Positions 1 through 34,287 of a DNA stretch of 34,287 nucleotides are shown piece by piece. Position numbers and translations under genes: made by a program. Origin of the DNA: Candidatus Aenigmatarchaeota archaeon. GTDB taxonomy: Archaea; Aenigmatarchaeota; Aenigmatarchaeia; QMZP01; JAFGSV01. The number at the start of each line of letters is the position of its first letter. Within the stretch, counting starts at the first letter, position 1. The DNA is taken from assembly GCA_021163005.1 (NCBI GenBank), contig JAGGXP010000006.1, forward strand, positions 1-34,287, read 5' to 3'. The notes under the pieces were generated by a model. The model had not been told where the DNA came from and made no database searches. It was given only the letters and a program-made list of their open reading frames with translations.

Positions 1-77
1 ACAGGAACGCAATATGACGACTTGAACAGAATGAACAGGTCGTCCTTAAAAGGTATGGACAAAGCAGGCTTTAGGCA
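1..77 (+). repeat. 77-bp repeat shared by two tRNA T-loop introns (copy 1)
   Basis: Matches 9738-9814 at 76 of 77 positions (one C/T difference at 60). It contains the inverted pair GACGAC/GTCGTC (about 16-44) and ends in an AAAGC-AG-GCTTT mini-palindrome (61-72). It may extend left of the window. Confidence 0.9.
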
Positions 78-228
78 ATTCACAAACAGACGGCTAACAA
101 AGATGAACAAAGCCTAATCGAACAGGACGCACACCGCCTGTATACACAGAATGGACAAAGCAGGCTCGGACAGCAACGCAAGATGACGGCTAACGCAGGG
201 TGAGCAAAGCCGTCTTTAAGCCCATCTG

Positions 229-250
229 CCCCCTTAAAGCATTATTCCCC
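229..250 (+). repeat. 22-bp repeat, copy 1 of 3
   Basis: CCCCCTTAAAGC followed by ATTATTCCCC, identical to 9643-9664 and 9821-9842. With the preceding CATCTG, 223-250 is identical to 9815-9842 over 28 bases. All copies lie in tRNA T-loop introns. Confidence 0.9.
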
Positions 251-317
251 AACCAATAAGAAAACGAACAGGAATATGCAAAGCTGGGAATCCCCTCCGG
301 TCCATTGAGGTGAAAAA

Positions 318-494
318 ATGGAAATGGATACATCAAAGGCAGGCATTGTGATTATTGCAGCAGTGCTGCTGTCGCTCGTCTGGCTTTTTTATGCAGGTGT
401 GAGTGCGGGCTTTGGGCTCATGCCTCTTGCAGTCTTCGCTGTCTCTCTGTCGGCAGGCATAGTGCTTCTCGAGGATTGGGACGACGAGAGGTGA
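318..494 (+). CDS. small two-helix membrane protein (58 aa)
   Basis: Short reading frame MEMDTSKAGIVIIAAV... of 58 residues. The start is supported by a strong ribosome-binding site GAGGTGA at 307-313, five bases before the ATG. Residues of about 8-28 and 30-50 are strongly hydrophobic and probably form two membrane helices; the tail LEDWDDER is acidic. It sits 13 bases after the left-edge tRNA and 4 bases before the metallophosphoesterase gene, so it is probably co-transcribed with that gene. I do not recognise the family and cannot assign a function. Confidence 0.65.
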   Translation: MEMDTSKAGIVIIAAVLLSLVWLFYAGVSAGFGLMPLAVFAVSLSAGIVLLEDWDDER

Positions 495-498
495 TTCC

Positions 499-1227
499 GT
501 GCCGGAGATAGCGTTATTCGCTACCGACCTTCACGGAGATATACATGAATACGAACATCTTCTGGAGCTCGGAAGTGGCAAGAACGTAAAGGCTGTTATA
601 ATAGGAGGGGACATCAGCCCCTTCCTTACAGTTCTCGGGGACATCGCTCTTTACCAGAGGGAATTCATTGAATATTATCTGTTACCAAGGCTCAGGGACT
701 TTAAGCAAAAATCCGGAAAGGACGTGTTTCTCATGATGGGCAATGACGACCTTAAGGTAAACAGGGATGTGCTTGAAAAAGGGGAAAAGGAGGGTCTTTT
801 CAGAATCATAAACCAGAAGGTTTACAGGCTCGGAAAGCTCCACATAGCCGGATATTCTTTCATCAATGAGACCCCATTCATGCTCAAGGACTGGGAAAAA
901 TCTGAAAATGACATAAAAAAAGACCTGTTAGCGCTTGCAAAGAAAAGCGACCCGAAGAGGACCATATATTCCATGCACGCCCCTCCGCTTGGGACTGCGC
1001 TTGACGTTATATTCAGCGGAGAGCATGTGGGCAGCAGCTCTATCAGGGAATTCATAGAGGAAAAGCAGCCATACCTGACGCTGCACGGGCATATACACGA
1101 ATCGCCTCAGGTGTCGGGACACTGGAAAGAGGTATTGGGAGGGACAATATCTGTAAATCCCGGCAAGCAGAATGTGCTGGTTTTTGACATAAATGATCTG
1201 AATACAATGAAACTGCTATCTGTCTGA
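499..1227 (+). CDS. calcineurin-like metallophosphoesterase
   Basis: A 242-residue protein with the metallophosphoesterase metal-binding blocks in order: DLHGD (residues 10-14), GGD (about 37-39), GNDD (about 81-84), a histidine in MHAPP, and LHGHIHES near residue 195. The two-metal fold hydrolyses phosphomono- or diesters; the true substrate cannot be told from sequence. The start is GTG at 499, chosen because GAGGTGA overlaps the end of the upstream small gene at correct spacing. It is a soluble single-domain protein. The following gene starts two bases after its stop, so an operon with the MJ1316-domain gene is likely. Confidence 0.88.
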   Translation: MPEIALFATDLHGDIHEYEHLLELGSGKNVKAVIIGGDISPFLTVLGDIALYQREFIEYYLLPRLRDFKQKSGKDVFLMMGNDDLKVNRDVLEKGEKEGLFRIINQKVYRLGKLHIAGYSFINETPFMLKDWEKSENDIKKDLLALAKKSDPKRTIYSMHAPPLGTALDVIFSGEHVGSSSIREFIEEKQPYLTLHGHIHESPQVSGHWKEVLGGTISVNPGKQNVLVFDINDLNTMKLLSV

Positions 1228-1229
1228 TT

Positions 1230-1475
1230 ATGGCATACGAAACACTGAACAGGCTCAAATGGTCAGGAGAACTTGGCAAGTGTTCAGTAATTATCAGGAG
1301 CAGGGGATCGCAATCAGATGAAAAAGTTATTGACGGAGCAGAAATCGGTGAGATTAAAAAAACATATTTTACATACTCACACTATGAAAGGGAAACTGTA
1401 ATACCGAATCACAGGATACTCAGGATAACAAAAGAAGGTAAGACGTTATGGATGAAAAAAACAAAAAAAGGATGA
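1230..1475 (+). CDS. DUF504 / MJ1316-type RNA-end recognition domain protein
   Basis: An 81-residue protein that is essentially a single DUF504 (MJ1316) domain: N-terminal LNRLKWSGE, central DGAEIGEIKKTYFTY, and the signature IPNHRILRITKEGKTLW. The Pfam domain has been described as recognising RNA cyclic-phosphate ends, by comparative genomics. That fits the context: rtcA, which makes 2',3'-cyclic phosphates, lies two genes away in convergent orientation, and BHB intron cleavage also leaves cyclic phosphates. The gene overlaps the acyltransferase start by 28 bases. Domain assignment is fairly sure; the biological role is inferred. Confidence 0.75.
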   Translation: MAYETLNRLKWSGELGKCSVIIRSRGSQSDEKVIDGAEIGEIKKTYFTYSHYERETVIPNHRILRITKEGKTLWMKKTKKG

Positions 1476-1939
1476 TAAGAGTATTTGGATATACCAGGGA
1501 AGAGCGCTCTCTCAGCCGCTGGAAGGAGATAAGGAGCAGGAAGATTATTCTCAGGAATTACCTGATAATGATGATTTCCAAAATACTTCCGGATACAGAG
1601 CTGAAGAACCGTTTATACAGAAAAACCGGAATGAAGATAGGTAGCAATGTCAGCATCTTTGGCTCGAATTTTGACATATTTTTTCCGGAGCTCATAGAAA
1701 TCGGCGACAATACTGTCATAGGCAACAAGACCTCGGTGATTACACATGAGTTTCTTTCAGATGAATGGAGGGTAGGCCGCGTAAAGATAGGCAGCGGCGT
1801 GACCATAGGGACGATGACTGTTGTCATGCCCGGTGTTGAAATAGGAGACGGCGCGACAGTTGCAGCATACTCTCTTGTAAACAGGGACGTCAAGAAAGGG
1901 TCGCTTGTTGGCGGTGTTCCGATAAAAAAGCTAAGATAG
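1448..1939 (+). CDS. hexapeptide-repeat (left-handed beta-helix) acyltransferase
   Basis: A 163-residue protein with a basic N-terminal extension and, from about residue 60, isoleucine-rich hexapeptide repeats (IGSNVSIFG, IEIGDNTVIGNKT, VKIGSGVTIGTMTVV, VEIGDGATVAAYS), ending in GGVPIKKLR as in maltose/galactoside O-acetyltransferases. The histidine in VITHEFL is the probable catalytic base. Such enzymes act as trimers using acetyl-CoA; the acceptor here is unknown, possibly a sugar. Its start overlaps the preceding gene in another frame, and its 3' end overlaps the convergent rtcA by nine bases. Confidence 0.82.
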   Translation: MDEKNKKRMIRVFGYTREERSLSRWKEIRSRKIILRNYLIMMISKILPDTELKNRLYRKTGMKIGSNVSIFGSNFDIFFPELIEIGDNTVIGNKTSVITHEFLSDEWRVGRVKIGSGVTIGTMTVVMPGVEIGDGATVAAYSLVNRDVKKGSLVGGVPIKKLR

Positions 1940-2986
1940 CCATCTCTCTGATTCTATCAGCACGCCGCAGTCTGTCCGGCTTACTGTGAATTTGACTGGA
2001 AGGAATTTTTCCAGTATGTGCATGTTGGTCTGGGCATGGCTCGAAAGCACAGGTGCGGTTATGGCTGACCTGCCTTCAGCCATTGCCATGTACGGCAGCA
2101 GCTGGTCGCTCATGTATTCATCGACGCATGACCCTGCCCTGATAACCCCGAGCAGCGCATTCACAGCGTCTGAAGCCACTTCCTCTGCCTTTTTTCCGGC
2201 CTCTCCCAGGCCGTCTGATCCGATTATGCAGCCGTTGGCGCTTTTGGCTATGAGCACCATCCCGGAGCCAGGGCATGGCGTTTCGGAATAGCCGCTCTTT
2301 ACTTCAATGGAGTAGCCGCTCTTTTTCAGCATGCTCTCGGCTTCCCTGTACTGGCGCTCGGCCACCCTCGGCTTCTTGAGCCTCATTGCTGCCACTGATA
2401 TGATGTCAATGCTCTCTATGTCTCCTCTTTCTTTCATCACTACAGGCTTCAGCTTTTTCGGAGGCTGTACAATCATCTTGACCTTGGAGCCGCCAACAGG
2501 GTAAAAGCCGTGACGGATGATATTGATTTCCGCATGGTATCCCATCCTCCTCAAAAGGGGCAGCAGTACAAACTGGATGTACTGGAGTGGCGGTGCATAC
2601 TTGCCGAATGTCGCCCCGCCTTCTATATCCACAACAAGCTTCTTCTTTATACCAATTGAAGAAATCAGCAGTGACTGTATAACAAGTCCCACAGAACCGG
2701 CAGTCTCTATGCCTATGCTGATATGTTCAGAATGCTCAGTGCCTGGGTAAAAGAACACCTCCGTGGCGCCTATGCGGGCACCTTCAACCCTCCCCCCCGA
2801 CATTTCAGCTGTGGCCTCCAGACCCCTCAGATGCTGCGTCCTCAGCCCGGGCTGTGGCCTTCCTGAGCGTATGTTGAATATTCTCACAGGTTTTTTCGTA
2901 AGCACAGAGAGCGCTGACGACAGCCTTAGTATCGAACCGCCACCCTCCATTACGGAGCCGTCTATTTCGATAAATTTTGATGACAT
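1931..2986 (-). CDS. rtcA: RNA 3'-terminal phosphate cyclase
   Basis: A 351-residue protein of the RtcA family. It shows the N-terminal EGGGSILRLSSALS block, RPQPGLRTQHLRGLEA, the GFYPVGGSKVKM block (usually GFYPRGGG), and SSHAQTNMHIL near the C-terminus, which holds the nucleotidylated histidine. The enzyme uses ATP to convert 3'-phosphate RNA ends into 2',3'-cyclic phosphates, the substrate of RtcB-type ligation. It is the last gene of a minus-strand run, 29 bases after the aCPSF2-type nuclease. In a genome whose tRNAs and rRNAs must be spliced through cyclic-phosphate intermediates, a repair role is plausible (inference). Confidence 0.93.
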   Translation of the reverse strand: MSSKFIEIDGSVMEGGGSILRLSSALSVLTKKPVRIFNIRSGRPQPGLRTQHLRGLEATAEMSGGRVEGARIGATEVFFYPGTEHSEHISIGIETAGSVGLVIQSLLISSIGIKKKLVVDIEGGATFGKYAPPLQYIQFVLLPLLRRMGYHAEINIIRHGFYPVGGSKVKMIVQPPKKLKPVVMKERGDIESIDIISVAAMRLKKPRVAERQYREAESMLKKSGYSIEVKSGYSETPCPGSGMVLIAKSANGCIIGSDGLGEAGKKAEEVASDAVNALLGVIRAGSCVDEYMSDQLLPYMAMAEGRSAITAPVLSSHAQTNMHILEKFLPVKFTVSRTDCGVLIESERWLS

Positions 2987-3015
2987 AACAATAAAATGCC
3001 TCTGGCTTTTAAGAA

Positions 3016-4269
3016 TCAGACACTAAGCGTGTCCCCGTTGGCAGGTGCAACAGCATCAAAACCGTGCTGCTCCTTCATCTCTTCGGCGAATTCCTGCGTC
3101 CGGTCGCCGTGGACAAGTATAATCTTCTCGGGGCTCAGCTCCTTGTAGAATTTTATGAGATGGTCCCTGTCCGTGTGCGCACTGAAGTCCATGAAGTGTA
3201 TAGGGAATTCGGGCTTCACGGACATCTCGCCGTTGTCGTAAACCCCTGTCTCAAGCAGGTTCCTTCCTGCTGTTCCCTCAACCTGATATCCTGTGAGTAC
3301 CATTGAGCTGTCCTTTCTCTGGGCAAGCCTGCTTATGTAGAAGCTGACGGGCCCTCCCTGAAGCATGCCGGCTGTGGTTATTATCACAGAAGGCTGACTA
3401 ACAGCCTCCTTTCTTTCAGGGTTCTTTCTGATGCAGTGGGCATTGTCCAAGGCGCTTCGGAGCTTCCCTGCGTTCAGGAAAGACTTTGGATGGGAAAGCA
3501 TCCTGTCTGCTGCGCGTATGCCCATGCCGTCCACGTAAATGGGGAACTCTATGTCTTTCAGCATCAGGAGCAGCTCCTGCGTCCTGCCCACAGCGAATGC
3601 CGGAAGCAATGTGACACCGCCGTTGTGGCAGGTGCTTTCCACTATCTCCAGAAGCTTTGACTTCAGTTCGCTTCTCTTTGGATGATTCTTGTAGGAGTAT
3701 GTACTCTCTGATATCAGTGTATGAACCTCTCCGACATTCGTATCAGCGCCGAACATGAAGTCTGTGTTTATGAACTTTATGTCACCTGTGTATAGCAGAT
3801 TTTTTCCGCGGCTTTCTATTTTGACCATTGCCGCCCCGGGTATGTGCCCCGCTGAAAAAAGCTCCACTGTGCTCGAGCCGAATTCATGAGGATCGTTGAA
3901 GTTCATTATCTTTTCCCTCCTTCCCATGCGCTTTATGTCCTGGCTGGAGAAGCCCGGCTGCATGCCGCGCTTCTTCTGCACCTTCAGCGAGTCCTCAAGA
4001 AGCATGTGGGAAAGGTCGAATGTGGCTGGAGTGGCGAATGTCCTTCCGCTGTACCCCCTGCTGTAAAGACCCGGAACAAAGCCTGAATGGTCGAGATGCG
4101 CATGTGTTATTATAACACCGTCAAGATTGAGCGGCGGCTGCATAGGGCTGTGTCCTTCCTGGACCTCTATGCCGTGGTCCATCACGAATTTCTCTTTTCC
4201 TGTGTCTACGAGAATGGATGATTTTCCGACTTCACGGCAGCCGCCGAGAAATTTAAGCTCCATAATCAT
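3016..4269 (-). CDS. beta-CASP metallo-beta-lactamase ribonuclease (aCPSF2-like)
   Basis: A 417-residue protein opening with FLGGCREVGKSSILVDTG, followed by the zinc motif HAHLDHSG (about residues 56-63), GHIPGAAM, YTGDIK, and the beta-CASP part with SAHTDRDHL and ILVHGD near the end. It lacks the N-terminal KH domains of aCPSF1, so it best fits the shorter archaeal CPSF2-like group, which are endo/exonucleases acting on RNA ends. Its start overlaps the stop of the upstream membrane-protein gene by four bases, indicating translational coupling. Confidence 0.9.
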   Translation of the reverse strand: MIMELKFLGGCREVGKSSILVDTGKEKFVMDHGIEVQEGHSPMQPPLNLDGVIITHAHLDHSGFVPGLYSRGYSGRTFATPATFDLSHMLLEDSLKVQKKRGMQPGFSSQDIKRMGRREKIMNFNDPHEFGSSTVELFSAGHIPGAAMVKIESRGKNLLYTGDIKFINTDFMFGADTNVGEVHTLISESTYSYKNHPKRSELKSKLLEIVESTCHNGGVTLLPAFAVGRTQELLLMLKDIEFPIYVDGMGIRAADRMLSHPKSFLNAGKLRSALDNAHCIRKNPERKEAVSQPSVIITTAGMLQGGPVSFYISRLAQRKDSSMVLTGYQVEGTAGRNLLETGVYDNGEMSVKPEFPIHFMDFSAHTDRDHLIKFYKELSPEKIILVHGDRTQEFAEEMKEQHGFDAVAPANGDTLSV

Positions 4270-4814
4270 CTTTGTCTGGAGAGTCTTATTAACTTTGTTC
4301 TGAAAGATGCAGGAAATGCATATGTGAATCCTGCGTCATAGGAGACCATGGCCAGAAACACCATCCAGTTGCCTGTCAGGCAGGAAACTGAAAAAGCAGC
4401 AAGCTCCATTGTCAACCGGTATTTAAAGAACCTGCTGATGAGGCCGTGAATTCTTCCGCTGTCCGAAAGATTGTTTCCCAGTTCGTCCAGAGCACCGCTA
4501 ATCATGAAGAACGCCAAAAGCGGAACACTTAAAGGTCCTATTCCGTAGACTGTGAAAAAGATTATTGCCGTAGCCAGGCCCGCTGCATGGACAGGATGGT
4601 CTATTTTGGATGTTATGAGAACAGCTGCTATGACTGCTATTCCCAGTTCTGCGAGAAGCGGGTAGTGCGTGATGGCATATGCTATAAGAAATCCATAAAG
4701 CGCTCCTGTTGCATATCCCGTGTATCTGCTGAGTTTCAGTCCGTCATCAGCTGCCATGTCAGCTATGCGGGTAAGAACCCCGGCTGAAAATACCAGCAAA
4801 ACTGCTTCCAGCAT
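4266..4814 (-). CDS. multi-pass membrane protein of unknown function
   Basis: A 182-residue protein with about five or six predicted hydrophobic segments (for example residues 1-15, 33-50, 54-68, 76-105, 135-160) and a basic C-terminal tail RTKLIRLSRQR. A conserved-looking acidic/polar loop (SGALDELGNNLSD) lies between helices. I do not recognise the family. It is tightly packed between the transporter gene (abutting) and the nuclease gene (4-base overlap), so it is expressed with them, but the context does not name a function. Confidence 0.7.
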   Translation of the reverse strand: MLEAVLLVFSAGVLTRIADMAADDGLKLSRYTGYATGALYGFLIAYAITHYPLLAELGIAVIAAVLITSKIDHPVHAAGLATAIIFFTVYGIGPLSVPLLAFFMISGALDELGNNLSDSGRIHGLISRFFKYRLTMELAAFSVSCLTGNWMVFLAMVSYDAGFTYAFPASFRTKLIRLSRQR

Positions 4815-5705
4815 TCAGCATCTCCTCAGAAGATATTCAAAAAAGAGGAAGAATGCTATTGTGAATGGTCCGTGAATCGCTCCCGGGAGGCTTGCCGCAG
4901 GGGAAAAGAGTATAAGGGCGAGTGTGGCAGTCATGCCGCCATTCTTGATTGAGCTGAACAGCGTGTATGCTATACACCTTCCTTTTTCCACGTTCATCTT
5001 CCTTCCGATGAAGTAGACCAGTGTGCCGGGAATGAAAACTGCGAGCAGGTGGACTGCGAATACCGGGGCCAAGGACAGCGGCTCCATAAGTATAGCCTCG
5101 TGATTCAGCCCTATCACACTGTAGTTGATAAATCCGAAGCAGAAGTTGACTATTATCTTCTGGTACCGGTCTGTGTAGTGCGGATGGCGGAGCAGCAGCC
5201 GTGACAAGAAAAGCGGCAGTAGTATTATCAGCGAGAGTGTCTTCACTATCTCAAAGACATCGACGGACTGGCCGATAAAGACAAAGGTTATCAGCGGGGC
5301 AAAACCAAGGGCAAGCAGATAGCTGAGCAACTCCCCGCCCAGTGCAGCCTTGGTATCCCCCTTAAGAAGGTATGTGAATGGTATGACGGCCACTGCCGGC
5401 GGCGCCGCGGCCAGTATCACGAACCCTGTGAAATAGTCAGTGTTCGGCAGCAGCAGATATGCAAGGATTATCGTGACAGAGGAAAGCAGACCGTAGCTGA
5501 GGAGCACGGCCTTCAGTGAAACAGGTGCGTTTCGCCTGATATCTTTCCTGCTGGTTTTCATGTGTGTCAGCGAAAGGGTCGCTGCCACTATGAAAAACGG
5601 TATTATGAATGCGCCTGTCAAAGGTGAGAGCTGTGGATATGCCAGACCTATTATTATCGGAACCGTGAAGAACAGTGCAGTATTTTCGAGCAGGCTCATT
5701 CCCAT
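4815..5705 (-). CDS. BASS / SBF-like family transporter
   Basis: A 296-residue integral membrane protein with roughly nine or ten hydrophobic segments. The stretch VILAAAPPAVAVIPFTYLLKGDT followed by GELLSYLL matches the first conserved core of bile acid:sodium symporter (SBF-like) proteins, and FSSIKNGGMTATLAL matches the second inverted repeat. Such proteins move organic anions with sodium; the substrate is unknown. The gene overlaps the arginine decarboxylase gene by ten bases and abuts the next membrane-protein gene. Confidence 0.75.
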   Translation of the reverse strand: MGMSLLENTALFFTVPIIIGLAYPQLSPLTGAFIIPFFIVAATLSLTHMKTSRKDIRRNAPVSLKAVLLSYGLLSSVTIILAYLLLPNTDYFTGFVILAAAPPAVAVIPFTYLLKGDTKAALGGELLSYLLALGFAPLITFVFIGQSVDVFEIVKTLSLIILLPLFLSRLLLRHPHYTDRYQKIIVNFCFGFINYSVIGLNHEAILMEPLSLAPVFAVHLLAVFIPGTLVYFIGRKMNVEKGRCIAYTLFSSIKNGGMTATLALILFSPAASLPGAIHGPFTIAFFLFFEYLLRRC

Positions 5706-6169
5706 CCCTCAGACTTGTAGACAGCTGCTACAAGTGAGCAGGCGACAGCGCCGGTACATTCCTTTTCAACTGTCTTTATCTTCATGTCACCATGCTCCTC
5801 AGGTCTGTAAGAAGTCATGGAACTGATGGTGTTTTCGATATAGTCCGTTACCTCTTCCTTGGTTCTTGCGCCCTTTTCAACAAATATACCTTTCCCTTTT
5901 GTGTGATTAGCGCTCACCCATCCGAGACCGGCCACGGCCTTTTCACCTTTCTTGGTTTCATATTGTTCTGAAAGCACGACGTAAAGCTTGTAGCCGTGCT
6001 CCTTGTTGTTCATGTCAACCTTTTTCACAACAACACCTGCGCCCTCAGGGATGACAGAACTGAGTTTTATCAGGTTGTAATTGGCGATGCCTGCGTCCCA
6101 GAGAGCGCGATCGAAGGCTGCGATTCTCGTCTTTCCTTCGCCTGTGCCCCATGTTATGTATATCTTCAC
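5696..6169 (-). CDS. pdaD: pyruvoyl-dependent arginine decarboxylase
   Basis: A 157-residue proenzyme. LSSVIPEGAGVV (about residues 36-47) contains the Ser-Ser pair at which the chain cleaves itself to make the pyruvoyl cofactor. GLGWVSANH and the C-terminal ECTGAVACSLVAAVY are family blocks. It converts arginine to agmatine, the first step of archaeal polyamine synthesis. It overlaps deoxyhypusine synthase by four bases, and that enzyme consumes spermidine, so the pair links polyamine supply to hypusine formation on IF5A. Confidence 0.92.
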   Translation of the reverse strand: MKIYITWGTGEGKTRIAAFDRALWDAGIANYNLIKLSSVIPEGAGVVVKKVDMNNKEHGYKLYVVLSEQYETKKGEKAVAGLGWVSANHTKGKGIFVEKGARTKEEVTDYIENTISSMTSYRPEEHGDMKIKTVEKECTGAVACSLVAAVYKSEGWE

Positions 6170-7071
6170 TCCAATGCACCTGCCAAAACAAGCGGAAAGG
6201 TTACAGAAGCATCTCCATAAACAGTCACAGTGCGTCCTTCTTCTGTTATCTTGCTCCAGGACTTTGCCTCATTCGGTGTTGCGCCGGAAAGGCTGCCGTC
6301 CCATGGAGATGATGTCGTGAAGTAAACTGCATAATCAAGGCCGTCCCTGAGTATGTTCACGCCTATGGTATGATGTTTGGATATGCCTCCGCCAAGGATG
6401 ATACCCCCGCGCTTCTCCGAGTTTATGACTATGTCTGCAAGCTTCATGTCGCTGCTGACATCTATAGCGAAGTCCGTGTTTTCCTGCTTGAAGAAATAGA
6501 GCTGAAGCCCTATGGCAGAGTCTGTTATGCCTGGGGAGAAGACAGGGATGTTGTTTTTGGCGGCCCAGTAGAGGAAAGAATCCTCTGATTTGAGCGTTTT
6601 TCCCACCTCAGCTATGAACTCGCTTGGGCTCCATGAATGTCTTTTCGCATCAAGCTCTGCAAAAAGCGGCTGTATGAACTTCTCCAGGAAAACGTAACGG
6701 TCGCTCGGTATGAGTATGTTGCCAAGCCTGTTGACACCCTTCTTGTGCAGCTTGGTGTCATCAAGGCTGAAGTCGCCCAGAAGGTAGGACTTTTCAGTCC
6801 TTATTATGTCATGGTCTATGGATCCGCCCGTAGTTATTATGACATCGACGAGGCTCTCCCTGACGAGCTGGGTTATAAGTCCGCGGAGCCCGCCTGCAAC
6901 CATGTTTGCAGTGAAACTGAGGAATATGGTTGCCTTTTCTCTGCGCATCCTCTTTATGAGCCGGGCTGCCTTTGCTATCTCAGTTGCCTGGAAGCCTGCG
7001 GAGCCCATCTGGCTGACAAGCTCAGAGACCTTCATATCATTGCTTATAGCATAGTCATGAACATTTTCCAT
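6166..7071 (-). CDS. dys: deoxyhypusine synthase
   Basis: A 301-residue protein with deoxyhypusine synthase signatures: SFTANMVAGGLRGLI, TTGGSIDHDIIRT, FSPGITDSAIGLQLYF, GGGISKHHT, GLDYAVYFTT, and PNEAKSWSKI holding the active-site lysine. The enzyme transfers the aminobutyl group of spermidine to a lysine of translation factor IF5A. It is the promoter-proximal gene of the six-gene minus-strand run ending in rtcA. An ATTTAAAT box at 7096-7103 lies at about the right distance for a short-leader or leaderless transcript. Confidence 0.95.
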   Translation of the reverse strand: MENVHDYAISNDMKVSELVSQMGSAGFQATEIAKAARLIKRMRREKATIFLSFTANMVAGGLRGLITQLVRESLVDVIITTGGSIDHDIIRTEKSYLLGDFSLDDTKLHKKGVNRLGNILIPSDRYVFLEKFIQPLFAELDAKRHSWSPSEFIAEVGKTLKSEDSFLYWAAKNNIPVFSPGITDSAIGLQLYFFKQENTDFAIDVSSDMKLADIVINSEKRGGIILGGGISKHHTIGVNILRDGLDYAVYFTTSSPWDGSLSGATPNEAKSWSKITEEGRTVTVYGDASVTFPLVLAGALE

Positions 7072-7207
7072 AAAATCACCTTTTTTGCGCGGATTATTTA
7101 AATCGGATACAGTTCAGCAAGAGAATCAGCCAGCTCAGTTAATGATTTAATATGTCTGGATTCCATACTATTTACTAGGCATTGCCATTTAAAGGTTTTG
7201 TGGTTCG
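7072..7207. promoter_or_regulatory. divergent promoter region between dys and tyrS
   Basis: This AT-rich gap separates two divergent operons. ATTTAAAT at 7096-7103 is a TATA-box candidate for the minus-strand operon. On the plus strand TTTAATA near 7147 and ATTTAAAGG near 7188 are possible boxes for tyrS. No clear inverted repeat was seen. Confidence 0.45.
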
Positions 7208-8284
7208 ATGGAGACGGAAAAGCGCGTTGAATTGGTGAAACAGGTCGGCGAGGAAATCATCACCGAGGCCGAGCTGAGGGAGCTTTTTGAAACAAAAAGC
7301 AGACCTGTGGCCTATGACGGTTTTGAACCTTCGGGGCGCATGCACATAGCTCAGGGCATACTCAGGGCCATAAATGTAAACAAGATGATAAAGGCCGGTG
7401 CGAAGTTCAAGATGCTGGTAGCAGACTGGCACAGCTGGGCAAACAACAAGCTTGGCGGCGACCTTGACAAAATTCACACAGCAGGCGACTACATGCTTGA
7501 AGTGTGGAAAGCCGCGGGCATGGACACCGGTAAGATTGAATTCGTCCGCTCAAGCGACCTGCTGAAGAATGAGAGCTATTGGAAGACGACCATGCAGGTG
7601 GCAAGAAACAGCACAGTGAAAAGGGTTGTGAGGTGTGCCCAGATAATGGGCAGAAAGGAGAGTGAGAGCCTCTCTGCGTCGCAGATACTTTATCCATGCA
7701 TGCAGACTGCTGACATATTCGAGCTTAAATGCGACATCACACAGCTCGGCATGGACCAGAGAAAAGTCAACATGCTGGCCAGGGAAATAGGCCTGAAACT
7801 CGGCTTCTGGAAGCCCGTAGTCGTCAGCCATCACATGCTAATGGGACTCGGTAAGCCGGCATCCGGTGCGATGGATGCTGTCGAAAAGGCCATAGAAATG
7901 AAGATGTCCAAGAGCAGGCCGGATACCGCCATATTCATGGACGACAGCGAAAAGGAGATACGAAGGAAGATATCGAAGGCATACTGTCCCGAAAAGCAAG
8001 TTGAAGAAAACCCCGTTATGGAATACTGCAAATACATCATATTCGAAAAGTTCCCGGCTCTTGAAGTCCAGAGGCCGCCTAAGTTCGGCGGCGACATGAG
8101 CATCGGCTCGTATGAAGAGCTTGTGAAACTATACAAAAGCGGCAAGCTCCATCCCATGGACCTGAAGAACGCTGTCGCGGAGCACATAAACCAGCTCGTG
8201 GAGCCGGTAAGGAAACGGTTTGAGAAGAATGCCAGAGCCAGAAAGCTTCTGGCAGAGGTGAGGAGTTTTGAGGTAACCAGATGA
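7208..8284 (+). CDS. tyrS: tyrosyl-tRNA synthetase (archaeal/eukaryotic type)
   Basis: A 358-residue class I synthetase. The HIGH-equivalent is in GFEPSGRMHIAQG (about residues 38-50), ADWHSW and QLGMDQRK follow, and KMSKSRPDTAIFMDD is the KMSKS loop. It attaches tyrosine to tRNA-Tyr. The length and lack of a C-terminal S4 domain match archaeal enzymes. Its stop overlaps the trpS start by four bases, so the two synthetases are translationally coupled. The start ATG at 7208 lies shortly after an AT-rich promoter-like region. Confidence 0.96.
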   Translation: METEKRVELVKQVGEEIITEAELRELFETKSRPVAYDGFEPSGRMHIAQGILRAINVNKMIKAGAKFKMLVADWHSWANNKLGGDLDKIHTAGDYMLEVWKAAGMDTGKIEFVRSSDLLKNESYWKTTMQVARNSTVKRVVRCAQIMGRKESESLSASQILYPCMQTADIFELKCDITQLGMDQRKVNMLAREIGLKLGFWKPVVVSHHMLMGLGKPASGAMDAVEKAIEMKMSKSRPDTAIFMDDSEKEIRRKISKAYCPEKQVEENPVMEYCKYIIFEKFPALEVQRPPKFGGDMSIGSYEELVKLYKSGKLHPMDLKNAVAEHINQLVEPVRKRFEKNARARKLLAEVRSFEVTR

Positions 8285-9387
8285 CAAAAGAAATCAACCC
8301 ATGGGGCTCGGATGATGTCAAGGACTATCGGAAGATAATGAAAGAGTTTGGCATATCCCCGTTTTCTGGTGTGATGAAAAAGCTTAAGGAGCCGCACCTG
8401 CTTATGCGCAGGGGGATAGTCTTCGGCCACAGGGGCTTCGACAGTGTCATGGCTTCAAAGAATTATGCGCTGATGACAGGGCTTATGCCCTCAGGGAAGT
8501 TCCACCTCGGCCATAAGATACTTGCAGACCAGATAATATATCATCAACGGGAACTGGGGGCGCATGTGTTTCTCTGCGTGGCAGATGTCGAGGCGTACAA
8601 CATGCGTCTTGCTGACATGAAAAAACTCAGGGAAACGGCAATAGAGGAATACCTGCTCAACTACATAGCACTCGGTCTTGAGCCGAAGAAATGTGACTTC
8701 TACTTCCAGAGCGAGCGCTCCAGAGACAGCGGAAAATCCAACGCATACTACAGGCTCGCAGGCATGGCGGCGAACAAGGTGACTATGAATGAACTGAAGG
8801 CCATTTATGGCGAGCTCAGCCCAGGAAAGATTATGTCTGTGATGCTTCAGGTTTCCGATATCCTCCATCCCCAACTGCCAGAGTTCGGCGGTCTGAAGAA
8901 TGTAGTCGTTCCTGTGGGCATAGACCAAGACCCTCACATAAGGTTGTCAAGGGACATAGCAGCACGTTTCAGCAGGGAATTCGGCTTCAGGGCACCTGCG
9001 GCAACATACCACAAATTCATACTGGGCCTGAAAGGCGGCAAGATGTCCAGCTCCGACCCCTATTCATATATAGCATTAACAGACAGCCCGGAAGAGGCGA
9101 AAAAGAAGATATACAAGTATGCATTCTCAGGCGGCAGGAAAACCGTTGAGGAGCACAGGAAGCATGGAGGCAATCCTGACATAGACGTTTCCTTCCAGTA
9201 CCTCTATTCACAGTTTGAGCCAGATGACAGGAAAATCACGAAGATCCGTGACGATTACAGCTCAGGAAAGCTGCTCACAGGTGAACTGAAGCAGATTCTC
9301 ATAGAGAAGCTTACGAAGTTCCTTGAAGAGCACCAGAAGAAGCGTGAAGCTGCGAGGAAGAAAGTGGACAGGTTTCTGGACAAGTGA
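8281..9387 (+). CDS. trpS: tryptophanyl-tRNA synthetase (archaeal type)
   Basis: A 368-residue class I synthetase with the archaeal/eukaryotic TrpRS N-terminus (INPWGSDDVKDYRKIMKEFGI), HIGH-equivalent PSGKFHLGHK, VPVGIDQDPHIRLSRDIA, and GGKMSSSDP as the KMSKS loop. It charges tRNA-Trp. It begins inside the last codons of tyrS and ends 34 bases before the tRNA-Leu gene. Confidence 0.96.
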   Translation: MTKEINPWGSDDVKDYRKIMKEFGISPFSGVMKKLKEPHLLMRRGIVFGHRGFDSVMASKNYALMTGLMPSGKFHLGHKILADQIIYHQRELGAHVFLCVADVEAYNMRLADMKKLRETAIEEYLLNYIALGLEPKKCDFYFQSERSRDSGKSNAYYRLAGMAANKVTMNELKAIYGELSPGKIMSVMLQVSDILHPQLPEFGGLKNVVVPVGIDQDPHIRLSRDIAARFSREFGFRAPAATYHKFILGLKGGKMSSSDPYSYIALTDSPEEAKKKIYKYAFSGGRKTVEEHRKHGGNPDIDVSFQYLYSQFEPDDRKITKIRDDYSSGKLLTGELKQILIEKLTKFLEEHQKKREAARKKVDRFLDK

Positions 9388-9445
9388 GTTTTTAAACCAA
9401 ATACAGCTAATACTGAAACAGGCGGGGGTACCCGAGTCTGGCCAA

Positions 9446-9492
9446 ATTAAACTGGCAGCTTGGGTCTTCGGCTCAGGCTGCCGGAAGGCCAA
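9446..9492 (+). other. BHB intron, tRNA-Leu D-loop (47 nt)
   Basis: Central helix GGCC/GGCC, bulges AAA and AAA, with inner helix ending in GGCAGC/GCTGCC. Cutting after the second base of each bulge joins TGGCCAA to AGGGGCAGG, a normal leucine D-loop. Confidence 0.88.
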
Positions 9493-9508
9493 AGGGGCAG
9501 GACTTAAG

Positions 9509-9556
9509 ATTGGGTTCTTAAGTGCTGATTCCGAGATGATGGAGTCCCGATGGGTC
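9509..9556 (+). other. BHB intron, tRNA-Leu anticodon loop 37/38 (48 nt)
   Basis: Canonical position. Central helix CTTA/TGGG (two G-U pairs), bulges AGA and TCA, inner helix TTGGG/CCCGA. Joining gives anticodon loop CTTAAGA closed by CAGGA/TCCTG. Confidence 0.88.
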
Positions 9557-9642
9557 ATCCTGTAGCTCAGTGCTTTCGCAGGTTCAAAGGCTCAAGGGGG
9601 TCAACGGCAGCTCACCACGCAGTTGGTGAAACCGCTTGCACG

Positions 9643-9664
9643 CCCCCTTAAAGCATTATTCCCC
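9643..9664 (+). repeat. 22-bp repeat, copy 2 of 3
   Basis: Identical to 229-250 and 9821-9842. Its CCCCCTT pairs with AAGGGGG at 9594-9600 within the intron. Confidence 0.9.
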
Positions 9665-9737
9665 ATGAACAGGGAGATGCAGAGGCGGACAGGAACGCAA
9701 TCCGCCTGCATGAACATAACGGACAAAGAATAATCGA

Positions 9738-9814
9738 ACAGGAACGCAATATGACGACTTGAACAGAATGAACAGGTCGTCCTTAAAAGGTATGGATAAA
9801 GCAGGCTTTAGGCA
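9738..9814 (+). repeat. 77-bp repeat, copy 2
   Basis: Differs from 1-77 at one position. Followed directly by the 28-base match 9815-9842 that occurs at 223-250 in the other intron. Confidence 0.92.
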
Positions 9815-9820
9815 CATCTG

Positions 9821-9842
9821 CCCCCTTAAAGCATTATTCCCC
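9821..9842 (+). repeat. 22-bp repeat, copy 3 of 3
   Basis: Identical to the copies at 229-250 and 9643-9664. Confidence 0.9.
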
Positions 9843-10110
9843 GGTAACAAAGAAAGGAGAGGATGGGGAAAGAGGAATGGTGCACAGGTTCCCCAGTAAC
9901 AATGAAGAAGGAAAGGGGAATCAGGACAGCAGCGGAAAGCCGCAAAGGTCGTGCAGGTCGCACGGCTCGAACAGTCGAACAGCAACGCAAGCTGACGACA
10001 TGCACAGAATGGACAAAGCCGTCTTTAAAAAGCATGGACAAAGCCGTCTTTAAGCACGTTCCCGCGGTTAAGTGAGCTGAGAATCCTGCCCCCCGCATCA
10101 TTGTGATGGC

Positions 10111-10680
10111 ATGATAGTGGTCGACCTCGAAACAACAGGCATGGACCCGGAGAGAAACAGCATAGTCAGCATAGGCGCTCTCGACTTCGACAATCCTGAG
10201 AATACGTTCTACGGCGAGTGCAGGATGGACGAAGGTGCAGAAGTGAGCAATATAGCCCTGAAGATTAACGGGTTCACGCTTCCTGAGATAAGGGACAAAA
10301 GCAAGCCATCCTCGCGCGAACTGCTTGCTGATTTTCTTGAATGGCTCGCATCCATAAAGGACAAAACAATAGCAGGCGACAACATATGGTTTGATATAGG
10401 CTTCCTCAGGGAAAACTTCAAAAAGAACGGCATGAAGTATCCTTTCAAAAAGAAAAGTGTTGAGCTTCATGAACAATGCAAGATTCTTGCAGGGCTTCCG
10501 TGGAGCCTTGACGCTGTGCTTTACTATGTGGGCATTCCGCCGAGAAACAAGGCACATAACGCCTTGGACGACGCAGAGCTGACAGCAGAGGCGCTGTCGC
10601 GGTTATTGAACGGAAAGCCCCTTCTGAAGCGATTCAGGCAGTATCCCGTTCCTGACGTGTTCGTCAAGAAAGAGAAATAG
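10111..10680 (+). CDS. DEDDh 3'-5' exonuclease (DnaQ/RNase T-like)
   Basis: A 189-residue protein with the four DEDDh acidic residues in their motifs: VDLETTG at residues 4-10 (Exo I), GDNIWFDIGFL near 90 (Exo II), and HNALDDAELTAE near 150 (Exo III with the catalytic histidine). Such enzymes trim 3' ends of DNA or RNA. It starts 14 bases after the tRNA-Leu 3' exon and stops exactly where the convergent tRNA-His begins, so co-transcription with the tRNA and a role in RNA trimming are conceivable (inference). Confidence 0.9.
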   Translation: MIVVDLETTGMDPERNSIVSIGALDFDNPENTFYGECRMDEGAEVSNIALKINGFTLPEIRDKSKPSSRELLADFLEWLASIKDKTIAGDNIWFDIGFLRENFKKNGMKYPFKKKSVELHEQCKILAGLPWSLDAVLYYVGIPPRNKAHNALDDAELTAEALSRLLNGKPLLKRFRQYPVPDVFVKKEK

Positions 10681-10694
10681 GGCCGTCGCCGAGA

Positions 10695-10725
10695 CTTTCA
10701 CCCATCCGCACACCTGCGGAAGCGT
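10695..10725 (-). other. BHB intron, tRNA-His T-loop 59/60 (31 nt)
   Basis: Central helix TTCA/TGAA, bulges AAA and AGT. Joining restores CCGAG-TTCAAAT-CTCGG. Confidence 0.85.
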
Positions 10726-10746
10726 TTTGAACTCGGGCCAAGAGCT

Positions 10747-10788
10747 TTCTGCAGACTGCAATTACGCTTTTTCTGACACAGCAGCCTG
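10747..10788 (-). other. BHB intron, tRNA-His anticodon loop 37/38 (42 nt)
   Basis: Central helix CTGT/GCAG, bulges GGC and AAA, inner helix AGGCTGC/GCAGTCT. Joining gives loop CTGTGGA. Confidence 0.85.
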
Positions 10789-10826
10789 CCACAGGCTCTT
10801 ATGCTAACCACTACACCACGACAGCC

Positions 10827-10914
10827 ATTATAGGTTTATTTTATTTGTTTCTTTTAAAGCAAAAACTGTTTTCATTTATAAAGGTTATGGAACATAACCT
10901 TCTTCTGTGATTTT
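10827..10914. promoter_or_regulatory. divergent promoter with 9-bp inverted repeat
   Basis: CATTTATAAAGG at about 10873-10883 is a TATA box for the downstream plus-strand gene. Overlapping its end is a perfect palindrome AAGGTTATG-gaa-CATAACCTT (10881-10901), placed between TATA box and start codon where a repressor would block transcription. Confidence 0.6.
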
Positions 10915-11460
10915 ATGAAAGAAATGAGAGTATACGTGAAAACCGGAAAAGCCATAAATCTGGACAGAATGCGCCAGCGGCTCGGAAACTACCATGATAT
11001 GTCAGACGCAGTCATAACGGAAATAAATTCAGATCCGCTGGGGGTGTATTATAATTTTGTTGTTCCTGACACAGTAAGTCCGAAGGAGCTGAAGTACAGA
11101 GGCGTAAAAAAGGTTTTGGATGTAACGCCGAGCATGGTTCCGTCCCTGTTTAAGGCCTATGTGGATGGTGATGTCATTGACTCTTTCGATGACATGTGGA
11201 GAAGATTTGATTTGGAGCTGAAAAAAAGCGGGACAGAAAAGACAGGATTATTCAAACGAGAAAAAAACTATATGATTTTTGAAGGTTCTGAGAATGTTCA
11301 TCCGGAGCAGATACAGGCCTACCCCGGGATAGTGAAAGCAGTAAGGATAGACCAGTACATCGTGGATATAGCAAGAAATATGACACATGGCCGCGAACTT
11401 CCGGAAACGATGCACGGACTCTCGGTTTCTATTGGAAAAGATCCGACAGAAAATGAATAA
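10915..11460 (+). CDS. conserved-looking protein of unknown function (181 aa)
   Basis: A soluble 181-residue protein, mixed alpha/beta in appearance, with no signal peptide or membrane segment. I recognise no motif. The start ATG (10915) follows a TATA box and palindrome at promoter spacing, with only a weak GTGAT ahead of it. The codon use looks like the neighbours'. The rRNA promoter begins directly at its stop codon. A second ATG three codons later is an alternative start. Confidence 0.7.
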   Translation: MKEMRVYVKTGKAINLDRMRQRLGNYHDMSDAVITEINSDPLGVYYNFVVPDTVSPKELKYRGVKKVLDVTPSMVPSLFKAYVDGDVIDSFDDMWRRFDLELKKSGTEKTGLFKREKNYMIFEGSENVHPEQIQAYPGIVKAVRIDQYIVDIARNMTHGRELPETMHGLSVSIGKDPTENE

Positions 11461-11461
11461 T

Positions 11462-11609
11462 CTTTATAAATAACTACTATCAATAGATAGATGCGAGTTT
11501 AGGCAACTAAACGATGAGATACGATGTGAGCTTGGAAGTGAGCTTTCGAGTTCGAAGCATGTCCTTGTGGAGTTTTAAAGGTTTGATAAGGAGAACCTGC
11601 CAAATTCCA
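11462..11609 (+). promoter_or_regulatory. rRNA operon promoter and 16S leader
   Basis: CTTTATAAATA at 11462-11472 is a strong archaeal TATA box. The leader contains ATGTCCTTG (11559-11567), which pairs perfectly with CAAGGACAT (13555-13563) beyond the 16S 3' end to form the pre-16S processing stem. Confidence 0.75.
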
Positions 11610-11975
11610 ATTCCGGTTGATCCTGCCGGAGGTCATTGCTATCCGAATCCGACTAAGCCATGCAAGTCTTGGTGTTCATCTTTGGACACTAGGGCGGAAA
11701 GCTCAGTAACACGTAGTTAACATGCCCTCAAGTCTGGGATAATCTCGGGAAACTGAGGCTAATACCAGATAGATAAAAGATACTGGAATGTTCTTTTATC
11801 CAAAGATTTATCGCTTGAGGATTGGACTGCGCCGGATTAGGTTGTTGTGAAGGTAAAATCTTCCCAAGCCGATAATCCGTACGGGCCTTGAGAGAGGAAG
11901 CCCGGAGATGGATTCTGAGACAAGAATCCAGGTCCTACGGGACGCAGCAGGCGCGAAACTTTCCCAATGCACGAA

Positions 11976-12034
11976 CCCTTTTCGGTGTGAGCATACAAAA
12001 GCGTTCACGGAAAATCATACCGAATAGGCGTGAA
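11976..12034 (+). other. BHB mini-intron 1 of 16S (59 nt, module family)
   Basis: Central helix CACG/CGTG, bulges AAC and AAA, long inner helix CCTTTTCGGTGTG/CATACCGAATAGG. Joining rebuilds the h15 hairpin GCAC-GAAA-GTGT. It contains the shared module CCCTTTT, hairpin, AAAAGCGTTCACGGAAAA. Confidence 0.85.
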
Positions 12035-12309
12035 AGTGTGAGGAAGGGATTCGGAGTGCATTCTCTTATAAAGGGGATGCTTTTGTGGAGTGTAAAAAGC
12101 TTCACGAATAAGTGGTGGGTAAGACGGGTGCCAGCCGCCGCGGTAATACCCGCGCCACGAGTGATGACCACGTTTATTGGGCTTAAAGCGTTCGTAGCCG
12201 GCCCAGAAAGTCCTTAGTGAAATCCCGCAGCTAACTGTGGGGCTTGCTAGGGAAACTGCTGGGCTTGGGACCGGGAGAGGTCTGGGGTACTCAAGGGGTA
12301 GGGGTAAAA

Positions 12310-12370
12310 CCCTTTTGCGCATGAGACAAGCAAAAGCGTTTACGGAAAACATATGCGCACTTGGTTACAT
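12310..12370 (+). other. BHB mini-intron 2 of 16S (61 nt, module family)
   Basis: Lies in the 690 loop. Central helix GTAA/TTAC, bulges AAC and ATT. Joining gives GGGGTAAAA-TCCTGTAATCC, the archaeal consensus. The module is CCCTTTTGC, loop, GCAAAAGCGTTTACGGAAAA. Confidence 0.88.
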
Positions 12371-12467
12371 TCCTGTAATCCTTTGGGGACCACCGGTGGC
12401 GAAGGCGCCAGACCAGAACGGATCCGACGGTGAGGGACGAAAGCTAGGGGAGCAAAGGGGATTAGAT

Positions 12468-12535
12468 TGACCCTTTTTACGGGAGCTGACGCTTCCACAA
12501 AAGCGTCAACGGAAAATGTAAAAATGGTCCTAAAA
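12468..12535 (+). other. BHB mini-intron 3 of 16S (68 nt, module family)
   Basis: Splits the universal GATTAGAT/ACCC block (E. coli about 793). Central helix TTAG/CTAA, bulges ATT and AAA, inner helix GACC/GGTC, outer GGGG/CCCC. The interior contains CCCTTTTT and AAAAGCGTCAACGGAAAA. Confidence 0.92.
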
Positions 12536-12623
12536 ACCCCCGTAGTCCTAGCTGTAAACGATGCCCACTAGACATTGGCAATCTCACGGGGGTTGTCAGT
12601 GCCGTAGCGAAAGCGTTAAGTGG

Positions 12624-12654
<31 letters not shown>

Positions 12655-12732
12655 TACATGACTGCTTATACTGAGCAATTACTGCTTGGCTAATGAAGCA
12701 GTAGCTGAACAGAGTAAGCAGTCGGTCGGCAA
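12655..12732 (+). other. BHB intron 4 of 16S (78 nt, no module)
   Basis: Splits GGCTGAA/ACTTAAGG at E. coli about 908, a site known for archaeal introns. Central helix GCTG/CGGC, bulges AAT and AAA, inner helix GACTGC/GCAGTC, outer AAG/CTT. The interior has its own ACTGCTT/GAAGCAGT hairpin and lacks the shared module. Confidence 0.9.
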
Positions 12733-13127
12733 ACTTAAGGGAATTGGCGGGGGAGCACACAAGGGGTGGAGGCTGCGGTTTAATTGGATTCAACGCCGGG
12801 AACCTTACCAGAGGCGACAGCAGAGTGAAGGTCCGCTTGAAGAGCGTACCAGACGCGCTGAGAAGTGGTGCATGGCCGTCGTCAGTTCGTGTCGTGAGAT
12901 GTCCACTTAAGTGTGGTAACGAACAAGACCCGCGCTTCATGTTGCTATCGTATATTTCGGTATGCGAGCACTCATGAGGGACCGCTGGCGATAAGCCAGA
13001 GGAAGGTGCGGTCGACGGCAGGTCTGTATGCTCTGAATCCTCTGGGTTACACGCGGCCTACAATGACCGGGACAATGAGATGCGACACCGAAAGGTGAAG
13101 CCAATCTCGAAACCCGGCCTCAGTTCA

Positions 13128-13158
<31 letters not shown>

Positions 13159-13186
13159 CGAAATCCCTAGTAGTCGCTGGTTAGCA

Positions 13187-13257
13187 AGAGCCTTTTTACA
13201 AGAGCCTGAGAGCTTCTGCAAAAAGCCTCGGGAAAAAATGTAGAAAGATTCCTAAAC
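13187..13257 (+). other. BHB mini-intron 5 of 16S (71 nt, diverged module)
   Basis: Lies in the h43 loop. Outer helix CGCTGG/CTAGCG, central TTAG/CTAA, bulges CAA and ACT. Joining gives GGTTAGCA-TCTAGCGGCG. The interior CCTTTTTAC, hairpin, AAAAAGCCTCGGGAAAAA is a diverged version of the shared module. Confidence 0.85.
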
Positions 13258-13383
13258 TCTAGCGGCGAATACGTTCCTGCTCCTTGCACACACTGCCCGT
13301 CAAGCCATCTGAGTGGATCCTTGGTGAGGCTTTCTTATTTTGGGAAAGTCGAGCCAGGGTTCTGCAAGGAGGGCTAAGTCGTA

Positions 13384-13493
13384 AAGCGTAGAGACGGGCA
13401 ATATGATCGGGGAAACCCGAGATGACTTATATTGTGTGCGCTTTGGAACTTCAAAGAGCACATAGTATAGACTATCGTCTCTATGCTCGACAA
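13384..13493 (+). other. BHB intron 6 of 16S (110 nt, no module)
   Basis: Splits AAGTCGTA/ACAAGG (E. coli about 1499), beside the decoding-site strand of h44. Central helix GTCG/CGAC, bulges TAA and AAA, inner helix AGCGTAGAGACG/CGTCTCTATGCT. No shared module. Confidence 0.92.
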
Positions 13494-13590
13494 ACAAGGT
13501 AGCCGTACGGGAACGTGCGGCTGGATCACCTCCTTATTAACCAAAAAACCTCTTCAAGGACATCTTAACTGGGGCCGGTAGATCAGTGGA

Positions 13591-13638
13591 ACCTCCACCG
13601 CGCAAGCGGGGAATCCCAACTTGCGTTGGGGGTGCTAA
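13591..13638 (+). other. BHB intron, tRNA-Ala D-loop (48 nt)
   Basis: Outer helix GATC/GATC, central AGTG/TGCT (two G-U pairs), bulges GAA and AAA, inner CCTCC/GGGGG. Joining gives GATCAGTGGA-AGATCG. Confidence 0.82.
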
Positions 13639-13677
13639 AGATCGCTCGCCTTGCAAGCGAGAGGCCGTGGGTTCAAA

Positions 13678-13715
13678 ACACAGCCTTTTTTTGCGCTTGT
13701 GAGGCTGTATGAAAA
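13678..13715 (+). other. BHB intron, tRNA-Ala T-loop 59/60 (38 nt)
   Basis: Central helix TTCA/TGAA, bulges AAA and AAT, inner ACAGCC/GGCTGT. Joining gives GTGGG-TTCAAAT-CCCAC. Confidence 0.9.
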
Positions 13716-13729
13716 TCCCACCCGGTCCA

Positions 13730-14033
13730 TCCTGGAAGCTTTATAAAAGCTTCCTGGCATATGTATAATGCTTGATAACGCTACTCAGAGTCGGTCATTT
13801 TTCCGGAAGCGGAAGTGGTCGGTAGCGGAAACGTGGAAGACCATGGTATCTGATTCTGTGTAGCGCTTCAAGGAGATGAAGCTCTCCGTCAATGATGGAG
13901 GGCGGAAAAGAGTGGAGTAATGAAATAAATTGGTAAAATCCGAGGCAAAGCCCGCTTGCGCTGGCAGCCGTTGAGGATGTGAACACCATATGAGCTCCGT
14001 GATGATTTCATAGGCGATTCGTCCCGACTAAAC
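13730..14033 (+). other. tRNA-Ala/23S spacer
   Basis: No gene seen. Just after the tRNA is a perfect hairpin GGAAGCTTT-ATA-AAAGCTTCC (13734-13754), which also contains a TATA-like core and could be a processing stem or internal promoter. GATTCGTCCC (14016-14025) pairs with GGGACGAATC (18284-18293) as the pre-23S processing stem. Confidence 0.6.
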
Positions 14034-14899
14034 AGGGTCAAGTACACTGTATGGTGGATGGCTTGGCTCGGGTAGCGATGAAGAGTGTGGCAAGCTGCAT
14101 TAATCCGGGGGTAGGCGCATGCAGCCCTTGAACCCCGGGTTCTTGAATGAGACTTCTCATCTCTTCGGAGATAATCCGTAAGGATTGCGGACGCGGTGAA
14201 CTGAAACATCTTAGTAGCCGCAGGAAAAGAAAGAAACCTCGATTCCCTTAGTAAAGGCGATTGAAAAGGGAACAGGACAAACCGAATCCCTTCCGAGAGG
14301 AAAGGGAGATGTGGGGTTTGGACTTGGGCTTGACTTAACCACAAGACCTGAAGTCTGCTGGAAAGCAGCGCTATAGAGGGTGACAGCCCCGTAGGGGAAC
14401 TGTGGAAAGTCAATACCAAGTATCCAGAGTAGCGTTCTTTGGATATGGAGCGTGAATGTGGGAGGCAATAGCTCCCAATCCTAAATATAACCCGAGACCG
14501 ATAGCGAACTAGTACCGTGAGGGAAAGCTGAAAAGTATCCTTGACAGGAGCTGAAAAGAACCTGAAGCCATACAGTCACAGGTAGATACGGCATGTTTAA
14601 TCCCTTCAAAGGCAACGAGAAGGGTGTAAGTGTTGTATCGTACGTTTAGAAACACGCGACAAGGAGTTTATCTCTGTGGCGAACCGGTTAACAAAGGCAA
14701 CCGTAGCGAAAGCAAAGCATGCGCAGCAGGTTCGTCCTGTGAGGCATGTGGGTGTGAAAGCGCCCCAAGTCACAGGGATAAGACCCGAAGCCGGTCGATC
14801 TAGTCCTGGATAGAGTGAAGCCTTGCGAAAGCAGGGTGGAGGCTCGCTACCGAAACTCAGTCACAAATGGTTCGGGTGATCTGGGACTAGGGGTGAAAA

Positions 14900-14945
14900 T
14901 GATACGACAGTATGCTTTTATGGATAAAGCTGTCATGTCTTCAAA
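14900..14945 (+). other. BHB intron 1 of 23S (46 nt)
   Basis: Central helix TGAA/TTCA, bulges AAT and AAG. Joining gives GGGGTGAAAA-GCCAATCG, a universal domain II segment (E. coli about 810). Confidence 0.88.
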
Positions 14946-15053
14946 GCCAATCGAGTCCGGCAATAGCGGGTTCCTTCCGAAATGAGTCTTAGCTCAGCCT
15001 CGCCAGAGACTGGCAAGAGGGTAGAGATACTGACTGGATAACCAAGGGGAGAA

Positions 15054-15091
15054 AAGTGTGACGACTGAAATACCGGTCGTCCGTTCTCATT
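15054..15091 (+). other. possible relaxed BHB intron of 23S (38 nt)
   Basis: Inner helix GACGACTG/CGGTCGTC with AGTG/CGTT. Central helix GGAG/CTCA holds only three pairs; bulges AAA and TTC. Removal would leave a GGGG-AGAA-CCCC hairpin. This region of 23S varies in length, so a simple helix extension is equally possible. Confidence 0.4.
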
Positions 15092-15596
15092 CCCCAGTTG
15101 TCCTGCCAAACTCCGAATCTTTTGCCGTCGCAGAAGGCGGGAGTGAGGGAACGGGGTAAGCTCGTTTTCCGAGAGGGAGAGAACCCAGACTGGGGTTAAG
15201 GTCCCAAAAAGACTGACTGCATGCAAAGCGAAATGCATGCTTTGTTCATCAGGCAGTCATTTCTTGTTGGATGCAAGCGGTCTTGGAATACTTGCTAAGT
15301 GAGGAAGAGTGTTTCTGACCACAGACAGTGGGGAAGTAGGCTCAGAAGCAGCCATCCTTTAAAGAGTGCGTAATAGCTCACCCACCAAGGTCAGGAGCCT
15401 TGAAAATGGACGGGGCTAAGCAAGTTACCGATACCCCAGACCTCGAAAGAGGGGGTAGGAAGGTGTTTTGCGGGAGCAGAAATCTGTTCGTAAGTTCAGG
15501 TGGATCCCGTAAAAACAAGAATCTTGTCGATAGTAACAGCAAAGCTGGGTAAGAAACTCAGCCGCCTGAAGGGCTAGGGTTCCTCAGCAATGATAA

Positions 15597-15641
15597 AAGG
15601 TTGACGATTTGGGCAATTACATGTAGTCGTCTCCTGTCAAT
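15597..15641 (+). other. BHB intron 2 of 23S (45 nt)
   Basis: Central helix TGAT/GTCA, bulges AAA and ATT, inner AGG/CCT then GACGA/TCGTC. Joining gives CAATGATAA-TCAACTGAGGG, close to the archaeal consensus. Confidence 0.82.
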
Positions 15642-16090
15642 TCAACTGAGGGTTAGCCGATCCTAAGGTATATCCTAACTGGAGTATACCGAAAGGGAAG
15701 GGGGTTAATATTCCTCCGCTATGAAAGTACGTGCGGCGACGCAAGCTGTGCTGGTGATGCTGTGGGATAGGTCAACCACGCAAGTGGCTAACGGCCGAAG
15801 CCTGGGGAGTATCTTTATGATGAGAACCAGGTGAAGACCGGAATGGCACCTGTATGGGTGTTTAGCCGATTCCCAGAGCCACTGAAAAACCAGCATAGAA
15901 GGACCTTTCATAATCGTACCGAGAACCGTCACTGGTGTCCCTCCCTGAAAAGGGGAAGGCGTGTTGGGACAATTCAGTTCAGGGAATTAGGCAAATTAGT
16001 CCTGTATCTTTGGTATAAGGGATGCCTACTGTCCCGACCAAGTTGGGAACAGTAGGTCGCAGTGACAAGGGGGGTCCGACTGTTTAACAA

Positions 16091-16224
16091 ATGGAGAGAT
16101 TAGCAATTATGCTTATCTTTTCCGTGCTGCAGTCGGACAAAAATGAAAAATTCAAAGCTACGGGCAGACAGTTAGTACGGAAGAACATTTAATAGATTCG
16201 TAAAATACGTTCTCTCCAGTTAAA
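16091..16224 (+). other. BHB intron 3 of 23S (134 nt)
   Basis: Domain IV. Central helix TAAC/GTTA, bulges AAA and AAA, perfect inner helix TGGAGAGA/TCTCTCCA. Joining gives TTTAACAA-AAACG, the universal segment. The intron carries CAGTCGGAC (16130-16138), the exact complement of 5' exon GTCCGACTG (16074-16082). Confidence 0.9.
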
Positions 16225-16356
16225 AAACGTAGGGGGCTGCCAGCCCGAAAGGGTTCGTATAGCTCCTGAGGTCTGTCCAGTGCCGGTCGGTGAAAGCCTT
16301 TTTCAAGAGGCCTAAGCCCCGGTAAACGACGGCGGTAACTCTGACCGTCTTAAGGT

Positions 16357-17031
16357 GACTGCGTTGCCTTAATAAAATCTGGCCATATGCTGGAACGTCC
16401 GAGTATCCTACACTACCGGAATTATTTAAGGTTTATACCTTAATATTCAGGTGACAATGTGATAGGTGCGGATAATCAGCAGGAAAGGTTAGATACTTCC
16501 TGGATATCAGGTTTTGTCGATGGAGAAGGTTGCTTCTACGTTGGTATAAATAAGATAAATAAAATGACTCTTGGATGGCAGGTCCTTCCGGAGTTCAGGA
16601 TTGTTCAGCATAAAAATGATGAGCAAATCCTGCATAAAATAAAATCTTATTTCCAATTCGGAAGCATTCGGATTAATCATGGAGACCGAATGGAGTTCAG
16701 AGTGAGGGGACTCGAAAATCTTAACAAAATTGTTTCGTTTTTCAAAAACAGTCCTCTCCAAACCAAGAAAAGAAAGGACTTTGAACTTTTTTCCAGTGTT
16801 ATTGAAATGATGAACCAAAAAGAACATCTGACAAAACAAGGACTTCAACAGATAGCAAAAATTGTATCCAGAATGAACCATAAAGTAGAACCGAAGTATC
16901 TAAAATCCCCAGAGACTATACGCCAGACATCCGAAAGGATGAAGATATAGTCCGAACCTCATAGCGATATGAGGAGGTTATCAGAAATGATAACCCGCCT
17001 CCTTTTTGGAGGTCAGAAAAGTAACAGATTG
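16357..17031 (+). mobile_element. group I intron in 23S with homing endonuclease gene (675 nt)
   Basis: Splits CTTAAGGT/AGCGTAATCCC, the conserved site of known group I introns (E. coli about 1923). The exon end TTAAGGT pairs with the internal guide GCCTTAA (16365-16371), giving the U-G pair at the 5' splice site (P1). The intron ends in G (17031). Core elements AGAGACTATACG (16912-16923) and AAGATATAGTCC (16941-16952) match the R and S strands that form P7. P8 lies between them. The splicing chemistry is self-splicing, unlike the BHB introns around it. Confidence 0.9.
16459..16950 (+). CDS. LAGLIDADG homing endonuclease
   Basis: A 163-residue single-motif LAGLIDADG endonuclease: SWISGFVDGEGCFYVGIN at residues 14-31 carries the helix and catalytic acidic residue, and the C-terminal half contains NHKVEPKYLKSPETIRQ. 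One motif means it should act as a homodimer and cut the intronless 23S allele to spread the intron. The start is GTG at 16459 preceded by AGGTGA. The last codons encode part of the intron core and the TAG stop lies inside the S element, so protein and ribozyme constrain each other. Confidence 0.92.
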   Translation: MIGADNQQERLDTSWISGFVDGEGCFYVGINKINKMTLGWQVLPEFRIVQHKNDEQILHKIKSYFQFGSIRINHGDRMEFRVRGLENLNKIVSFFKNSPLQTKKRKDFELFSSVIEMMNQKEHLTKQGLQQIAKIVSRMNHKVEPKYLKSPETIRQTSERMKI

Positions 17032-17447
17032 AGCGTAATCCCTTGCCGATTAATTGTCGGCCTGCATGAATGGCTTAACGAGATCCCCGCTGTCCCGAAC
17101 TGAATCCCAGTGAAATAACTTGTCCTGTGCATAAGCAGGAGTCATCCAGTGGGATGAGAAGACCCCGTAGAACTTTACTGCAGCCTGATGCTGTGGTATG
17201 GTGACGAATGCATAGTGTAGGTGGGAGCGTTGTGTATGTTCTCTTGGGAGCATATGAAGCGACAATGTAACACCACCCTTTCGTTACTATACTGCTTACC
17301 CTTCGGGGAACACCATCAGGTGGGCAGTTTGACTGGGGCGGTACGCCTCTGATAAAATATCAGAGGCGCCCTAAGGTCGGCTCACCGTGGTCAGAAATCA
17401 CGGGAAGAGTGTAAGGGCAAAAGCCGGCCTGACAGGTTCCTTGACAA

Positions 17448-17558
17448 AAACCCTTTGGCACACGTAAACGTGCCAAAGCGTTTGCGGAAAGTCCGCTACC
17501 GCGAAAGCGCTGTCAAAAGCGCCTTGGCGTTTGCTGTGGAAGTTTCCGCGTTGTTACA
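17448..17558 (+). other. BHB intron 4 of 23S (111 nt, module family)
   Basis: Domain V. Outer helix GGTTCCT/GGGAACC, central TGAC/GTTA, bulges AAA and CAA, short inner AAC/GTT. Joining gives TTCCTTGACAA-AGGGAACC. The module is CCCTTTGGCAC, loop, GTGCCAAAGCGTTTGCGGAAA, extended by a second hairpin closed by GCGGAAA/TTTCCGC. Confidence 0.85.
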
Positions 17559-17674
17559 AGGGAACCTGGCGCGAAAGCGTGGCCTAGCGATCCCCTGTGT
17601 CCTCACTATTGGGGGCCAGGTGTGTCAGAAAAGCTACCTCGGGGATAATGGAGTGGTGGCGGGCAAGAGTTCAT

Positions 17675-17723
17675 TAACCCTTTCTTGAAAAGAAAGCCTT
17701 AACGGAAAGAAGGGTTTGAGCAA
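17675..17723 (+). other. BHB intron 5 of 23S (49 nt, module family)
   Basis: H89 strand of the peptidyl transferase region. Central helix GTTC/GAGC, bulges ATT and AAA, inner AACCC/GGGTT (one extra T). Joining gives GAGTTCAT-ATCGACC, identical to the universal sequence. Shortest module copy: CCCTTTCTT, GAA, AAGAAAGCCTTAACGGAAA. Confidence 0.85.
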
Positions 17724-17780
17724 ATCGACCCCGCGCGTTGCTTCTCCGCCGTCGGCTCGGCTCCTCCTGGGCGTGCAGCA

Positions 17781-17851
17781 TAACCCTTTAGCACATGTAA
17801 ACATGCTAAAGCGTTAACGGAAAAACCGCTAGCGCATTAGAGGTTCTGTAA
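17781..17851 (+). other. BHB intron 6 of 23S (71 nt, module family)
   Basis: H91 loop. Central helix GCAG/CTGT, bulges CAT and AAG, inner AACC/GGTT. Joining gives GGGCGTGCAGCA-GCGCCCAAGGG. The module is CCCTTTAGC, loop, GCTAAAGCGTTAACGGAAAA. Confidence 0.9.
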
Positions 17852-18065
17852 GCGCCCAAGGGTGGGGGTGTTCACCCATCAAAGAGCCACGTTAGCTGGG
17901 TTAAGTACGGTGCGAGCCAGTACGGTCTATATCTACTGGATGTGCGGACGAACTGAGGGGAAAATGCGTCAAGTACGAAAGGAACGGCGCGTTGTGGCCT
18001 CTGGTGTATCAGTCGTGTATGCGTTGCTGAGTAGCTACGCCATTGAGGATAAGGGCTGAAAGCAT

Positions 18066-18109
18066 ACAGTCTGACGGCGAAGCTATATGCCGCTGTCTTA
18101 CTGGCTTAA
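18066..18109 (+). other. BHB intron 7 of 23S (44 nt)
   Basis: Domain VI. Central helix AAGC/GCTT, bulges ATA and AAC, inner CAGT/ACTG. Joining gives GGCTGAAAGCAT-CTAAGCCC, the universal segment. Confidence 0.9.
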
Positions 18110-18301
18110 CTAAGCCCGAAGCCTCTCCTGAAAAGAGTTCGTCATTTTCCAATCTGACTGGCGACCGTCAGGGCGGGAACGAGGGCCCGGTAGACTACCG
18201 GTTTGATAGGGCCGGGGTGTAAGTATCAAGGCAACGAGATATTCAGCCCACGGCTACTAAACGCCCGAGTGACCCTGGTCAAAGGGACGAATCGCCTTTT
18301 C

Positions 18302-18315
18302 ATCCTCTTTTTTAT
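18302..18315 (+). terminator. oligo-T terminator after the rRNA operon
   Basis: The T-rich run ATCCTCTTTTTTAT just beyond the pre-23S stem is a typical archaeal transcription stop. No 5S gene is visible after it within the window. Confidence 0.5.
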
Positions 18316-18337
18316 TGTGCATTCTCAACAATCTTTC

Positions 18338-18667
18338 ATGGATAGTGAAAAAACGAAGATATTTCTGCAAATGATTTCAGGTTTCATGCTTATGGTTTTG
18401 GCTTCTGCCATATTCTGGGTTTCCGAAACCTTTCCTGTCTACATCATTTCGGTGAGCATAGGCATTGGAGGATTTTTTCTCGCCAGCAGTAAAATGCTTG
18501 TCATCTATGACAGCAGGTGCTGTCACATAATCTGGCTTGTTGTCATATCTGTATTGTTCTTGTTTCTTATTGGCAGCTTCATTCCGCTGAACTGCAGCAG
18601 GACATTCACAGGTCAGGAATGGGTTGTCTCTTGCCAAAACCTGTGGTCATCACTGATTCATGTTTAG
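18338..18667 (+). CDS. small membrane protein (109 aa)
   Basis: Frame from ATG 18338, MDSEKTKIFLQMISG..., with three hydrophobic segments (about residues 10-27, 33-50 and 65-83) and five cysteines, two of them adjacent. An upstream in-frame start at 18203 would lie inside 23S rRNA and is rejected. I do not recognise the family. No clear ribosome-binding site is visible. Confidence 0.5.
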   Translation: MDSEKTKIFLQMISGFMLMVLASAIFWVSETFPVYIISVSIGIGGFFLASSKMLVIYDSRCCHIIWLVVISVLFLFLIGSFIPLNCSRTFTGQEWVVSCQNLWSSLIHV

Positions 18668-18707
18668 GCTGGGCAAATCTTAAAAGCCGGGGTGCCATAT
18701 TAATGAC

Positions 18708-19235
18708 ATGATAGAACTGGAAAGGACCTTTCTTATCAGATACCTTCCCGAAGGCATTGGAGCATGCCGGAAAATGGTTGTGAAGGATGTGTATTTCCCA
18801 AAGGACGCATTCCATCCGGTGCTACGCCTCAGGATGGACGGCAGCAGATTCATGCTCACAAAGAAAACACCTGTAAAGGAAGGCGACAGCTCCGTTCAGC
18901 GTGAGCAGACAATAGAACTGACAAAAAGCGAATTTGACGCTTTGTCGAAGCTTGAAGGAAAGGTTCTTGAAAAAGTAAGATATTTTTATGACTACAGGGA
19001 CAGAACCGCTGAAATAGATGTATTCAAAGGAGCGTTGGAGGGTCTCGTTCTTGTGGATTTCGAGTTCGGCAGCAAGGAAGAGAAAGATGCCTTCAAAATG
19101 CCGGACTTCTGCCTTGTGGATGTGACGCAGGAGGATTTCATAGCAGGCGGTCTGCTGGCAGGCAAGAAATACGAAGACATAAAAGCCTCGCTTGAGCACC
19201 TTGAATACAAGAAAATCGTGGGGAAAACAGATTGA
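18708..19235 (+). CDS. CYTH-domain protein (triphosphate tunnel metalloenzyme)
   Basis: A 175-residue protein with the CYTH pattern: ELERTFL at residues 3-9 (the ExExK-like N-terminal motif), LRLRMDGSRFMLTKK, QTIELTKSEFDAL, EKVRYFY, EIDVFKGALEGLVLVDFEF. This fold binds triphosphates and two metals in a beta-tunnel; members are thiamine-triphosphatases, polyphosphatases or CyaB-type adenylyl cyclases. The substrate here is unknown. Possibly leaderless: the ATG lies close to an AT-rich stretch. Confidence 0.8.
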   Translation: MIELERTFLIRYLPEGIGACRKMVVKDVYFPKDAFHPVLRLRMDGSRFMLTKKTPVKEGDSSVQREQTIELTKSEFDALSKLEGKVLEKVRYFYDYRDRTAEIDVFKGALEGLVLVDFEFGSKEEKDAFKMPDFCLVDVTQEDFIAGGLLAGKKYEDIKASLEHLEYKKIVGKTD

Positions 19236-19236
19236 T

Positions 19237-20046
19237 ATGGCACGGTCAAAAGGTAACAATATGCGGGAACAGATTGATAAGAATTATCATATCGTGAAGA
19301 GCCAGGCAGTCAGGAAAGCAATGCAAGCAAAGACCCATATCAGGGAAATTAAAAGCGAACTCTTTAACATGGATATCCCTCAATACATGGAAACTGTTCT
19401 GAGGAACCGAATAAGAATACTCTCGGTACTTTCAGGACTGGCAGCAACAATCGCACTGTTTATAATGTTCAATGAGCCGCTATACATTTTAGCATCGCTG
19501 CTGACAGGCCTGATTGCAATGGTCATTGATTTCTTTATAGAATATCATGGCATTTCAAAAAGGGCATGGAAATATCCTGAAACCCATCTTTCTTTCAGAA
19601 AGGTCCCTGTCGAAGTCCCGCTCATGTTTTTTAGCTGCGGGATAATCGTTGCCTTTGCATTCCTCTGCTTTTCTTCTCAGCCAATGGTCATGATGATTTC
19701 AAGCCCTGGAATAGCCGGACTCAGCAATGTCCAAATCGCTCTTTTTGCTATAGGGGTGTTCTTCATGTTACAATACTTCAGAGGCAAGGCCAAAAGCATC
19801 ATTTTCTGGGTTCTACCCATAAGCATCGCACTGTATCTTTCATTTTCAGAGCCGTGGATACTTGTGATATCACTGCTGCCTGTCTATCTGGACTATTACC
19901 TTGAAAAGTGGCTGGTCAAATCTGCCCACATTGAATACGACAGGTATGGAGAGGAGGTGGCGGTTAATGTCGCTGTCAGCTATTTTCCTGCAACATTATT
20001 CATTTTCGAGGTAGCCGCCGTGATACTTTGCATGCTGCAGATGTGA
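19237..20046 (+). CDS. multi-pass membrane protein of unknown function
   Basis: A 269-residue protein with a basic, polar N-terminal 60 residues followed by about seven hydrophobic segments (for example LSVLSGLAATIALFIMF, ILASLLTGLIAMVIDFF, CGIIVAFAFLCFS) and a final helix IFEVAAVILCMLQM. The start is ATG 19237, one base after the CYTH stop, so the pair is probably coupled; an internal ATG at 19261 is an alternative. No family recognised. Confidence 0.65.
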   Translation: MARSKGNNMREQIDKNYHIVKSQAVRKAMQAKTHIREIKSELFNMDIPQYMETVLRNRIRILSVLSGLAATIALFIMFNEPLYILASLLTGLIAMVIDFFIEYHGISKRAWKYPETHLSFRKVPVEVPLMFFSCGIIVAFAFLCFSSQPMVMMISSPGIAGLSNVQIALFAIGVFFMLQYFRGKAKSIIFWVLPISIALYLSFSEPWILVISLLPVYLDYYLEKWLVKSAHIEYDRYGEEVAVNVAVSYFPATLFIFEVAAVILCMLQM

Positions 20047-20088
20047 GTGTACTAAACGGATTTAACTCAACAAAAAGCAGTCACAACC

Positions 20089-20097
20089 TTTATAAAG
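20089..20097 (+). promoter_or_regulatory. TATA box of the RNase P RNA gene
   Basis: TTTATAAAG, about 31 bases upstream of the predicted RNA 5' end (20124), the usual archaeal spacing. Confidence 0.7.
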
Positions 20098-20224
20098 CAT
20101 TCTGCGATATTCATTTTGCGCGAGCCGGGAAGGTGGCTTCGCCCGTGCGGAAAACGCGCAATGCACTTTCCGCCTGCATTGGTCTGGCAACAGATGCATG
20201 CTGGCTGGACTTGCGTCAGCGCAC

Positions 20225-20303
20225 TTTCCGCGAATGCTTTGCCTGTATAACACAGGTACATGCAGAAGCGGATTTTCCGCGAATGCTTTGCCTGTATAAC
20301 AGG
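20225..20303 (+). repeat. direct repeat pair within RNase P RNA P3
   Basis: TTTCCGCGAATGCTTTGCC followed by TGTATAACA occurs at 20225-20255 and again at 20274-20303, differing by a two-base insertion. Each is an inverted-orientation relative of the module (complement AAAGCATTCGCGGAAA). Confidence 0.85.
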
Positions 20304-20333
20304 TTTGCTGCAGCGGAATGGTGCGTCAGCGTA

Positions 20334-20375
20334 CTTTCCGCCAGCGCTTTAGCACGTTTACGTGTGCTAAAGGGC
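20334..20375 (-). repeat. full inverted copy of the rRNA mini-intron module
   Basis: Read on the minus strand: AGCCCTTTAGCACACG, TAAACGTGCTAAAGCG, then CTGGCGGAAAG. It nearly matches the modules at 17449-17490 and 17782-17825, including the loop ACGTAAAC. Confidence 0.85.
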
Positions 20376-20678
20376 TGTGGGTGAGGAAGTTCCACACACT
20401 CCGGATTTATCCGAAAACGCGCTGCCGAAAGGCAGTGGCTGAGAAGCCAGCGCGCTGCACAGAAATAAACCATGCGGCAATGAGCAATGAAACGCGAAAG
20501 AGCTGTGAATGCCGCAGAGGGTGAAATAGCGGCCGACGCGGGGTGCAAATCTTGGATGCTGAGACAGATGCCACCGCCTCCGTTCACCGTAACAGGTGAG
20601 GAGACGACAGAAAGTGGGCTATTCCCGGCAAGCGCTTTATATTTAAACGGAACGCCAAGTATAAACAGGTGAGTGTAA

Positions 20679-20831
20679 ATGGCAAAAAACAAGAATGTAA
20701 TGCCTCAGAGCACAGCAGGGCTCATAAGGTATTTTGACGAGAGCAAGGAAAGCATAAAGATAAAACCGGAGCATGTTCTGATAGCAGCCGGCGCATTCAT
20801 AGCCATAGAGATAGCGCTGAGATTCATCTGA
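20679..20831 (+). CDS. preprotein translocase Sec61-beta / SecG subunit
   Basis: A 50-residue protein, MAKNKNVMPQSTAGLIRYFD..., with the archaeal Sec61-beta signature STAGLIRYFDE, then IKIKPEHVLIAAGAFIAIEIALRF forming the single C-terminal membrane helix. It is the small tail-anchored subunit of the SecYEG/Sec61 channel. GGTGA seven bases before the ATG is the ribosome-binding site. It follows the RNase P RNA by 49 bases. Confidence 0.92.
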   Translation: MAKNKNVMPQSTAGLIRYFDESKESIKIKPEHVLIAAGAFIAIEIALRFI

Positions 20832-20864
20832 ATCCTTTTTATTGAACCCGACTAATTATAGTTT

Positions 20865-21677
20865 ATGAAAATACTCATAGGAACAGCAGGCATACCAATA
20901 AGCACCGAAGAACGGTCCACAGCGTCAGGAATAAGGAAAGTCAGAGAACTGGGTCTCCATAGCATGGAGGTGGAATTCGTCAGGGGTGTGAACATGTCGC
21001 CTGACAAGGCTTCTGAAATAGGCAGAGTGCAGAAGGAAACAGGCATAAAGCTGTCTGTGCATGCGCCTTACTACATAAACCTCTGCAACCCTGAAAAGCT
21101 TAAGGACAGCCAGAAGCGCATAATAGACTCTGCCCACAGGGGGCATCTCATGGGAGCGGAGGTTATCGTTTTTCATCCAGGATACTACGGGAAGCTGGGG
21201 AAGGAAGAGGCCTATGACATGGTCGAGAGCGCCTGCAGGGAAATGGCAGAAGTCGTGGAAGAAAACGGATGGAACGTCAGGCTCGGCCTTGAGACCACAG
21301 GAAAGGTTTCCCAATTCGGCACTTTGGAAGAGATTCTGGGCATCTCCAGGGCCGTAAAGGTATGCATACCTGTAGTGGACTGGGCGCATCTTTTCGCCAA
21401 GTATCAGGGCAAAATAGACTTCAGGAAGGCTCTGCAGAAGGTTACTGATGCCGGCTATAAGAGCATTCATACACATTTTTCGAACATAGAGTTTACAGAC
21501 AAGGGCGAGCGCAGGCACCTGACGCTCGGCCACAAACAGCCGGACTTTGAAGAGGTTGCGAAGGTGATACTGGAAAGCGGCCTCAGGGAGATAAACCTGA
21601 TATCGGAATCGCCTGCAATAGAAAAAGACGCCCTCATCATGAAGAAGATGTTTGAGAAGCTTGGCCACAAGTTCTGA
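20865..21677 (+). CDS. endonuclease IV-type AP endonuclease (TIM barrel)
   Basis: A 270-residue xylose-isomerase-like TIM barrel protein. The trinuclear metal ligands of endonuclease IV are recognisable: HAPYYINL (about 66), HPGYYG (about 105), GLETTG (about 144), VDWAHLFA (about 175), HTHFSN (about 205) and SESP near 246. Such enzymes cut DNA 5' to abasic sites. An AT-rich box shortly before the ATG suggests a leaderless transcript. It is convergent with galT, one base apart. Confidence 0.87.
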   Translation: MKILIGTAGIPISTEERSTASGIRKVRELGLHSMEVEFVRGVNMSPDKASEIGRVQKETGIKLSVHAPYYINLCNPEKLKDSQKRIIDSAHRGHLMGAEVIVFHPGYYGKLGKEEAYDMVESACREMAEVVEENGWNVRLGLETTGKVSQFGTLEEILGISRAVKVCIPVVDWAHLFAKYQGKIDFRKALQKVTDAGYKSIHTHFSNIEFTDKGERRHLTLGHKQPDFEEVAKVILESGLREINLISESPAIEKDALIMKKMFEKLGHKF

Positions 21678-21678
21678 T

Positions 21679-22641
21679 TTACCTCAGAACATTCTTTAGC
21701 ATCTTCGCAGCGTCCTCCGGCGTTGTGATGTTCACATTGAGGCCGAAAAACTCAAAGCCTGCATGCGTGACTATGCGCGGGTATATGTGTATATGGAAGT
21801 GCCAGAAGTCTGATGATGGGAAATTGTGATACATAATGTTGTATGGGGGGTCATCAAAGATTTTCGTATAGCCGTGGAAAAGCTTCTTTATTATCTTTGC
21901 GAGGTTTAATGCCTCTTCATCTGTCATGTCTGTTATTTCTGAGAAGTGCCGTCTGGGCAGGATGGTTGTCTGATAGGGCCATGTCGACACATACGGGCAG
22001 ATCACTATCCAGTCCCTGTTATGGGTCACGACCCTGGTTTTTGCGTGCGATTCCTCCCTTATCATGTCGCAGTCGCCGCACTTCTTCTCCTTCTTGAAGT
22101 AGCTTTCAGACTGCTCCATCTCGACTGATATGACATCCGGGAACAGCGGGGCCGCTATTATCTGCAGATGCGGGTGGGCAATACTGGCTCCGGCACGCTT
22201 TCCCTTGTTCTTGAATATGGTCACATAGTTTACATCCTCTATTTTCATGAGTTCTGAATATCTCTGCTTAAGGGCGTCAATCACCAGCTTTATGTCGTCC
22301 TCATGCATGTTCGAGTAGTCCATGTCGTGCTTCCTTGTCTCTACGAGGACTTCGTGGACACCGCTCGGTGTGTACTTCTCAAAGAAGCTGTCAGCAACCT
22401 GCTTGAAATTTCTGGCATGCAGAACGGGGAACTTGTTTTTGAAAACACGCACCCTCCAATTCCTCTCATTTGGAATTGCAAGCACGGTTTTTTCTGTTTT
22501 AGACTCGTTTCCCGGACAGAAAGGGCAGGCCTTTTCCCTGTGCTTCTTGTCTATGAAGGCGCCGGGCCTCTTGGAACGTCCGGTAGAAACGATGACCGCC
22601 CTTCCGAAAATGTCCTTCCTTATACCATCAATATCAGCCAT
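21679..22641 (-). CDS. galT: galactose-1-phosphate uridylyltransferase-like protein
   Basis: A 320-residue HIT-superfamily protein. CPFCPGNE near residue 38 is the zinc cysteine pair, GASIAHPHLQII holds the nucleotidylated histidine (HPH followed by L rather than the usual G), and WHFHIHIYPR closes the C-terminal half. GalT transfers UMP between glucose- and galactose-1-phosphate. The HPHLQ variant and archaeal origin mean another hexose-1-phosphate or nucleotide specificity is possible. Confidence 0.88.
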   Translation of the reverse strand: MADIDGIRKDIFGRAVIVSTGRSKRPGAFIDKKHREKACPFCPGNESKTEKTVLAIPNERNWRVRVFKNKFPVLHARNFKQVADSFFEKYTPSGVHEVLVETRKHDMDYSNMHEDDIKLVIDALKQRYSELMKIEDVNYVTIFKNKGKRAGASIAHPHLQIIAAPLFPDVISVEMEQSESYFKKEKKCGDCDMIREESHAKTRVVTHNRDWIVICPYVSTWPYQTTILPRRHFSEITDMTDEEALNLAKIIKKLFHGYTKIFDDPPYNIMYHNFPSSDFWHFHIHIYPRIVTHAGFEFFGLNVNITTPEDAAKMLKNVLR

Positions 22642-22674
22642 ATTAAACTATTAGCTGTGACACTAAAAAGTGTT

Positions 22675-23046
22675 TCATTGAGCTGAAAACCTGTATCTTG
22701 CCGGCGCCCATTTTCCCATGCGTCCCGTGTAGCTGCATTTTGTGCATTCCAGTTCCCGGAGGACCTTTCTTCCCTTGAGATTCCTGTCCCACTTGCGCCT
22801 GAGTTTTGAGCCGCACGAGGGGCATCTCTTGGGGACGGGGCCGTCCTTGAGATAGATATTCACCCTGACGCCAGGAACCGAGAATGATATTTCCCTGAGT
22901 CTTTTGCCGGTTATGGAATAATCAGCATCAACCTTTCTCAGTTCGTTGTTGATGGCAGAAACGAATTCCTTTTGGGACTTTGCAGTTTTCCGGCGGAGGG
23001 TGGCCTGGATGACAAACTTTACGACCTCCCTTTTGGGGATTTTCAT
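22675..23046 (-). CDS. small zinc-ribbon protein of unknown function
   Basis: A 123-residue basic protein. The N-terminal 70 residues look helical; CPSCGSKL (about 75-82) and ECTKCSYTG (about 100-108) supply four cysteines of a zinc ribbon, surrounded by lysine and arginine, so nucleic-acid binding is likely. It lies between galT and idi on the same strand, 22 bases from idi. I do not recognise a named family. Confidence 0.72.
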   Translation of the reverse strand: MKIPKREVVKFVIQATLRRKTAKSQKEFVSAINNELRKVDADYSITGKRLREISFSVPGVRVNIYLKDGPVPKRCPSCGSKLRRKWDRNLKGRKVLRELECTKCSYTGRMGKWAPARYRFSAQ

Positions 23047-23068
23047 AATTCGTGTTTGGTTTGAGGTA

Positions 23069-24070
23069 TTAAATTTTAACTGCCTTTCCTGAAAGCTCCT
23101 TCAGGCTGCCGGATGATGTAAGAAGCATGGTTGTCTTAAGCTCGAGTATAAGCTGTTCAAGAACTTTCTTGACGGCGTCTGCTGACTCTGTGGCCGGCTT
23201 CAGAAGCGGCAGCGCAAGACCGGCGAGAGAAGCTCCCATGGATATCGCCTTTGCGGCTTCTATGCCGTTGCGGATGCCTCCTGATGCTATAATAGGTATC
23301 TTAACAGCCCTGTGGCATTCTTCCAGCGACTCTGCCGTGGGTATGCCCCATTCGTAGAAGTTCTGGAAAGGGGTTTTTCCCATGATGGAATCCACCTTTA
23401 CCCAGTTGGTTCCGCCTGCACCGGCGACATCTATGGCAGCTGCTCCGGCTGATGCAAGCTTCTTTGCGACCTCAGCTGAGATGCCGTTCCCCACTTCCTT
23501 GACTATTACAGGAATGTCAAGACTGCGGCAGACTGTTTTTATCTGCGCCAGAACGCCGTTCCAGTTCCTGAATCCGCCCTCCTGAGAGACTTCCTGGGCA
23601 GGATTGATATGTATGGCGAGCGCATCGGCCTTTATCTTTTCGACAGCATCCATTATCTTTTCTACAGTGAATTCCATTATATGAGATGCGCCTATGTTGC
23701 CGACGAGAAACACAGATGGGCTTGTTTCTTTAACAGTGTATGTTGATGTCAGATGCGGGTCTTCTATCATGGCTCTCTGCGAGCCCACACCCATGCCTAT
23801 GCCCAAGTCCTCAGCCGCCTTTGCAAGGTTCCTGTTTATCTTCTCTGCAGTTTTTGTGCCGCCTGTGACAGCCTCTATGAAGAACGGAGACCTGAACTCT
23901 CTGCCGAGAAATTCCGTGGAAATGTCTATGTCTTCCCAGTTCAGCTCAGGAAGCGCGTTATGTGTGAACTGATAATTTTCAAAGCCGTTTGTCTTTCTGA
24001 ATTCAACATCGTGCTCAAGACATATCCTTATATGCTCTGTTTTTCTCTTTTCCGTGCTCATAGATAACAT
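23069..24070 (-). CDS. fni: type II isopentenyl-diphosphate isomerase
   Basis: A 333-residue FMN TIM-barrel enzyme: KTEHIRICLEHDVEF at the start, FIEAVTGGT, GMGVGSQRAMIED, HINPAQE, VIVKEVGNGIS, DVAGAGGTNW and IASGGIRNGIEAAKAISMGA. It interconverts IPP and DMAPP using reduced FMN. It follows the isopentenyl phosphate kinase gene by 13 bases, so product and substrate enzymes are adjacent. An ATG three codons downstream (24061) is an alternative start. Confidence 0.95.
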   Translation of the reverse strand: MLSMSTEKRKTEHIRICLEHDVEFRKTNGFENYQFTHNALPELNWEDIDISTEFLGREFRSPFFIEAVTGGTKTAEKINRNLAKAAEDLGIGMGVGSQRAMIEDPHLTSTYTVKETSPSVFLVGNIGASHIMEFTVEKIMDAVEKIKADALAIHINPAQEVSQEGGFRNWNGVLAQIKTVCRSLDIPVIVKEVGNGISAEVAKKLASAGAAAIDVAGAGGTNWVKVDSIMGKTPFQNFYEWGIPTAESLEECHRAVKIPIIASGGIRNGIEAAKAISMGASLAGLALPLLKPATESADAVKKVLEQLILELKTTMLLTSSGSLKELSGKAVKI

Positions 24071-24083
24071 TTTCCCATTCAGC

Positions 24084-24887
24084 TTAAAAAGGATTTATCA
24101 GCGTTCCTTTTACAGGCTCGTCCAGAAGCACTGCCCTTGTGTTTCCCGGTCTGTTTCCATTGACCACGTAGCACTGGGAGTTCAGCTCCAGAAGATTCTT
24201 GAGTTTGCCCAGCATGCCTCCGGTAACATCTACATTTGATGAGCCTGTGGCGTAGCGCTTTATGTTTCCTAAGTCGTCCTTGGTTATGGTTTTCAGCAGC
24301 TTTGCATCGGCAAACCTGTTCGGGTCCTTGTCGAAAACGCCGTCGACGTCTGTCAGGAATATTATGCTTTTTGGCGACAGCCGCCTGGCCAGATACTCTA
24401 TTATCGCGTCGCCGCTCATGGGGCTTGAGCCCAGCTTCATGTCTGGAACCATGGTTCCGTTGAGGACTGGTATTACACTGTCATTCGCATCCCAGATGCG
24501 CTTCATGTTGTCGAGATACACGGAAACGAGTTTCTTTTTGACCTGTATGGCAACGGACGAGCTTGGATACGGCATAGTTACCAGGCCTGCTGACCGGAGC
24601 GTGTCGCTCACCTTCCAGTTAAGGTATGTGCAGTCAGAAAGTGTTTTTGAAAATCCCTCATAATCCTTTTCTGTGTGAAGCCCGTTGTTTATGTCGTATC
24701 TCTTTACATTGAGATGCCCGAACGGCCCGGCTCCATTGACAACAATAAGCCTGAACGCCTTTTCCATCCTGGCGTCGCGTATTTCCTTTCCTATCCTCTT
24801 GACGACATCGCTCCTGACCCTGAAGCTGTTTCTGGACTTGTCTGTGCACACGGAGCCGCCTATCTTGAGTATCACGAGGTCTTTCAT
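24084..24887 (-). CDS. ipk: isopentenyl phosphate kinase
   Basis: A 267-residue amino-acid-kinase-fold protein: VILKIGGSVCTDK, VVNGAGPFGHLNV with the histidine typical of IPK, SPMSGDAIIEYLA and FLTDVDGVFDKDP. It phosphorylates isopentenyl phosphate to IPP, the step after the UbiD-type decarboxylase in the archaeal mevalonate pathway, whose other genes lie in the cluster at 26761-32280. Confidence 0.94.
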   Translation of the reverse strand: MKDLVILKIGGSVCTDKSRNSFRVRSDVVKRIGKEIRDARMEKAFRLIVVNGAGPFGHLNVKRYDINNGLHTEKDYEGFSKTLSDCTYLNWKVSDTLRSAGLVTMPYPSSSVAIQVKKKLVSVYLDNMKRIWDANDSVIPVLNGTMVPDMKLGSSPMSGDAIIEYLARRLSPKSIIFLTDVDGVFDKDPNRFADAKLLKTITKDDLGNIKRYATGSSNVDVTGGMLGKLKNLLELNSQCYVVNGNRPGNTRAVLLDEPVKGTLINPF

Positions 24888-24922
24888 GGAATATAGTTGT
24901 AGAAAGTATTTTTAAGTTACTT

Positions 24923-25345
24923 TCAGATGTCTTCCTTTATCTTTGCTGTCGCCACCATTGTGACGGTGCTGACAACATTCTCCCTGCGCCTGAAATCAAG
25001 AATGAAATCATTGAACTCCTTCACGTCGCTGAATTTCATCTTCATCATCATGTCGTATTCTCCTGTGAGACCAAAAACTTCCTTTACATGGGTATCGCCG
25101 AAAACCCTGTAGCTTATTTCGCTGGACGGGTTTGTCTTTATGAACATGAACGCTGTGAACTCTTCACCCATCTTCTTGTCGTTCAGCTTGACTGTGAACT
25201 TCTCTATGACGCCGTCTCTTTTCAGTTTGACTATGCGCTGGTGGACAGTTGTAGGGCGCATGGAAAGTTTTTCAGCTATTTCCTTTGAAGTGGAACGGCA
25301 GTCCTCCCTGAGGAGGTCCAGTATCTTCCGGTCCTTGTTATCCAT
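24923..25345 (-). CDS. Lrp/AsnC-family transcriptional regulator
   Basis: A 140-residue protein: N-terminal winged helix (DRKILDLLREDCRSTSKEIAEKL, recognition helix RPTTVHQRIVKL) and a C-terminal RAM-type domain (VFGLTGEYDMMMKMKF) that usually binds amino acids or other small ligands. It is transcribed away from the SAH hydrolase gene, and a 15-bp palindrome lies between them, which suggests it controls one or both. The ligand is unknown. Confidence 0.92.
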   Translation of the reverse strand: MDNKDRKILDLLREDCRSTSKEIAEKLSMRPTTVHQRIVKLKRDGVIEKFTVKLNDKKMGEEFTAFMFIKTNPSSEISYRVFGDTHVKEVFGLTGEYDMMMKMKFSDVKEFNDFILDFRRRENVVSTVTMVATAKIKEDI

Positions 25346-25491
25346 AAAGATAATTTTACGTTTTTTGCTTAAATAGTTTGAAAAATTTTCATTAAAATTA
25401 CATTAATTACGTTAAAAATATGTGAATTTCACATGAAAATATATTAAACATACGGACATATCTCGTATATTAGGTTTCGAGTGGTGTTGTT
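25346..25491. promoter_or_regulatory. lrp/ahcY divergent region with 15-bp palindrome
   Basis: Very A+T-rich. ATGTGAA-T-TTCACAT at 25420-25434 is a perfect inverted repeat of the size expected for an Lrp-like operator. AAATATATTAAACAT just downstream (25436-25450) could contain the ahcY TATA box. Confidence 0.55.
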
Positions 25492-26757
25492 GTGGACAAA
25501 GGAGAAAATTACGAAGTAAGGGATATCAGCCTTGCAGCGCAGGGCAAGATGAAGCTCGACATGGCTGAAATGGAGATGGGGGCGCTTCTGAAAATAAGGG
25601 AACGTTTCGAAAAGGAAAAGCCCCTGAAGGGCATCACGATAGGCATGGCGCTGCATGTCACCAAGGAGACCGCAATACTCGTCAGGACGCTCAGGGCAGG
25701 CGGCGCAGAGGTGGCGATAACCGGGTGCAATCCGCTTTCAACACAGGATGATGTGGCAGCAGCGCTTGCAGAGGAAGGCGTGAAGGTCTGGGCATACAAG
25801 GGGGAGAGCACAGAGGATTACTACAGGTACCTCGGCTATGTCATAGACCAGAAGCCGAACATAACCATAGACGACGGCTGCGACCTTGTTTCTGAAATAC
25901 ACTCAAAGCATCCTGAGCTGATAAAGGACATAATAGGCGGCTGTGAGGAAACCACAACCGGCATAATAAGGCTCAAGGCCATGGTAAAAGACAACGCCCT
26001 CAAATACCCGATAATAGCTGTCAACGACAACAAGACAAAGCATCTTCTGGACAACTACATAGGCACAGGCGAATCCACATGGGACGGTATAAAGAGGGGC
26101 ACGAACGTCCTTGTAGCGGGGAAGACTGTTGTCGTGGCGGGGTACGGAAGCTGCGGCAAGGGCGTATCGCTGAGGGCAAAAGGCATGGGCGGAAAGGTCA
26201 TCGTAACTGAAGTTGACCCTTTCAGGGCATTGCAGGCGTTCTATGACGGCTATCAGGTAATGCCTATGGACGAAGCTGCTGAAAAGGGTGACATTTTCAT
26301 AACTGTTACAGGCAACAAGCACGTCATCAAGAAGCGCCACATGGAAAAGATGAAGGACGGTGCCATAGTGTGCAACTCCGGCCACTTTGATATTGAAATA
26401 GACTACAAAGGTCTTGGCGAGATATCGAAAAGCAAAAGGGAAATAAGGCCGTTTGTAGAGGAATTCACACTGAAAAACAGCAACAGGATAATCTGCCTTG
26501 CCCAGGGCAGGCTTGTCAACCTCTCGCTTGCCGAGGGCCATCCAAGCACTGTTATGGACACGTCATTCTGCGGCCAGGCTCTTGCCTGTGAATACATCGC
26601 CAAGAACAGGGGCAGGATGAAGGCTGATGTGATAGAGCTTCCTGAAAGCATAGACCACGACATATCATTGCTCAAGCTCGCCACATACGGTGTGAAGATA
26701 GACGAGCTCGACGGGGAGCAGAAGAAGTATCTGGACAGCTGGCAGGAAGGCACCTAA
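25492..26757 (+). CDS. ahcY: adenosylhomocysteinase (SAH hydrolase)
   Basis: A 421-residue NAD-dependent enzyme: the N-terminal SLAAQGKMKLDMAEMEMGAL, DDGCDL, GGCEETTTGIIRL, NAD-binding VVVAGYGSCGKGVS, CNSGHFDIEID, and HPSTVMDTSFCGQALA. It reversibly cleaves S-adenosylhomocysteine to adenosine and homocysteine, keeping methylation going. The start is GTG at 25492. Its position opposite an Lrp-type gene suggests amino-acid-responsive control (inference). Confidence 0.95.
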   Translation: MDKGENYEVRDISLAAQGKMKLDMAEMEMGALLKIRERFEKEKPLKGITIGMALHVTKETAILVRTLRAGGAEVAITGCNPLSTQDDVAAALAEEGVKVWAYKGESTEDYYRYLGYVIDQKPNITIDDGCDLVSEIHSKHPELIKDIIGGCEETTTGIIRLKAMVKDNALKYPIIAVNDNKTKHLLDNYIGTGESTWDGIKRGTNVLVAGKTVVVAGYGSCGKGVSLRAKGMGGKVIVTEVDPFRALQAFYDGYQVMPMDEAAEKGDIFITVTGNKHVIKKRHMEKMKDGAIVCNSGHFDIEIDYKGLGEISKSKREIRPFVEEFTLKNSNRIICLAQGRLVNLSLAEGHPSTVMDTSFCGQALACEYIAKNRGRMKADVIELPESIDHDISLLKLATYGVKIDELDGEQKKYLDSWQEGT

Positions 26758-26760
26758 GCC

Positions 26761-27312
26761 TTATTTCCATCTTTTGTATTTGGTGTCAATGCCAAACTGG
26801 TCGAGTGCCTTTCCGACAACATGCATTACCATGTCCTCGATGGTATTGGGCTTTGAATAAAATGTGAGCACAGGCGGTATCACAACAGCACCTGCCTTTG
26901 TGACTGTCTTCATGTTCTTTATGTGGATATAGCTTAGAGGTGTTTCACGCGCAATAAGAACAAGCTTCCGCCTTTCCTTCAGCATCACGTCCGCGGCCCT
27001 GAGCAGCAGGTTATCAGTGTATCCCGAGGCTATGCCGGCGAGCGTCTTCATGGAGCACGGAGCCACAACCATGCCTTCGCTATGAAATGAGCCGGATGCT
27101 ATTGGAGCGAAGAAGTCGTCTTCGCTGTAGGTATAGGAAGCCAGCTTTCCGGTATCCTCTGCTGTATAGTCTGTTTCGTCTTCAAGCACTTTTTTCCCAA
27201 GCCGTGTCATTACCAGATGCGTCTCAATGCCGGCCTTTTTGAGCGCTTCGAGTATCCTGATTCCGATAGCAGTGCCGGAAGCGCCGGAAATGCCGACAAT
27301 AATCCTTTTCAT
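26761..27312 (-). CDS. ubiX: flavin prenyltransferase
   Basis: A 183-residue flavoprotein: IIVGISGASGTAIGIRILEAL at the start, PIASGSF, VVAPCSMKTLAGIASGYTDNLL, and RKLVLIARETPLSYIHIKNM. UbiX prenylates FMN to make prFMN, the cofactor of UbiD decarboxylases. The UbiD-type gene sits three genes upstream in the same operon, so this enzyme supplies its cofactor. It is convergent with ahcY, four bases apart. Confidence 0.94.
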   Translation of the reverse strand: MKRIIVGISGASGTAIGIRILEALKKAGIETHLVMTRLGKKVLEDETDYTAEDTGKLASYTYSEDDFFAPIASGSFHSEGMVVAPCSMKTLAGIASGYTDNLLLRAADVMLKERRKLVLIARETPLSYIHIKNMKTVTKAGAVVIPPVLTFYSKPNTIEDMVMHVVGKALDQFGIDTKYKRWK

Positions 27313-27346
27313 AAGAATCGCTTTTCACCGGGTTTTAAAAAGCTGC

Positions 27347-27736
27347 CTACGAGACCTCGACAGTTGCCTCGTCGGCGTTGACCCTGACCTTGTTGCCGTT
27401 CCTTATTTTTGCAATGTCAATCTGGTCAACACACGGTATCTCTGAGATGATTGCGCCGACTGCAACAATGGTTTCTATGTCTTTGTTTATGATGGCTGCA
27501 GGCGCATTCCCGAGCTTCTTCATTTCATAAAGCGCGTAAGAGCCTACTGTGCTTCCCTTCCCGGACGGGAAAACCAGCACCTTCCCTTTCACTGACCTTC
27601 CTTCAAGAGGGTGTCCCTTCTCAACAACAGTGCCTGTTTCCGGCTCAACTCCACCGTAGAATGAGATGCCTTCAGAAGAGACGAGTGCTTCACCCTCGGC
27701 TGCTCCTCTCGCGACCTTCCGCCCCCTGAGAATCAT
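27347..27736 (-). CDS. phosphomevalonate dehydratase small subunit (AcnX-S, DUF126)
   Basis: A 129-residue protein with the AcnX small-subunit pattern: GRKVARGAAEGEALVS, then VLVFPSGKGSTVGSYALYEM and a central INKDIETIVAVGAIISEIP. With the large subunit it dehydrates mevalonate 5-phosphate to trans-anhydromevalonate 5-phosphate. It overlaps the large-subunit gene by four bases. Confidence 0.92.
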   Translation of the reverse strand: MILRGRKVARGAAEGEALVSSEGISFYGGVEPETGTVVEKGHPLEGRSVKGKVLVFPSGKGSTVGSYALYEMKKLGNAPAAIINKDIETIVAVGAIISEIPCVDQIDIAKIRNGNKVRVNADEATVEVS

Positions 27737-28905
27737 GATGTCGCCTCCTCTATAAGCTCAGGTATGTCCCTGAACACCACACTGAAATGATTCTTTCCTC
27801 TGCCGTAAAAGCACGCTTTTGCCGAATCCGTTGCGAGGCACTTGAACCTGCCCTTTATGGGCGCCACCACCATGCAGGTATCGCTTGCTATTTTTGCGCC
27901 GGAATCCTCTATTATTTTGGTGTATCCCATCTGGTCCGCTATTCTCTTTATGGGCCTTGCGACGCATATCCACATCTCCTTCTTCACCTTTCTGCCCTCA
28001 AGCATCTTTGCGATGTCTTCTATTTCCTTAAGGCTGAGATGCGGACAGCCTATGGAATATATGTCAGGTGTGCATCCGTCATCAAGCGCTTTTTTTGCGC
28101 TGACAATCTCTTCCTGTGTAACTGAAATGTTTTCATCCGGAACAGTTGTCTTATTAGGGGTGATGCCTTCCATGTGGAACAATGCTGTGCCGCCGTAGGT
28201 CGCTATGGATGCCGAGAAGCTCTTCAGCTGCTCGACCGATGCCTTTCTGACACCCCTTATAAGCGGTATTTTCTTGCCTATCTTGTTGCCTATGACATAG
28301 CCGAGAGCACCGAAATCCGTTACCCTTTCCATCTTTGCGTCAACATTGACGACAACCTGCGCCTGCCTGTTCTCATCCAGATGCATGCCGAATTCAGGTG
28401 TCTTGCCTGTAAGAGCGGAAGCAAGGGCGCTGGGCCCGCCTTCCCTGTTCGTCCTTGCACCAAGTACAGAATTCGCATAACATACAGCAGAGCTTTCTCC
28501 CCATGCCACATGCTCGCCGAAATGCGGTGTGTTTCCAACAAAGTAGGGGGTGCACGTGCATGTTGTTATTATTCCCATCTTTCTGAAAGCCCCTATCACC
28601 CTTTCCTGCTTCCTTGCGAAGTCTTCGGGTATGCCGAGATTTCTCCAGTTCTCTGTGTCCATGCCGGCAGGATTGAGTGTGGTCAGCACCCTGACCTTCC
28701 CGTCCTTCGCGAGGTCGGCGAGATAGTCAAGCCCGGCCTCGCCGAGGTTGTGGTAAGAAACACCCGAAACCTGCACACTGACAACGTCTATAAGCCTTTT
28801 CGCGCCGAATATCTCACCAAGCGCTACAAGAATCTCCATGCTTTTGCGCACGGCAATGCCGTGCTTTCCGTCGAGCATCTCCTGCTCTTCTTTCGTAAGC
28901 CGCAT
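27733..28905 (-). CDS. phosphomevalonate dehydratase large subunit (AcnX-L)
   Basis: A 390-residue AcnX protein: MRLTKEEQEMLDGKHGIAV at the N-terminus, VSVQVSGVSYHNLGEAGLDYL, TCTCTPYF with cysteines expected at the iron-sulfur site, GESSAVCYANSVLGARTNREGGPSAL, and SIGCPHLSLKEI. It is the catalytic partner of the small subunit. It lies six bases downstream of the UbiD-type gene, whose product uses the dehydrated intermediate. Confidence 0.94.
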   Translation of the reverse strand: MRLTKEEQEMLDGKHGIAVRKSMEILVALGEIFGAKRLIDVVSVQVSGVSYHNLGEAGLDYLADLAKDGKVRVLTTLNPAGMDTENWRNLGIPEDFARKQERVIGAFRKMGIITTCTCTPYFVGNTPHFGEHVAWGESSAVCYANSVLGARTNREGGPSALASALTGKTPEFGMHLDENRQAQVVVNVDAKMERVTDFGALGYVIGNKIGKKIPLIRGVRKASVEQLKSFSASIATYGGTALFHMEGITPNKTTVPDENISVTQEEIVSAKKALDDGCTPDIYSIGCPHLSLKEIEDIAKMLEGRKVKKEMWICVARPIKRIADQMGYTKIIEDSGAKIASDTCMVVAPIKGRFKCLATDSAKACFYGRGKNHFSVVFRDIPELIEEATS

Positions 28906-28911
28906 AACATT

Positions 28912-30216
28912 TCACTCCAGGAACTTTTTGACATCAACATGAGGGAATTCAGCCCTCAAGAAGTTCTTTCTTTCATCACCCACAGGCATAGTAAGGTCAA
29001 ATCCGACTTTAGTGGTTTCCTTTGTCATCGGATTTGCACTCGGGTCAAGGGAAGAACCTTTCTCACCCTTCTTCACAATCATATCCCTGCTTGCCTGGAA
29101 ACGCGTGGACATCGCCCATTCAACATCAAGCGGGTCGTTTATGTTGATGTCTTCGTCGACAATGAAAACGTGTTTCATGGACTTGTGGCCCTCAAATGCT
29201 GCTTCTATCGCCTTCTTTCCATCATCTTCACTTTTCTTCTCTATCTTTACTATTCCATGAAGCCAGGAACATCCGCCCGGATTGATGTTGATATCGAGAC
29301 ACTTAACACCGGCCTCGTTCACCTTCCTGAATATCGTGGGCTCCCTTGGCATGCCCATAAGCACCCTGTGCTCGAGCTTTCCCGGAAGCAGACCGTGCCA
29401 TATGGCATCCTTCCTGTGTGTTATTTTCCTGACCTCGAACACAGGCTCCTGTCTGACGATGTCATATGTTTCGGTAAGATCGACAAACGGGCCTTCGTCG
29501 TGTCTTTCCCTGAGAATCCTTCCTTCAAGAACAAACTCACAGTCTGCTGGTATCAAAAGGTCTGCTGTCTTTGCCCTTGTCACTTTGAGATTCTCGAGTG
29601 CATTGGCTATGTGCATTTCATCTATAGCTGGATCAACAGACATAGCCGCTGCAAGCAGCACATTCGGAGAGCATCCAACGCACATAATTGCATCAATCTC
29701 TCCGCCTGCTTCCTTGAGCGCTGTGTCAAGGTCCCTATTAGAAACAACCCTTATGGCAAACCGGTTCTTGCTTATCTGCATAGCGCGGTGAAAATCAAGG
29801 TTCTGCATACCGTTTGCCTTTTTTATCACAAAGACGCCTGAACTCACATAGTTTCCCCCGTCATTTGAGCAATGATAGAGTATGGGGATCTTGTCCAAAT
29901 CGACACCATCCATTTCCACTTCCTGGCTCGGTGCGTTGTCTGTCTCATCCGGCTTTTTCGGATTTTGCATTGCATCAATCATCTTTGGAACCAGCTCTTT
30001 GACTTCAATGCCGAAATACGAGGCAAATGCAGCCTTGGATATACACAGATTGCCCGCTATCCTGAACTGGCTTTCTTTTACATTTTCCATAAGGACCGGC
30101 CTGTCGCCAAGTTCTGCAAGAATGCCGGCAGCTTCGAGCTTCTTCGAAACAGGTTTTGAAATTTTTACAAGTTTCCCGCTCTTCTCGGCATTTTCAACGA
30201 ACTCCCTGAAACTCAT
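28912..30216 (-). CDS. anhydromevalonate phosphate decarboxylase (UbiD family)
   Basis: A 434-residue UbiD-family protein: N-terminal FREFVENAEKSGKLVKI, NLCISKAAFASYFGI, HRAMQISKNRFAIRV (prFMN-binding region), GCSPNVLLAAAMSVDP, DCEFVLEGRIL, EGPFVDLTETYD and WHGLLPGKLEH. In the archaeal pathway it decarboxylates trans-anhydromevalonate 5-phosphate to isopentenyl phosphate. The operon context (AcnX genes, ubiX, mevalonate kinase) supports this substrate over an aromatic acid. Confidence 0.93.
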   Translation of the reverse strand: MSFREFVENAEKSGKLVKISKPVSKKLEAAGILAELGDRPVLMENVKESQFRIAGNLCISKAAFASYFGIEVKELVPKMIDAMQNPKKPDETDNAPSQEVEMDGVDLDKIPILYHCSNDGGNYVSSGVFVIKKANGMQNLDFHRAMQISKNRFAIRVVSNRDLDTALKEAGGEIDAIMCVGCSPNVLLAAAMSVDPAIDEMHIANALENLKVTRAKTADLLIPADCEFVLEGRILRERHDEGPFVDLTETYDIVRQEPVFEVRKITHRKDAIWHGLLPGKLEHRVLMGMPREPTIFRKVNEAGVKCLDININPGGCSWLHGIVKIEKKSEDDGKKAIEAAFEGHKSMKHVFIVDEDININDPLDVEWAMSTRFQASRDMIVKKGEKGSSLDPSANPMTKETTKVGFDLTMPVGDERKNFLRAEFPHVDVKKFLE

Positions 30217-30268
30217 GCAACCACCTACTAACTTTTTGGATGCTATTTTAAAACCTTAACACATGGAT

Positions 30269-31201
30269 TTAACCAATCGTCGTCTTCATTACCATGTAGC
30301 CTTTCTTTTCTATGGCTTTTGCGACATTTTCCTGAAGCTCCTTTCCGGGTGTGAAGAGTATGACATAGCCGCCGCGTCCTGTTCCCGTTATCTTGCCCGC
30401 GGGGGCCCCGCTCTCTTTTGCAGTTTTGATGATTTTTTCCGCCTCGTTGCATGAGAGTGTCATCTCCCTGAGAAGCTCGTGATTCCTGTTGATAAGCTCG
30501 GCTGTCTTGTCAAAATCGCCAGCCTCCAATGCCCTTCTTGCTTCGTAAGCGAGCTCTCTGTATTCGTTGAATATCCTGCTGTACTTCTCGGGGTCGGCTT
30601 CCTTGTTTTTCCTGACATCTTCCAGAACCGTCCTGGTGTCCTGCGATATGCCCGTATTGGCCAACACTATGTCAAGGGGCTTTGCCATCTTTATCGCTTC
30701 TATTGTGTTCCTACCGCCCTCCATATTCTTCACGAACCATATTATGCCGCCGAATGTGGAGCAGGTGTTGTCTATGCCGGAAGGTGTCCCCGTGGCTTTC
30801 TCCGCCTCGTATGCTATGCGGTTTATCTGCTCATCGGTCAGGTTGAGTTTGTACAAATCCGATAATGCCCGCGCAATGGCTGTTGCCATGGCAGCGCTTG
30901 CACCCACTCCGCTGGTGCAGTAGAGATTTCCGGACAGTGTTATTTTGACCGGGTCACGTTTAACATCTATATCCATATATTCAAGAAGCAGGTTCATGGA
31001 CCGTTCCATCTCGCCCTTTTTCTTTTCCTTGTAGTCCGGTGTTGCCGGGCGGTTGTCTATGAGTTCGTATTTTTCAGCAGGTTCTGTCACAGCAACTGTC
31101 TTGTCTGCAATGGCAGATGCGATGACCGGCAGGCCGTAAACTGCAAAATGTTCGCCAAAAAGTATGGTCTTCCCGAATCCCTCTCCTCTTCCCTTTGGCA
31201 T
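30269..31201 (-). CDS. mvk: mevalonate kinase
   Basis: A 310-residue GHMP kinase: GKTILFGEHFAVYGLP at the N-terminus, the phosphate loop LYCTSGVGASAAMATAIA, GTPSGIDNTCSTFGG, and C-terminal GKITGTGRGGYVILF. It makes mevalonate 5-phosphate, the substrate of the AcnX dehydratase in the next genes. ATG 31201 is taken as start; a GTG at 31210, overlapping the stop of the prenyl synthase gene, is an alternative adding three residues. Confidence 0.95.
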   Translation of the reverse strand: MPKGRGEGFGKTILFGEHFAVYGLPVIASAIADKTVAVTEPAEKYELIDNRPATPDYKEKKKGEMERSMNLLLEYMDIDVKRDPVKITLSGNLYCTSGVGASAAMATAIARALSDLYKLNLTDEQINRIAYEAEKATGTPSGIDNTCSTFGGIIWFVKNMEGGRNTIEAIKMAKPLDIVLANTGISQDTRTVLEDVRKNKEADPEKYSRIFNEYRELAYEARRALEAGDFDKTAELINRNHELLREMTLSCNEAEKIIKTAKESGAPAGKITGTGRGGYVILFTPGKELQENVAKAIEKKGYMVMKTTIG

Positions 31202-31209
31202 TGAAATCA

Positions 31210-32280
31210 CTAAATGTCCCTTTCGACCATGAAGTCTGCAAATGCCCTGATTTTCTGCTTTGCCTCGCTTTCAGGAATGAGCGGCTCCACATCGCTCCAT
31301 GCCTTCCTGACCATGTCCCTTGCGAATTCTTTGGCATATTGTATGGAGCCGTACCTGCGGATTATGGAAATGGCCTCCTCTATCAGCTTCCTGTCCTTTG
31401 TGTGCATCTTCAGTATCTCAAGAAGCCTTTCCCTGTCCTGCTTTTCAGCATTCCTGATTGTGTGTATCACAAGAAGCGTTCTCTTGCCTTCATTTATGTC
31501 GTCACCTGTCTCCTTGCCCCACCCCTCCGTGGGTGCGAGGTTCATTATGTCGTCCTGTATCTGGAAGGCCACTCCTATGGATTCGGAAAATCTGCCGAGC
31601 TTTTCCTCAAGCTCCTCGCTGCCGCCGCTCAGTGAAACAGCCAGCCTCGCTGCCAGCCTCGCAAGCACGCCCGTCTTGTAAGCGCACATCTGCAGGTATT
31701 CGCCCTCCTTTATGTTGTCGGCATCGGCGAGCCCCTTGTGCCATGCTATGTCAGATGCCTGGCCGTAATGTATCCTCATCATCTCCTCAAGCGTACTGAG
31801 CAGTGCCCTGTTAAGCACATCATGGCCGAAGTCGTCCTTGTGCTTTATGAACGGGGCAAATGCAAGGAAGTACATGAAGTTGCCGGCGTTTATGGCTATG
31901 TCTTCCCCGAATATCTTGTGTGTGCAGGGTTTGCCCCTTCGCATGTCTGAAGAGTCTTCAATGTCATCAACCATTATGCTGCCCTCATGGAGCATCTCAA
32001 GCGTCATGGTGAAATCCATCACCTTCTTTGCGTCTCCGCCCAATGCCTCTGTGAAAAGCAGGAAAAGCGCTGGCCTCCACCGCTTTCCGCCGCGGTTTAG
32101 GAAGTCCCATATGGGGTCTGAGAGGGCTGCCTGTATGGCAGGTGTCGTGTATTCATAGCTTGGCTTTCCTAGAAGCCACTTTATGTATTTCTCGTTGACC
32201 TTTTCGGGGAGGTACTTCCTGATTACATCGTCTATGGGCTTCTTCTTTTCAGCCAGAAAATCGAGTATTGATATATTCAT
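31210..32280 (-). CDS. idsA: geranylgeranyl/polyprenyl diphosphate synthase
   Basis: A 356-residue trans-prenyltransferase. GGKRWRPALFLL, the first aspartate motif in MVDDIEDSSDMRRGKP and the second in FQIQDDIMNL bind the magnesium-diphosphate substrates. It condenses IPP with allylic diphosphates to give the C20 (or longer) chains of archaeal lipids. ATG 32280 is chosen because the longer frame would run into the divergent KaiC-like gene. It is the first gene of the six-gene mevalonate operon. Confidence 0.93.
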   Translation of the reverse strand: MNISILDFLAEKKKPIDDVIRKYLPEKVNEKYIKWLLGKPSYEYTTPAIQAALSDPIWDFLNRGGKRWRPALFLLFTEALGGDAKKVMDFTMTLEMLHEGSIMVDDIEDSSDMRRGKPCTHKIFGEDIAINAGNFMYFLAFAPFIKHKDDFGHDVLNRALLSTLEEMMRIHYGQASDIAWHKGLADADNIKEGEYLQMCAYKTGVLARLAARLAVSLSGGSEELEEKLGRFSESIGVAFQIQDDIMNLAPTEGWGKETGDDINEGKRTLLVIHTIRNAEKQDRERLLEILKMHTKDRKLIEEAISIIRRYGSIQYAKEFARDMVRKAWSDVEPLIPESEAKQKIRAFADFMVERDI

Positions 32281-32338
32281 ACTAATGCCATGCATTTCTG
32301 AAATAAATTTATTTAGGTCGCGCGGCAACAATATACTT
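32281..32338. promoter_or_regulatory. divergent promoter region idsA / KaiC-like gene
   Basis: AAATTTATTTAGG around 32302-32315 is a TATA-box candidate about 25-30 bases before the plus-strand start, which would make that transcript nearly leaderless. The same AT-rich block may serve idsA. Confidence 0.4.
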
Positions 32339-33034
32339 ATGGTTATGAGAGTTTCCACGGGCGTGCCGAAGCTGGATTCGCTTCTTGAAGGAGGCCTGCC
32401 TGAAAACAGCGTGGTAATGGTGACAGGCGGCACGGGGACCGGGAAGACCATAATGTCTCTTCAGTTCCTCTGGGAAGGTCTTCAGAAGGGCGAGCCCTGT
32501 GTCTACCTCTCCCTAGAAGAGGAGGCAGAGGACATAAAGGCGGACGGCAGGCAGTTCGGCTGGGACTTCGACAGATATGAAAAGAAAGGTATGTTCAGGG
32601 TCATATTCCACGACCCGTTCGAAACAGACGTAAGCTCGGTTCTCATCAACCAGATAGAATACATAAAGGCCAAGAGGATTGTAGTGGATTCCATATCCAT
32701 GCTCGGGCTTTACATGAAAGACAAGGCCACTGTAAGGAAGCAGCTTTCCAAGCTGATGAAATCTGTCAAGAACTCCGGATGCACGGCAATAATCATATCC
32801 GAGATAGAGGAAGACAGCAAGGCATTGTCGCGATTCGGGGTCGAGGAGTTCGTGGTTGACGGCGTCGTTGTTCTCAACTACCTCGGGATTGGAGACGAAG
32901 CCAACAGGAGCCTTCAGATAAGGAAGATGAGAAGGACAAACCACGGCAAGGACATATACCCGTTCAAGATGACCGAAGCCGGCATCAAGCTTGTAGGGAA
33001 TCCCTCAAGCCCACCGAGCCTGAAGATAAAGTGA
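32339..33034 (+). CDS. KaiC/RadA-like RecA-fold ATPase
   Basis: A 231-residue single-domain RecA-fold protein: STGVPKLDSLLEGGLP, Walker A VTGGTGTGKT (about residues 27-36), SLEEEAEDI carrying the catalytic glutamate pair, Walker B KRIVVDSISML, and a C-terminal LQIRKMRRTNHGKDIYPFKM as in archaeal KaiC-like proteins. These ATPases act in signalling or DNA/RNA-linked processes; the exact role is unknown. An ATG at 32345 is an alternative start. Confidence 0.87.
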   Translation: MVMRVSTGVPKLDSLLEGGLPENSVVMVTGGTGTGKTIMSLQFLWEGLQKGEPCVYLSLEEEAEDIKADGRQFGWDFDRYEKKGMFRVIFHDPFETDVSSVLINQIEYIKAKRIVVDSISMLGLYMKDKATVRKQLSKLMKSVKNSGCTAIIISEIEEDSKALSRFGVEEFVVDGVVVLNYLGIGDEANRSLQIRKMRRTNHGKDIYPFKMTEAGIKLVGNPSSPPSLKIK

Positions 33035-33035
33035 C

Positions 33036-33749
33036 TCAGTGCTTTATGATTTTTGCTGTCGCTGTCTTGTTGTCCTCTGTTCTGACCCTGAGTATGTACA
33101 CGCCCCTGGCGAGCCCGCTCACGTCGAGCGACATCTTTTCCGTTGGATCGTATCTGCCTTCCAGCACTTCCTGACCAGCGGTGTTATAAAGTTCCAGTTC
33201 CCTGCGGCCGCGGCCGAAATCCCCTTCTATGAAAATCTCTCCGTCAGATGGGTTGGGGTATACCTTCATATCCAGCCTATCGTCGAGACTCCTTATGCCG
33301 ACCGAGAAGTCGGTGTAAGCATTCACATTTTTGCTGGTCGCAGGCTCGTGCTCAAGTATGTGCGTCGTCATGGCGCTGTCAAGGTAGGCAAGAACTTCCT
33401 TTCCATCACTCTTCCTGACAAGCCTGAAATATGTGTTTCCGTTCTTCTGTGCACCTTCGTCTTCCACTGTTGCCGGGTCATCTGACAATGCATTGACATT
33501 GAACCAGCCCATTTCATCGTTGTATGTGAATGTGTATGCCTGGCCTATGAGCTGGTCATCACTTGTTTCACTGAATCCGTCGCCTGTCCCGTTGGTGTCG
33601 TATATTTTTACCAGTGTGCTGTCTCCGACAGGCTCGTTCCTGTTGTAGGCCTTTCCCCAGTAGTTTGCAGGAGAAACCTGTGCAGGCGCCTTTACCAGAC
33701 CGAGACCCCCAAGAGCCATTATCGCAATTGATTTGTACAACGTTTTCAT
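33036..33749 (-). CDS. secreted protein with type IX-like C-terminal sorting tail
   Basis: A 237-residue protein. Residues 1-23 (MKTLYKSIAIMALGGLGLVKAPA) form a signal peptide. The middle is a beta-rich, Asp/Asn-rich extracellular domain. From about residue 165, YPNPSDGEIFIEGDF, LELYNTAGQEVLEG, LDVSGLARGVYILRV and the basic end TATAKIIKH follow the pattern of the Por-type C-terminal domain known from Bacteroidetes cargo proteins. That tail in an archaeon is unusual. The gene lies eight bases downstream of another surface-protein gene on the same strand. Confidence 0.75.
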   Translation of the reverse strand: MKTLYKSIAIMALGGLGLVKAPAQVSPANYWGKAYNRNEPVGDSTLVKIYDTNGTGDGFSETSDDQLIGQAYTFTYNDEMGWFNVNALSDDPATVEDEGAQKNGNTYFRLVRKSDGKEVLAYLDSAMTTHILEHEPATSKNVNAYTDFSVGIRSLDDRLDMKVYPNPSDGEIFIEGDFGRGRRELELYNTAGQEVLEGRYDPTEKMSLDVSGLARGVYILRVRTEDNKTATAKIIKH

Positions 33750-33757
33750 GAAATCAC

Positions 33758-34287
33758 CTAAAGTATGCTGACTGTCAGAACAGCATCCTCCGTCATCCTT
33801 ATATAGAACGGCAGCGTGCCGTCAAGACTGTGAAGTGTGTTGAAGAACGCGGGCCTCGGATCGACGTATCCGGCGCATGCGGCAGGCAGGTTTTCAGGAA
33901 CATAGTCAATCCACTTGTCCCACTCGTCTCCGGGTATGCTGGGGTCATAAACCTGCACTATGCAGTATTTCCCGTCTATTGAGGAGAGAACAGACTCTAT
34001 GGCAGTGTCCTGCGGAGTGGCCGGAAGCTCTACCCCGCTGTTCTCGCCGCTGTAAAGCTGTATGTCAACGCTTTTCACATCATTCACTGTAACTGTCCAC
34101 GCGAATACAGCTGTTCCGCCGTGGCCGTCGTGAACAGAAACGGCAACATTATGCACTCCCGAGTCTGCGTATCCGGGTGAGTACGTGTATGACGGGCCTG
34201 CCGAGACTTCGTTGCCGTCAAGCTTCCATGAGTATGTTAGTGCGTCGCCTTCCGGGTCCGATGCAGTGACGCTGAAGGCAAGATTCG
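33758..34287 (-). CDS. cell-surface protein with Ig/PKD-like repeats (5' truncated by window)
   Basis: The frame is open to the window edge; only the last 176 residues or so are seen. They start with a beta-sandwich domain of cadherin/PKD type (LAFSVTASDPEGDALTYSW, then GVHNVAVSVHDGHGGTAVF), followed by VDIQLYSGENSGVELPATPQDTAIESVLSS, a segment with WIDYVPENLPAACAGY, and end in MTEDAVLTVSIL. Such repeats form rods on cell surfaces. The stop is eight bases before the sorting-tail protein, so the two are probably cotranscribed. Confidence 0.75.
   Translation of the reverse strand, partial: NLAFSVTASDPEGDALTYSWKLDGNEVSAGPSYTYSPGYADSGVHNVAVSVHDGHGGTAVFAWTVTVNDVKSVDIQLYSGENSGVELPATPQDTAIESVLSSIDGKYCIVQVYDPSIPGDEWDKWIDYVPENLPAACAGYVDPRPAFFNTLHSLDGTLPFYIRMTEDAVLTVSIL

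Follow-up and report, generated by a model that had tools for sequence, protein, structure and literature searches.

The window (the whole stretch of DNA analysed, 34,287 nt) is contig C23 of a 945-kb, 91%-complete MAG of an uncultured Aenigmatarchaeota archaeon (G000). The nearest named relative, Candidatus Aenigmatarchaeota MAG JAFGFG01, belongs to the same genus, and its TrpRS is 85% identical to that of G000. The TrpRS gene lies immediately 5' of a tRNA-Leu(UAA) gene, an adjacency that also holds for the orthologues in congeneric genomes. This tRNA gene contains three introns:

9422-10097, plus strand: tRNA-Leu(UAA) gene, with exons 9422-9445, 9493-9508, 9557-9588 and 10084-10097
9446-9492, plus strand: D-loop intron of 47 nt with a relaxed bulge-helix-bulge (BHB), central helix GGCC/GGCC; lacking in G003 and G001, both congeneric
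9509-9556, plus strand: anticodon-loop intron of 48 nt at the canonical position 37/38, H helix CTTA/TGGG; conserved in G003
9589-10083, plus strand: T-loop intron of 495 nt, family A, with a perfect BHB
9578-9594, plus strand: 5' half of this BHB (T-stem GCAGG, central helix TTCA, bulge AAG, inner helix GCTCA)
10073-10089, plus strand: 3' half of this BHB (inner TGAGC, central TGAG, bulge AAT, T-stem CCTGC)

The acceptor strands GCGGGGG (9422-9428) and CCCCCGC (10090-10096) and the T-stem strands GCAGG (9578-9582) and CCTGC (10085-10089) pair across the T-loop intron. At its ends, a 4-bp central helix (TTCA 9583-9586 with TGAG 10078-10081) is flanked by bulges of 3 nt each (AAG 9587-9589, AAT 10082-10084), the inner helix is formed by GCTCA (9590-9594) and TGAGC (10073-10077), and the last exon comprises only 14 nt (10084-10097). 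Removal of all three introns leaves an intact 86-nt class II tRNA with anticodon UAA and every stem complete, GCGGGGGTACCCGAGTCTGGCCAAAGGGGCAGGACTTAAGATCCTGTAGCTCAGTGCTTTCGCAGGTTCAAATCCTGCCCCCCGCA. The original prediction of three introns, a 495-nt T-loop intron with its BHB elements and a 14-nt last exon was correct base for base. Folding with the cloverleaf and BHB enforced gave -194.7 kcal/mol, compared to a free minimum of -198.7 kcal/mol. The claimed fit of the distant exon was upheld as well. A pattern of 3' splice site, T-stem and acceptor (G-U allowed) matched the window once, at the right place, compared to 0.033 matches per 34 kb in dinucleotide shuffles; the distant last exon of tRNA-Leu(UAA) is no chance match. 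We conclude that, judged by its sequence, the 495-nt segment is a real, properly bounded archaeal BHB intron, which would be spliced as such. Its size is as unusual as had been suspected, being almost four times the maximum in a 2011 survey, whose stated figures for archaeal tRNA introns are 11-129 nt with a median of 15 (PMC3218864).

The locus at 9422-10097 is the sole one for Leu(UAA) in the 91%-complete assembly, where a search for a second, intronless tRNA-Leu(UAA), as the original prediction had proposed, found none. The gene was missed by ARAGORN and by an Rfam search, as expected for introns of this kind, and no Rfam covariance model of a group I or group II catalytic core matched it. 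A homing-endonuclease intron was rejected as a candidate: the longest ORF in the 495-nt intron encodes 109 aa on the minus strand and has no Pfam match.

Interior of the 495-nt intron

The intron interior contains the following repeated modules:

9642-9664, plus strand: module GCCCCCTTAAAGCATTATTCCCC, copy 1, which closes the first hairpin with AAGGGGG at 9594-9600
9686-9734, plus strand: 49-bp module M1, first copy, with a partly degenerate stem
9735-9784, plus strand: M1, second copy, hairpin GACGAC/GTCGTC
9820-9842, plus strand: module GCCCCCTTAAAGCATTATTCCCC, copy 2
9976-10053, plus strand: M1, third copy plus a tandem partial copy, with ATGGACAAAGCCGTCTTTAA twice
10024-10031, plus strand: TATA-like TTTAAAAA in the M1 tail (in 495 nt, chance alone would give 0.4 such sites)

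Repeated modules had been predicted and were found, but the single long stem of the prediction gave way to many hairpins when the intron was folded (z = -3.7). M1 consists of a conserved lead, CGAACAGNAACGCA, a 6-bp stem and a conserved 18-nt loop. In an alignment of 14 copies, from which 29-nt hairpin variants were left out, the stem is paired in 98.8% of cells and shows 12 double changes compared to 3.9 in shuffles (0 of 500 shuffles reached this number); sliding the partner strand destroyed the pairing. This covariation implies that the M1 hairpin is preserved, as RNA or as single-stranded DNA.

A BLAST search of G000 with the intron placed its parts at ≈14 further sites, most of them in or beside tRNA genes. 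The suggestion that the intron is a landing site for repeats was supported: its modules recur in the flanks of tRNAs, in one cluster between genes, and in at least six further complete tRNA genes, whose T-loop introns contain them. Among 60 relatives searched for the intron modules, only two stray matches of 26-29 nt appeared. The exact family A module had no match among named genomes, and three module patterns searched in IMG/VR for a viral carrier had none there.

T-loop introns elsewhere in the genome

A strict scan that requires an acceptor, T-stem, BHB helix and inner helix gave 16 hits in 130 kb of G000 compared to none in the reversed sequence. A relaxed scan, read gene by gene, yielded 21 complete introns at the same T-loop site, a lower bound, as tRNA genes were gathered from targeted stretches of G000. 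Their lengths are 31, 38, 42, 44, 48, 51, 95, 109, 109, 115, 152, 155, 163, 166, 176, 199, 220, 277, 328, 495 and 500 nt. The total rises to ≈25 by eye with the addition of tRNA-Thr (C4), tRNA-Ser(GCU) (C24), a tRNA-Ala half and tRNA-Arg(UCU) (C35), and the T-loop site is in use in most tRNA genes examined in G000. Besides the Leu(UAA) intron, the window contains three of these features:

1-304, plus strand: 3' part of a family A T-loop intron (1-290) and the last exon, probably of tRNA-Ala (291-304); the 5' half is on another contig
10695-10725, minus strand: 31-nt T-loop intron of tRNA-His(GUG) (gene from 10825 to ≈10680); the T-loop of the G003 orthologue is empty
13678-13715, plus strand: 38-nt T-loop intron of tRNA-Ala (gene from 13572 to ≈13731) in the 16S-23S spacer

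Most T-loop introns fall into three sequence groups, and 40 pairs are similar at E ≤ 1e-3. Family A, which starts with GGCTCAAGGGGG or a close variant, occupies seven complete tRNAs, namely Leu(UAA), the tRNA at C14:4030, one on C25, Ser on C28 and on C4, Gly on C26 and Ala on C15. Family B starts with GCACCCTTT and occupies six complete tRNAs, and family C has the form AACCCTTTT..AAAAGCGTTNACGGAAAA. Homologous introns thereby occupy non-orthologous tRNA genes of one genome, the mark of a transposed intron family. The original prediction had overlooked that the Leu(UAA) intron has such relatives. At C4:10400-10720, the anticodon intron of tRNA-Thr(UGU), a gene that carries a T-loop intron besides, is made of a 40-bp hairpin unit repeated in tandem about four times.

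Orthologous tRNA genes in related genomes

We scanned continuous stretches of 323 kb of G003 and 278 kb of G001 and read the identities of orthologous tRNAs by eye from the anticodon. A comparison with relatives had been suggested, and it was informative at the Leu(UAA) T-loop, which holds 495 nt in G000, an unrelated 70-nt intron in G003 and nothing in G001. The Gly(GCC) T-loop intron likewise measures 176 nt in G000 and 69 nt in G003 and is lacking in G001, where the T-loop of tRNA-Ile is empty as well. In two further genes, the intron is longer in G000 than in G003: 328 compared to 64 nt in Leu(CAG), and 109 compared to 48 nt in a tRNA-Leu on C13. Seven more sites are empty in G003 and filled in G000, in the tRNA at C14:4030 (500 nt), Ser(CGA) (220 nt), Asp (166 nt), Glu (163 nt), Arg(GCG) (51 nt), Ala (38 nt) and His (31 nt). 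In G002, tRNA-Asp has a T-loop intron, too.

The anticodon intron of Leu(UAA) is kept in G003 and the T-loop sites differ, which on these sequences makes the T-loop introns the fast-changing part of the tRNA genes. A different T-loop intron of ≈70 nt is common to several tRNAs (Leu, Gly, Ser and Asp) in G003 and G002, and its copies in two G003 Leu genes are 99% identical; thus, the G003 and G002 species have a multicopy T-loop intron of their own. Across species, the pattern resembles what concerted evolution would leave, or the re-invasion of a single site time after time. The T-loop introns of the G000 lineage appear to be recent gains, where the polarity (gain or loss) rests on two or three congeneric genomes.

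Hairpin core in rRNA genes and tRNA flanks

A hairpin core, composed of RACCCTTTT, a variable stem-loop and AAAAGCGTTNRCGGAAAA, extends beyond the T-loop introns. At up to two mismatches, we counted 45 copies in G000 (0 in the control, which was the reversed pattern), 33 in G019 (control 0), 22 in G011 (control 5) and 21 in G003 (control 2); for pairing, ≈33 real copies were counted. Judged by location, the majority are found within the introns of stable RNA genes or flank such genes: in 16S and 23S, in anticodon introns of Thr and Val, in T-loop introns and immediately next to tRNAs, on the 5' or the 3' side. Related hairpins occur in anticodon, D-loop and rRNA introns and in tRNA flanks. Other families of the order have multiple copies of the core as well; at the loci examined there, it lies in introns of tRNA-Leu-type genes, in the D-loop, the variable arm and the T-loop. 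Family A and the core have a common layout (a closing helix, then a GCAGC-TTAC-GC-TGC loop), which suggests that family A may descend from the core. Tentatively, the core might represent a separate type of non-coding mobile element in this order, a transposable BHB mini-intron found almost only in and around stable RNA genes, which would survive through splicing by the host endonuclease and, through nesting and tandem growth, build introns as long as 500 nt; we regard this wider proposal as possible, and somewhat doubtful.

The 16S (11610-13407) and 23S (14030-18280) genes in the window contain many short insertions, several with the hairpin core; five are in 16S relative to G001. Three of the 16S insertions carry the core in the form AACCCTTTT..AAAAGCGTTCACGGAAAA and are absent from 16S of G001 and G003:

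11974-12033, plus strand: 16S insertion with hairpin core
12314-12362 (ends approximate), plus strand: 16S insertion with hairpin core
12468-12535, plus strand: 16S insertion with hairpin core

One 23S insertion contains an ORF (16459-16950) that matches LAGLIDADG_1 (E = 2.2e-26). On the minus strand at ≈20100-20420 of the window, related hairpin repeats (CCCTTTAGCACACGTAAACGTGCTAAAGCGCTGGCGGAAAG and others) form a cluster between genes, next to which no tRNA was recognised.

Duplicated pieces of tRNA accompany the repeats at several loci. At C3:21560-21735, an intact tRNA-Lys is preceded by two units in tandem, both of which combine a 15-nt 5' fragment of tRNA-Lys (GGGCCTGTAGCTCAG) with a hairpin; the 5' end of the tRNA is complementary to the unit tail, GTACAGGC. 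The tail of a tRNA-Ile unit on C29, GTACGGGC, matches the 5' end of that same tRNA-Ile. On C25, C21 and C13, 3' ends of tRNAs are duplicated together with repeat units.

Splicing endonuclease and candidate mobility gene

G000 encodes a 398-aa, three-unit EndA of the epsilon2 type (C14:27270-28466), which matches the ARMAN-2 EndA (PDB 4fz2) over its length at E = 1.4e-87, and a separate 188-aa alpha-type splicing-endonuclease protein (C1:4385-4951). The ARMAN-type (epsilon2) endonuclease is known for a broad substrate range (PMC4033280, PMC12397907), and the G000 enzyme is predicted to accept non-canonical sites. The presence of this type in the lineage fits the idea that a permissive enzyme lets introns accumulate. 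The 91%-complete genome contains neither a reverse transcriptase domain (RVT_1) nor a Y1 (HUH) transposase (PF01797, Y1_Tnp). A free-standing LAGLIDADG_3 ORF of 179 aa (C19:33752-34291) lies in AT-rich DNA between an intron-bearing tRNA and tRNA-Glu and would be no more than a speculative candidate for the mobility enzyme.

Proposed origin and growth of the intron

We interpret the direct observations (gene anatomy, BHB, intron family, empty orthologous sites, covarying stems and endonuclease gene) as follows: with a probability of roughly 80%, the 495-nt segment is a host-spliced BHB T-loop intron that has been enlarged by accretion of a lineage-specific hairpin family spreading at the DNA level. 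The host splicing endonuclease would remove the intron, and the host ligase would restore tRNA-Leu(UAA). The T-loop would act as a universal acceptor for which one design of intron ends fits all tRNAs: TTCRAAT and the 5-bp T-stem are nearly the same in every tRNA, which would make T-loop sites especially permissive, and an intron starting G-GCUCA and ending UGAGC-UGRR-AA would bring everything else that a BHB needs. The set of T-loop introns would have spread over more than 20 tRNA genes of this species, presumably without benefit to the host, and the Leu(UAA) intron would have reached 495 nt by collecting copies of short hairpin repeats. Copying at the DNA level, by recombination or gene conversion between tRNA loci, is most likely, because copies lie outside tRNA genes, in tandem arrays and with duplicated fragments of tRNA ends, and because the genome, as far as assembled, encodes neither of the two mobility domains sought.

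Alternatively, excised introns could reverse-splice into the T-loops of other pre-tRNAs through the endonuclease and ligase and then be copied into DNA. The tRNA insertions sit precisely at loop positions that form a BHB, and BHB cleavage is reversible in principle. However, selection explains these exact positions, too, since misplaced insertions would kill the tRNA. Transposition through RNA is unlikely given the missing RVT_1 domain, the copies upstream and downstream of tRNAs, in tandem arrays and in the tRNA-less intergenic cluster, and the tRNA fragments duplicated with some hairpins.

Another reading is that the intron carries a functional small RNA, so that its length is under selection. 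Box C/D RNAs in tRNA-Trp introns are an analogue of such cargo, and both the significant folding and the covarying stems of the modules would suit this reading. We consider it very unlikely, as covariation is equally expected of selfish hairpins, module content varies between introns and is absent from the congeneric orthologues, and no Rfam family matched the intron at the curated cut-off and none of meaning at a relaxed one. The earlier suggestion of a small-RNA cargo was therefore not borne out: a box C/D RNA was rejected for want of a C box, a protein for want of any ORF with a Pfam match, and a sub-threshold Rfam match to a viral element (E = 0.059) was attributed to chance.

The 495 nt might instead contain a promoter for separate transcription of the last exon, which would then be joined to the rest in trans, making an adjacent split tRNA for which PMC3218864, in its account of Aeropyrum pernix tRNA-Asp, provides a precedent. 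The original prediction had raised a step toward a split tRNA, and the TATA-like octamer, which lies 60 nt upstream of that exon and rivals the best tRNA promoters of G000, gives this some weight. By contrast, the octamer belongs to a repeat module and is of a kind expected 0.4 times by chance, there are no long complementary half-leaders (the ends are closed only by the ≈5-bp inner helix of the BHB), and in G003 the orthologous introns at this site, with their 64-70 nt, have little room for a promoter and argue for graded growth in cis (from 70 to 495 nt and from 64 to 328 nt). We regard a split tRNA as highly improbable.

Least credible of all is a pseudogene or a chimeric contig made by repeats: repeats do break contigs here, but the longest exact repeat that the intron has with other sequence examined from G000 is 88 nt, shorter than the 127-nt overlap of contig ends described below, which makes chimeric assembly unlikely, and every helix of tRNA-Leu(UAA) is intact, the assembly holds no other Leu(UAA) gene and an independent 500-nt T-loop intron occurs on contig C14. 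The broken contig is the window itself, whose positions 1-127 overlap exactly with the end of contig C24 inside a T-loop intron; the 5' half of tRNA-Ser(GCU) on C24 is mismatched to the Ala-type 3' half at the window start, which implies that the intron repeat is what broke the assembly.

Relation to known introns and repeats

The gain of archaeal tRNA introns is an old open question; at one extreme of the proposals, introns are ancient scars left when tRNAs were assembled, and at the other they result from recent transposition. Here, one genus shows the same tRNA without a T-loop intron, with one of 70 nt and with one of 495 nt, and a hairpin family that has apparently invaded more than 20 tRNA genes and the rRNA genes of one organism recently. 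With such graded states within a genus and many gains apparently on one branch, gain, spread and growth can be followed directly.

Non-canonical BHB introns of archaeal tRNAs, as outlined by Marck and Grosjean (2003) and in a review (PMC4090602), include T-loop positions near 59/60 and number up to three per tRNA. The introns described here share the BHB motif, the EndA substrate geometry and the T-loop position, but reach 495-500 nt, are built of repeats and use the T-loop site in most tRNAs examined. Transposed introns of the Thermoproteales type (2010, as cited in PMC4033280 and PMC4090602) resemble them in that similar introns occur in different tRNA genes of one genome and were gained recently; in contrast, the present introns are from Aenigmatarchaeota, prefer one site (the T-loop), grow by hairpin accretion and have a related hairpin core in rRNA introns and tRNA flanks. 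In Caldiarchaeum, a tRNA-Thr intron and a tRNA fragment are attributed to a mobile element (PMC3293823). That case likewise combines intron gain with duplicated tRNA 5' fragments and dispersed repeats, whereas in G000 many genes and small hairpin repeats are involved and no integrase-like ORF was seen at the loci. Most tRNA genes of Atabeyarchaeia and Freyarchaeia, as in G000, have introns, often several and non-canonical, according to the passages of PMC11291895 on these groups, in which we found no description of intron length, shared repeats or a T-loop preference. REP/RAYT palindromic repeats are also short multicopy hairpins with covarying stems, but the G000 hairpins are concentrated in and around stable RNA genes, and that genome lacks the Y1 transposase.

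Earlier work already covers tRNA introns that are non-canonical or multiple, their transposition, and tRNA sets rich in introns (PMC4090602, PMC4033280, PMC8450103, PMC11291895). The size of ≈500 nt, the use of one site across most tRNAs examined and the construction from covarying hairpins with a core in rRNA introns were not found described in the open-access literature as far as its texts cover such introns, and we do not claim that they are unreported.

tRNA gene recognition and identities

ARAGORN reported no tRNA in the window, which contains at least three complete tRNA genes, so that genomes of this kind will be scored as tRNA-less. The tRNA-Leu gene at C13:10443-10703 has the anticodon loop CTAAGGA, with AAG at positions 34-36, and its G003 orthologue is identical there. 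AAG at these positions of a tRNA-Leu is unusual for archaea. Part of its 3' exon occurs again after the gene, accompanied by a repeat unit.
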